A DNA stretch of 45,000 nt from an uncultured SAR116 cluster alpha proteobacterium. Its GTDB lineage: Bacteria; Pseudomonadota; Alphaproteobacteria; Puniceispirillales; Marisalimonadaceae. The notes beneath the pieces are model-generated. The model was not told where the DNA came from. It worked only from the letters and a program-made list of their open reading frames with translations, and did no database searches. The stretch covers positions 1 through 45,000 of the forward strand of contig CACMYY010000004.1 in the NCBI GenBank assembly GCA_902618025.1, written 5' to 3'. A program made the translations under genes and the position numbers. Positions 1 through 45,000 of this stretch are shown here, in pieces (the stretch's first letter is position 1; each line of letters starts with the position of its first letter).

Positions 1-438
1 AGGTTTCCAAAATGGTCGAAAAAGTTCAATTTTAGGACAACGATTCATAACAACTTTTAAACCTGCATTTTCTGCGAGACGAGCAGCTTCATAATTAACA
101 ACACCAATTTGACCCCATAAAACTTTTGCACCAATTTCTATTGCTTCTTCTGCTATACCAAGTAGATCTTCTGATCTTCTAAATACTTCCACCATATCCA
201 CTGACCGATTAATTTTTTTTAAATTTGGGAAAACCTTTAAACCTCTTATTTCTTCTAATCCAGGTTTTGGGTTTACTGGTATCATATCATAGCCTGTTTC
301 ATGTAACACTCTTAAAACTCCATAGCTAAACTTTGTTTTATCAGGACTTGCTCCAACCATTGCTATAGTCTTTACAGAACTTAGAATATCTTGAAGATAA
401 TTATCTTTATAAGGTTCATCATGGTTCATATTAGTCAT
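1..438 (-). CDS. CoA-binding (Rossmann) domain protein, YccU-like; C-terminus off the window
   Basis: The reading frame is open from an ATG at 438 to the left edge, giving at least 146 residues. An early segment (KTIAMVGASPDK) is the nucleotide-binding loop typical of CoA_binding proteins, followed by VNPK, VDMVEVFRR and a conserved W in KVLWGQIGVVN, then MNRCPKIE. These are hallmarks of the YccU/CoA-binding family (about 140 residues), so only a few residues should be missing. The family binds CoA or a similar nucleotide; its cellular role is unclear. The start overlaps the stop of the ferredoxin gene by 8 nt, so it is probably the last gene of the methanethiol-oxidase-like/ferredoxin unit. 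A second in-frame ATG lies 9 nt downstream. Family is confident; function is not. Confidence 0.85.
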   Translation of the reverse strand, partial: MTNMNHDEPYKDNYLQDILSSVKTIAMVGASPDKTKFSYGVLRVLHETGYDMIPVNPKPGLEEIRGLKVFPNLKKINRSVDMVEVFRRSEDLLGIAEEAIEIGAKVLWGQIGVVNYEAARLAENAGLKVVMNRCPKIELFRPFWKP

Positions 439-799
439 CTTTAATTTTCCTGATTGTTGCAATATCAGATTTTAATTCGTGTGGCGCGAGTGGATCAATA
501 AATGGATTACGATATAATTTATCATGACTTTCTACTCCTATGTCAAAAGTACAATTTGTTTTAGCTCTTGCTACACATAATATTACATAACCATCGTTAA
601 TTTGCCTATTATTAAGTGCTAATTGAGATTTTTGGTCAACTTTACCTTTGATTAATTTGGCAGCACACGTAATACATCCCCCATATTGACAACCATATGG
701 TAAGTCAAGACCAAGCTCGCGTAATTCTGACAATAAGGGTCTATTACCTTTAACCTCATATGTGCTATTATTACGATTTGCTATTGTAATTTTCTTCAT
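431..799 (-). CDS. Plant-type 2Fe-2S ferredoxin
   Basis: A small soluble electron carrier of 122 residues from the ATG at 799. The cluster-binding cysteines C37, C42, C45 and C75 fit the plant-type pattern C-x4-C-x2-C-x29-C, here PYGCQYGGCITC and later ILCVAR. An upstream in-frame TTG at 805 is possible, but the ATG is preferred because it forms an ATGA overlap with the TGA stop of the upstream SBP56 gene, indicating translational coupling. The C-terminal 40 residues extend past the ferredoxin fold (usual length about 100) and resemble nothing I recognise. The tight coupling suggests the ferredoxin passes electrons to or from the SBP56-family enzyme; that partnership is inferred, not established for this family. 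Confidence 0.9.
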   Translation of the reverse strand: MKKITIANRNNSTYEVKGNRPLLSELRELGLDLPYGCQYGGCITCAAKLIKGKVDQKSQLALNNRQINDGYVILCVARAKTNCTFDIGVESHDKLYRNPFIDPLAPHELKSDIATIRKIKDD

Positions 800-2151
800 A
801 GCCAAATATCACTAGTACAATCACCCCCAGGGTAACGACTTTCGTGACAACGACTTGGACCATTTGGTTCATCACCAAAGTTTACAACAAAATCTTTATT
901 AATTTTCATACCACCATTTTCCACATCACAGTCGATCATGAGCATTACACCACCTTTGGTTCTGATTTCTGGATAAAATTGATTATCCCAAGTTGAAAAA
1001 AGTGATGTAGTTACATACATCCTTTTCCCATCTAAAGATAATTGATACATCTGTGGACCCCCAGCAACTTTAACACCATTTACTATTGGCGCTTTACCTA
1101 ATAGACCACCCATCCAAACTTGACCGGTTAAAACTGGGTTGTGTGGGTCTGTAATATTATATTGTCTCATATCACCATGAAGCCAATTATTTATATAAAG
1201 ATATTTATCATTCATAGACACTAAAAGAGCTGACATTACTCCTGGTATTGGAATGGGCCAATCTGAATGAGGCTCATTGTCAATGTCTATAATCTTTTCC
1301 CATTCCCAATTTCCATTTTCAGACTTCCAAAAATGTATAACATTTGCGCTTAAGGCTGCACCACAAAATCCATGACTACTATTAGGGTTATGTAAAAATT
1401 TTACTTCTAAAGGTATTAAGCCATCTTCCCCTAAATACATTGTTTGAATTGGCTTTTTTTTCTTAAAATCCCAAATATGTAATCTTCTTCCATATTTAAG
1501 ATGACCAACTTCTTCAAGATCAAAACCTGGCATAAATGTGTTTGGAGCCGCCCATTCTGAACTAATCATTACATTATGGCGTGGCTGATACCAAAAATCA
1601 TAACTAAATGGTATATCTCCCATTGAATTTTCCCAACGTCCTATAATTTCAAAATCTTTGTTTAAATGTAAATAACCTCCTGGAGCTTCACCTCTAGCAT
1701 CTCCTAGAAAAGAAATGATTATTTCTGAACCTAAACAATGAACTGTATGAGGTCCTGATAAATTGGTTTTGGACTTAATCTCTGAACCTTGAATAACTTT
1801 ATATAAATTGGGCGCTTTTGGATTTGTTGCAGTATCGACAACATAAATATTGTTGGATCTAACTCCCGGAACAAGTAAGTATTTTCTACTCATACTATTA
1901 TCTTCATGACAAGATGAACACGCGTTCCACCCCATATGATGTAGCTCATCTCCTATTCCCGGCATTTCTAGTCTATGTATTACTTTTGAGTAAGTTTCAC
2001 TATTTGAGTCAACGTCAACTGTAGCTAAGTAATCAGGTTTTTGAATGCCAGTTCCAGTATAAATAGCTATGGTATAAAGTAGTTTTTCACTTGGTGCTCT
2101 AATTGCCTCTGAAGGACTTGCGTACCCTGGACCACAACATAATCCTTCCAT
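796..2151 (-). CDS. Selenium-binding protein 56 / methanethiol oxidase-like protein
   Basis: 451 residues, close to the 450-470 of the SELENBP1/MtoX family. Characteristic motifs are CCGPGYASP at residues 5-13, HHMGWNACSSCH at 71-82, and a C-terminal DEPNGP segment. Characterised members are copper-dependent methanethiol oxidases converting methanethiol to formaldehyde, hydrogen sulfide and peroxide, relevant to DMSP-derived sulfur in seawater. There is no signal peptide: the protein begins directly with the conserved core, so a cytoplasmic location is expected, unlike the exported Hyphomicrobium enzyme. An AGGAG Shine-Dalgarno precedes the ATG. The usual bacterial neighbours (SCO1/SenC and MauG-like) are absent; instead a ferredoxin and a CoA-binding protein follow. 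The CxxCH in the motif is family-conserved and is not a haem site. Substrate is inferred. Confidence 0.85.
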   Translation of the reverse strand: MEGLCCGPGYASPSEAIRAPSEKLLYTIAIYTGTGIQKPDYLATVDVDSNSETYSKVIHRLEMPGIGDELHHMGWNACSSCHEDNSMSRKYLLVPGVRSNNIYVVDTATNPKAPNLYKVIQGSEIKSKTNLSGPHTVHCLGSEIIISFLGDARGEAPGGYLHLNKDFEIIGRWENSMGDIPFSYDFWYQPRHNVMISSEWAAPNTFMPGFDLEEVGHLKYGRRLHIWDFKKKKPIQTMYLGEDGLIPLEVKFLHNPNSSHGFCGAALSANVIHFWKSENGNWEWEKIIDIDNEPHSDWPIPIPGVMSALLVSMNDKYLYINNWLHGDMRQYNITDPHNPVLTGQVWMGGLLGKAPIVNGVKVAGGPQMYQLSLDGKRMYVTTSLFSTWDNQFYPEIRTKGGVMLMIDCDVENGGMKINKDFVVNFGDEPNGPSRCHESRYPGGDCTSDIWL

Positions 2152-2220
2152 AATTAATCTCCTAAAATATTGGTTAATATTAAAAATTACAACAAAAAAA
2201 CCTACGGTAAAAGTTAAATT

Positions 2221-3126
2221 TTAAGTTAAATTGTCAATATAATCTTTAATCCCTTTTTCTATTGAATATGTAGGTTCCCAATCAATATCCATCTTAACTT
2301 TTTTTAAACTAAAAAGTTTTCTATCACTTATAGAATTGTGCTTTGAAAAGCTCACATGTAAATTGTTTATATACCGACTTATTTCGTTGAAAATTGTTAG
2401 GTATGATGGAAAATCAGGTCCTGAAATATTATAATCATAAAAATGTTCTTTTTCATGAAATATACATTTTTCTATACATGAAACCACGTCATTTACATAA
2501 ACATATGGCCAACAAAAATCACTTCTAAATGGTAATGTAATTTGGTTATTTTTAATTCCTGAATTTATAATATCATTAATAAAACAGCTTGTTGATCTTC
2601 GATGTCCGTAGATAGTTGATAACCTAAGAGATATTATATCCAGTTCATAATTTTCATAATACTTCTTTAATAATAAATCACATGAAGCCTTAGTAGCCCC
2701 ATATAGATTTTCTGGAGCAAATCTATAATCTTCTGTTGTATCACTTTCTGCAAGCTCTCCATATGCTGAAATAGAAGAGCAGAAGATAAATCTATTAATT
2801 TTTTTACAAATTCTAGCTGCTTCAATTAAATACATAGTAAAAAAAATATTATTTTCGATGATTATATTTGGATTTTCATTTGCCAGCATTGGACCAGAAA
2901 TTCCACCTGTATGAATAATTTTTGTTATATCGTACTTTTCTAATAAATTTGTAACATCCTTAACACTATTTAAAGGAATTGAAATATGCTTATAGTTTTC
3001 GTTACATTCTGAGTTAACAACTGGGTCAATACCAACAATTAGATTACTCTTGTTTAAAAGTTTTGTAACTAAGGGAGCACCAACTAAACCAGATGAACCT
3101 GTAATAAGGATATTTTCTAAATTCAT
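2221..3126 (-). CDS. NAD-dependent epimerase/dehydratase (extended SDR)
   Basis: 301 residues with an extended short-chain dehydrogenase layout. The NAD-binding glycine motif GSSGLVG is at residues 10-16, an acidic residue (D34 in VGID) follows the second strand, the serine-containing strand FIFCSSISAYG is at about 113-123, and the catalytic pair Y142-x3-K146 lies in LYGATK. The next segment, SLRLSTIYG, is also typical. These enzymes act on nucleotide sugars or related substrates in the cytoplasm; the substrate cannot be named here. It lies 69 nt downstream of the SBP56 gene start, on the same strand, and may be the first gene of that unit or separate. A short AT-rich leader with AGAGAG precedes the ATG. 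Confidence 0.8.
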   Translation of the reverse strand: MNLENILITGSSGLVGAPLVTKLLNKSNLIVGIDPVVNSECNENYKHISIPLNSVKDVTNLLEKYDITKIIHTGGISGPMLANENPNIIIENNIFFTMYLIEAARICKKINRFIFCSSISAYGELAESDTTEDYRFAPENLYGATKASCDLLLKKYYENYELDIISLRLSTIYGHRRSTSCFINDIINSGIKNNQITLPFRSDFCWPYVYVNDVVSCIEKCIFHEKEHFYDYNISGPDFPSYLTIFNEISRYINNLHVSFSKHNSISDRKLFSLKKVKMDIDWEPTYSIEKGIKDYIDNLT

Positions 3127-3232
3127 ATTTTCTCTCTACATTTTTTGAATAATTTTTTATAATTTTATTATTGAAAACTTAACAAGCTTATTGATAAAAT
3201 TAAATAACTAATCTTTTTTGGAGGAGGTTTAA

Positions 3233-3838
3233 ATGAAATTGTATTTTGCTCCTAACTCACGCGCAGTTAGGATAGCCTGGCTTCTTGAAGAATTAGGTAT
3301 GGAATATGAAATTGAAAAATATTCAGTAGGCGATAAAGCTCTTAGAACTCCAGAATATTATAAATTACATCCTATGGGAAGAGTTCCTGTACTAGAAGAT
3401 GAGAATATAAAAATTTATGAGTCTGGTGCAATTGTGGAATACCTATTATCTAAATATGATAAAGGTAAATTTTGTCCTGACAAAACAGACCCAACCTTTC
3501 CTTATTATCTACAATGGCTTCATTATGCTGAAGGCTCAATCATGCCACAAGTTAACACAATTGTTGTAGAGACTATCTTACTACCTCCTGAACGAAAGAA
3601 CGAAGTTAACGTTGCAAGAGCTTTTAAACTTTTAAATGTTGCACTATTAAACGTAAATAATAACTTAGAAAATAAAGACTTTTTAACTGGTACATTTTCT
3701 GGAGCTGACATAATGACAGGACATGCATGTATAGGGGCAAAAAGAGTAGGTGCAGACATTTCAGATTTAAGTAATGTAGAAAAGTATATTGATCGTTTAT
3801 TGTCTAGGCCTGCATTGCAAAAAGCTATAAAAATTTAA
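3233..3838 (+). CDS. Glutathione S-transferase family protein
   Basis: 201 residues, the usual GST length. The N-terminal thioredoxin-fold half begins KLYFAPNSRAVRIAWLLEELG, with the cis-proline loop MGRVPVLED and the glutathione-contacting ES in IYESGAIVEYL. The helical C-terminal half includes the conserved FLTG.FSGADI segment (N-capping box and Asp). Cytosolic GSTs conjugate glutathione to electrophiles or carry out thiol chemistry; no substrate can be assigned. The start is fixed by a strong GGAGG upstream of the ATG. It is convergent with the acyl-CoA dehydrogenase gene, the two stops being only 5 nt apart. An all-A/T palindrome spans both stops. Confidence 0.9.
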   Translation: MKLYFAPNSRAVRIAWLLEELGMEYEIEKYSVGDKALRTPEYYKLHPMGRVPVLEDENIKIYESGAIVEYLLSKYDKGKFCPDKTDPTFPYYLQWLHYAEGSIMPQVNTIVVETILLPPERKNEVNVARAFKLLNVALLNVNNNLENKDFLTGTFSGADIMTGHACIGAKRVGADISDLSNVEKYIDRLLSRPALQKAIKI

Positions 3839-3855
3839 TTTATTTAAATTAAATT
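3832..3855. repeat. A/T-only perfect palindrome across two convergent stop codons
   Basis: Two 11-nt arms made only of A and T pair perfectly around a TT centre and cover the stop codons of the GST and acyl-CoA dehydrogenase genes. It could act as a weak bidirectional terminator, but a hairpin without G or C would be unstable and such palindromes arise easily in AT-rich DNA. Confidence 0.35.
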
Positions 3856-5511
3856 ATTTATGAGATCATAATCGATATCATCCCTTGTGATAGGACTATT
3901 TTTATCAATTTTATATTTAATAATTAACTCACTAATTTTAGATCTATAAGCTAAATCTTCACAATAGTTTCCCTCTTCAATAAGGAAAATAGCTGAGCTT
4001 AGGTAATATAAAGATGTAGTTATTTGCCTTGATGAAGAAGTAAAATCTTCTTTTACTTCATTTTCAACAAAATAAAAAACATCATCTATGACAGATAATA
4101 AATGTTTTTCGTGTTCTTTTTCAGAATTAATTTTGACGGAATTTACGAGAAAATTTTTAAATATTTGTAAATTATTGTCTTTTTTAAGAGCTCTAATTGT
4201 ATCTAAAGATATTATATTACTAGTGCCTTCCCAAATAGAACCAAGATGGGAGTCTCTCAAAATTTTTGGATCAAGCCAATCTTCTATGTAGCCTAAACCA
4301 CCTCTAATCTCCATTGCATCTCCAGCAACTTTTCTAACATCTCTACATGCTCTAAATTTAATAAGGGGTGTTATTATCCTAAAAATTTTCTGCGAAACAA
4401 TATCTCCTTTATCTGCTTTATTTAAGAGATCTGCTGCTTTAAATACGATAGATCTAGAAGCTTCTGTAATTATCAGAATCTTTAAAAGTTGTTTTTGCAT
4501 TAAAGGAAGATCAATTAATTTTTTATTAAACGCATGACGATTATTTGAAATAAACAAGCTTTCTTGAAGACACCTTTGCATCATACCAGATGCTCTAACT
4601 CCATTAGATAGCCTCGACATATTTATCATGTCGGTCATTTGTTTAAAACCCTCATCAGGGTTACCTACAAGATAAGCAAATGCTCTATTTAATTTAATCT
4701 CACCACTCGCAAAAGATCTTCCTCCTAATTTATCTTTTAATCTTATAATTTCATAATTATTTTGATTTCCATTTTCTAGTTTTTTTGGCAAAAGAAATAA
4801 TGCAAGCCCTTTTGTTCCACTGATGGTTTTATTATGTCTAGCAAGAACCATAGCAAGATCTGCATCTGGATTAGAGCAAAACCACTTATCTCCTGTTAAA
4901 AACCAATTTCCATCCTCATATTCGGCATATGTATCAATAGACCCCACGTCTGATCCTGTATGTTGTTCTGTCATAAACATGGCACCTTGAAATAAATGAT
5001 CAAGATCTTGTGAAGTTAATTGATCAAAGAATTTGTCAATTAATGTTTTGTCTCCAAACTTTGTAAGAGTTCGTGTTAAAGAATCTGTCATACTTAATGG
5101 ACAACAAAGACCAAATTCACTTTGAACAAATAAAAATGTAAGTCCATATTTTACAATGGGTGGAAGCGGTTGTTGCATTCCAAAAACACCATGCCTATGC
5201 GACATTGCTGCTAAACCAAATTTTTCAAAAGCAAACTTTTCAATTTTTATAAAGTCAGGGTGTTTTTCAATATCATTTGATAATTCACCAACTCTTGATC
5301 TTTTTTTCAATTTTGGAGGGTTTTTATCAGCTGACAAGGCTAATTCTTCTAATTCAGAACCTACTATATCTCCTAACTCAATAAACTTGTTTTCAACTTG
5401 TTCAAATAATTCCTTTCCACAGTAATATTCTAATAATTTTGAAAACGATTTATCCCTTAAATAAGCGTTTATTCCTTTACTATCTGGAATATTATTTGAA
5501 GAAAGAACCAC
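3844..5511 (-). CDS. Acyl-CoA dehydrogenase, AidB-like
   Basis: 555 residues, matching AidB-type acyl-CoA dehydrogenases rather than the 380-residue catabolic enzymes. The FAD-contacting segment MTEQHTGSD is at 180-188, WFLTGDKWFCSN at 203-214, and the C-terminal motif WEGTSNI at 427-433 retains the glutamate (E428) that aligns with the MCAD catalytic base. The C-terminal 100 residues form the extra helical domain of this group. E. coli AidB is a DNA-binding flavoprotein of the alkylation response; related alphaproteobacterial proteins are simply annotated as acyl-CoA dehydrogenases, so substrate and role stay open. It stands alone on the minus strand. Confidence 0.88.
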   Translation of the reverse strand: MVLSSNNIPDSKGINAYLRDKSFSKLLEYYCGKELFEQVENKFIELGDIVGSELEELALSADKNPPKLKKRSRVGELSNDIEKHPDFIKIEKFAFEKFGLAAMSHRHGVFGMQQPLPPIVKYGLTFLFVQSEFGLCCPLSMTDSLTRTLTKFGDKTLIDKFFDQLTSQDLDHLFQGAMFMTEQHTGSDVGSIDTYAEYEDGNWFLTGDKWFCSNPDADLAMVLARHNKTISGTKGLALFLLPKKLENGNQNNYEIIRLKDKLGGRSFASGEIKLNRAFAYLVGNPDEGFKQMTDMINMSRLSNGVRASGMMQRCLQESLFISNNRHAFNKKLIDLPLMQKQLLKILIITEASRSIVFKAADLLNKADKGDIVSQKIFRIITPLIKFRACRDVRKVAGDAMEIRGGLGYIEDWLDPKILRDSHLGSIWEGTSNIISLDTIRALKKDNNLQIFKNFLVNSVKINSEKEHEKHLLSVIDDVFYFVENEVKEDFTSSSRQITTSLYYLSSAIFLIEEGNYCEDLAYRSKISELIIKYKIDKNSPITRDDIDYDLINNLI

Positions 5512-5616
5512 TTTTAAACCTAATTATAATAGCTATGATAAAATTCTAAGTTTGAAATATGTAATTATGCAAAGCTTGTAATCATATAACTAACAAGACT
5601 TAAATTACAGAGTAAT

Positions 5617-5874
5617 TCAATTTTTAGTTAATTGATATACTTCGTGTGATAAGCCAAGTTCTTTTTCCATTTGTTTAAATTCATCTGATGACATAAACTG
5701 TCCAACCATATCAGGGTTAAAAACTTCTGTACTAATCATTGCTGTTTCATCATCTACCTTACCAACAATTGTATTTCTCATCATTTGAGACTGCACTTCT
5801 GCATCTGAGTCAAACTTTTTTTTCCATTCATCATAAGTTGTATTTTTAATCTTTACAATTATAAGAGTGTTCAT
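5617..5874 (-). CDS. Small hypothetical protein, possibly ferredoxin-like alpha/beta fold
   Basis: 85 residues, starting NTLIIVKIKNTTYDEWKKKF and ending HEVYQLTKN. An opening hydrophobic strand, an amphipathic helix with YDEW, a middle TEVFNPD strand and a final helix with FMSSDEFKQMEKELG suggest a small dimeric alpha/beta barrel, of the kind seen in monooxygenase-like or stress-related proteins. I do not recognise the family with certainty. It lies 25 nt after the next minus-strand gene (5900-6181) and is probably cotranscribed with it. Lengths and domain style of the two are similar, so they may form one functional unit. Confidence 0.6.
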   Translation of the reverse strand: MNTLIIVKIKNTTYDEWKKKFDSDAEVQSQMMRNTIVGKVDDETAMISTEVFNPDMVGQFMSSDEFKQMEKELGLSHEVYQLTKN

Positions 5875-5899
5875 ATACCAATCCTTTGATTTTATTTTC

Positions 5900-6181
5900 T
5901 TAATCTGTCACGTCCATTACATTTGACATCTCTTTTATGTTATTATGAAACATGCCTGCCATATCACCTAAGGTGTCTAAAATAGCTTGAGGAGAGTTTG
6001 CTTTCCACCAACAGTACATAACCATATCATTCTTTTCATTATTCCAATTCATTTGAAAATTTGCATTTTCGTTTTTCATATTTTTACGCACATCATCTGA
6101 GGTCATGTCTTTCATTGCTTCAAAATATTGCTCTCTCATTTCTTCAGACTTGAATTTATGTTCTACCATGTAATCTTTCAT
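5900..6181 (-). CDS. Small hypothetical soluble protein
   Basis: 93 residues, rich in Met, Asn and acidic residues, with no signal peptide. The start is supported by a clear AAGGAGA Shine-Dalgarno 8 nt before the ATG. Pattern: MVEHKFKSEEMREQYFEAM (strand plus helix), then a two-strand segment NFQMNWNNEKNDMVMYCWWKA and a helix beginning SPQAILDTLG. This again suggests a ferredoxin-like small fold of the kind that binds a ligand in a beta-sheet pocket. No function is assigned. It is the first gene of a two-gene minus-strand unit, divergent from the copper-island gene at 6357, with a 175-nt AT-rich gap between them. Confidence 0.6.
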   Translation of the reverse strand: MKDYMVEHKFKSEEMREQYFEAMKDMTSDDVRKNMKNENANFQMNWNNEKNDMVMYCWWKANSPQAILDTLGDMAGMFHNNIKEMSNVMDVTD

Positions 6182-6318
6182 TTATTATCTCCTTAAAGTT
6201 ATACTTTTATTATGATTGTTTTTTTTATAACTTCAAAATTAATTTTAATAATATTTAAATTATTTAAAAAATAATTAATTAAGAATTCAATATTAATAAT
6301 AGTTTTTAATTTTTTTTC

Positions 6319-6349
6319 TTTACCTTCCTCTTAGGGAAGGGTTTAAAAA
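6319..6349 (+). promoter_or_regulatory. CueR/HmrR-type operator-promoter upstream of the DUF4396 gene
   Basis: A dyad ACCTTCC-N7-GAAGGGT occupies 6322-6342. It lies between a -35-like TTTACC (6319-6324) and a -10-like TAAAAA (6344-6349) with a 19-bp spacer, the overlong spacing used by MerR-family activators. The dyad closely matches the copper-responsive CueR consensus. No MerR gene is in the window. Confidence 0.7.
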
Positions 6350-6356
6350 TTATTTT

Positions 6357-6809
6357 ATGGTTCGAATGATAATTGAAGGTGTCATACAGATAGACTGGTT
6401 CTGCCAAAATACTTGGTTACAATCAACTAAAAATACTTTGTGGTGTTTACTTGGATGTTGTATCGGAGATTTTGGTACAATTGCATATTTTCAATTTATG
6501 GAAATTGAATGGCCTGTTATATTTATTATGTCTTTAGCAATTGTTAATGGAATATTAACATCCATCGCACTTGAAACTTTTATACTGTCAAAGCAAATGA
6601 CTATCAAATTAGCCTTTAAAACAGCAATTGGGATGTCATTAGTATCTATGGTTTCTATGGAATTGGCTATGAATTTAACTGATGTTGCACTTACTGGTGG
6701 TGCTATTTTAACATGGTGGGTTATTCCTTTTATGCTTATCGCAGGATTTGTAACACCCCTACCATATAATTACTGGCGATTAAAAGCTCTAGGCAAAGCA
6801 TGTCATTAA
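6357..6809 (+). CDS. DUF4396-family membrane protein (copper-island)
   Basis: 150 residues with about four membrane segments. The segment LWCLLGCCIGDFGTI (28-42) and the C-terminal PLPYNYWRLKALGKACH (134-150) match my memory of DUF4396 proteins, which are often found beside copper and cytochrome genes; their biochemical function is unknown. Paired cysteines C30/C34/C35 and the terminal C149-H150 could bind metal. The gene sits directly behind a CueR-like promoter, and its ATG falls only about 7 nt after the predicted -10, so the transcript may be leaderless. An alternative ATG lies at 6366. It overlaps the cytochrome c start by 10 nt, indicating coupling. Confidence 0.75.
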   Translation: MVRMIIEGVIQIDWFCQNTWLQSTKNTLWCLLGCCIGDFGTIAYFQFMEIEWPVIFIMSLAIVNGILTSIALETFILSKQMTIKLAFKTAIGMSLVSMVSMELAMNLTDVALTGGAILTWWVIPFMLIAGFVTPLPYNYWRLKALGKACH

Positions 6810-7300
6810 ATTTTAAAAGTTTTATTAAAGATAAATCTTTATTTGTAATACTTGTTCCTTCATTAATTTTAATTTTAGGAATAGTTGTCTACTTTGCAGA
6901 GGAAAAAGTTGCTGAAGCAGCTATCACTTTAAATCCTTATAATAAAGAAACTATATCATTAGGAAAATCTTTATATGTTCAAAATTGTGCATCATGCCAT
7001 GGTGTAAAATTAGAAGGACAAAAAAATTGGATGTCCAGACTCCCAGATGGATTGATGCCTGCTCCTCCTCATGATGAGACAGGTCACACTTGGCATCATA
7101 GTGATAAATATTTATTCATGATTACTAAATACGGTATTGAGAATATCATAGGTCAAAAATACCCTAACAATATGCCCGCTTATAAAGATATTCTCTCAGA
7201 TAAAGAAATTATATCAGTATTATCTTACATAAAAAGTACTTGGCCAAACAAAGTTAAAAAAATCCACGACCAAATCAATGATCGTGAGAAATCAAAATAA
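6800..7300 (+). CDS. Membrane-anchored monohaem cytochrome c
   Basis: 166 residues. An N-terminal hydrophobic anchor (about 14-32) is followed by a cytochrome c domain with the haem motif CASCH at 63-67 and a probable distal Met ligand at M125 in NNMPAYKD. Further histidines (H91, H96, H99, H100) precede the distal loop. This is a typical small class I cytochrome exposed to the periplasm. Overlap with the DUF4396 gene and close spacing (18 nt) to the multicopper oxidase suggest it donates or accepts electrons in copper detoxification, perhaps re-oxidising Cu(I); that role is inferred. The start gives a 10-nt overlap with the gene before it. Confidence 0.9.
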   Translation: MSLNFKSFIKDKSLFVILVPSLILILGIVVYFAEEKVAEAAITLNPYNKETISLGKSLYVQNCASCHGVKLEGQKNWMSRLPDGLMPAPPHDETGHTWHHSDKYLFMITKYGIENIIGQKYPNNMPAYKDILSDKEIISVLSYIKSTWPNKVKKIHDQINDREKSK

Positions 7301-7330
7301 CATCTAATTAAATTATTAATGGAAATAAAT

Positions 7331-8716
7331 ATGCTATCTCGACGTGAATTTTTAAATTTTTCAGCAGCGACAATTGCTTTAACATCTTTACCTAATCAAA
7401 TTCAATCTAACCAATTAATCCGTAATTATAAGCTAACAGCCGAAATTACCCCACATTTATTCGATAAGAAAGGTGTCTTAGATAGTTTATGGTTGTATAA
7501 CAAACAATCACCTGGGCCAGTCATTGAGGCAAAAGAAAATGATATCATAAGAGTTGAGTTTGTTAACAATTTAGATGAAGCCAGCACAATCCACTGGCAT
7601 GGTATAAAAAATATTAATAAGATGGATGGTGTTCCATATTTAACTCAGGACCCAGTTCAGCCTGGAGAAACTTATATATATGAATTTCCAGTTAATAATG
7701 CAGGAACATTCTGGTACCACGCACATTTTGAAACTTGGAAACAAATTTCAAAAGGTTTATATGGACCTCTAATAGTCAAAAATCATTTAGATAAACAATT
7801 TGATAATGATATAATTATATTAGCTGATGATTGGAGATTGAATAAAAATTATCAATTAGATGAAAAATCATTAGGCTCACTTCATGATTGGTCACACGCA
7901 GGAAGAATTGGAAATTGGCTTACTATCAATGGAAAAAAATTTCCTGAATACTCTGTAAGTAAAAATGGCTATACAAGATTAAGATTTATTAATGCCTCTA
8001 ATGCAAGGATACTTTCATTTGGCTCTAGTTTAAATGGGATGAAGATCATCTCAATAGATGGGATGTCGGTTGAACCATTCATTCAAGATAAATTTGATTT
8101 GGGGCCAGGACAAAGGATTGATTTGTTAATAAAAACTGATGATATGTCAACAATTGATTTCTTAGAAGTCAGTGGTAAAAAACCGTTAAATGCTTTCAAG
8201 CTAAATGTTAATCAAAGTAATAAAAAAAATATTCTAAAGAAAGACATAAAATTTCAACCTTTTAAAAAAATACCTCCTTATAAAAACCCAAAAATATTAA
8301 ACATTCATATGCAAGGCGGTGCAATGGGAAATCTTGCTAAAGCCTATTTTGAAGGTGAAGAAAAAAATTTTCGTTCATTAGCAATGGAAAATAAAAAATT
8401 CTGGGCATTTAATAAAGAGGTAGGTAAGTATGAACATTCACTCGCAAGTATAAAAAAAGGCGACATAATAATTTTAGATGTTTGGAATGACTCAAGATGG
8501 CCACATAGTATGCATCTGCATGGTAATCATTTCTATGTTCAATCAAAAGAATTTTCTGGCGATGATAAACTAATCCTCAGAGATACATATCTAATGCAAC
8601 CAGGTGAAAAATCAAAATTTATATATTTAGCAGATAATCCTGGTAAATGGCTTTTTCATTGTCACATGTTGGAACATGCAGCTTCTGGTATGATAGGTTA
8701 CATAGAAGTAGTTTAA
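7331..8716 (+). CDS. Tat-exported multicopper oxidase (CueO/CopA-like)
   Basis: 461 residues from the ATG at 7331; an in-frame ATG at 7319 would add four residues, but the Tat signal SRREFLNFSAAT fits the later start. Copper ligands are visible: HWHG at 88-91, WYHAHF at 128-133, HSMHLHGNHF in the last domain and HCHMLEHAASGM at 443-454, giving the T1 Cys-His pair and the trinuclear-centre histidines. It should be a periplasmic three-domain laccase-like oxidase, in copper islands typically oxidising Cu(I) to Cu(II). It lacks the long Met-rich insert of E. coli CueO. It is the third gene behind the first CueR-like promoter and converges on the broken cyclase. Confidence 0.92.
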   Translation: MLSRREFLNFSAATIALTSLPNQIQSNQLIRNYKLTAEITPHLFDKKGVLDSLWLYNKQSPGPVIEAKENDIIRVEFVNNLDEASTIHWHGIKNINKMDGVPYLTQDPVQPGETYIYEFPVNNAGTFWYHAHFETWKQISKGLYGPLIVKNHLDKQFDNDIIILADDWRLNKNYQLDEKSLGSLHDWSHAGRIGNWLTINGKKFPEYSVSKNGYTRLRFINASNARILSFGSSLNGMKIISIDGMSVEPFIQDKFDLGPGQRIDLLIKTDDMSTIDFLEVSGKKPLNAFKLNVNQSNKKNILKKDIKFQPFKKIPPYKNPKILNIHMQGGAMGNLAKAYFEGEEKNFRSLAMENKKFWAFNKEVGKYEHSLASIKKGDIIILDVWNDSRWPHSMHLHGNHFYVQSKEFSGDDKLILRDTYLMQPGEKSKFIYLADNPGKWLFHCHMLEHAASGMIGYIEVV

Positions 8717-8723
8717 TTTAAAA

Positions 8724-9911
8724 TTAAGTATGAACCAAAACTGTGTCCATTAAGCCTTTTCCTCTGATCTGAATAGTTTTTCGCTCTATATTACTATCTT
8801 TATAGTTTACTAAATCGAAAGTATTTTTAGACATATGAATACAGTCAGGTGTTCCATAGCTCTCTAATCTTGCAGCAGTATTAATAGTGTCACCCCATAC
8901 ATCAAAAGCAAATTTTGACTTTCCAATAACTCCAGATATAGCAGGGCCTGAATTTATTCCTATTCTAAGTTTGATGGGATTTCCATTATGATCTTTGAAT
9001 TGAGCAGATATTTTTATCATTTCCTTGGCAAGATTAAATAAAGTTAGAGCATGATCTTCTTTTTGGAATGGCATACCTGAAACAACCATATATGAGTCGC
9101 CAATTGTTTTTATTTTTTCTACACCATATGTTTCAGTCAAGTCATCAAACTGAGAAAACATGTCATTTAAAAAACCAACAATTTTCTCTGATGAAATTTT
9201 TTCAGACATTTCAGTAAAACTAACTATGTTTGCAAATAAAACAGATATTTCAGGATTATCCATAGATATGGTTTTGATATTATTTTTTAGCTTTTCTGCA
9301 ATTGATTTAGGCATAATGTTATGAAGAAGTTTTTCAGATTTGTTACGCTCTTGTTCTAAAAAGATAGAATACATCCCCATAGGTAATCCTAAGACAAGTA
9401 AACTGCCAACTATATTGCTGAAACCAATAATAGTCTCTGTTAAATCATTGATCTTATAAAGAGGTTCCATTTCAGAAAAAGAAATAAACATATATGAATA
9501 GATTGAAATAAATACCAAAGCTAAAAAGGCTTTAAGCCTAATATCTAAAGGAACAGCTATAATTAATATTGCTAAGTTAATGTATCAAAGGTGAAAAAAT
9601 GAATTCCAACCAATCAAAAAAATAAATGCTGTAGCCGAACCTACGCCAGCAATGCAAGACAATATAACTCCAAATTTTGCAAAACCTAGGGTATGTAGAA
9701 TAAATCCAAACGCTATAAATGAAGCAAAAAACAATTCCGAAAGAACTAAAGGTTCCCAATTTTGAATGGTCAAATAAAATAGAAAATCCCTTCCAATAAG
9801 CCCTACTCCACCAGCTATAAAACCTAACTGCATTGCTAGAAAAGCAGGTTTCCATTTTTCTGGATATCTTAAAGGGGGAACGCTTATTATATTAACAATA
9901 AAATTAATCAT
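8724..9911 (-). pseudogene. Membrane class III adenylate/guanylate cyclase, interrupted by an in-frame TGA
   Basis: From the ATG at 9911 the frame encodes about five hydrophobic segments, reaches a TGA at 9585-9587, and continues in the same frame for a further 23 codons before the next possible ATG and then the complete cyclase domain to 8724. The reading before the stop (GWNSFFHL) and after it (YINLAILIIAV) form one membrane segment, so a TGG-to-TGA change is the simplest explanation. In the catalytic domain, KTIGDSYMV keeps the substrate Lys and second metal Asp, but the first metal-binding Asp of LFADIVGFT is Asn here (LFANIVSFT). Both changes point to loss of cyclase activity. The gene follows a CueR-like operator, placing it in the copper regulon. 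Confidence 0.75.
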
Positions 9912-9934
9912 TTATTAATGTCCATTTATATATA

Positions 9935-9965
9935 AATCTAAACCTTTCTGTCAGGGTAAGGTAAA
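9935..9965 (-). promoter_or_regulatory. CueR/HmrR-type operator-promoter upstream of the broken cyclase
   Basis: Minus-strand dyad ACCTTAC-N7-GAAAGGT at 9942-9962, with -35-like TTTACC (9960-9965) and -10-like TAGATT (9935-9940) separated by 19 bp, the MerR-family spacing. The predicted transcript start would be about 17 nt before the ATG at 9911. The dyad could also serve the small plus-strand gene at 10071. Confidence 0.65.
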
Positions 9966-10070
9966 GAAAAAAAATAAAATAATTGAAGTAATATTTTATA
10001 ACTAACTGTACTTTTAAATAAACTAGAAAAATATGGTAAATTTCAATTGGTAATTATTGAATTATAATAG

Positions 10071-10292
10071 ATGAGCGAGTTTGTTTTAGTCATTTTAGTA
10101 ACGATGGGTCTAAGTAAGGATCCCTCTACCTATGAAATAAGGGTTCCAAAAAAAACCTACAAACAATGTATAAAAGATTCTAAAACTTATAAATTTCCAT
10201 TTGAAGAGCTGCATAAAGTTATATCTGTAAAAACTAGATGTGAAAAAGTGATTGGAAAACAAAGACAATTGAAAAATGACAAATCTATTTAA
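10071..10292 (+). CDS. Small hypothetical protein with N-terminal hydrophobic segment
   Basis: 73 residues. The first dozen residues (SEFVLVILVTMG) are hydrophobic, followed by a charged region with two cysteines, C33 and C57, and a Lys-rich tail. It could be a short membrane-anchored or exported protein with one disulfide. No Shine-Dalgarno is obvious and no family is recognised. It lies between two copper-type operators and may belong to the regulon. A 72-codon frame on the opposite strand overlaps it completely, but this plus-strand reading has the more protein-like composition. Confidence 0.4.
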   Translation: MSEFVLVILVTMGLSKDPSTYEIRVPKKTYKQCIKDSKTYKFPFEELHKVISVKTRCEKVIGKQRQLKNDKSI

Positions 10293-10399
10293 AATTATTT
10301 TCAAATTATAAAAACAAATAGGTTTCATTTTATTTATTTTATTAAATTTTTGTTACGAAGAATAATATTTTAAAAATTATTTAAAAAAATAAAATAGGA

Positions 10400-10430
10400 T
10401 TGACCTTCCCCTGAGGGTAAAGCTTATATA
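10400..10430 (+). promoter_or_regulatory. CueR/HmrR-type operator-promoter of the copC operon
   Basis: The dyad ACCTTCC-N7-GTAAAGC occupies 10403-10423. It sits between -35 TTGACC (10400-10405) and -10 TATATA (10425-10430) with a 19-bp spacer, as in MerR-family promoters. This is the clearest of the three sites. The predicted start is about 65 nt before the CopC-CusF gene, leaving an AT-rich leader. Confidence 0.75.
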
Positions 10431-10504
10431 TTATAATGAATTAAGTTATTATTAATAAATTATCTTGATTTACATAAGTTTTTTTAAAAAATCGGAGTAA
10501 ATAT

Positions 10505-11137
10505 ATGATGAAGATTCTCGTAATCTGTATATTAAGTTTGTTTTTAAATTTCTCAACTGCTACAGCTCACTCGCCAGTAGGATTTGTGGTTCCAAAAGAT
10601 GGGTCTATAATCAAAAAGGCTCCAGAAAAAATGGAAATCGTTTTTACTGCACCGGCAAAACTGATTAAGGTTGAGTTTTCAAAAGTTACATCAAACAAAA
10701 AAAAGTCATTAATTAGTGGCCTGCTTGGAAACGAATCTTTAACTCCAATAAAATTAAATAAAGATCATCTTATGAATGAATCAAGACGACATATTATCAG
10801 TCTACCTAAATTAGACGACGGTATATATAAAACAGCATGGCGCGCACTTAGTGAAGATGGTCACGCTATCAAGGGTGAGTTTATATTTGAGGTGTCACCC
10901 GAAGGTTCAGATGTATCAGGCGCTGATGTAAAATTGTTAATTGGTGAAGGTCAAGTTAAACGTGTAAGAGGGACAAAAATAACAATAAAGCATGGACCAT
11001 TAGGAGAGTTAATGCCAGCGATGACAATGGAATTTAATGTCTCAGACAAAAAAGTAATCTCAAACTTTAAGAGGGGAGACAAAGTTAGGTTTCAAGTGAA
11101 TAAAGAATTAAAACTTATTAAAATTGAATTAAATTAG
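10505..11137 (+). CDS. CopC-CusF fusion: periplasmic copper-binding protein
   Basis: 210 residues with a signal peptide (about 1-21), so the mature protein would begin with H22, the N-terminal copper-ligand His of CopC. The CopC domain (22-130) shows P-KDGS, MEIVFTAP and the conserved AWRALSEDGHAIKGEFIFEV with H120. A linker leads to a CusF-like OB domain (about 145-210) with H163 and M173/M175 in MPAMTM; the position of the CusF tryptophan is a Met (M170), as in a common subfamily. CopC binds copper in the periplasm and works with CopD; CusF hands Cu(I) to efflux pumps. GGAG precedes the start; a second ATG follows immediately. First gene of the operon at 10505-15221. Confidence 0.88.
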   Translation: MMKILVICILSLFLNFSTATAHSPVGFVVPKDGSIIKKAPEKMEIVFTAPAKLIKVEFSKVTSNKKKSLISGLLGNESLTPIKLNKDHLMNESRRHIISLPKLDDGIYKTAWRALSEDGHAIKGEFIFEVSPEGSDVSGADVKLLIGEGQVKRVRGTKITIKHGPLGELMPAMTMEFNVSDKKVISNFKRGDKVRFQVNKELKLIKIELN

Positions 11138-11150
11138 AAGACTAATAAAT

Positions 11151-11471
11151 ATGTATATAAAAAAAGAAATAACTACAAAAACTAATTCTAAAAAAGCTAT
11201 TTTTACCTCTGCTAACTATTTTAATTTTCAAAATTTTTTATTCACTTTTAAAGCTCTAGTTTTCTTAATGATTGTTGGAACCATTTCGTTTTCAGTAATT
11301 GCCAAAAGTGAAGAGAATTCAATAAATAAAAATATATATAAATCAATTTTTGACTCTTATGAAAAATGGGAATGGGAGGACACATCAGACTGGATTATTT
11401 CAAATAAAACAGTCGATGAGATTGGAGGGTGGCAATATTACTCTCGTGAAAAAAGCAAGGAAAAAAAATAG
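11151..11471 (+). CDS. Hypothetical single-pass membrane protein in the copper operon
   Basis: 106 residues. A basic, Thr/Lys-rich N-terminus is followed by one hydrophobic segment (about 33-51, FKALVFLMIVGTISFSVI) and a polar C-terminal part with clustered aromatics (YEKWEWEDTSDW, GGWQYYS) that would face the periplasm. The N-terminus is longer than that of a standard signal peptide, so it may be a membrane anchor. I do not recognise the family. It starts 14 nt after the CopC-CusF stop and ends 7 nt before the outer-membrane lipoprotein start, which makes it a real operon member. Possibly a periplasmic accessory of the copper exporter; inference only. Confidence 0.6.
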   Translation: MYIKKEITTKTNSKKAIFTSANYFNFQNFLFTFKALVFLMIVGTISFSVIAKSEENSINKNIYKSIFDSYEKWEWEDTSDWIISNKTVDEIGGWQYYSREKSKEKK

Positions 11472-11478
11472 GTTAGCG

Positions 11479-12879
11479 ATGAAATTGAGAATTTTTTATT
11501 TTGGCTTAATATTTTTAGTATCTGGTTGTACGTCTTATAAATTTGATCAAAGTTTAAATAATATTAACAGTAACAAAGATATTGTTATTGCTGGTAAAAT
11601 AACCGCAGCTATTAACCAGGAACAACAAAATGAATTATTTAATAATTCAAAAGCGCTTCTAAATTCAGAAGTTGGTGAAAAGGAAGCTGTAGAATTAATG
11701 CTTTCCAAAAGTCCTAGTTTTCAATCCCTTTTATTTAAATATCGCGGAAGTGGGTCAGCTGCTGCTCAAAACGGAAGGATTTCTAATCCAGTGTTTTCGT
11801 TTGAACGAATGGTGAAGGGTTCTGAAATAGAATATGGGAGGTTTCTGAGTTTTGGACTCCTTGATTTGCTTTCACTTCCAACTAAACAAAAATCCTCAAA
11901 ACTTGCTGTTAATTTGAATGATATAAATTTTGCTTCTGAAATTTATGGGGCAATTAGTGATGTAAGAATGTCTTGGTTTGAAGCAGTTGCTTCAGAACAA
12001 CAACTAACTCTTTATGATAATGCCTTTGTTGCTCTTTCTGCGAATGCTGAACTTGCTAAACGAATGAAAAAAACTGGTAATATGACAACTAGTGATAGAG
12101 TACGTCAACAATTAATCTATTCGGAAGCCACTGTAGCACTTGCTAAAGCGAAGATGAGAAAAATATCTAGTAGGGAAATCTTAATACGTAAAATAGGTCT
12201 AACCGAGAGTGAAGCTAATGATTTAACCATACCTAAAAAATTACCAGAATTGCCAAAAACACCAATATCAATAGAGAAAATTGCTGATAAAATTAGTGAC
12301 AGATTTGACGTAAAAACTGCTCGTATTGAATATGAATTGCTGTTGGAACAGTTAGGAGTTGAAAAAATTAATTCTTACACAGATATCGAATTTGGATATA
12401 GGAATGATAGAATAAAAGATGATGGAGTTATATCAAACAAAAAAGGCTATGAACTTGAAATTAAAATCCCAATCTTCGATTGGGGTAATCTTCAAAGAGA
12501 TACAATTCAAGCAGATCTAATTGCTAAGCAAAAAATTTACGAGAATATCGTATTAGCTGCAGCGTCTGAACTTCGTGAGGCTTATCAAAACTATAGGACA
12601 GCCTTTGATATCGCAAAACATTATTATGATCAAATTATTCCAATGCATGAAATACTCTTAGAAGAAGCAACTTATAATTATAATGGAATGATAATTGGAA
12701 TATTTGAGTTGATGCAAAGTGGGCTTGAAAAATCAACAGCTGAGATAAAAGCTACAGACGCATTACAAAACTTATTTACTGCAGAACTCAACTTAAATAG
12801 TGTTGTTCTAGGTAGAAAACTAGGGGCAAAATCAAGAACCACAGAGATTGCCTCTAATAAAGCTAAAAAAGGGCATTAG
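11479..12879 (+). CDS. TolC/CusC-like outer-membrane efflux lipoprotein
   Basis: 466 residues from the ATG at 11479. This start is chosen over an upstream open stretch because it yields a lipoprotein signal with lipobox LVSGC (Cys17), as in CusC. The rest is the two-repeat helical hairpin pattern of outer-membrane factors: long Ala/Glu/Lys-rich helices, SNPVFSFERM in the first half, DIEFGYRNDRIKD and KIPIFDWGNLQRD (typical of the second repeat), and a C-terminal LQNLFTAELNLNSV. It would trimerise into an outer-membrane channel. No RND pump (CusA) or membrane-fusion protein (CusB) is next to it, so its partner must be elsewhere, or it works differently with CopC-CusF and the multicopper oxidase. 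Confidence 0.85.
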   Translation: MKLRIFYFGLIFLVSGCTSYKFDQSLNNINSNKDIVIAGKITAAINQEQQNELFNNSKALLNSEVGEKEAVELMLSKSPSFQSLLFKYRGSGSAAAQNGRISNPVFSFERMVKGSEIEYGRFLSFGLLDLLSLPTKQKSSKLAVNLNDINFASEIYGAISDVRMSWFEAVASEQQLTLYDNAFVALSANAELAKRMKKTGNMTTSDRVRQQLIYSEATVALAKAKMRKISSREILIRKIGLTESEANDLTIPKKLPELPKTPISIEKIADKISDRFDVKTARIEYELLLEQLGVEKINSYTDIEFGYRNDRIKDDGVISNKKGYELEIKIPIFDWGNLQRDTIQADLIAKQKIYENIVLAAASELREAYQNYRTAFDIAKHYYDQIIPMHEILLEEATYNYNGMIIGIFELMQSGLEKSTAEIKATDALQNLFTAELNLNSVVLGRKLGAKSRTTEIASNKAKKGH

Positions 12880-12910
12880 TGAAAGATAATAGTAAAAAAT
12901 GGAGACTTAA

Positions 12911-14317
12911 GTGAAAACAAGACGCGAATTTATAAAGATGTCTGCATTAGCAGGCACAGCAATAGCAGGTGCATCCGTTGCTACCTCGTCACTCGCGGGG
13001 TTACCCGAGCCGGTGATACAAACATCTGCAGACACAATCAGTCCAAATAAGTCGAAAGAAACATCCGAGTATAATCCCGTTGTTACACTTAATGGATGGA
13101 CATTGCCTTACAGAATGAACGGTAACTTTAAAGAGTTTCATTTAGTTGCTGAACCTGTTGTTCGTGAACTAGCACCTGGAATGAATGCTAATCTTTGGGG
13201 ATATAATGGTCAAAGTCCTGGCCCTACAATTGAAGTTGTTGAGGGTGATAAAGTTAGAATTTTCCTTACAAATAAATTACCAGAACATACAAGTATTCAT
13301 TGGCACGGCCAAAGGCTACCTAATGGAATGGATGGAGTAGCAGGGCTAAACCAGTTAGCTGTAAGTCCTGGTAAAACCTTCGTATATGAATTTGAAGCAA
13401 AACGACCAGGAACCTTTATGTACCATCCTCATGCTGACGAAATGACTCAAATGGCAATGGGTATGATGGGATTTTGGGTTACTCATCCAAAAAAAGAACA
13501 TCCATGGATTAGCAAAGTAGATAGAGACTATTGTATTTTACTAAATGCATTTGATATTGTCCCGGGCTCAGAGACACCAAAAATAATGACCATGCTTGAT
13601 TTCAATTTATGGGCTTGGAACAGCAGAATTTTTCCTGGAATTTCCCCCCTTATAGCAAGAAAAAATGACCGTGTTAGAGTAAGAATTGGAAACTTAACAA
13701 TGACAAACCATCCTATACATGTCCATGGAATAGAGTTTGAGGTAACAGGTACAGATGGTGGACCAACTCGACCAGAGAGTCGATGGAAAGAAGTAACTAG
13801 CGATATAGCAGTTGGCCAAATGAGGCAAATAGAGTTTATTGCTGATGAAGAAGGAGACTGGGCAATGCACTGTCACAAAAGCCATCATTCAATGAATGCT
13901 ATGGGTCATAATGTACCTACAATGATTGGTGTTGACCATAGAGGAGTGTCAGAAAAGATTAAGAAGTTAGTCCCAGATTATATGGTTATGGGTGAACGAG
14001 GAATGGCTGATATGACTGAAATGACTATGCCATTACCAGATAATACTATCCCAATGATGACAGGAGACGGTCCTTATGGCTCTGTTGAAATGGGAGGTAT
14101 GTTTAGTATACTTAAGGTTAGAGCTGATCAAGCCCCAGGTGATTACACTGACCCCGGCTGGTTTAAAAACCCTGTAGGTAAACAAGCATATGAGTATAAA
14201 GGAGAATTACCAAAAATGTCAAAAATAAATGGAACAGGCAATCCACTTATGTCTTCAAAACCTAAGATAAAAACAACTCAATTTACAGCTGTAAAACCAA
14301 ATTATAGGAAAAGTTAA
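12911..14317 (+). CDS. Tat-exported multicopper oxidase, CopA/PcoA-type
   Basis: 468 residues from a GTG start with GGAG 7 nt upstream. The Tat signal is TRREFIKMSALAG. Copper-site motifs are HWHG at 130-133, YHPH at 171-174, HPIHVHG at 267-273 and HCHKSHH at 320-326, with C321 as the type 1 Cys. After the last cupredoxin domain comes a Met-rich stretch (about 358-397, with MADMTEMTM and PMMTGDG) that could store or sense Cu(I). CopA-type oxidases normally carry Met-rich repeats in a middle region and are about 600 residues, so this is a compact variant. Periplasmic Cu(I) oxidation or sequestration is the likely job. It lies between the CusC-like gene and copD. Confidence 0.92.
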   Translation: MKTRREFIKMSALAGTAIAGASVATSSLAGLPEPVIQTSADTISPNKSKETSEYNPVVTLNGWTLPYRMNGNFKEFHLVAEPVVRELAPGMNANLWGYNGQSPGPTIEVVEGDKVRIFLTNKLPEHTSIHWHGQRLPNGMDGVAGLNQLAVSPGKTFVYEFEAKRPGTFMYHPHADEMTQMAMGMMGFWVTHPKKEHPWISKVDRDYCILLNAFDIVPGSETPKIMTMLDFNLWAWNSRIFPGISPLIARKNDRVRVRIGNLTMTNHPIHVHGIEFEVTGTDGGPTRPESRWKEVTSDIAVGQMRQIEFIADEEGDWAMHCHKSHHSMNAMGHNVPTMIGVDHRGVSEKIKKLVPDYMVMGERGMADMTEMTMPLPDNTIPMMTGDGPYGSVEMGGMFSILKVRADQAPGDYTDPGWFKNPVGKQAYEYKGELPKMSKINGTGNPLMSSKPKIKTTQFTAVKPNYRKS

Positions 14318-14351
14318 TAAATACATCTAAGAATGTTAGAGGGTATAGTTG

Positions 14352-15221
14352 ATGGATGTATGGATCGTTTTCACTCCTATTTTGAAAGTTCTACTTTATT
14401 TGGCTGGATTAGCAGTAGTTGGAACAAAATTATTTGATCTTCATTTTAGTAAGTTTCAAACAATAGATAACATGGAATACTGTAACTTTTTATCTAAAAA
14501 GAGTTGTTTGTATGGCCTTATAATATCAGTTGGGATGATATTTTCCATAGCAGGTAATTTAGGTGGAGAATTTTTGAGTATTTTAGACCCAATTATTTTA
14601 GAGCTTGCTTTAACATCAAAGGCAGGATATGCAGCAATTTTTGCATTAATTGGTTTTATACTAATTGGAATTAGCACAAGACATGAAATAGTCTCTATTA
14701 AGTTCCTTGGGTGGCTAGGTGTTGGTTTTGTTCTTTTATCATTTATTTACACAGGTCATTCCCAAAAATCTGGTATCTTGGCACAGATTTTACTTTTATT
14801 TCATCTCATTTGTGTGGCGTTTTGGATTGGATCTTTTATACCATTATACAATATGTGCTCATCTGCAAATACAAGTAATCTTCATGTAATAGCCCACAGA
14901 TTTGGTGTTTTAGCTGTTGTTTATTTGGCTGTTTTAATAATATCTGGAGGTTCATTTGCATATATTTTGATGAATGACATTAGTTTATTATTCAGCACTT
15001 CTTATGGTAACGCATTTTTAATTAAAATGTCTTTAGTTTCTTTATTACTATTATTTGGAGCTCTAAATAAATTTAAAAATGTTCCATTAATAAAAAACGA
15101 GCCTACAGTTGGCTCGTTTCAACTCAAAAAATCCATTCGCATTGAAATGTTCATTGCACTACTCATTTTATCCTTAACTAGTATTCTTACCACTTCGATG
15201 ACTTTACCTATGGGTGGTTAA
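14352..15221 (+). CDS. copD: CopD-family copper-resistance membrane protein
   Basis: 289 residues from the ATG at 14352, favoured over a TTG one codon earlier because GAGGG lies at reasonable distance. About eight membrane segments. Family features are the TGHSQKSG motif after the fourth or fifth segment, HLICVAFWIGSFIPLY, and YGNAFLIKMSLVSLLLLFGALNK near the C-terminus. CopD pairs with periplasmic CopC and moves or handles copper at the inner membrane; CopC here is the fusion at 10505. It is the last gene of the operon. A hairpin-forming inverted repeat lies inside its coding region at 15095-15119. Confidence 0.85.
   Translation: MDVWIVFTPILKVLLYLAGLAVVGTKLFDLHFSKFQTIDNMEYCNFLSKKSCLYGLIISVGMIFSIAGNLGGEFLSILDPIILELALTSKAGYAAIFALIGFILIGISTRHEIVSIKFLGWLGVGFVLLSFIYTGHSQKSGILAQILLLFHLICVAFWIGSFIPLYNMCSSANTSNLHVIAHRFGVLAVVYLAVLIISGGSFAYILMNDISLLFSTSYGNAFLIKMSLVSLLLLFGALNKFKNVPLIKNEPTVGSFQLKKSIRIEMFIALLILSLTSILTTSMTLPMGG
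15095..15119 (+). repeat. Intragenic 9-bp perfect inverted repeat in copD
   Basis: Arms AAACGAGCC and GGCTCGTTT flank a 7-nt loop. An A-run precedes it and TTTC follows, so the RNA would look like a weak intrinsic terminator. It is GC-rich compared with its surroundings and lies within the copD reading frame, about 100 nt before its stop. Confidence 0.6.
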
Positions 15222-15279
15222 AATCATTTATTTAATTTAGACCTTGCCTATAAATGAATTTTGAATTTTATACTTTAAT

Positions 15280-16662
15280 CTATATAAAATCCGCTCTAAC
15301 AATTTCTTTCTTTCTAATATTTTCCCAGTCAGTTTTTATGAGAAAATCATGTGCAATATCAGATATGAACTGATCCGCGTTGTAACGTCCAACTATTTGG
15401 AATCCAATTGGCAGATTTGTTTTTGACAAACCACATGGAACTGATATTGCTGGATTACCTGAAACGTTAAATGGTGATCGAGCGTGTCTCATATAGTATT
15501 TATTAATTTGTGAGATATCTCCAAGATTGAAAGGAAGATCAAAATTTGTAGGTGTGATTAAAATATCAAAATTTTCCAATACAACATGGATTTTTTGAGT
15601 AAGTTCTTTTTTTTTATTTTTTGCGTTTTTATAACTTTCATCTGAGATATGTTTACCTTTATTTAATCTTTCAAATGTTAATTTATCTATTAGATTCTCT
15701 CTTGATTCTAATTGTTTATTAAATTGTTTATAACCTTCTTTAGCCATTATTGTACCATTTACTTCGTGGTAAGTTTTAAGATTATCAAGATTTACTTTTG
15801 AAACCACCGATCCATTTTGTTCAAATACTTTGATAGTTTGTTCAAATGATTCAACTACTTCTTCATTAGCTATAAAATCCTTATTATAAAAATGTTCAAT
15901 AATACCTATATTTAGATTTTGGAAATCGTGATTTACCGTATTTAGAGATTTTTTTAGTACCGAAAAAATAAGTGATATGTCTTTTCCAGTTCTTGCCATT
16001 GGGCCAACTGTATCGATAGTCTTAGCTAATGGTTGTATACCCCTCATTTCTATAGAATTATATGTTGGTTTTAGACCCACAATTCCACACATTGACGAAG
16101 GATTTCTTATTGAGCCACCTGAATCAGTCCCCAATGCAAATGGTACAAGATATCCTCCAACTGCAGACCCAGATCCACTTGAAGATCCACCAGCTGTTTT
16201 ATTAAAATCCCACGGATTACTTGCTGGTTTATCAACACCTGAGAATGTTGGGGCACCTATTGCTAATTCGTGTGTATGTAATTTCCCAATATAAATTGCG
16301 CCTTCATCTATTAATTTATTTACAACAGTTGAGTTATTTTTTTTTACTTCAGATGTCTCAAAAAGCTTAGATCCATTCATAGTATTTTCTTGCTGAACGT
16401 CTATAACATCTTTTACTCCAAAAGGGATTCCTTCAAGTTTTCTCTCGGTGCTATTTAGGTAATTCAGTTCTGATAATTTGGCCTGTTTAATTGCCTTTTT
16501 CTCAGATATCGAGATAAATGCATTAAGCTTCGGATTAAGCTTTTTAATTACATCAAACGTGTTTTTTAAATTTTCTACTGGTGACAACTTTTTAGACTTG
16601 TATAGATTTATCAAATCGCAAGCTGAGAAAAAAATTGTATCATGCATTTTCTTAAAATTCAT
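15280..16662 (-). CDS. Amidase signature family hydrolase
   Basis: 460 residues with the amidase-signature core. The catalytic triad is visible: K84 in FGVKDVIDV, the cis-Ser in GGSSSGSGSA (about 160) and the nucleophile S184 in TDSGGSIRNPSS. Family members hydrolyse amides or act as GatA in tRNA amidotransferase. There is no gatB or gatC here, and the C-terminal half differs from GatA, so a stand-alone amidase is more likely. Substrate unknown. It is cytoplasmic, with no signal peptide. It lies 65 nt downstream of the SDR gene on the same strand and may be cotranscribed with it. Confidence 0.88.
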   Translation of the reverse strand: MNFKKMHDTIFFSACDLINLYKSKKLSPVENLKNTFDVIKKLNPKLNAFISISEKKAIKQAKLSELNYLNSTERKLEGIPFGVKDVIDVQQENTMNGSKLFETSEVKKNNSTVVNKLIDEGAIYIGKLHTHELAIGAPTFSGVDKPASNPWDFNKTAGGSSSGSGSAVGGYLVPFALGTDSGGSIRNPSSMCGIVGLKPTYNSIEMRGIQPLAKTIDTVGPMARTGKDISLIFSVLKKSLNTVNHDFQNLNIGIIEHFYNKDFIANEEVVESFEQTIKVFEQNGSVVSKVNLDNLKTYHEVNGTIMAKEGYKQFNKQLESRENLIDKLTFERLNKGKHISDESYKNAKNKKKELTQKIHVVLENFDILITPTNFDLPFNLGDISQINKYYMRHARSPFNVSGNPAISVPCGLSKTNLPIGFQIVGRYNADQFISDIAHDFLIKTDWENIRKKEIVRADFI

Positions 16663-16727
16663 TTTCTTTAATAAAATTAATTCTTTTGATAATGAGCAAT
16701 CATTAATTTAAATTATGATTTTTTTAA

Positions 16728-17525
16728 TTAACCCCGTGGTCTTGACGATAATGAGCATCCACCGTCAACTACCATGAGATGTCCGGTAATGTATCTTGCC
16801 CAACTTGAAGACAAATACACAACAGCTTTTCCAATATCCCAGCCATCTCCCTCCATCTGTATCAGAGAAGCTTTTTGCCTTTGGGAACGATGTTGTTTGG
16901 TCATCCCACTGGAATAAACCATGGGCGTGTAGACTGGTCCCGGAAGAATACAATTTACTCTTATTCCATCTGCTCCATGATCCACTGCCATGGCTTGACT
17001 AAGTGATAAAACAGCCCCCTTAGAGGCAGAGTATGTGGTAAAGCCTCTTGGTCTAGTAGCAGAAATAGAAGATATATTAACAATTGATCCCCCATTTCTT
17101 GACTTTATCATTTCAGGAATAGCATATTTTGACATCAGAAACATTGGTTTAAGATTAATATCCATAACATGGTTCCAATTTTCTTCTGGTTCATCAACTA
17201 CAGATAGCTTACTAGCAATACCTATATTGTTATCCAATATATCTAATCTTCCCCACTTATTTATAGCAAAATCTACAACTTTTTTGCATTGTTCAGATTT
17301 TGTTAAATCTCCACTAATACTTGTTGCTTCCCCGCCTCGGTCTCTAATCATTTGAACAGTGTTTTTTGCTAATGTATCATCCTTATCAGCAACGAGTACT
17401 TTTGCACCAGCCTCGGCTAATAATATAGAAGCTGCTCTCCCATTTCCTATGTCTTTTCCAACTGCTCCGCCTCCAGCAACAATGGCGACCTTATCTTTAA
17501 GACCAAAATCAAGGGTTTCAATCAT
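16728..17525 (-). CDS. SDR-family NAD(P)-dependent oxidoreductase
   Basis: 265 residues from the ATG at 17525, chosen because GGAGTAAGA lies just upstream; the frame stays open for 16 codons before it. Classical SDR features: glycine-rich loop AGGGAVGKDIGNG at 17-29 (longer than the usual TGxxxGxG), DNNIG at about 98-102, active-site serines in NISSISA (150-156), catalytic Y165-x3-K169 in YSASK, and the C-terminal ITGHLMVVDGGCS. It oxidises or reduces an alcohol or ketone in the cytoplasm; substrate unknown. It precedes the amidase and is divergent from the epimerase at 17633. Confidence 0.9.
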   Translation of the reverse strand: MIETLDFGLKDKVAIVAGGGAVGKDIGNGRAASILLAEAGAKVLVADKDDTLAKNTVQMIRDRGGEATSISGDLTKSEQCKKVVDFAINKWGRLDILDNNIGIASKLSVVDEPEENWNHVMDINLKPMFLMSKYAIPEMIKSRNGGSIVNISSISATRPRGFTTYSASKGAVLSLSQAMAVDHGADGIRVNCILPGPVYTPMVYSSGMTKQHRSQRQKASLIQMEGDGWDIGKAVVYLSSSWARYITGHLMVVDGGCSLSSRPRG

Positions 17526-17632
17526 TATTCTTACTCCAAAAATAACTGTCAATTTTAAATTAATTTTACACAATAATAGTGTAAAATAAAAAAATTATTT
17601 ATTTAAATTTAATTTAAACCTAATGTTAATTT

Positions 17633-18649
17633 ATGATGAAAAATAATAAAAAAATTTGTGTAGTAGGCGCAAGTGGCTTAGTTGGATCTAGCATTGTCAG
17701 GTATGCTCTAGAAAGAGGCTATTTTGTAAATGGCACTCTTACAGATAAATCAGATATAACTAAGGTCAAGTATTTAAAAAAACTCAAGAATTCTAGGAAC
17801 TTAGAATTGTTTAGCGCCAAAATGGAAAACGAAAAAGATTTTATAAATCCGATGAAAAATACAGATGCTGTTTTTATAGCATGTCTAATTCCCACATATA
17901 AGGGTAAAGACGGGACCCCAGCCAAAGAGATGGATGATAAAAGAGGCTATCAAGAAATAATTAATCCGACAGTTAATGGATGTTTAAATATATTAAAAGC
18001 AGCTAAAAATAAAGGTATAAAAAATATTATCATATGTTCTTCTACATCTAGTACGAACCCTGTTCCACCTGTAGAATTTAAAAATGAAATAGAACATTGG
18101 TCCGATGAAAAAGAACAATGTAAAGCCAAAAAATATACATCTGCTACTAAAACAGTTATGGAGAAAATAGCTATTAAATATTGTGAAGAAAATGATATTA
18201 GACTTTCAATTATTTTACCTACAGGGTTATATGGTGATCCCGTTTTACCTATGCATCTAAAGCACAACCCCTTTATTTGGCTAAAAAGAGTGATTGATGG
18301 TGGCAGTCCTAGACATGAGAAAATACCTAATGATTCTGCTTCAATGATACATTTAAGGGATCTAGCAAAAATATTTTTAGCAGTATACGAAAACCCTAGT
18401 GCATCTGGTAGATATTTTGGAGTTTATAAAAGTCTTCATTGGGAAGATATTTATAATGAATGTAAAAAATTAATACCAAACATGAAAATGCCTCAAGGTT
18501 TTTCTGAAGCACCTGTAAAACCAACTACTTTTGATTTTACTAGAAGAGATTCACTTAACGTAAAAATAAAAGATTTTTCTACAACTTTAAAAGAAACGGT
18601 TGATTGGCTAAAAACAAACCCTTTTTCAGAAGAAATAGGTAATGAATAG
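17633..18649 (+). CDS. NAD-dependent epimerase / dihydroflavonol-reductase-like protein
   Basis: 338 residues. The glycine motif GASGLVG at 12-18 opens a Rossmann fold, followed by ATP/NAD-contacting AVFIACLIP, the serine strand IIICSSTSST and RLSIILPTGLYGDP, the extended-SDR pattern of dihydroflavonol or cinnamoyl-CoA reductase-like enzymes. The usual Tyr-x3-Lys pair is not cleanly present: the segment KKYTSATK has Tyr and Lys separated by four residues, so catalysis may differ or be lost. Two ATGs start the gene. Substrate unknown. A very short hydrophobic frame (18642-18719) overlaps its end. Confidence 0.78.
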   Translation: MMKNNKKICVVGASGLVGSSIVRYALERGYFVNGTLTDKSDITKVKYLKKLKNSRNLELFSAKMENEKDFINPMKNTDAVFIACLIPTYKGKDGTPAKEMDDKRGYQEIINPTVNGCLNILKAAKNKGIKNIIICSSTSSTNPVPPVEFKNEIEHWSDEKEQCKAKKYTSATKTVMEKIAIKYCEENDIRLSIILPTGLYGDPVLPMHLKHNPFIWLKRVIDGGSPRHEKIPNDSASMIHLRDLAKIFLAVYENPSASGRYFGVYKSLHWEDIYNECKKLIPNMKMPQGFSEAPVKPTTFDFTRRDSLNVKIKDFSTTLKETVDWLKTNPFSEEIGNE

Positions 18650-18719
18650 GTTAGAACTTATTTTATTTTCATTATTCATACTTTTTTTGCCAACGATATT
18701 GTATTGGGTTGATATTTAA
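18642..18719 (+). CDS. Possible 25-aa membrane micropeptide
   Basis: An ATG inside the last codons of the epimerase gene opens a 25-residue frame, almost entirely hydrophobic (ELILFSLFILFLPTILYW) with a short charged start. It is overlapped by the gene before it, the arrangement of a translationally coupled gene. It may equally be chance in AT-rich DNA, where such frames are common. No Shine-Dalgarno is obvious. Confidence 0.25.
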   Translation: MNRLELILFSLFILFLPTILYWVDI

Positions 18720-18757
18720 TTCTTTTATTTTTTTTTTGACATAAATAGGAACTTATT

Positions 18758-19372
18758 ATGAACAATTTCAAAGAAAGAGATTTTTTCCATGAAGGTATGA
18801 GAGAATTCCAAGATCTTTTTGACGGCCAAAGAACAGCTGATGCTATAGAAAAAAATAGAAAACATTATGAATTTTGGGATGATGAAATAGAATTAATTAA
18901 AAATTCTAAGTTTTTCTTTATTGCTAGTTCATGGAACGGATATATTGACTGTAATATAAAATCAGGAGACCCAGGTTTTGTAAAAATAGTTGAAAAAAGA
19001 ATTATAGAATACCCTGAATATGACGGAAATTCAATGTATCGTACTGCTGGCAACATTTCTAAAAATCCAAATGTAGCTTTACTTTTTCTGAACTTTGACG
19101 GGAAAAGTCGAAGAATTAGGATAAATGGTCATGCAACTATCCATCATGACAACAAATCTCTAAAAGATCATTTTGGCGCCAAGTTTGTTGTGAGAATTAA
19201 CTGCGAAATATATCCAAACTGTCCAAGGTATATTCCAAATCTAAAAAAAGATGAACCGTCAGCTTATGTACCAAGAAAAGGCAAAGCAGTTCCACCTGCA
19301 CCTGAATGGAAAGAAAGAGATTACATAAAAAGTATTTTACCAAAGGATGACCCTCACAAAAGTCGAAATTAA
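18758..19372 (+). CDS. Pyridoxamine 5'-phosphate oxidase-like flavin/split-barrel protein
   Basis: 204 residues. The central region FFFIASSWNGYIDCNIKSGDPGFVKIV, then GNSMYRTAGNISKNPNVALLFLNF and RRIRINGHATIHHD, is the FMN-binding split barrel of the PPOX family, and the Cys-rich end INCEIYPNCPRYIPNL resembles the subgroup annotated as PPOX-like flavoproteins. Such proteins bind FMN, F420 or haem and reduce varied substrates; the substrate cannot be told. Cytoplasmic. The start follows a long T-run and an AGGAAC sequence. Two further PPOX-like genes occur at 30181-31031. Confidence 0.82.
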   Translation: MNNFKERDFFHEGMREFQDLFDGQRTADAIEKNRKHYEFWDDEIELIKNSKFFFIASSWNGYIDCNIKSGDPGFVKIVEKRIIEYPEYDGNSMYRTAGNISKNPNVALLFLNFDGKSRRIRINGHATIHHDNKSLKDHFGAKFVVRINCEIYPNCPRYIPNLKKDEPSAYVPRKGKAVPPAPEWKERDYIKSILPKDDPHKSRN

Positions 19373-19679
19373 TTGTAGTTTCAGAGTGCCTAAGATTGAT
19401 TCGTGTAGAGTTTAAATTTTTGTAATACTTTCAAAAAATCGATAAAAATGTATGCAAAACTTTTAATCAATAATAATTTTTTACGAAGAGTTTTCTTTTG
19501 TAATGCAAATAAAAATCTGATTTGGCTAAAAATTTTACAAATTCACGATTGCCTATTTATTAAGCAAAAATTTTTCTTGCTAACTTTTGATTGACTCATG
19601 ATTTCATTTTATTGATCCTAAGATGTTTTGGAAAGTTATTGGGGAATAACATTCTAATAAATAAATTGGAGGAAAAATA
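19373..19679. other. 307-nt intergenic region before the ABC-importer operon
   Basis: I find no gene in this AT-rich stretch. A short dyad, GTTATT-GGGG-AATAAC at 19635-19650, lies 30 nt before the binding-protein start and could be an operator or leader hairpin. A TTGACT hexamer at 19591-19596 is a possible -35, but no matching -10 stands out. Sugar-operon control is plausible here. Confidence 0.4.
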
Positions 19680-21023
19680 ATGAATAAGTTTATTAATTAT
19701 ATTTTTTACAGTCTATTTTTTTTATTATTTTCAAGCTTAGCTAATGCTGACACAATAAAATTTTGGACTACAGAAGAGCAACCTGCGCGTCTTGCAAAAC
19801 AAAATGCAATGGCTGCAGATTTCTGGCAAAAGACTGGGCACGAAGTAGAGGTTATACCTGTATCAGAAAAAGATCTAGGTAAAAGAGCGACAGCTGCGTT
19901 TGCTGCAGGCGATCTACCTGACGTTATTTATCATACATTACAGTATGTTCTACCATGGTCAGAGGCTGGTATTTTAGACGTAGAAACTAATGATGATATA
20001 GTAAATTCTTTAATGAAAAGAACCTTTGCGCCAGGCGCTATTAAAATGGCGCAATTTGACGGGAAAACAGCTGCAGTTCCAGTTGACGGTTGGACACAAA
20101 TGGTAGTTTATCGTAAAGATATTTTCGATGCAGCTGGATTAGCTCCACCTAATAGCTATGCAAACATTGAAAAAGCAATAGATAAATTACATAACCCACC
20201 AAATATGTACGGTTTTGTTGCAGCAACTAAGGTTGATGAAAATTTTATGAGTCAAGTTTTAGAACACGTCTTTTTAGCTAATGGGGTATCGCCAGTTAAT
20301 AAGAATGGTTTTAGCCCACTAGACGAAAAAGCAACTTCTGAAGTTTTAAATTTTTATAAAAAGATTGCTAAAGCTTCTCCAGCTGGTGAGTTATATTGGA
20401 AACAATCTCGAGCAATTTATTTTGCTGGCAAAGCTGCTATGATTATATGGTCACCTTTTATTTTAGACGAGTTAGCTGGTTTAAGAAACTCCGCACCACC
20501 AACAATCAATGATGACCCAACTTCAAAAGCTTTAGCACAAAAGACTGGAATTGTAACAACGTTTGGTGGCCCATCTAATCCCGCAGGCGCTGCTTGGGCA
20601 GATATACGTTATTTTGGAGTAACCTCAGACGCAAATACTGACGTTGCTGCAGAGTTTGTTAAATATTCAATGAAAGATGGATATACTGCTACACTTTCAA
20701 TTGCACCAGAGGGCAAATTCCCAGTTCGTAGAGGTGAGCCTTTTGATACAGCAAAATATGTAAATGCATGGTCAAAGTTACCAGTTGGAGTTGATAGAAA
20801 GGCTCCTTTATCAGAACTATATTCAGATCTTACAATCAATAAAATTGTTTCTGGACTTCAAACTGCTGATAGATGGGGTGTAAAAGAAGGTCAACTATCT
20901 TTAGCATCAAAAATTATAAATTCTCAAATTATTAATCGAGTAGTTCGTGAATTCATTGATGATCAGATTGATGTTAAGACTGCTGTAAGTAAGTTAAATA
21001 AAGAACTTTCAAAAATAAATTAA
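19680..21023 (+). CDS. ABC-transporter extracellular solute-binding protein, family 1 (sugar)
   Basis: 447 residues with a signal peptide cleaved after about A23 (LANA). The mature protein starts DTIKFWTTEEQPAR and shows family-1 sugar-binding features: GDLPDVIYHTL, AVPVDGWTQMVVYRKDIFDAAGL and a C-terminal lobe. It is periplasmic, capturing a carbohydrate for the permeases downstream. A strong GGAGG precedes the ATG. A hairpin terminator directly after the stop would make this gene much more expressed than the permease genes, as usual for binding proteins. The neighbouring GH63-like hydrolase suggests a glycosylated compatible solute as ligand; that is inference. Confidence 0.92.
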   Translation: MNKFINYIFYSLFFLLFSSLANADTIKFWTTEEQPARLAKQNAMAADFWQKTGHEVEVIPVSEKDLGKRATAAFAAGDLPDVIYHTLQYVLPWSEAGILDVETNDDIVNSLMKRTFAPGAIKMAQFDGKTAAVPVDGWTQMVVYRKDIFDAAGLAPPNSYANIEKAIDKLHNPPNMYGFVAATKVDENFMSQVLEHVFLANGVSPVNKNGFSPLDEKATSEVLNFYKKIAKASPAGELYWKQSRAIYFAGKAAMIIWSPFILDELAGLRNSAPPTINDDPTSKALAQKTGIVTTFGGPSNPAGAAWADIRYFGVTSDANTDVAAEFVKYSMKDGYTATLSIAPEGKFPVRRGEPFDTAKYVNAWSKLPVGVDRKAPLSELYSDLTINKIVSGLQTADRWGVKEGQLSLASKIINSQIINRVVREFIDDQIDVKTAVSKLNKELSKIN

Positions 21024-21031
21024 ATTATTCG

Positions 21032-21066
21032 TTAGACGATCTTCATAAGGTCGTCTAACTTTTTAT
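21032..21066 (+). terminator. Strong intrinsic terminator/attenuator between binding protein and permease genes
   Basis: A 13-bp stem (GTTAGACGATCTT pairing with AAGGTCGTCTAAC, one G-T pair) closes a CAT loop and is followed by TTTTTA. It lies 8 nt after the binding-protein stop and before the permease gene, so it probably sets the ratio of binding protein to transporter by partial read-through. Confidence 0.88.
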
Positions 21067-21087
21067 TATAATTTTAAGAATTTTTGA

Positions 21088-22371
21088 ATGACAAACATCA
21101 AAAAAAAAAATAAGAACACTTTATTAGAAAAAGAAAAAAAACTTGGCCTAATACTCCTACTACCAACTATTTTAATAGTATTATCTGTAGTTATATTTCC
21201 ACTCTTAGCTAATTTTTGGATTTCCTTTAAACCAGTATCCTTGGGAGATCTGCGTCCACCAAAACTTATAGTAAAAGAACGCATTAAAGGAAATTTATCT
21301 GAAAAAAGTCAACTTGCAGAAATTCAATATAGATACAGAAATTCATCGATTAAATATGATCTTGAAAATGTGATAATTAAAGACACAATACCAAATGGTT
21401 TCACCGTTAAAGATTTGCAACCAGCCCAATTTTGTATGATAAAATTAAAAGAGTTAACATGTAATTTAAATAATGTTTCCTCAAGATCCTCTGGAAAGAT
21501 AATTATTAAAATTCATAAGAATGATCAATGGCAAAAAGAATTAGATAACCCCAAAAAAACTAAACCCTTAGTCACTTTTTCAAGCAAAAATGTATTAAGC
21601 TCTTTTGACTTTAACACTGAAAACTTTAAAAAAGTTTTTTCTGCTTCTGAATTTTTTGAAGTATTAAAAGTTTCTTTTTACTATACCATATTTGGCACTG
21701 CTGGAGCATTGTTAGTTGGTCTTCTGGCAGCACAAATTTTACAAAAATCTTTTAGGGGAAGATCAATTGTACGTGGTTTACTTCTTTTCCCTTATGTATC
21801 ACCAGTTATAGCAGTAGCTTTTGCATGGGTAATATTATTTGATCCTTTCTCAGGTATTATAAATTCAATGTTAGTTCAAATGAATGTCATTAACAAACCA
21901 ATTAATTTTTTTGGACAAAAATATACTGACATAATTATTTTTGGTTATGTGTTTAAATTTCCTTTAGCTTTATCAATGGTTATAGCTTTTGAAATTTGGA
22001 GATATTTTCCTCTTTCATTTTTATTTATTCTTGCTCGTATGCAGTCGTTTCCTGAAGAAGTATATGACGCTGCCAAAATGGATGGGGCGTCACCATTCCA
22101 ACAATTCATTTATATTTCACTTCCATTTTTAATTGGTATTATGTCTATTTTATTTTTACTAAGATTCATATGGACCTTTAATAAATTTGATGACATTTTC
22201 TTATTGACTGGTGGAAACGCAGGAACAAGAACCTTTACTGTAAATGTTTATGAACAAGCATTTGCAATTTCTAATCTTGGAGCAGGAGCAGCTGTGGCAG
22301 TAGTAATTTTTATATTTCTACTTACATTCTCTTTACTTTTTATGAGATATTCGAAAAAGGAAACATTTTAA
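21088..22371 (+). CDS. MalF-like ABC sugar permease with an inserted DUF11-like periplasmic domain
   Basis: 427 residues, against about 300 for a typical family-1 sugar permease. The first membrane helix (about 20-42) is followed by roughly 150 extra residues. Within them, residues 73-143 resemble a DUF11-type beta-sandwich repeat (YRYRNSS, VIIKDTIPNGFTV, C116 and C125, then SSGKIIIKI). The core membrane domain follows with the coupling EAA loop EEVYDAAKMDGASPFQQF near 330. The position of the insert is analogous to the P2 domain of E. coli MalF, which contacts the binding protein, though the sequence looks unrelated. It pairs with the permease at 22373. Confidence 0.9.
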   Translation: MTNIKKKNKNTLLEKEKKLGLILLLPTILIVLSVVIFPLLANFWISFKPVSLGDLRPPKLIVKERIKGNLSEKSQLAEIQYRYRNSSIKYDLENVIIKDTIPNGFTVKDLQPAQFCMIKLKELTCNLNNVSSRSSGKIIIKIHKNDQWQKELDNPKKTKPLVTFSSKNVLSSFDFNTENFKKVFSASEFFEVLKVSFYYTIFGTAGALLVGLLAAQILQKSFRGRSIVRGLLLFPYVSPVIAVAFAWVILFDPFSGIINSMLVQMNVINKPINFFGQKYTDIIIFGYVFKFPLALSMVIAFEIWRYFPLSFLFILARMQSFPEEVYDAAKMDGASPFQQFIYISLPFLIGIMSILFLLRFIWTFNKFDDIFLLTGGNAGTRTFTVNVYEQAFAISNLGAGAAVAVVIFIFLLTFSLLFMRYSKKETF

Positions 22372-22372
22372 A

Positions 22373-23596
22373 ATGTTTTGGAAATATGGCTTATTTTTTT
22401 CGATTTTGTCTGGAGGTATATGGGGTGTTTTTTGGCAAATCTTTTTTACCGTAGTTGGCATTTTAACCCTTGGAACTCCTTTGAGTTTAGAGTTAAGTCA
22501 AATTATGATTATTGGGCCATTTGCAGGAATTTTGTACATCAAAAGTCAAAAATTTTTATCCATAAAATTCCATCTTACAGCAATATTTATAATTACTTTT
22601 CTAATTTTTATTTCTAACTTAGGAAACCCTTATCAAGCAGAAGATGAAAATCAACTAATAATATTTATGTTAATTTTATTAACTTCATTTTTTATATGGG
22701 TAAGTTTGAATCATTCTTTATATAATTTAAGTCCTGGAAAATTGTCAAAACATGATATTGAAAGTTTTTTCATAAAATTCATGTGGGGAATAGGTTTAAT
22801 TATATTAATTTTAATAACCTTAATTCCCTTTTATATTATGATTATGACAAGTTTAAAAAATCAACAAAGCTTGATTTTAAACCCTCTAGATTTGTCTGTT
22901 AATTTAAATACCGATTTTAAAACTCTATTTAATTCATACATCGAATTATTTACTAATTTCAATTTTCATTTGTTTTTAATAAATTCTTTCATTGTATCCT
23001 GCACAACTGTAATTATAACTTTATTTTTTTCAATTCCTGGAGCTTATGCACTTGCTAGATTAAGGATACCCAACAAAAAATTTTTTTCAGGTACTGTAAT
23101 TTTAATTTATTTAATTCCTTCTATAGTTTTAATTATTCCACTCTATGCAATTTTTTCATATATAGGCTTAAGAAATTCTTTATTTGGTCTAATACTTGTT
23201 TACCCAGCAACTACAATCCCTGTTGCGCTTTATATGCTAAGAGGTTACTTCAACGCATTATCAAGCGAAATTGATGATGCTGCGTTAATGGATGGTCTTT
23301 CTCGTATTCAAATAATTTTAAAAATAGCTATACCTTTATCTAAACCAGCTATTGTTAGTGTTGGGTTATATGTATTCATGATTGCTTGGAATGAATTCTT
23401 AATTGCGTTCATGTTTTTGGATGATCCTAATATATTTACATTGTCTAGAGGTATCATGTCTTTAAACTCTTCAGAAATTCCACAACAGCACCTGATGGCG
23501 GGGGCAGTAATAGCAACAATCCCTGTGATGATAATTTTTCTTTATTTAGAAAAATTTTTAATATCTGGTCTTTCAGCAGGTGGGGTTAAAGGATAA
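22373..23596 (+). CDS. MalG-like ABC sugar permease with N-terminal membrane extension
   Basis: 407 residues. The C-terminal 280 form a standard MalG-type permease (IPFYIMIMTSLKNQ, then the coupling loop SEIDDAALMDGLSRIQ and IAWNEFLIAFMFL). About 125 extra N-terminal residues add three or four hydrophobic segments not found in the usual family; their purpose is unknown. It begins 1 nt after the preceding permease stop and overlaps the hydrolase start by 1 nt, so the three are coupled. With the permease at 21088 it forms the importer's membrane channel. Confidence 0.9.
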   Translation: MFWKYGLFFSILSGGIWGVFWQIFFTVVGILTLGTPLSLELSQIMIIGPFAGILYIKSQKFLSIKFHLTAIFIITFLIFISNLGNPYQAEDENQLIIFMLILLTSFFIWVSLNHSLYNLSPGKLSKHDIESFFIKFMWGIGLIILILITLIPFYIMIMTSLKNQQSLILNPLDLSVNLNTDFKTLFNSYIELFTNFNFHLFLINSFIVSCTTVIITLFFSIPGAYALARLRIPNKKFFSGTVILIYLIPSIVLIIPLYAIFSYIGLRNSLFGLILVYPATTIPVALYMLRGYFNALSSEIDDAALMDGLSRIQIILKIAIPLSKPAIVSVGLYVFMIAWNEFLIAFMFLDDPNIFTLSRGIMSLNSSEIPQQHLMAGAVIATIPVMIIFLYLEKFLISGLSAGGVKG

Positions 23597-24885
23597 TGAT
23601 TAGAGAAAGATTTCAAAAAGCAGTTGAAATAATAACCAGAAATGATCGTGGTGGTTTTACTGTTCCAACATCTAAACTTTACCCACACCAATGGAATTGG
23701 GACTCTGCTTTTACAGCTTTAGGAATTTCTACTTATAACAAAATAAGAGCATGGCAAGAACTAATTTTGCTGATTAAAGCACAATGGAAAAATGGAATGA
23801 TCCCTCACATAATTTTTCACGAAAATAATCCAAATTATTTTCCTGGTCCAAATCATTGGCAAATCAAATCAAATGCTAATACTAGTTGTCACTCTCAACC
23901 ACCAGTGTTGGCCAGTATAATATGGGATATGGTAAATAATGGAAATAATTATGATTTACAGAAAGGTAAAAGTCTTTTTAATTCTTTAGTGGCATATCAC
24001 GAGTGGTTTTTTTCTGCAAGAGATCCAAATAATGAAGGTTTTATCAGCATAATTCACCCATGGGAGTCTGGAAGGGATAATTGTCCTGATTGGGACTTAG
24101 GGTTAGATAATGTGAATGTTCCAGATAATTTTGAAGATTATATTAGATGTGATACATCACATGTAGAAATATCTCAGAGACCTACAAATAAAGATTATGA
24201 TAAATTTATGTCTATAGTCCAATATGGAAGAAACTGTAATTGGGACCCAAAAAAAATGTATGATGAGGGTCCTTTCTTGGCAATTGATCCAGGAATAAAT
24301 TTTATTTTTTTAAGAGCAAATAAAGATCTTTTATCGTTAGCGAAATTATTTAAATATAAAAATACAGTAAATAAGATTGAAAATTGGATAAATAAACTTG
24401 AGGAAGGTTGCCAAAGATTTTGGAATGATAAGATAAAAGCATTCACTGCATTTGACATGAGAAGTAATCAATTCTGCGACGCTATAACTAACGCATCAAT
24501 GCTTTGCTTATATGCTGGTACAGGTTCAGATAAACAAAAAAATTACACCATTAAGCATTGTGAAAGAATTTTAGATAATTGTGTTTATGGAATGCCAAGC
24601 GTCGATCCAAAACATAGAAAATTCGAAAGTGAAAGATATTGGAGAGGTCCAGTTTGGTCAATAATGAATTATATGATTTCATATGGTTTAGAAAATGAAG
24701 GTGAATACTTACTAGCCAAAAGAATTAAGGATGATACTATTAAACTTATAGAGGTTGGTGGTATGTATGAATATTTTAACCCACATACAGGAAAAGGCCT
24801 TGGTGGACATGACTTCTCATGGACTGCTGCAATTTTATTAGCACTTGGTAGAGATAGTTCTAATTTAAAGTTTACAAACAATTAG
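23596..24885 (+). CDS. GH63-like glycoside hydrolase (mannosyl-/glucosylglycerate-hydrolase type)
   Basis: 429 residues with no signal peptide, so intracellular. The (alpha/alpha)6-barrel signature HQWNWDSAF is at 31-39. HPWESGRDNCPDW at 154-166 matches the general-acid region of GH63 mannosylglycerate hydrolases (candidate acid D161), and a C-terminal Glu in GGMYEYFNPHTG (E392) is a candidate base; FSWTAA follows. The length matches the single-domain glycerate-glycoside hydrolases (about 410-450) rather than eukaryotic glucosidase I. Placed inside an ABC sugar-importer operon, it probably splits the imported glycoside, for example glucosylglycerate, mannosylglycerate or a similar solute. The exact substrate is inference. 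Confidence 0.83.
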   Translation: MIRERFQKAVEIITRNDRGGFTVPTSKLYPHQWNWDSAFTALGISTYNKIRAWQELILLIKAQWKNGMIPHIIFHENNPNYFPGPNHWQIKSNANTSCHSQPPVLASIIWDMVNNGNNYDLQKGKSLFNSLVAYHEWFFSARDPNNEGFISIIHPWESGRDNCPDWDLGLDNVNVPDNFEDYIRCDTSHVEISQRPTNKDYDKFMSIVQYGRNCNWDPKKMYDEGPFLAIDPGINFIFLRANKDLLSLAKLFKYKNTVNKIENWINKLEEGCQRFWNDKIKAFTAFDMRSNQFCDAITNASMLCLYAGTGSDKQKNYTIKHCERILDNCVYGMPSVDPKHRKFESERYWRGPVWSIMNYMISYGLENEGEYLLAKRIKDDTIKLIEVGGMYEYFNPHTGKGLGGHDFSWTAAILLALGRDSSNLKFTNN

Positions 24886-24895
24886 TGAGCACATA

Positions 24896-25951
24896 ATGGC
24901 TTCTATTATTTTACAAAACATTTCAAAATGGTTTTCCAGTAATCAAGTAATTAAAAATGTTGACCTAAACATTAAAGATGGAGAATTCATTGTTTTTGTA
25001 GGTCCCTCAGGATGTGGAAAATCAACACTTTTAAGAATTATCTCTGGTCTTGAAGATTTAAATGAAGGAACTGTTTTAATTGACGATTTAAATGTGACAG
25101 ACAAAATTCCATATGATCGCGGATTATCTATGGTTTTTCAATCTTATGCACTGTATCCCCATATGAATGTTTTTGATAACATAGGTTTTTCTTTGAAAAC
25201 CTCAGGCGTAAAGAGTGATATTTTAGAAACAAAAGTTGGAGAAGTTGCAAAAATTCTTCAACTAGAAGATCTGCTTCACAGACTTCCTAAACAACTATCT
25301 GGAGGACAAAAACAGAGAGTTGCAATTGGAAGAGCAATTATTAGGAAACCTAAAGCTTTCTTGTTTGATGAACCACTTTCTAATTTAGATGCAGCACTGA
25401 GAGTTGAAATGCGTTTGGAAATCTCTAAATTGCATAAAGAACTTGGAGTTACCACGATTTATGTTACTCATGACCAGGTTGAAGCCATGACACTCGCAGA
25501 TAAGATAGTTGTTCTTAACGAAGGAAAAATTATTCAAGTTGGTTCTCCACACAAACTTTACAATTATCCAAAAAATTTATTTGTTGCAGAATTTATTGGC
25601 ACACCAAAAATGAATATTTTAGACTGCATTCAAAAAGAAGGATATATATATTTAGATAAAAATAAAAAAACTAATATTAAAACTAAAAAAGAAAAAATAT
25701 TCAAACTGGGAATAAGACCGGATAATATAGAAATTTGCAAATCTGAAAAAAATATATTGAGTGGGCAAATAAAATTTTGTGAATACTTAGGTTCTGAACA
25801 ATACGTTTATGTTGATTGTGGAATTAACAATAAGCTAATTATAGTAAAAATAGATCCAAATATTAAAGTTGTTCTTTATGAGAAAATAGGCTTGAAATTT
25901 ATCTCTAAATATGTGCACTTTTTTTCTAAGGATGGCCTAAGATTAATTTAA
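24896..25951 (+). CDS. ABC sugar-transporter ATP-binding protein (UgpC/MsmK-type)
   Basis: 351 residues. The Walker A motif GPSGCGKST is near 38-46, the Q-loop VFQSYALYPHM, signature LSGGQKQRVAIGRA, Walker B AFLFDEPLSNLDA and H-loop YVTHDQVEAMT are all intact. A C-terminal TOBE/OB region follows, somewhat short and Lys-rich. It powers the importer formed by the two upstream permeases; the UgpC/MsmK class serves carbohydrate importers. It starts 10 nt after the hydrolase stop and closes the operon. Confidence 0.94.
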   Translation: MASIILQNISKWFSSNQVIKNVDLNIKDGEFIVFVGPSGCGKSTLLRIISGLEDLNEGTVLIDDLNVTDKIPYDRGLSMVFQSYALYPHMNVFDNIGFSLKTSGVKSDILETKVGEVAKILQLEDLLHRLPKQLSGGQKQRVAIGRAIIRKPKAFLFDEPLSNLDAALRVEMRLEISKLHKELGVTTIYVTHDQVEAMTLADKIVVLNEGKIIQVGSPHKLYNYPKNLFVAEFIGTPKMNILDCIQKEGYIYLDKNKKTNIKTKKEKIFKLGIRPDNIEICKSEKNILSGQIKFCEYLGSEQYVYVDCGINNKLIIVKIDPNIKVVLYEKIGLKFISKYVHFFSKDGLRLI

Positions 25952-26014
25952 AAAAATTTATTCTTAAATCCCGATTGTTCAACTTTCATAGTTTAATAAA
26001 TTTATGAGTTTAGT

Positions 26015-27194
26015 ATGGTCAAAAATAATCAATTATCATCGAGGTTCAAACAAGTATTTTTTAATACTGGAGTTGCTATAATGATAGTAGATAAAAATCG
26101 TACATTAATTGAAGTAAATCCAAAATTCTGTGAAATATTAGGTTATAACAAAGACGAACTAATAGGTAATAGTGCTGAGATGATTCACATCTCAAATCAA
26201 ACTTTTAAAGAATTTGGTGAAAAGGCTTTTAAACAGGTAAGAAATAAAAAACTGTAAATTTGGATTGGCCATTCAAAAAAAAAGATGGTGAAGAGATTTG
26301 GTTTAAAATTTCTGGAGACCCCGTTGCAGATGAAGATGAAGTTTTATGGACTGTAGTTGACATAACTCAAAGAGTGAAAACACAAAATAAAATTGAACAA
26401 CTTGCATCTCAATTGTCAAAGTATTTATCACCTCAAGTTTATAAATCAATATTTTCTGGAAAGAAAAATGTTAAAATTGAAGCCTATAGAAAAAAACTTA
26501 CAGTCTTTTTTTCAGATATTAAAGGCTTTACTGAAATTACTGATAGATTAGAACCTGAAGTATTAAGCTCATTACTTAATAGCTACTTAAATGAAATGTC
26601 ACAAATAGCTCTCAAACATGGTGGAACAATAGATAAATTTGTTGGTGACGCTATTTTAATATTTTTTGGTGACCCTGAAACAAAGGGGGAAAAAGAGGAC
26701 GCAAAAGCCTGTGCTCTTATGGCTTTGGAAATGAGAGAGCGCATGAAACATTTAAGGAAGATCTGGGAGGATCAAGGAATTTCAAATCCCTTAGAAATTA
26801 GAATAGGAATTAACACAGGATTTTGCAATGTAGGAAATTTTGGTTCTGAAGATAGATTAGATTATACCATTATAGGCGGGGAAGTAAATTTAGCTAGTCG
26901 TCTTGAATCAAACGCCGATCCTGGACAAATTCTCATTTCTCATGAAACTTACTCTCTAATTAAAAAAGATATTGTTTGTGAAAAAAAAAAGAATTGAGTG
27001 TTAAAGGTATATCTCACAAAATACAAACTTATCAAATATCTGACACAAGTAAAAATCTTGAAAAGAAAAATCTACTTTTAAATGAGGAATATGAGGGATT
27101 TAATTTAAATATAGATTTAAATGTTGCTTATAAAGATCAGGTGATTTCCTCTTTAGAGAATATGTTGTCAAAAATGAAAAAGTCTAGGACTTAG
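26015..27194 (+). pseudogene. PAS-domain class III adenylate cyclase, split by two -1 frame breaks at A-runs
   Basis: Three consecutive frames form one protein. A PAS start (FFNTGVAIMIVDKNRTLIEV) ends at TAA 26255-26257. The frame continues one base back with TVNLDWPFKKKDGEEIWF and the cyclase domain to 26997. A second one-base slip leads into LSVKGISHKIQTYQI and the C-terminus. Both breaks sit in A-runs (six A's at 26246-26251, ten at 26981-26990), and one more A at each restores a continuous frame aligned with the intact GAF-cyclase at 28645. The catalytic residues (SDIKGFT, DKFVGDA, RLDYTIIGG, NLASRLE) are intact, so sequencing undercalls or slippage-based decoding are as likely as decay. 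Confidence 0.8.
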
Positions 27195-27403
27195 AAATTT
27201 ACTCGCAAAGTAATTGGATTAAAGTAAACCTTATTGTACTGAATTAAATTTTAATTTTTAAAGTGTAAGAAAAAATGAAAAAACGTATTTGAATTATTTA
27301 GAATAATACAGCAAAATAAATATCACCATTGGATAATACAATAAACTTTAATACCATCATCTGATAGAAATTTAATTTTTTAATAATAAAAGGAAGAATA
27401 CTT

Positions 27404-27886
27404 ATGAATATGATATCTAAGAGTTTTGATCCAAAACTAGTTGAATGGCGAAATGTAAAAGATCCAGAAAATAAGGAGTTTAAAGTTGACTTTGATTATA
27501 GTCTTCTAGGATATGATATTAAATCAGGGCGCCTTGATATGCTATTAAGGTATGCTAACTTAAGTCATTGTAGACGACATAGACATGTAGCTTCAACATT
27601 AACAATGGTTTTAGAAGGTGAACAACATCTCACTGAATGGCAACCAGACGGATCTAAAAAATCTATAATAAGAAAAAAAGGTGATTACGCTATAGCAAGT
27701 GCTGATGCACTGCCACACGATGAGCGTGGAGGCGAAAATGGTGGAACAGTTCTTTTATCAATGAATGCACCTGATGGAATATTATTTGAATATTTTGATG
27801 AAAACATGGAAAATGGATGGACATTATCGATAGAAGAGTATGTAGACAATTGGAAAAAAGGAGTAATATACGGGCAGAGAAAATAA
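27404..27886 (+). CDS. Cupin-fold protein
   Basis: 160 residues. The segment HRHVASTLTMVLEGEQHLTEW with a following GDYAIASADALPHDERGG gives the two cupin motifs with probable metal ligands (two His in HRH, a Glu in LEGE, and the late His in PHDE). Single-domain cupins of this sort may be dioxygenases, isomerases or binding proteins; I cannot choose. No signal peptide. AGGAAG precedes the first ATG; a second in-frame ATG lies two codons on. The next gene starts 14 nt after its stop. Confidence 0.75.
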   Translation: MNMISKSFDPKLVEWRNVKDPENKEFKVDFDYSLLGYDIKSGRLDMLLRYANLSHCRRHRHVASTLTMVLEGEQHLTEWQPDGSKKSIIRKKGDYAIASADALPHDERGGENGGTVLLSMNAPDGILFEYFDENMENGWTLSIEEYVDNWKKGVIYGQRK

Positions 27887-27899
27887 GAAGAATTTTTAA

Positions 27900-28469
27900 A
27901 TGACAAAAATCTTATTATTAATGACAATTTTTGTATTTTCTAATAATTCTTTTGCTCAAAATAATACTGTTGATTTTGACAAACTTTGTTTAGGTAAGAC
28001 TTGTACTAAACCAATAAAAGAATTTCAAATTTCAAATTTTTTTTTTAAAACAAGAAACTGTGAAACTAAAGACTATAGAAAATGTCTGCTTTGGTTTGGA
28101 AATAAAGGAAACAAAGTAAAAATTAGTTGGGTCAAATATTACAGAATAATTAATGGTCCAATTCCAACCAAGTCTACTTGTATAAAAGGAAAACCAGTTT
28201 GGTTTGAAGATATTCCTTTTCCGAATAATAAAGATCTAAATATAAATATTTTAAAATTTTTTCGAAAATCTAATTATCAAAACAAAGAAAAAATGTACTT
28301 TAATGATCCAATTATTAAAACATTTAACTATTTTTCTCAATCCGATAAATCCTTGGGAGTATTAGTTCAAAGTAAGAACTTTAAAGGTATTAGAAAAAAA
28401 CAAATCTATGTATTTGACACCGAAGGGGATAATTTTGAGGTTGTTAAACCACTTTGTAAAAATGATTAA
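27900..28469 (+). CDS. Secreted hypothetical protein with several cysteines
   Basis: 189 residues with a clear signal peptide (about 1-19, ending SNNSFA), so periplasmic or secreted. Six or more cysteines are spread through the chain (two in KLCLGKTCTKP, then RNCETKD, KCLLW, STCIKGK, PLCKND), consistent with disulfides. The remainder is Lys/Asn-rich and shows a KISWVKYYRIINGP strand. I do not recognise a family. It follows the cupin gene closely and probably shares its transcript. Confidence 0.6.
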   Translation: MTKILLLMTIFVFSNNSFAQNNTVDFDKLCLGKTCTKPIKEFQISNFFFKTRNCETKDYRKCLLWFGNKGNKVKISWVKYYRIINGPIPTKSTCIKGKPVWFEDIPFPNNKDLNINILKFFRKSNYQNKEKMYFNDPIIKTFNYFSQSDKSLGVLVQSKNFKGIRKKQIYVFDTEGDNFEVVKPLCKND

Positions 28470-28644
28470 AATGATAATTTTAACGAGCGGAATTTAAATT
28501 TGTAATTTACAAACGCTATCTATGAAAATTATGCAATAAAATTACAAATATACTTTTAAATGAGCAGTATAATCAATTTATGATGTTAAAATTTAAATCC
28601 ATTAAAATTAGATAATGAAACAATCAATTTATAGCTACTTGAAG

Positions 28645-30150
28645 TTAAGACTTTGATTTTAAATCTTTCAAAACTTCAGAAACAACCTTAATTGCAATTT
28701 TATTATCTTCAATCTCTGACTTATCAATAGATAAAGACAAACCCGGAATATTTCTTTCAATCAAATTATCATTTTCCTGAGAAAATTTTACAACTTCATA
28801 TGTTTGAACTGGATAAGAAATACCCTTCACATTAATAGCCTCTTTTTTTTCACAGATAATTTTATTTCGAATTAATAAATATGTATCCTCTGATAATAAA
28901 ATTTTGTTAATACCAGCTCTTGCCTCAAGCCTAGATGCTAAGTTTACACCGTTGCCAATAATCGTGTAGTCTAGTCTATCTTCAGAACCAAAATTACCAA
29001 CTGTGCATACTCCAGTATGAATTCCCATCCGCGCATTTAAAGGTTTCGCTAAACCTTTTTTTCTCCACAAAATTCTAAGCTTGTTGAGTTCTTCTAACAT
29101 ATCCATTGCCATCGAAACACACGCTATTGCATCTTCTTCGTCTCCCCTTGAATTAGGGTCTCCAAAAAAAACTAAAATCGCATCACCAATGAATTTGTCT
29201 ATTGTCCCACCCCATTTAATAGCGACATTAGACATTTTTGTTAGATATTGGGTTAGGAGTTCTGTTAAAACCTCAGGTTCTAACCTTTCAGTTAATTCTG
29301 TAAAACCTTGCAAATCTGAAAAAAAGACTGTCAAAGGCTTTCTCTTTGTTTGGACCTTTACATCAAGTTTGCCTGAAAATATTGACTCATAAACTTGAGG
29401 TGAAAAGTATTTGGACAACTTTTCTGAAAGTGTTTTTAATTCAGAAGTTCTTTCCTCAACCTTTTTTTCGAGATTTGTGTTTAAGCTCTCTAGTTCTTGA
29501 TGAGCTTTATTTAATTCTTTTAATCTTTGTTGTTCAAGTTGATAAAGCCTTGCATTTTCTAGAGCACTAGCAGTTTGATTTGCTAATATTCCAATCAATA
29601 TTTCATCAGATTTATCGAAAATATTCATTTTTTCACTTTCCACAGAAAACACACCAACAAGCTCATTATCTATAAGCATTGGTATAGCAACCTGACTTTC
29701 CGCATTTTGGAGACCTGGCAATTCAACTTTATCCTGTAATTTATTTTTATTAGTAATTTGAACTTGTTCACGAATTGCTTGCATGTAACTTCTCTGCATT
29801 CCTAAATTTGCCATTCTCATGAGCTTTTTCTTTTCAGCAACTATACCAATAACTCCAACACCAAATTCAACTTTTGCACCTATCCCTCTTTTTTCATATC
29901 CATAAGTTTCTAAAACGTTGAGATGTGTTTTATTTTCAGAAACTAGTAAAATCATAGAATGTTTGAACCCAAAAAATTCATTCATTAATGATAACATTGA
30001 GGAAGCAATTAAGTTTAAATCGAGAGATTTATTTATTTGATTGGAAATTTGTTTGATTATTTCAATTTCTTTTGATTTTCTATCAAGAAGAATTTTAATA
30101 TTTTCTAATTCATTTTTAGATTGTGAAATTTTATCCATGCAAACTGACAT
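28645..30150 (-). CDS. GAF-domain class III adenylate/guanylate cyclase
   Basis: 501 residues. A short coiled coil (about 10-40) leads to a GAF domain (about 42-200, with VEFGVGVIGIVAEKK and SQVAIPMLIDNELVGVFSVES), a second coiled coil (205-245) and a class III catalytic domain (about 270-440). Catalytic residues look complete: metal Asp D279 and D323, substrate Lys K319 and Asp D394, and transition-state N403/R407. The Lys-Asp pair favours ATP, so cAMP is the likely product, made in response to a small ligand on GAF. It follows two PPOX-like genes on the same strand and is the intact homologue of the broken PAS-cyclase at 26015. Confidence 0.92.
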   Translation of the reverse strand: MSVCMDKISQSKNELENIKILLDRKSKEIEIIKQISNQINKSLDLNLIASSMLSLMNEFFGFKHSMILLVSENKTHLNVLETYGYEKRGIGAKVEFGVGVIGIVAEKKKLMRMANLGMQRSYMQAIREQVQITNKNKLQDKVELPGLQNAESQVAIPMLIDNELVGVFSVESEKMNIFDKSDEILIGILANQTASALENARLYQLEQQRLKELNKAHQELESLNTNLEKKVEERTSELKTLSEKLSKYFSPQVYESIFSGKLDVKVQTKRKPLTVFFSDLQGFTELTERLEPEVLTELLTQYLTKMSNVAIKWGGTIDKFIGDAILVFFGDPNSRGDEEDAIACVSMAMDMLEELNKLRILWRKKGLAKPLNARMGIHTGVCTVGNFGSEDRLDYTIIGNGVNLASRLEARAGINKILLSEDTYLLIRNKIICEKKEAINVKGISYPVQTYEVVKFSQENDNLIERNIPGLSLSIDKSEIEDNKIAIKVVSEVLKDLKSKS

Positions 30151-30180
30151 ACTTCATAATTTAAAAAAATTTTATTAAAA

Positions 30181-30564
30181 CTACTCACTTATGGATATAA
30201 CTTTGTACACATCAGCTGCTCGTAATTTAAAGATACCTGTCATACCTGTCATAGACGCTATAGCTTGTAATTTCATATCCATTTCGTCAAATAATTCACC
30301 TTCGGTCTCTTCATGATCAAATTTCAATTCTAAGTTGTATTGTTTCAATGTGCTAGGATCTGAAATTGTTGCATAGGCAAATGGATTTTCAGAAATATTT
30401 TTCTTTGTCTTATTAAAAAACTGAAATGAAAGAGCTACATGGTTTTCATCTACATACCATATCTGGGATATCACAGTGGTATTTGGCTCACCATCAGATG
30501 AGCAACTTGTAATCCAACTTGGGAACATTCCTTGTAATGCTGGCATGTGCTTATCTGTAATCAT
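30181..30564 (-). CDS. PPOX-family FMN/haem-binding split-barrel protein
   Basis: 127 residues. The pattern PALQGMFPSWITSCSSDGEPNTTVISQIWYVDENHVALSFQFFNKTKKNISENPFAYATI is a PPOX split-barrel half, with typical strand-turn-strand spacing and the N-K-T-K-x-N segment contacting the flavin phosphate. A C-terminal helix and strand complete the fold. It starts by ATGA overlap with the upstream 156-residue gene and ends 30 nt before the GAF-cyclase start, so the three form an operon. It may bind a cofactor sensed by, or reported to, the cyclase; inference. Confidence 0.8.
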   Translation of the reverse strand: MITDKHMPALQGMFPSWITSCSSDGEPNTTVISQIWYVDENHVALSFQFFNKTKKNISENPFAYATISDPSTLKQYNLELKFDHEETEGELFDEMDMKLQAIASMTGMTGIFKLRAADVYKVISISE

Positions 30565-31031
30565 TTAGTTTCACTATTAGTTATTTCTTTACCAGCGTCT
30601 GGGCCTGGTGTTTGAATATAGACTTTGTCAACTTTAAAAGTTATGCCAAGGTCTGGCACTTTCCCAAATTTGTCTAAAGCAGCATCTTTTGACAAACCGA
30701 CACTTGTGATAACATCAATAACATTATTTCTATAACTTTCTGATATTTTTAGATCTTCATTATTTAATTTTTCTGAGGAGACAAATTGGCCTTTAAAATT
30801 ATAAGCTTCATGACTTATCATACCAACAAAAAAACTAATCCTTCCAGACTCACTTAAATATTGCAAAACATTTTTACACTCAGAATTTATTACAAAACAA
30901 GTAAGTTTGGATCGTATGTTGTCAATCTTTACACCTAAAGTGTCTACATGCACTGTTTTATTGTTTTTGGACGAAACTCCAAAATGACCCAATCCCTCTT
31001 GTAATGCATTTATTGTTAAATCAGGTATCAA
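30561..31031 (-). CDS. PPOX-like small protein partnered with the next gene
   Basis: 156 residues from a TTG start at 31031; there is no ATG upstream in frame before a stop, and GGA lies at good spacing. The segment DNIRSKLTCFVINSECKNVLQYLSESGRISFFVGMISHEAYNFKGQFVSSEKLN reads like a split-barrel flavin protein (the SGRISFFVG strand and YNFKG turn). It overlaps the 127-residue PPOX gene by 4 nt, so the two products probably act together, perhaps as a heterodimer. Assignment to the PPOX clan is moderately sure; the cofactor is unknown. Confidence 0.65.
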   Translation of the reverse strand: MIPDLTINALQEGLGHFGVSSKNNKTVHVDTLGVKIDNIRSKLTCFVINSECKNVLQYLSESGRISFFVGMISHEAYNFKGQFVSSEKLNNEDLKISESYRNNVIDVITSVGLSKDAALDKFGKVPDLGITFKVDKVYIQTPGPDAGKEITNSETK

Positions 31032-31172
31032 GATTTTTCCAAAGCTTATTTTTGTTAATATTAATATAAATTTAATTTAAAAAATTTAAAAAGTAAATTA
31101 ATTGGGCATCTTTATTATTAAAAAAATTGCAACCTTACACAATCATGACTAAGAAGTTATATTATTACCTAT
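31032..31172. other. AT-rich intergenic spacer
   Basis: No gene, strong promoter or stem-loop seen. It separates the minus-strand PPOX/cyclase operon from the plus-strand isomerase remnant. Confidence 0.4.
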
Positions 31173-31330
31173 ATGATAAATAAGATTGAATATTTTTTTG
31201 ATTTAAGGAGCCCTCGGACTTATCTGGCTTTTAAAGGTTTATTTTGGTGAGAACAGAATTACTTCAATTGAAGGCCACTTTTAAAATCTTTAAATTTTAT
31301 TAATGAACAATTTAGACAAAAAATATAAGA
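31173..31330 (+). pseudogene. Remnant of a 2-hydroxychromene-2-carboxylate isomerase (DsbA-like) gene
   Basis: An ATG at 31173 opens 25 codons reading KIEYFFDLRSPRTYLAFKGLFW before a TGA at 31248. This is the N-terminal strand and SP-x-x-YLA motif of HCCA isomerases and other kappa-class GST/DsbA-like proteins. Downstream, in the same frame past further stops, RPLLKSLNF resembles the next family segment. The rest of the roughly 200-residue gene is missing, so this is a decayed 5' end. The spacer to the next gene is otherwise empty. Confidence 0.55.
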
Positions 31331-31382
31331 ACAAAAATTATATAAATGAAAAATTTAAATAATCTTGATGGAGAATTAACAT

Positions 31383-31673
31383 ATGACCAAAGTTTCAATA
31401 ATCAGATTTAAACCAAAGCCTGAGTGTTTTGATATATTTTTGAATAATATCAAAGAACGTAACCGAGAAAGAGCGCTTACCAAACCACCTACTCATTATT
31501 TATTGACCACTCCTGATGAAGTAATTGCAATAATTTTTCGACAAGAAAGCGAATTCTCAGATAGCTCGGCAAAAGGTGTTAATTGGTTGGATACACAAAG
31601 ACATTTATTAATTCAATATAGCAAAGCAGACGGTCACACTATTCCCCTAACTGGAACATTAATTGAATATTAA
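31383..31673 (+). CDS. Small hypothetical protein, possibly dimeric alpha/beta-barrel (ABM-like)
   Basis: 96 residues. KVSIIRFKPKPECFDIFLNNIKER is a strand followed by a helix, THYLLTTPDEVIAIIFRQ gives two further strands, and NWLDTQRHLLIQYS a helix, the layout of a ferredoxin-like stress-response/monooxygenase barrel. No catalytic residue can be named. GGAG lies 8 nt before the ATG. It stands alone between the isomerase remnant and the convergent secreted-protein gene. Confidence 0.6.
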   Translation: MTKVSIIRFKPKPECFDIFLNNIKERNRERALTKPPTHYLLTTPDEVIAIIFRQESEFSDSSAKGVNWLDTQRHLLIQYSKADGHTIPLTGTLIEY

Positions 31674-31740
31674 TTATGCAATAATTATTAGCAATCTAAT
31701 GTAATTGGGTTAATTTTATTGGTTAAACTTTATTAAGTAT

Positions 31741-32442
31741 TCATCTTGCTAACTTTATAAAGATGTCACCCATACCAGATGTCAATTCATTAATCGGAGT
31801 TCTATTTCTAATTGGGCAAAATCTACCTGTTATCTTATTTGCAGATATTTTCCTTAAATCTGACGGTTCGCAAAACTTTGCTTCGTGTAATATTCCAATT
31901 ATTAATTTACTATCTTGTGTTTCAACTTGCTCGTAGTCTAATTCATTTCCTTTACAAAAATAATTCTTGTTAACTCTTTTAGGAAAATCTTCCTTTGTAC
32001 AGGGATTGTCTATAATTAGTGCATATATATCTTTGGAACCTTCTTGAAATTCTTTAGTGATCTTTTTAACCCTAGCATATTTCATTAGGTCGCAAACACA
32101 AGGCCAACAACATTTATAGTAGTAGCCACAAATTTGTTTTTCAGTTATGTCCTCTTTTACATTTACAAATTGTGGGGTTGAACCTGATCCAATTAGTGAA
32201 CCTGAAACAGCACAGTAATGTTTATTATACTCTTGAAACTCTTCAAAACTTTTATAATTATCTGAAATATGCTTGTAAAATTTAGGTCCAGCTGCATTTC
32301 TATTTCCATCCGGAAATATTGATCGCCAGTCTTTGGATAAACTTTGGTAATATTTACCTTTGTCATCACTTGCATAAGAAATTACTATGTTCGTCAGGAA
32401 AAATACTAACAATAAACTAAGAAAATATTTTAACTTTAACAT
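31741..32442 (-). CDS. Secreted cysteine-rich hypothetical protein paired with the ASPIC/FG-GAP gene
   Basis: 233 residues with a signal peptide (about 1-24). Ten cysteines include a dense group in QICGYYYKCCWPCVCDLMKY, followed by single cysteines in NPCTKED, YFCKGN, KFCEPS and RFCPIR. This pattern suggests metal binding or several disulfides outside the cytoplasm. I do not recognise the family. It starts 4 nt after the stop of the FG-GAP/ASPIC gene and is surely cotranscribed with it, so the two probably act in the same exported process. Confidence 0.65.
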   Translation of the reverse strand: MLKLKYFLSLLLVFFLTNIVISYASDDKGKYYQSLSKDWRSIFPDGNRNAAGPKFYKHISDNYKSFEEFQEYNKHYCAVSGSLIGSGSTPQFVNVKEDITEKQICGYYYKCCWPCVCDLMKYARVKKITKEFQEGSKDIYALIIDNPCTKEDFPKRVNKNYFCKGNELDYEQVETQDSKLIIGILHEAKFCEPSDLRKISANKITGRFCPIRNRTPINELTSGMGDIFIKLAR

Positions 32443-32446
32443 TAAA

Positions 32447-33874
32447 TTAAATGTCCTTACTAAAAACGTAAGTTTTGTTTAATTGATTAATTTTAAAATT
32501 ATCAGATGATCCATCAGTCCATTTAATAGTAACACTTTTAACTTTTTCATGTTTTCTAAGTCCATAATGAGCAACGGGCTCCATTTGACATAAATAACCA
32601 GAACCAGCGTCAATGGTTTTTGCATGGTTTCTCATATTTGTATTTAATATTACTGTTGCTCCTCTTGCTGGTGCATTAAAAGCTGTTTTTGGTAAAATTC
32701 TTACAAACCTAAAAGATCTATCAATGTTTGCCTTATAGAATGAAAGTGGTTGTTGACCAGATTCACCGTGTGAAACTAACAATTCAAGAACACCATCATT
32801 ATCTATGTCTGCTACAGCTGCACCTGTACCTAATCCAAATGGTTCTAATCCGTTTTTTAATTGAATTTCTTTTAATTCTCCATCACTCAGAATTTTAAAA
32901 AGTTTATTCGGTTCACCAATATTGTTTATAAAAATTTCATCAAATCCATCATTATCAAAATCAGCTGAAATCACAGTTCTAACTCTTGATGGCTTTTTAA
33001 ATGCACCAGTTGCAACATCATTAAATTTATTTTCATCATTAAGAAAGATTCTGTGTTCACCATTCCAATTACCACTAACAATATCTAATTTACCTCTGTA
33101 TAAAAAATCAGTTAGTGTCGTCCCACGACCGTTTTCAAATGTATCTTCAACACCTAAGTTTTCTGCAACTTCTTTAAATGTGCCATTTTCATTTATATAA
33201 AGAAAGTTTGGACCTCTTTCATTTGCAGCGAATATATCCATTTGATTACTTAAGATGTGGCCAGAAACAACAGCTCTTCCACCCGTAATTCTGTTTATAT
33301 TTAATAATGGTGCTTGATCTAATATATTTCCGTTTGTTAATTCATAAAAACGAGTTGGACCACCATAATTTGCAACATAAATTCCATACTTACCCTCACC
33401 ATTTCTGTCAACACACACAACTGATCTTCCTGCTGTTAGATTTAAAGATTTTAAATTTTTATCAAGTTGAAATAAATCAGTTATAATTGTTTCGTTATCA
33501 AGTAATCTGTCAGAAAACTGTTTTTTACCACTGTATGTGTCTGTATTGAGAAAATATAATTCTTCAAAACCATCATTATCAATATCGCATGCAACAACCC
33601 CAATAGTAGCTCTTAGATCATCAGCAAATAATTTGTCACTGTTTATATTTTCTAATTTACCATTTTTATAAGATAAGATTAAATTAGGAAATCTAAATCC
33701 AGTTACAACAAACTCAAATCTTCCATCTTTATTAAAATCGGTTACAGAGATACCATAGCTCAACCTTTTTGTATTATTTTTAATTGAGCTAGATATATCT
33801 TTGAAAAATTCAGCAAAAACAGATTTAGACATTAATATTAGGATTACAATAAATATTGATTTCATGATTTTCAT
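32447..33874 (-). CDS. Secreted FG-GAP/VCBS beta-propeller protein with ASPIC/UnbV C-terminus (CRTAC1-like)
   Basis: 475 residues with a signal peptide (about 1-21). Repeated calcium-binding-like FG-GAP blades carry D-x-N/D-x-D-G motifs: DFNKDGRFE, DIDNDGFEE, DFDNDGFDE and DIDNDGVLE. The C-terminus GSGYLCQMEPVAHYGLRKHEKVKSVTIKW with DGS is the ASPIC/UnbV domain. This is the layout of CRTAC1-family proteins, exported beta-propellers that bind calcium; their bacterial role is unknown. A second ATG lies three codons after the first. It leads a two-gene unit with the Cys-rich protein at 31741. Confidence 0.88.
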   Translation of the reverse strand: MKIMKSIFIVILILMSKSVFAEFFKDISSSIKNNTKRLSYGISVTDFNKDGRFEFVVTGFRFPNLILSYKNGKLENINSDKLFADDLRATIGVVACDIDNDGFEELYFLNTDTYSGKKQFSDRLLDNETIITDLFQLDKNLKSLNLTAGRSVVCVDRNGEGKYGIYVANYGGPTRFYELTNGNILDQAPLLNINRITGGRAVVSGHILSNQMDIFAANERGPNFLYINENGTFKEVAENLGVEDTFENGRGTTLTDFLYRGKLDIVSGNWNGEHRIFLNDENKFNDVATGAFKKPSRVRTVISADFDNDGFDEIFINNIGEPNKLFKILSDGELKEIQLKNGLEPFGLGTGAAVADIDNDGVLELLVSHGESGQQPLSFYKANIDRSFRFVRILPKTAFNAPARGATVILNTNMRNHAKTIDAGSGYLCQMEPVAHYGLRKHEKVKSVTIKWTDGSSDNFKINQLNKTYVFSKDI

Positions 33875-34026
33875 ATATTATTTTAATAATAATTTTCAAT
33901 AGATATAATTTATAAATGTAATTTTTGAGTATAATGAATTGTAATTAATTAAATAAAGATTATATATCATTCATCTCCTAATCATTTCTATAATTGTACT
34001 TAATCTTTATCTCAATCAAATATTTC

Positions 34027-34764
34027 ATGAAAACCTTTCAAAATAAAATCCCTCCTTTTTTCGTTCATTTGTTTACAGGCTCTGGGATTATTTTTAGTTT
34101 CTTGGCATTAGTGAATGTTATTGAAGGTAACAAGTTACACACTTTCATTTTTTTAGGTATTGCATTAGTAATTGATATTGTTGATGGAACTTTGGCTAGA
34201 AGGTATAAAACAGAAATATTTTTTCCAAATATTGATGGTAAAACTTTAGATACAATAATTGATTATATCAATTACATTTTTATACCTTGTATAATGCTAT
34301 ACAAATTTAATTATTTGCATCATAATTTTACAATAATCTTGCCAATCATTATCTTATGTATTTCACTGTATTCTTACACTAATACAACATTGATGGATTC
34401 GTCATTTTCTTATGTAGGCTTTCCTTCTATATGGAATATTGTTATTTTATATTTAGAAATTTTGAGTTTTGATCAATTTATTAATTTATTAATAATTTCA
34501 TTCTTTATTTTTCTAAAATTTATTCCCTTTAAAGTTTTTCACCCGATGCGTTACAAAAAGTTACAAAAAATAAACATTTTACTTTTATTTGCGACACTTT
34601 TTACGAGTTCTATTTTACTGCTAGATAAGTTAGAGCTGAAAATTTTAAATGATTCGTATTTTTATCTTTTAATATTGTGGATAATTTTTAATAGTTATTT
34701 CATTCTATTTGTGATCTTTTCAAACTTATTTTCATATAATGATAACTATAAATTAAAAAGGTGA
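34027..34764 (+). CDS. pcs: Phosphatidylcholine synthase (CDP-alcohol phosphatidyltransferase)
   Basis: 245 residues from the ATG at 34027; an upstream non-ATG extension is ignored because MKTFQNKIPPFFVHLFTGSG fits the family start. The CDP-alcohol motif reads D53-G54-x2-A57-R58, then G71-x3-D75-x3-D79, with the 12-residue gap before the glycine and the DYINYIFIP tail characteristic of bacterial Pcs rather than of PgsA. About eight membrane segments. Pcs condenses CDP-diacylglycerol with choline to make phosphatidylcholine at the inner membrane, typical of many alphaproteobacteria. It stands alone. Confidence 0.83.
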   Translation: MKTFQNKIPPFFVHLFTGSGIIFSFLALVNVIEGNKLHTFIFLGIALVIDIVDGTLARRYKTEIFFPNIDGKTLDTIIDYINYIFIPCIMLYKFNYLHHNFTIILPIIILCISLYSYTNTTLMDSSFSYVGFPSIWNIVILYLEILSFDQFINLLIISFFIFLKFIPFKVFHPMRYKKLQKINILLLFATLFTSSILLLDKLELKILNDSYFYLLILWIIFNSYFILFVIFSNLFSYNDNYKLKR

Positions 34765-34871
34765 ATAATGTTATTTTTATAAAAGTAATTAAATAATTTA
34801 AGCTATAGTTGTATTTAAAAATCAATTTTAAAAAATCATAATTTATTAATATTTTATTTTGAAAAAAATAA

Positions 34872-36839
34872 TTATTGGTGCCAACCTAGATTATCCATAA
34901 CTTTAATAATTTTATTAAATTGTTTAGACCATATGAAATTAGCTGGATTTGTCCTACCCGTAAACATCGCTTTAGTATACTTATTTTCTAATTGATTATA
35001 TTCTAGTAAATATTTTTTCTGATTTTCAAAATCTTTTTCTTTTTCGAAAACATACAAAAGAAATATGTGTGCATATCCTGAGTTTCCGCAAAAAGGGCTT
35101 TTGCAGTTATCAATTTCATTAGAAGTTTTTCTGTTTAAAATAATTTTTTTAGCTAATTGCTTAACTATTTCTAGATTATTATTTAAAAAACTTGCTTGCA
35201 TATAAAAAGATGTAAATGTATCTGAGGGATTATCGTCTAGCTCAAATAATTTCTTAAAAGACGCGGTTGCTTGTTCAAACTTATTACAAAGTGTAAAAAC
35301 TTCTCCTGCTAGTCCATATTGATAAGAATTATTATTAATCAGGCTATAACCTTTTTCAGCAAATTCTCCAGCTTTTTTTAGCCCGCCCCATTCTTCAGCT
35401 CTATCTCCGCCGCGATTTAAGATGTGCGCTGAAGCTAAAAAATAACCTTGCGCTAAATATGCATCAGCTTTGTCAGGATTTATTTCAATAGCTTTTGTTG
35501 CAAACTCCATTGCTTTTACAAAGCATGCAGTTGATGCTGCTCTTCGTTCTTTTTTTGTTGCTTGATTACTTTTTGGTTTACAAAACCCAAGTCTAAATTT
35601 GTAATGATGCTTCCATGCTTGACTTAAATTATGCGCATATCCATTTGGATTAATTTTATATAGCTTGTCTAAGGCTTTTTCATAATCAGAATAACCTTCT
35701 CTTGACCACTTTTCCCTTTCTTTTGCAGCAAATTGAAGAAGTCTTAATTCTTCTATTGTTTCAATGTCGTCATTTGACACACGAATTTTGTCTTCTTTAA
35801 GATTAAATTTAGAGAGAACTGAAAGTACTAATTCATCTTGGACTTTAAATAAATTGTCAGTTTTAGAATTTTTTATTTGTGAAAGAAGTATTTGATTGTT
35901 TTTAATATCAAGTATTTCAATATTGGTTCTCATATCTTTGCCAAAAACCGTTACAGAACCACTCAGTAAGTATCTCACATTGTAATTCTTAATTAATTCT
36001 TTCTTTTGCAGATTTTTTTTTGATACTAACAGGCTAGTATTCTTAGAAAGCACTTTTAAATTTTCATACCCTGATAAACCACTTACAAAAAGATCAAGCA
36101 TACTTTCTGATATAAAATTATATTCAGATGAATTTGCTAAATTTTGAAATGGCAGGACAAGAACGACTTGTTTGTCTTCTAAGCTTGGATCTTTTAAATG
36201 TTCATTTTTTTTGAAGAATTGAAATGAGATAAACCCAATAAGCAATATTGCTGCTAATCCAATAGAACTAAATGCTATCACATTTTTCTTGGATCTAGTT
36301 TTAATAGATCTTTTATGTGAAGGGCCTAAAAGTATATCAAACGCATGAAATTCATTTTGTTTTACTTTTTGAATACCAAGATCATTAAATGTGATTTTTG
36401 TTTTAGGAACCACAAAATCATATACACTCTTTGATATAGTTATACCATTTGGTTGAGCAAGAGCTTCTAAACGTGCTGCAATATTAACACCATCTCCAAT
36501 AAGATTGCCATCTTTGTTAACTACGTCGCCCATATTGATACCAATGCGAAATTCTAACTTAATACTATTTTTATTAGATTGATTTCTTTTTTTGATTTCA
36601 TTCTGGAATTCAACACCACATTCAACAGCATTTACCGCACTTGCAAATTCAGCTAGCACCGAATCTCCAGCTGTATTAAACACAGATCCATTAAATTTGT
36701 TTAAAAGTTTTTTTAATATTCCTTCACATTCATTATAGCTATGTACTGTTCCATTTTCATCTATTTCCATGTGTTTGGAGTAGCCCACAACGTCAACAAC
36801 AAATATTACAGCTATTTTACGATTTATTTCGGAAGACAT
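34872..36839 (-). CDS. Class III cyclase with TM segment and C-terminal TPR-like sensor (paralogue A)
   Basis: 655 residues. An N-terminal class III cyclase domain (1-175) has metal Asp D16 and D59, transition-state N119/R123 and Asp D110, but the usual substrate Lys is Asn (N55 in FNTAGDS), giving the Asn-Asp pair seen in a few characterised cyclases. One membrane helix (about 189-208) follows, then a FlgO/TolB-like region (about 225-345) and helical TPR-type repeats to the end. This is the cyclase-TM-TPR architecture common in alphaproteobacteria; here the sensor would be periplasmic. Its cyclase half is nearly the same as in the gene at 38884, while the C-terminal halves differ. A strong terminator precedes it at 36891-36928. 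Confidence 0.9.
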   Translation of the reverse strand: MSSEINRKIAVIFVVDVVGYSKHMEIDENGTVHSYNECEGILKKLLNKFNGSVFNTAGDSVLAEFASAVNAVECGVEFQNEIKKRNQSNKNSIKLEFRIGINMGDVVNKDGNLIGDGVNIAARLEALAQPNGITISKSVYDFVVPKTKITFNDLGIQKVKQNEFHAFDILLGPSHKRSIKTRSKKNVIAFSSIGLAAILLIGFISFQFFKKNEHLKDPSLEDKQVVLVLPFQNLANSSEYNFISESMLDLFVSGLSGYENLKVLSKNTSLLVSKKNLQKKELIKNYNVRYLLSGSVTVFGKDMRTNIEILDIKNNQILLSQIKNSKTDNLFKVQDELVLSVLSKFNLKEDKIRVSNDDIETIEELRLLQFAAKEREKWSREGYSDYEKALDKLYKINPNGYAHNLSQAWKHHYKFRLGFCKPKSNQATKKERRAASTACFVKAMEFATKAIEINPDKADAYLAQGYFLASAHILNRGGDRAEEWGGLKKAGEFAEKGYSLINNNSYQYGLAGEVFTLCNKFEQATASFKKLFELDDNPSDTFTSFYMQASFLNNNLEIVKQLAKKIILNRKTSNEIDNCKSPFCGNSGYAHIFLLYVFEKEKDFENQKKYLLEYNQLENKYTKAMFTGRTNPANFIWSKQFNKIIKVMDNLGWHQ

Positions 36840-36891
36840 AATTTGAGCTTAATTAGATTTTAATTTTATACAAGATTGAATCAACACATCA

Positions 36892-36928
36892 AGAGTAAAA
36901 AAGGTTTTGGTAAAACCTTTTTTACTCT
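36892..36928 (-). terminator. 17-bp perfect hairpin between 36955 gene and cyclase A
   Basis: AGAGTAAAAAAGGTTTT and its exact complement flank a GGT loop. Each arm carries an A6 or T6 run, so it should terminate transcription of the 36955-37569 gene just after its stop. The symmetric A/T runs make it potentially bidirectional. Confidence 0.85.
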
Positions 36929-36954
36929 CTTGCATCTTTACTTAAGATTATTTA

Positions 36955-37569
36955 TTAGATATTTAATAACACTCTAGATGAGATTAGAGTTCCAGCATTA
37001 CTTGCTTTTAAAACAATCTTTTGAAATTCTTCAGACATCCCAACTCTATCAATTATTTCTCCCATAGAAGACATATCACTAAAATAGTAACAAGCAATTA
37101 ATTTATCCATGTTAGTTGCTAACAAGGGTACAACTGCCATAAAAGAAGCGTCTTCATTTTTTATAATAGCGTCTATTTCAGGAAAGATTTGAACAGCTTC
37201 AGACAAATTATCTCTAGATAATTGATATTCTCTCATCATAATTACATTATGCTCAGGTGAAATATTACCATATATTGTTCTAAAAACTTCAGGACCTATT
37301 ACGTGGCCTCCGGGATCAGCCTCTCTTTCTTTCATTAAAGCAACTCTAGAAGGGTCCTTTGTCATTTCGTTAAATGAATTACAGCCCTTTTGCATATTTT
37401 CATATGAACCTGTTAAATGAATTGATCCCGCTAAATCACCTGCAACTATTCTTGCAACTCTAGCCTTTGCACCATGATTAGTCATTATTTCTTGCATGGA
37501 TTTAGCCCGCTTTAAAACTAAATCACTTTTACCTAATATTGGCGTTAAAATACGTCTTGAAATTATCAT
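36955..37569 (-). CDS. Hypothetical protein, two-repeat ferredoxin-like fold
   Basis: 204 residues with no signal peptide. Two halves have similar layouts: RILTPILGKSDLVLKRAKSMQEIMTNHGAKARVARIVAGDLAGSIHLTGSYENMQ and, later, NVIMMREYQLSRDNLSEAVQIFPEIDAIIKN with LIACYYFSDMSSMGEIID. Each half is a strand-helix-strand-strand-helix unit typical of NIPSNAP/ABM-like dimeric barrels. No function is assigned. TTTGTCTCCTTTT on the plus strand is the complement of its Shine-Dalgarno (AAAAGGAGACAAA). It is the first and probably only gene of its unit. Confidence 0.65.
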   Translation of the reverse strand: MIISRRILTPILGKSDLVLKRAKSMQEIMTNHGAKARVARIVAGDLAGSIHLTGSYENMQKGCNSFNEMTKDPSRVALMKEREADPGGHVIGPEVFRTIYGNISPEHNVIMMREYQLSRDNLSEAVQIFPEIDAIIKNEDASFMAVVPLLATNMDKLIACYYFSDMSSMGEIIDRVGMSEEFQKIVLKASNAGTLISSRVLLNI

Positions 37570-37676
37570 TTTGTCTCCTTTTCCTAAAAATTATTATGTA
37601 TTACTTTGATACATAATTGCATCTACGTAAAGTCAATATAAATTTGGATTAAGTAAATATAGAAACAAAAAAATAT

Positions 37677-38063
37677 TTATATGACTTCGATAATATTACT
37701 AACTGAAATAATCAGTATAGACAGAAAAGTTAGTAAAGTACCGCCAACCCTTAAAAAAGGACTATATTTCATAAAACCAAATGCAACTCCATGCATCAAT
37801 CTAGCAATAAGAAAAATTATCCCAGTCATATATAACATATGAGGATGAGCTCCGTTATATTCAGCTATTAAAATTAAAATCAAGAAAATCGGTGCATATT
37901 CTATTAAATTACCCTGAGCCCTTATTGCCCTAGTCAGAGCTTCTTTGCCATAGTTGTTGAAAGAAAAGAACTTCAAAAACGAAACACCTCTTAGTGCTAT
38001 TACTCTTGCTGATAAAATTAACAACCACAGACTAATAATTGATGTTAATAATGTAGATATCAT
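37677..38063 (-). CDS. MAPEG-family membrane protein
   Basis: 128 residues with four membrane helices. The family motif RAIRAQGNLIEYAPIFLI (Arg, Asn, Glu and Pro conserved), GVSFLKF and a C-terminal RLMHGVAFGFM helix are typical of bacterial MAPEG proteins related to microsomal GST and leukotriene synthases. Members use glutathione in the membrane or have unknown functions. TTTGGAGAATATT precedes the ATG. It lies 107 nt from the next minus-strand gene and is divergent from the NTF2-like gene at 38158. Confidence 0.85.
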   Translation of the reverse strand: MISTLLTSIISLWLLILSARVIALRGVSFLKFFSFNNYGKEALTRAIRAQGNLIEYAPIFLILILIAEYNGAHPHMLYMTGIIFLIARLMHGVAFGFMKYSPFLRVGGTLLTFLSILIISVSNIIEVI

Positions 38064-38157
38064 TTAAATATTCTCCAAATAAAATTACTTTTTCTATATT
38101 TATAATTATAGTTTGATATATTCTTTTATATAAGATTTAATTAATTATAAATATTTT

Positions 38158-38628
38158 ATGTTTGAGACTTTTACAAAAAATTTTACTAAATATGTTTGCC
38201 AAAACGACAGTGAAAATTTGTCTAATTTGTTTACAAAAGATGGCTGTTATCATGATTATATTTATGGAAATTTTAAAGGCAGAAAAAATATATCAACAAT
38301 GCTATCGGATTATTTTCATCGAGATGGTAAGGATTTTTTTTGGGAAATGTATGACCATGCTCTAGAAAACAATTTAGGTTATGTAAAATACAGATTTAGT
38401 TTTATATCTAAAATACCTGATTACAAAGGTAGAAAAGTTGTTATTTCAGGTATAGGTTGCTTTGAGTTTGAGGATAGTTTAATAAAAAATTATAGCGAAG
38501 CTGTTAATGGGGGACTTGCAATGGTTCAATTAGGTGTAAACCCATTAAGAATGGAGAAAGTATTTCTAAAATGGTTAAAAAGATCATTTAATGACGATCC
38601 TAATTTACTAGAGATAAAAGAATCATAA
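38158..38628 (+). CDS. NTF2-like/SnoaL-fold protein
   Basis: 156 residues. The layout FTKNFTKYVCQNDSENLSNLFTKDGCYHDYIYGNFKGRKNI, with a helix then D-G-x-Y-H-D at the turn, is that of SnoaL/NTF2 cone-shaped folds that bind small hydrophobic ligands. RFSFISKIPDYKGRKVVISGIGCFEFED supplies the long sheet strands. No catalytic residue can be named with certainty. It stands alone and ends about 55 nt before the first tRNA-end repeat. Confidence 0.7.
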   Translation: MFETFTKNFTKYVCQNDSENLSNLFTKDGCYHDYIYGNFKGRKNISTMLSDYFHRDGKDFFWEMYDHALENNLGYVKYRFSFISKIPDYKGRKVVISGIGCFEFEDSLIKNYSEAVNGGLAMVQLGVNPLRMEKVFLKWLKRSFNDDPNLLEIKES

Positions 38629-38643
38629 TTAATTTACCAGAAT

Positions 38644-38657
38644 GGCTTTCAAAAGCC
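38644..38657 (-). terminator. Weak short hairpin
   Basis: GGCTT-TCAA-AAGCC forms a 5-bp stem. It lies just downstream, on the minus strand, of the truncated tRNA-like end at 38683 and just after the NTF2-like gene. There is no T-run immediately after it on either strand, so terminator function is doubtful. Confidence 0.3.
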
Positions 38658-38682
38658 TATGATTTATATATTTTTATGCGAG

Positions 38683-38718
38683 ATAGTTGTTTGCGGGAGT
38701 AGGATTTGAACCTACAAC
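38683..38718 (-). repeat. Diverged copy of the tRNA-fMet 3' end (candidate att remnant)
   Basis: This 36-nt stretch matches 40897-40932 at 33 of 36 positions. On the minus strand it reads a perfect T-arm (GTAGG-TTCAAAT-CCTAC) and a TCCCGCA acceptor strand followed by AACA. No anticodon arm precedes it, so it is not a tRNA gene. It lies on the far side of the cyclase paralogue from the longer tRNA-fMet fragment, as expected for an older integration scar. Confidence 0.75.
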
Positions 38719-38806
38719 TAGAGAGGCATACCAGATAATAAATTGTCATATAGTGCTATATTTATAAGGGTATGATAGTCATAAAGGTTTTTACTGTGTC
38801 ATACGC

Positions 38807-38840
38807 ATTTTGAGAACAGATCAGGAAATTTTGAGAACAG
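38807..38840. repeat. 13-nt direct repeat ATTTTGAGAACAG
   Basis: Two exact copies at 38807-38819 and 38828-38840, spaced 21 bp start to start, in the gap between the tRNA-end repeat and the cyclase stop. Two-turn spacing could suit a protein-binding site; its function is unknown. Confidence 0.6.
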
Positions 38841-38883
38841 GCTATTGACTAGTGTAAATGACAGTCGATAAGCAGACTAAATA

Positions 38884-40737
38884 TTAGGTTAATCCTAGTG
38901 AACTGAGCTTATCAATGAGCTCGTCTATGAAACCTTTATTTTTAAGCATACTTAGCTCTCCTCTTATTCTCTTAGCACTTTTTCCTTTTCCGTCTTCACT
39001 TTTTTGTTTCTCAAACAATTCCTTTGCTTTTTTTTCATTACCCCGTTTCTTATTAATATATGCTGAAAGAAGATACATGGTTTGTGAAAATCCTCCGAAA
39101 GCATGATCTTTCTGCAACTCAATTTCGAAAAACTTCAATGCTTTATCAAAGTCACCGCTCTCTACCAGAGCATAACTATATAAGTTCCTTGCCCATGAAG
39201 AAAAATGTGGAGCATTGTTTAACACATATTCATAATTCGCTATGGCTGAGACTAAATCTCCACAGTTTTGCGCTCCAGCAGCTCCCAAAGCCGTATCAAA
39301 TATTGTTACTGAATGCTGGAAGATTTTATCAACTTTTTTGCAGGCTTCATTATGATTTCCCATCATCAACTCGAGTGAAAGTTCCAGTGATAGAGCAGGA
39401 GCATGTGTTGGACGAATTGACAAAGCCTTTTTAGCAAGCTTTAAGCCTTGTTGAATATCGTCTCTTGGGTTATCCGAGATCCTCAAAACTATTTTTTGCC
39501 AATAAACCCAACCTAAACTATTGATGAACCTGATATTCTCAGGCTCTCTTTCTAATCCCTTTCTCCAAATGTTCTCTGCTTCTTTATTCGATGCACGTGT
39601 ATTTTTTGCAAAAAGCGATTGTGCTTTAATGTGCAACTTATATAGCTCAGGATCATTAGAAGCTAATTCAGGACGTGCGTATTTTGATGTTATTCGCGTA
39701 GCTTTTAGAATAGAGAGAGCAATTTCATCTTGAAGATCAAACACGTCTTTTGTTTCATCGAAATCGTATATATCAGAGAAAAGTATGCTTTCTTTATTCA
39801 GATCTGTCATTTCAACAGATACTCTAATTTTACTTCCTGCTCCCTGTACACTACCCCTTAAAATAAAGTCAAAACCATATTTTTCACGAATTTGGGTATT
39901 TTCGTAATTATTTTTAGAAATGAAGTTTGTAGTGCTAGAAGGAGAAACTTTGACGCTTTGGGTACTATTTAATACTGAACGAATGCTTGTTGTAATTCCA
40001 TTTCCTAAGAACTCATTATCCTCATCTTTAGTTAAATTCTCAAAATTCATAACTAAAATAGATGGTTTATCGGCTGATGCTATAGGTTTTGAATCATTCG
40101 AAGAATTTTGAAAAATGGTAAAATAAAACACTCCAACTATTACAACTAAAGCAGCAGCAACTGCCCCCAGTATAGTTAGCATAGAGCCAGTCTTTGTTTT
40201 TAATTTTCTCTTTTGCGAAGGATCAAGAAGGATGTCAAAGGCATGAAACTCATTTTGCTTTACCTTTTGTATGCCCAAATCGTTAAACGTGATCTTGGTT
40301 TTGGAAACAACGAGGTTATACACACTTTTGGATATAGAGATGCCATTCGCCTGGGCTAATGCTTCTAATCGTGCTGCAATGTTTACACCATCACCAAAAA
40401 GATTTCCCTCTTTCTTAACAACATCACCCATATTAATGCCAATGCGGAACTCAAGCTTTACCTTTGTTTTATCGGATTCATTTCTTTTCTTTATATAATT
40501 TTGAAACGCAACACCGCATTCAACAGCATTTACTGCACTTGGGAACTCCGCTAAGGCTGAGTCACCAGCTGTATTAAATATAGATCCTTTGTATTTCTTG
40601 AGACATGTTTTGAGTATTTCCTCACATTCGGCATAGGCCTTTAGCGTAGCATTCTCATCTCTTTCCATGTGCTTGGAATAACCAACAACGTCTGCAACAA
40701 GGATTACAGCTATTTTACGATCTATTTCGGTGTCCAT
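38884..40737 (-). CDS. Class III cyclase with TM segment and TPR-like sensor (paralogue B, probably acquired)
   Basis: 617 residues. The cyclase domain (1-175) is closely similar to paralogue A, with D16, D59 and the same Asn55 in place of the substrate Lys. A membrane helix lies at about 187-209, followed by a FlgO/TolB-like region (IASADKPSILVMNFENLTKDEDNEFL) and TPR-like helices (IRFINSLGWVYWQ, SIRPTHAPALSLELSLELM). Its DNA is visibly less AT-rich than that of paralogue A and uses more C/G at third positions, and the gene is bracketed by two copies of a tRNA-fMet end. These facts suggest acquisition from a relative. Likely makes cAMP in response to a periplasmic signal. Confidence 0.9.
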   Translation of the reverse strand: MDTEIDRKIAVILVADVVGYSKHMERDENATLKAYAECEEILKTCLKKYKGSIFNTAGDSALAEFPSAVNAVECGVAFQNYIKKRNESDKTKVKLEFRIGINMGDVVKKEGNLFGDGVNIAARLEALAQANGISISKSVYNLVVSKTKITFNDLGIQKVKQNEFHAFDILLDPSQKRKLKTKTGSMLTILGAVAAALVVIVGVFYFTIFQNSSNDSKPIASADKPSILVMNFENLTKDEDNEFLGNGITTSIRSVLNSTQSVKVSPSSTTNFISKNNYENTQIREKYGFDFILRGSVQGAGSKIRVSVEMTDLNKESILFSDIYDFDETKDVFDLQDEIALSILKATRITSKYARPELASNDPELYKLHIKAQSLFAKNTRASNKEAENIWRKGLEREPENIRFINSLGWVYWQKIVLRISDNPRDDIQQGLKLAKKALSIRPTHAPALSLELSLELMMGNHNEACKKVDKIFQHSVTIFDTALGAAGAQNCGDLVSAIANYEYVLNNAPHFSSWARNLYSYALVESGDFDKALKFFEIELQKDHAFGGFSQTMYLLSAYINKKRGNEKKAKELFEKQKSEDGKGKSAKRIRGELSMLKNKGFIDELIDKLSSLGLT

Positions 40738-40837
40738 TGTTTAACAGTATTTATAGTTAACGTATTTTACAACCAAGATTTAAAAAACCTGACGACCGGT
40801 TGGCATGATGGTTGATATAAAGAATGAAAATTACAAC

Positions 40838-40869
40838 AAAAAAAACCTCAAAACCCGAAGTCTTTGAGG
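40838..40869 (-). terminator. Intrinsic terminator downstream of the tRNA-fMet fragment
   Basis: On the minus strand, CCTCAAA(G) pairs with (T)TTTGAGG around a TTCG-containing loop and is followed directly by a run of eight T's. It lies about 30 nt after the tRNA 3' end, the position expected of the native tRNA-fMet terminator. This implies that the left side of the junction is the original chromosome. Confidence 0.75.
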
Positions 40870-40901
40870 GTGCTCTAAGTCATTGATTTTATTGATATAG
40901 T

Positions 40902-40953
40902 TGGTTGCGGGGGTAGGATTTGAACCTACGACCTTCAGGTTATGAGCCTGACG
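40902..40953 (-). tRNA. Truncated 3' part of initiator tRNA-fMet(CAT); attachment-site remnant
   Basis: Read on the minus strand: anticodon stem-loop TCAGG-CTCATAA-CCTGA, variable loop AGGTC, T-arm GTAGG-TTCAAAT-CCTAC, acceptor strand CCCCGCA, discriminator A and encoded CCA. Sequence and anticodon match bacterial initiator tRNA. The 5' acceptor strand and D-arm are missing; nothing matching TGCGGGG lies upstream. It is therefore not a working gene, but the displaced native end left when an element integrated into tRNA-fMet. The element should extend rightwards, past the window end, to an intact copy. Confidence 0.8.
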
Positions 40954-40983
40954 ATTACTAAGGAAACCAACCATTACAGAAGG

Positions 40984-41040
40984 TGTTTAGCTATAAGTTT
41001 CGCTATAGAATAGGATTTGCTAAAAATTTATAGCTAAACA
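40984..41040. repeat. 13-bp inverted repeat with 31-nt loop at the island edge
   Basis: TGTTTAGCTATAA at 40984-40996 and its exact complement TTATAGCTAAACA at 41028-41040. It lies between the tRNA-fMet fragment and the first island genes. It may be an integrase or excisionase binding site, an RNA hairpin or an element end. Confidence 0.7.
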
Positions 41041-41067
41041 TCTTTGCCTGACGTTTTTTTTTGTAAA

Positions 41068-41084
41068 GTTATGATGCCTGACGA
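41068..41084 (-). repeat. Second tRNA-fMet anticodon-arm-like segment
   Basis: GTTATGATGCCTGACGA matches the anticodon arm region at 40939-40954 except for one inserted T. The heptamer CCTGACG also occurs at 40788, 40947 and 41047. A partial core repeat at this place fits a nested or repeated integration event at the same site. Confidence 0.45.
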
Positions 41085-41109
41085 ACTGGGAAATTTTATT
41101 GAAATAACT

Positions 41110-41421
41110 TTAGTCTTCAATTTCATCATAGTTAATTTCAAATATAGCTTCATTGTTATTTTCTGTTTCTGGCGATAACTCTATTTCAAAAAAGTACTCT
41201 TCATCGTCATAGTGTGATTTAACTGGTGTATGACTTTTTTTTTGTACTAAATAATCTTTAATTTTAACAATATTTTTCCTATTTACATTCATTAGTTTAG
41301 ATAAAGAGATTTTTTTAGAAACTTTATGATTTTTAAGTAATCTAATAGACTCTTTTAAATTTAGCTTGCCAAATTTATAATCCTTCAAAATGGATTGCTC
41401 ATTCAAATATTTTGTTTTCAT
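41110..41421 (-). CDS. Hypothetical island protein with possible helix-turn-helix
   Basis: 103 residues: a Lys-rich, helical N-terminal half (LKESIRLLKNHKVSKKISLSKLMNVNRKNIVKIKDYLVQKK, residues about 21-61), which could form a helix-turn-helix, and an acidic C-terminal half (DDEEYFFEIELSPETENNNE) with many Glu and Asn. Such a basic-then-acidic protein could be a small DNA-binding regulator. I do not recognise a family. Its ATG follows the stop of the gene at 41422 directly, so the two are coupled. Together they diverge from the ATPase operon across the paired operator. Confidence 0.55.
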   Translation of the reverse strand: MKTKYLNEQSILKDYKFGKLNLKESIRLLKNHKVSKKISLSKLMNVNRKNIVKIKDYLVQKKSHTPVKSHYDDEEYFFEIELSPETENNNEAIFEINYDEIED

Positions 41422-41658
41422 CTAATTTCTAAATTGTTTTAATATTGATAATTTTGCAGCTTCCAAATTCCAAATTATATCCTTATCGTCATTATATGTG
41501 CTTAAGATGCTATATTCTTCAGTATTTGCAGTATTTTTCATCCCTACGATAATAATCTTATCACAGCTGTAAGCTGCATAATCACATATTTCTTTTACTT
41601 TTTGTCTTTCATCAATTTCATTTATTATTTTTATAAATATATTTTTATATTTTTTCAT
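41422..41658 (-). CDS. Small hypothetical island protein
   Basis: 78 residues. It contains two cysteines in KEICDYAAYSCDKIIIVGMK, followed by a strand and a C-terminal helix NLEAAKLSILKQF. It is the first gene of the leftward unit that starts opposite the paired operator; the gene at 41110 begins directly after its stop. No family is recognised. A two-gene unit of this size, divergent from an operator, might be a regulator with a partner or a toxin-antitoxin pair; the sequence does not decide. Confidence 0.5.
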   Translation of the reverse strand: MKKYKNIFIKIINEIDERQKVKEICDYAAYSCDKIIIVGMKNTANTEEYSILSTYNDDKDIIWNLEAAKLSILKQFRN

Positions 41659-41755
41659 GGCATTATTCCTATTTAAGCTATTGATTTTATTGATTTATTT
41701 GAAATTTTTTAAATATTCAAATCTATTAATATGTAATTAATGCTAATAAATATAA

Positions 41756-41801
41756 ACACATTTGTCAAATGTGTGCACAAAATAAATATATTTGACAAAT
41801 A
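41756..41801. promoter_or_regulatory. Tandem palindromic operators (TTTGNCAAA core)
   Basis: The first dyad, ACACATTTG-T-CAAATGTGT, spans 41756-41774 and is perfect. The second, TATTTG-A-CAAATA, spans 41789-41801 and is perfect. Their centres are 30 bp apart, about three helical turns, so two repressor dimers could bind on one face. They lie between divergent units, and the second covers the -35 of the rightward promoter. Confidence 0.75.
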
Positions 41802-41820
41802 AAAAAAATAGCGTTAGTAT
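41792..41820 (+). promoter_or_regulatory. Sigma-70-type promoter of the ATPase operon
   Basis: A consensus -35 TTGACA (41792-41797), 17-bp spacer and -10 TAGTAT (41815-41820) lie 30 nt before the GTG start at 41850. The -35 sits inside the second palindrome, so a bound repressor would exclude RNA polymerase. Confidence 0.7.
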
Positions 41821-41849
41821 TTTAAAATAACACTTATGAGAGGTATATT

Positions 41850-42077
41850 GTGTCAAAAAGAGATAGCAGAGAAAGATTTAAATCTTTAGCTAACGTAAGA
41901 GTTAATAAAGCAATAAAAATTCTTAAACTTATAGGTAATTTATCTAATAAGCAGCATTATAGCTTTGATGATACTGATGCTAAGAAAATTATTTTAGCTC
42001 TGGAAAGTGAATTAAAAAACGTAAAACTTAAATTTAGCTATTCAAAAGAAAAAGATGGAGGTTTTAAAATTGAGTAA
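41850..42077 (+). CDS. 75-aa helical protein, first gene of the GHKL-ATPase operon
   Basis: 75 residues from a GTG start with GAGGT 7 nt upstream. The sequence begins RERFKSLANVRVNKAIKILKLIGNLSNKQHYSFDD, followed by a second helix (KKIILALESELKNVKLKF). I recall this short RFK-LA-R-N-A-ILGNLSN pattern from small proteins in accessory or defence-type loci, but I cannot name a family. It has no signal peptide and is all helical. It overlaps the next gene by 8 nt. A small accessory subunit or adaptor of the ATPase system is a reasonable guess. Confidence 0.7.
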   Translation: MSKRDSRERFKSLANVRVNKAIKILKLIGNLSNKQHYSFDDTDAKKIILALESELKNVKLKFSYSKEKDGGFKIE

Positions 42078-42750
42078 GAGCTTTTCATCAAAAAACGAAT
42101 TACCTAATACTAATTTTGTAGTGACTGTTTTATTTATTTTATTGAAAGAGAATCCTGGAAAAAAAATTAATACTGAGGATATTGCATTTAAATGTTTTCA
42201 AATGGCTCCACAAAAATTCTGCTGGAAAACAAAACCGGATTTGCCTGACATAGAGCCCGCTAGAAGAGGGTTGATGATAGCACGAAACAAACATCAATGG
42301 GTTTATGGTCATAGAGCAAGTGATATTGTTAAAGAGGGTTGGTCACTTACTGACATTGGTATTATTGAAGCAAAAAAATATCTAAATCTATTGGTTGCTG
42401 ATGAGCCTCTAATGGCTGAAAATAACAAGAATCAATATATAATAAAATATTTATCTAGAATAAAACAAAATAAGTTTTTTAAATTGTTTTTAAATGAACA
42501 AATTGAAGAAAACCTTTCAATATTTAAATTTCATGATCTTTCTACACTTTTAGAAACTTCTCCAAACAAAGTTAGAGTTAATGAGAGATTTCAAGACACA
42601 ATTAATTATGCAAGTACCTATGGCGAAAGTGATATTTTGTTATTCTTAAATTATCTTAAAGATCATTTTCCAGAATTTATTGACAGAAATATTTTAATTA
42701 AAGCTCATACAAAGACTGAAAAAGCGAAAAATAAAATTGAAAGGATCTGA
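42070..42750 (+). CDS. Winged-helix-like protein, second gene of the GHKL-ATPase operon
   Basis: 226 residues from a TTG at 42070, preferred over an ATG at 42055 because GGAGGT lies 8 nt before it, giving an 8-nt overlap with the gene before. The N-terminal 100 residues (VVTVLFILLKENPGKKINTEDIAFKCFQMAPQKF, then PDIEPARRGLMIARN and GWSLTDIGI) read as a winged-helix DNA-binding module ending with a wing-like W-x-L-T. The C-terminal half is helical and unfamiliar. Tight coupling with the ATPase suggests it directs the system to DNA or controls it. No nuclease motif is visible. Confidence 0.7.
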   Translation: MSKSFSSKNELPNTNFVVTVLFILLKENPGKKINTEDIAFKCFQMAPQKFCWKTKPDLPDIEPARRGLMIARNKHQWVYGHRASDIVKEGWSLTDIGIIEAKKYLNLLVADEPLMAENNKNQYIIKYLSRIKQNKFFKLFLNEQIEENLSIFKFHDLSTLLETSPNKVRVNERFQDTINYASTYGESDILLFLNYLKDHFPEFIDRNILIKAHTKTEKAKNKIERI

Positions 42751-42751
42751 T

Positions 42752-45000
42752 GTGAACCATATGCAAGTAAACAACGAAAAATTAGAAATAGATATAAGAT
42801 TAGCTCAAACAACAGCCTTAGCATCCATTAGAACTACAGTTGAAGCCTTGATAGAACTAATAACTAATGTAGACGACTCGTACGAAAGAATATCAATTAA
42901 AACTAATGAAAAAAACTATAAACATAAACCTTGTATCATTAACTATAAACTAGGTGGCAACAATGAACCTAGTTATCTTGAAATTTTAGACAGAGCAGAA
43001 GGTCAAACCTATGAAGAACTAAAAAGAAACTTGGTAATGGGAAGATATGCAAGTAATGAGTCATCAAGAGGTTTTTGGGGTAGAGGTCTTAAAGATGTAT
43101 CTGTCCATGGTGTGGTCACTCTTAAAACAATTAAAAATAATAAATATACAGAAGTCACATTTTCTTTAAATGATGGATCTAAAGACTTTAAATACAAAGA
43201 TCAGGTACCAAGTCCTAGTCAATTTAAAGATTTAGGTTTAAAGAAAAACAAGAACGGAACTAAGGTAGAATTCACAATAAATAAAGGAAGCATAACACAT
43301 TCTTACTATGAAACTTGTGTAAAAAATCTTCAAGCGCACTTTATGTTGAAAAATATAATGCATGAACAGAATGGCACCTTGAAAATAGTAATGAAGGATA
43401 TGAATAAGAAAAATGAGCAAAACACCTTAGCTTATAGGCCACCAAAATTTAAGAAAACCATTTTCAACGACTATATAACAAGTCAACAAATTGAGGAATA
43501 TAACAAATTTTATAAAACTCAACATAAGGTGCACTTTCAGTTGTATGAAATAGAGGAAGATGAAGCAGCAATTAGTGATACATCTATTTGTGGAATTTTC
43601 ATTGAAGGAACTAAGCAAGTATTTTGTAAGGATTTTTTTAATATTCAATCCCAAAGAACTAATAATAATTTTAAAAAAATTTACGGAATTTTAAAAACAC
43701 CCTTATTAGATGAAACCTTAAAGACCTTTAGAGATGGCCCTAATACTGATAATTTAAGATTAAACCCAACTCCATTATATGAACCCTCCAGAAGAGTTGG
43801 TGTGAATTGGGACCATCCATTAATCAAAAAAATCATTAAACAGCCTAAGTTAATCTTAGAGAATTATATGAAAAGTTTAGAGGAAAAATCAGAAAGTTTA
43901 TCGTTCAATAATTCCGCAAAAAAAATACTTAATGAAATCACCAATCTAATTGCAGATGAAATGAAAGATGTAGATTCTGAATTAAGTAATTTTGATAAAG
44001 GTAAAATTGATAAACTTAAGGTAGGGCAATGGTATGCTTTACCAAAGCTTATCAACCTACATCCAGATGAAGAAAAAACTATTTATGTCTATACACATAA
44101 AGATACACTTGAAAATTTTGATGAAGAGTTGATATTAAACATCAAAGAACAAGACAAATATTACTTAGATTGTACTAACATAAAATGTAAACCAATAAAA
44201 ACTAATAGTGAAGAGAAATACAGATTTGCATTTGATCTAAAGGCAGTTAAACCTAAAAATAATATTGAACTAAGTTTTTTTTATAAAACTGATACATCAA
44301 AAAAGACTGAACTCACAATAAATATAAATGATTATCAAGATCGTTTGTTTGCAACTCCACTTGAATTTGAACATTCCAACTACTCTGTTAAATATTTAGG
44401 TAAAAGATTAATCAAGGTTTTTCATAAGTATAATGTTGGAGACCCAATTAAAAAAGAGATTAATTATATTTCTGAGAATGAAAATATAGTGTCTTGTTCT
44501 GGAAAAACAGTTACTCTAACTAGATTTCATCAAACTAATTATCTAGTTGGTGAATTTGAAGTTAAAGGGGAATTTTTTGGAGAACAAACTAGATTATTAG
44601 CCGAAACGGATGAAACAAGTATTTCTTGCACAGTACATGTCGTAAATAAACAAGAAAATAATAAACATGACTATGACATTCAGTTATCAACTGAAGGAAA
44701 TGTTCGATATTATTGGGGTTTCAATGAAAGTGATTTAAATACTCTATACCTTTGTAAAAACCATCTTTCATTCAAATATACTTTTGATAAAGAGTCTGAC
44801 ATAAAAAGCATTATTAGCACTAAAGAAGGAAGAGTGTTTTATTGTGAATTGATTGCAGATGCAGTTGCTGATAAAAAAATCAAAAGTTTAATTGATAAAA
44901 GTCCAGTAGAGGAATTTAATAATCAATTAATTCTAGTTTCTGAAAGAATGACAATAATCAAGAATAATTTTATAGAAAAACTTTATAAATCTTTATTTAA
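42752..45000 (+). CDS. GHKL-type ATPase (MORC/Hsp90/MutL-like fold), C-terminus off the window
   Basis: At least 749 residues, starting at a GTG 1 nt after the previous stop, with AGGA at good spacing; an ATG at 42761 is the alternative. The GHKL nucleotide-binding pocket is visible: N-box EALIELITNVDDS (31-43, with N39 and D42), G1-like D80-x3-G84 in LDRAEGQ, and the lid G2 box RGFWGRGLKD (G107, G110, G112, K114). A second alpha/beta region and long Lys/Glu-rich stretches follow, with no recognisable histidine-kinase phosphoacceptor or topoisomerase domain. Such ATPases occur in R-M-like and other defence loci. The frame is open to the last base. Confidence 0.85.
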   Translation, partial: MNHMQVNNEKLEIDIRLAQTTALASIRTTVEALIELITNVDDSYERISIKTNEKNYKHKPCIINYKLGGNNEPSYLEILDRAEGQTYEELKRNLVMGRYASNESSRGFWGRGLKDVSVHGVVTLKTIKNNKYTEVTFSLNDGSKDFKYKDQVPSPSQFKDLGLKKNKNGTKVEFTINKGSITHSYYETCVKNLQAHFMLKNIMHEQNGTLKIVMKDMNKKNEQNTLAYRPPKFKKTIFNDYITSQQIEEYNKFYKTQHKVHFQLYEIEEDEAAISDTSICGIFIEGTKQVFCKDFFNIQSQRTNNNFKKIYGILKTPLLDETLKTFRDGPNTDNLRLNPTPLYEPSRRVGVNWDHPLIKKIIKQPKLILENYMKSLEEKSESLSFNNSAKKILNEITNLIADEMKDVDSELSNFDKGKIDKLKVGQWYALPKLINLHPDEEKTIYVYTHKDTLENFDEELILNIKEQDKYYLDCTNIKCKPIKTNSEEKYRFAFDLKAVKPKNNIELSFFYKTDTSKKTELTININDYQDRLFATPLEFEHSNYSVKYLGKRLIKVFHKYNVGDPIKKEINYISENENIVSCSGKTVTLTRFHQTNYLVGEFEVKGEFFGEQTRLLAETDETSISCTVHVVNKQENNKHDYDIQLSTEGNVRYYWGFNESDLNTLYLCKNHLSFKYTFDKESDIKSIISTKEGRVFYCELIADAVADKKIKSLIDKSPVEEFNNQLILVSERMTIIKNNFIEKLYKSLF

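What the first reader, a model, noticed from the sequence alone, without database searches (positions are those of the whole stretch)
41756..45000. Candidate undescribed defence-like operon: 75-aa protein, winged-helix-like protein and large GHKL ATPase
Three tightly coupled genes (overlap 8 nt, then 1-nt gap) under one repressor-controlled promoter encode a small helical protein, a winged-helix-like protein and a GHKL-fold ATPase of over 749 residues with intact N-box, G1-like and lid motifs but no kinase or topoisomerase partner domain. They sit just inside an island that has cut a tRNA-fMet gene. GHKL/MORC-like ATPases are established members of R-M-like conflict systems; this exact trio is not one I can name. 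Function in phage or plasmid defence is inference.
Basis: partly seen in the sequence, partly recalled or inferred. Interest (0 to 1): 0.82.

Follow-up and report, generated by a model that had tools for sequence, protein, structure and literature searches.

The report
GHKL ATPase trio in tRNA cassette
In a marine SAR116 bacterium a small mobile gene cassette lodged at a tRNA gene carries three coupled genes (a 75-residue helper, a DNA-binding-type protein and a large ATP-driven clamp-type protein) that look like a stripped-down relative of restriction-type phage-defence operons, and the small helper turns out to travel with several otherwise unrelated clamp-type proteins in widely separated bacteria.

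Summary
The trio is real: 75 aa (41850-42077), 226 aa winged-helix-like (42070-42750, 8-nt overlap), GHKL ATPase (42752 to past 45000, 1-nt gap). Profile comparison with shuffle controls supports the GHKL fold; no Pfam or PADLOC model hits it. One other SAR116 genome has the trio at the same chromosomal place (2 of 136 genomes of the order).

It is the cargo of an inferred ~4.2-kb cassette without a visible recombinase, joined to the 3' half of tRNA-fMet where SAR116 genomes stack such cassettes; two relatives show the empty site. The next 5 kb are withheld, but a 16S 5' end just beyond implies an rRNA operon, leaving no room for a nuclease or methylase gene.

Key result: the 75-aa protein is a recurrent partner. 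In 26 of 32 non-solo loci examined (four phyla) a GHKL-like protein starts within 1.5 kb downstream, in six groups not linked by BLASTP, including the PADLOC candidate PDC-M33, Gabija-adjacent operons and one operon with the same small-winged helix-GHKL order. DNA methylase is annotated in 7 of 11 plasmid regions.

Best reading: a minimal MORC/paraMORC-like conflict module, a new variant of a known kind.

The parts
41850..42077 (+). 75-aa basic protein, probably helical (GTG start); recurrent partner of GHKL ATPases
   Evidence: ORF; 61% identical in G023; family profile A7 found in 20 of 318 alphaproteobacterial genomes, own genome included, and on plasmids
42070..42750 (+). 226-aa winged-helix-like protein (TTG start, 8-nt overlap with gene 1)
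   Evidence: ORF; 38% identical in G023; BLASTP 36% over 104 aa, E=4e-11, to the second gene of the L149 small-wHTH-GHKL operon, 52.8 bits against 21.9 maximum in 100 shuffles. Winged helix is a sequence-pattern inference; the AF2 model (pLDDT 50.0) is too poor to confirm it
42752..45000 (+). GHKL (Bergerat-fold) ATPase, 749 aa inside the window, still open at 45000; inferred end within about 60-70 codons
   Evidence: ORF; motifs at residues 34, 80, 106 and 168; hhalign to GHKL domains with shuffle controls; 38% identical to the G023 homologue over 467 aa; end inferred from rRNA operon spacing
41760..41800 (.). two operator-like palindromes ATTTGNCAAAT (41760-41770 and 41790-41800), each over the -35 of one of two divergent promoter-like sites
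   Evidence: pattern count; promoter scan: + strand TTGACA 41792 / TAGTAT ending 41820, - strand TTGACA 41768 / TAGCAT ending 41740. Consensus matches only
41422..41658 (-). 78-aa ORF, divergent from the trio; weak PHROG 11040 match (E=1.6e-4, unknown function)
41110..41421 (-). 103-aa ORF following the 78-aa ORF; HTH-like by eye, no family
   Evidence: no homologue in the other loci held
40955..41098 (.). element end of type A (TATAGCTAAAC-like arm repeats), shared with cassettes of unrelated cargo
   Evidence: blastn to L040, L041, L046, L051 and the start of G023 contig 11 (L023)
40902..40952 (-). 3' half of tRNA-fMet (anticodon arm to CCA), the left junction repeat
   Evidence: Rfam tRNA hit 40911-40972, 31.4 bits; exact 47-mer shared with intact tRNA-fMet genes of relatives
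40785..40901 (-). region downstream of tRNA-fMet with a terminator-like hairpin (40846-40869), duplicated with the tRNA half in the arrays
   Evidence: blastn, terminator scan
38683..38715 (-). degraded tRNA-fMet remnant, probably marking an older cassette boundary
   Evidence: blastn-short 94% over 33 bp

Best explanation
The trio is a minimal conflict (defence-type) module of the MORC/paraMORC kind, carried as the whole rightward cargo of a small mobile cassette that integrates at tRNA-fMet. Shown here: one tight operon beside a tRNA-fMet junction repeat with an empty site in relatives; a GHKL-type domain with the N-box glutamate (E35 in IELITNVDDSYER; its catalytic role is recalled from the superfamily); a 75-aa partner seen with six groups of GHKL ATPases; a winged-helix-like protein found in the same gene order in another operon. 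Inferred mechanism: the ATPase dimerises on ATP binding and closes as a clamp on DNA; the winged-helix-like protein provides DNA contact or recognition; the small basic protein is a constant subunit that couples clamp closure to the rest of the complex. Because no nuclease or methylase gene appears to fit in the cassette, the trio would act either by holding and silencing invading DNA, as eukaryotic MORC proteins do, or through an unrecognised activity in the C-terminal half of the ATPase. The operator-like sites suggest that expression is kept low until needed.
For: Trio at the same chromosomal place in G023 with 62.5/38/38% protein identity, while the flanking M23 peptidase and ClpA are 71% and 82% identical. 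GHKL fold by profile comparison with controls. Small gene followed within 1.5 kb by a GHKL-like protein in 26 of 32 non-solo loci, 20 of them above the maximum of 210 shuffles (the 32 include the window and G023), in six groups not linked by BLASTP at E<=1e-3. One group holds the PADLOC candidate defence system PDC-M33; another adjoins GajA, E=2.9e-220, tested in L102 only. DNA methylase annotated near the small gene in 7 of the 11 plasmid regions fetched. Same order small-wHTH-GHKL in L149, whose GHKL matches HATPase_c_3 at E=2.9e-12 and, below cut-off, BbrUII/HgiDII restriction enzymes at E=6.3e-18. Empty site in G006 and G037.
Against: No Pfam, PADLOC, NCBIfam or PHROG model recognises any of the three proteins as defence (PADLOC copy of 2023). 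No methylase or nuclease in the readable cassette. Neighbouring cassettes look mostly metabolic. The trio is rare: 2 of 136 genomes of the order, none but the own genome in samples of 385 (class) and 398 (phylum) genomes. In 10 of 42 loci the small gene stands alone without a GHKL, and 6 of the 32 other loci lack a scored GHKL. The G023 ATPase taken alone scores only 22.0 against GHKL profiles, under the shuffle maximum of 23.6. No functional test exists.
Confidence: 0.55

Rival explanations
1. The trio is the ATPase part of a split restriction-type system: it needs a methylase and nuclease encoded elsewhere in the genome, as MutL works with MutH or Vsr, and does not act alone.
For: Relatives of the small gene lie next to Dcm, Vsr and restriction enzymes in many loci; paraMORCs are described as R-M components (PMC2292703).
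Against: A mobile cassette that depends on unlinked host genes would often arrive useless; neither SAR116 copy has such a gene in the readable part of the cassette. Whether this genome has such genes elsewhere was not searched.
Confidence: 0.2
2. The trio serves the cassette itself: DNA topology, stability or addiction (a toxin-antitoxin-like function) that keeps the element in the population.
For: It is the main cargo of a cassette without a visible recombinase; operator-like control suits a potentially harmful protein.
Against: Other cassettes with the same type A end carry unrelated cargo and no trio, so it is not a general maintenance gene of the element.
Confidence: 0.15
3. The small protein is a general DNA- or chromosome-associated protein and its closeness to GHKL genes reflects shared residence in islands.
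For: Ten solo copies in the same family, a copy before a GmrSD-type gene (L155), weak copies in cyanophages.
Against: Co-directional closeness, in most loci with overlap or a gap under 35 nt, to six unlinked GHKL groups in four phyla is hard to explain by chance residence.
Confidence: 0.1

Closest known systems
PDC-M33 (PADLOC phage defence candidate; GHKL-like A, B, DUF6339 C)
   Same: Operons begin with the same 75-aa small gene and carry a GHKL-like A gene, often with Dcm or Vsr. PADLOC-tested: L106 (A, B, C), L107, L112 and L148 (A); L116, L147, L151, L153, L154, L162-L164 belong by BLASTP linkage
   Different: Window ATPase not similar by BLASTP or by hhalign beyond chance; no B or C gene and no methylase in the window cassette. 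In L112 and L116 a Dcm gene stands between the small gene and A
small-wHTH-GHKL operon in L149 (identical DNA in L146, i.e. genomes G196 and G284)
   Same: Same first two protein families and same gene order
   Different: GHKL of 558 aa, BLASTP-unlinked to the window's, weakly like BbrUII/HgiDII restriction enzymes; next gene with RNA polymerase alpha-CTD-like and sigma region 4-like domains
Ensifer adhaerens plasmid operon (L101)
   Same: Small gene (49% identical), 800-aa ATPase with an in-register extended N-box, 229-aa protein collinear with the winged-helix-like protein
   Different: Order small-ATPase-229 aa; both similarities are weak (hhalign E 0.02-0.03 and 0.01, above their shuffle maxima); with the two-row profile the 229-aa link did not exceed shuffles
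MORC/paraMORC GHKL ATPases of R-M systems (Iyer et al. 2008, PMC2292703; parts 1-2 of 4 read)
   Same: N-terminal GHKL domain, lateral mobility, kinship of context
   Different: Strict MORC S5 motif absent; no helicase, methylase or nuclease in the readable cassette
VcSduA, Shedu with N-terminal GHKL (PMC12137116, passages read)
   Same: GHKL-headed protein in phage defence
   Different: No DUF4263 nuclease model matches the visible window ATPase
Additive flexible genomic islands with tRNA direct repeats (PMC7771536, PMC10872708, passages read)
   Same: Small gene cassettes bounded by repeats of a tRNA 3' end
   Different: Here the target is tRNA-fMet at the end of the rRNA operon; a term search of the main text of the SAR116 phylogenomics paper PMC8547437 found no 'genomic island', 'cassette' or 'direct repeat'

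Membership tests
GHKL superfamily | N-box, G1, G2 and G3 motifs in order | tested here: met
   IELITNVDDSYER 34, DRAEGQT 80, RGFWGRGL 106, NGTKV 168; same order in G023. Motif names recalled; G1 has A for the first G
GHKL superfamily | Profile similarity to known GHKL domains | tested here: met
   hhalign score 39.7, E 2.2e-5, probability 76%, shuffle maximum 20.6 of 60; window alone 35.2 against maximum 23.6 of 210
GHKL superfamily | Match to a curated HATPase model | tested here: not met
   No HATPase hit at E<=1 or E<=10 on fragments
GHKL superfamily | Bergerat fold in a structural model | tested here: inconclusive
   AF2 mean pLDDT 30.8, unusable
MORC | GhXhhpXXRhl motif in the S5 domain | tested here: not met
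   Strict motif absent; relaxed GIFIEGTKQV at 281, conserved in G023
MORC/paraMORC R-M systems | Operon with helicase, methylase or nuclease | tested here: inconclusive
   None in the readable cassette; 45001-50000 is withheld, and an rRNA operon is inferred to fill it
PDC-M33 | A, B and C models hit | tested here: not met
   No PADLOC hit for the trio at E<=1; on fragments and G023 proteins only noise at E<=10
Shedu (GHKL type) | DUF4263 nuclease | tested here: not met
   No Pfam match; the last residues are unread
BbrUII/HgiDII restriction enzymes | NCBIfam NF050001 match | tested here: not met
   No match for the window ATPase at E<=1; the L149 relative matches at E=6.3e-18, far below cut-off
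tRNA-bounded cassette (additive island) | Direct repeat of a tRNA 3' end at the junction | tested here: met
   3' half at 40902-40952; the intact copy on the right lies in the withheld stretch and is inferred
tRNA-bounded cassette (additive island) | Empty site in a relative | tested here: met
   Window 38683-40954 aligns to G006 L052 1354-3625 at 95.4%, ending inside its intact tRNA-fMet (3573-3649); likewise G037 L056 at 95.9%
Tycheposon | Element with its own tyrosine recombinase | tested here: not met
   No ORF between 40955 and 45000 matches one; of 2 integrase matches in G000 one is listed, at C4:70554, and the second row was not shown

The most novel reading that the evidence does not exclude
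The 75-aa protein is a general, so far unnamed subunit of bacterial GHKL clamps, and the SAR116 trio is the smallest such machine: a nuclease-free and methylase-free ATP-gated DNA clamp with a winged-helix reader that silences or entraps foreign DNA, a bacterial counterpart of eukaryotic MORC silencing, spread as cargo of mini-cassettes at tRNA-fMet.
Probability: 0.2. Interest if true: 0.82.

Novelty: new variant of a known kind. Interest (0 to 1): 0.6.

Why it matters
A recurrent small partner across six groups of GHKL ATPases gives a handle to find and group conflict systems that current models miss: PADLOC recognised some of these ATPases (L106, L107, L112, L148) but not others tested (window, L101, L102, L105, L150, L152, L157), and neither of the two small proteins tested (window and G023). 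If the trio works without nuclease or methylase, it would make the question of how MORC-type clamps restrain foreign DNA testable in a three-gene bacterial system. The locus also shows how streamlined ocean bacteria shuffle gene cassettes at tRNA-fMet behind the rRNA operon.

Tried and rejected
Homologues of the ATPase by sequence: plasmids and phages by tblastn, viral contigs, genome contigs (only G023's contig found), class and phylum samples: nothing but G023 and the own genome. Plasmid tblastn with the winged-helix protein, viral-contig scans with the winged-helix alignment and the two-row small-protein alignment, and phage tblastn with the G023 small protein found nothing. The small protein was then found with plasmid tblastn and genome profiles.

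AlphaFold models with two-row alignments were too poor (pLDDT 30.8 and 50.0), so no fold search was run. PDB sequence searches gave no credible relative.

Direct profile links of the window ATPase: to PDC-M33A not above shuffles (15.6 against a maximum of 26.4); to the Gabija-adjacent group slightly above (24.5 against 21.3); to the Ensifer ATPase slightly above (25.6 against 23.8), 40 shuffles each. The search for the Ensifer ATPase in 376 genomes of the class was empty, and the tool warns that this shows little. A first hhalign attempt used loci in the wrong orientation (score 25.2) and was redone.

Considered and rejected: histidine kinase or topoisomerase subunit (no such model hits); defence by location alone (cargo of neighbouring cassettes looks mostly metabolic).
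Full report
Observation. The three genes are at 41850-42077 (GTG, 75 aa), 42070-42750 (TTG, 226 aa) and 42752 to beyond 45000 (GTG, 749 aa visible), with an 8-nt overlap and a 1-nt gap. The window is the first 45000 bases of contig C4 (70922 bases) of a 1.55-Mb genome, 75% complete. Its genus includes G023, whose contig has the same length and match position as the SAR116 record AG-896-N20.

What lies to the right. C4:45001-50000 is withheld. Directly after it a 16S 5'-end motif on the minus strand is visible at C4:50081; Rfam does not report so short a piece. It is followed by genes that I read as M23 peptidase, ClpA, PrmC, PrfA, HisS and IspG. In G023 the trio is likewise followed by a withheld stretch, then 23S, tRNA-Ile and 16S (Rfam) and the same M23 and ClpA genes. 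In four relatives the distance from the 16S motif to the 5' end of tRNA-fMet is 4790-4828 bases (a fifth locus gave no motif). This puts tRNA-fMet at about 45253-45291 (3' end 45177-45215). If this genome's operon has the usual length, the ATPase must stop within about 60-70 codons and no further gene fits before tRNA-fMet. In G023 the same calculation allows at most 793-806 residues.

The cassette. The left junction is the 3' half of tRNA-fMet. That half, with up to 3 mismatches, occurs in 37 of 58 genomes of the family; by my count of that listing 16 of 58 have two or more on one contig. Of 20 further loci mapped, 6 (L052-L056, L058) have a single intact tRNA-fMet and 14 hold remnants, 9 of these with an intact tRNA-fMet too; successive copies are about 1.3 to 17.6 kb apart. 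ORFs of 12 arrays were listed; by my reading of the translations the cargo looks mostly metabolic or transport, but only three of these proteins were run against Pfam. The repeat unit reaches about 100 bp past the tRNA and includes a terminator-like hairpin. The bases just inside the junction fall into at least three families of element ends. The window's end matches seven of the 30 other ends (one of the 30 is counted twice): L046, L040 (two, one by 14 bp only), L041 (two), L051 and the start of G023 contig 11. Window 38683-40954 aligns at 95.4% with G006 and 38818-40954 at 95.9% with G037, in both ending inside an intact tRNA-fMet: the empty site. No ORF in the readable part of the cassette matches a recombinase.

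Regulation. ATTTGNCAAAT occurs twice in the window (41760, 41790); simulations gave a mean of 0.475 and a maximum of 2 in 40 runs. Each copy overlaps a TTGACA of one of two divergent promoter-like sites; the region holds 16 such sites against 9.8 expected, so these are consensus matches only. The leftward side encodes 78-aa and 103-aa ORFs of unknown function.

The proteins. Family libraries gave nothing for the trio above noise. The ATPase has N-box, G1, G2 and G3 motifs at 34, 80, 106 and 168, conserved in G023. hhalign of the two-row N-terminal profile against seven GHKL domains (one MutL-like, one HtpG-like) gave score 39.7, E 2.2e-5; 60 column shuffles reached at most 20.6; the middle and reversed parts scored 12.8 and 14.5; against eight MutL domains 27.7 (shuffle maximum 20.5) and against a mixed set 36.4 (maximum 25.7). 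The strict MORC S5 motif is absent; a relaxed form is conserved at 281. Structure models failed.

The trio elsewhere. In the order, 2 of 136 genomes have the ATPase: this one and G023, at the same place beside the rRNA operon, with identities of 62.5, 38 and 38% against 71 and 82% for flanking M23 and ClpA. Nothing but the own genome was found in 385 class and 398 phylum genomes, and nothing in plasmids (ATPase; winged-helix protein), phages or viral contigs. The first-look limits make these weak negatives.

The small protein is the marker. tblastn with the G023 copy found plasmid relatives. A two-row profile found it in 18 of 136 order genomes at E<=0.1, 13 of them (own genome included) at E<1e-8. 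A 12-row profile found it in 20 of 318 class genomes. I examined 42 loci that carry it. Not fetched: 5 of the 16 plasmid records (three near-duplicates, one Rhizobium, one Vescimonas), 6 of the 20 genomes (G065, G122, G199, G298, G321, G379, weak matches) and 5 of the 18 genomes (E 0.026-0.056). Ten of the 42 are solo copies in the same family without a GHKL downstream. Of the other 32, which include the window and G023, a co-directional protein of 300 aa or more starting within 1.5 kb scored above the maximum of 210 shuffles (23.6) against GHKL profiles in 20, and between the 99th percentile (21.1) and that maximum in 6 (L006, L106, L107, L147, L162, L164). Five of these six are linked to PDC-M33A by BLASTP or PADLOC and the sixth is the G023 ATPase. 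In most loci the GHKL gene is the very next one; in the window, L006, L146 and L149 the winged-helix-like gene lies between, and in L112 and L116 a methylase gene. The remaining 6 are L103 (no long ORF), L155 (GmrSD-type), L158 (fragmented), L159, L161 (small gene itself a fragment) and L165 (IS insertion). L146 and L149 are identical DNA, and L102, L104 and L105 are close relatives, so the loci are not all independent. All-against-all BLASTP of the 26 ATPases gives six groups (12, 5, 4, 2, 2 and 1 members).

Neighbours. PADLOC names L106 as PDC-M33 A, B and C and L107, L112 and L148 as PDC-M33A. The protein beside the L102 operon is GajA at E=2.9e-220, followed by an annotated UvrD helicase; L104 has the same annotated pair. 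A DNA methylase is annotated in 7 of 11 plasmid regions (L101, L103, L106, L107, L162-L164). Vsr is annotated in L107, L162 and L164, and Shedu in L163 and L164. In chromosomal loci methylase-like genes are my reading of motifs.

The same architecture. In L149 the order is small, winged-helix-like, GHKL (HATPase_c_3 E=2.9e-12; BbrUII/HgiDII-like E=6.3e-18 but below cut-off), then a 600-aa protein. Its second gene matches the window's at E=4e-11, 52.8 bits against 21.9 in 100 shuffles, and the G023 protein with 33.9 against 22.3. The Ensifer operon has small, 800-aa ATPase and a 229-aa protein. A three-row winged-helix profile scores 23.5 against the latter over 119 collinear columns, maximum 18.3 in 60 shuffles, while the two-row profile did not exceed its shuffles (16.2 against 19.1).

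Interpretation. The facts fit a conflict module related to MORC/paraMORC and restriction-type GHKL systems, reduced to three proteins. The clamp mechanism is inferred from MORC and MutL biology (recalled, and abstracts). That the module defends against phages or plasmids is inference from the company its relatives keep.

Literature. Passages or parts were read from PMC2292703 (parts 1-2 of 4, plus a term search), PMC12137116, PMC10872708, PMC7771536, PMC12421898, PMC8547437 (passages) and PMC8011034 (outline and passages). A search for PDC-M33 or DUF6339 found no paper. Searches on GHKL defence, paraMORC and PADLOC candidates listed none that I recognised as describing the 75-aa partner; the library holds open-licence papers only, the lists were capped, and I read only those named.

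Noticed in passing
window 17600-40954; L039-L051 (SAR116 relatives): Much of the window's right half matches DNA that lies between or beside tRNA-fMet remnants in relatives, so the window seems largely part of a shuffled cassette array.
   Followed up: partly
L023, L039-L051, window 40955-41098: At least three families of element ends (arm repeats like TATAGCTAAAC; CCAACCA with ATGGCAGAACTCTGCGGAAAAGAGTCA; GTGGCTAAC with CAAAAATGGGGCAAAAATGTCA) share one attachment site, suggesting that several recombinases use the same tRNA-fMet.
   Followed up: partly
L108-L111, L113-L115, L117-L119: Ten loci of the same family have a solo copy of the 75-aa protein; in 8 of the 10 it lies within a few bases of a contig end, as if a repeat or hypervariable sequence adjoined its 5' side.
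   Followed up: no
L041:13611-16115: The cassette next to intact tRNA-fMet in G029 carries a DUF4379 treble-clef protein (with a sub-threshold REase_MTES_1575 match) and a PLD-like protein, possibly a restriction-like pair.
   Followed up: no
L166:4989-5267: Cyanophage S-CRES1 has a weak relative of the small protein (38% over 60 aa, E=3e-7) in a run of short hypothetical genes.
   Followed up: no
L155:7844-10070 (minus strand): In one genome the small gene precedes a GmrSD/DUF262-type protein instead of a GHKL ATPase.
   Followed up: no
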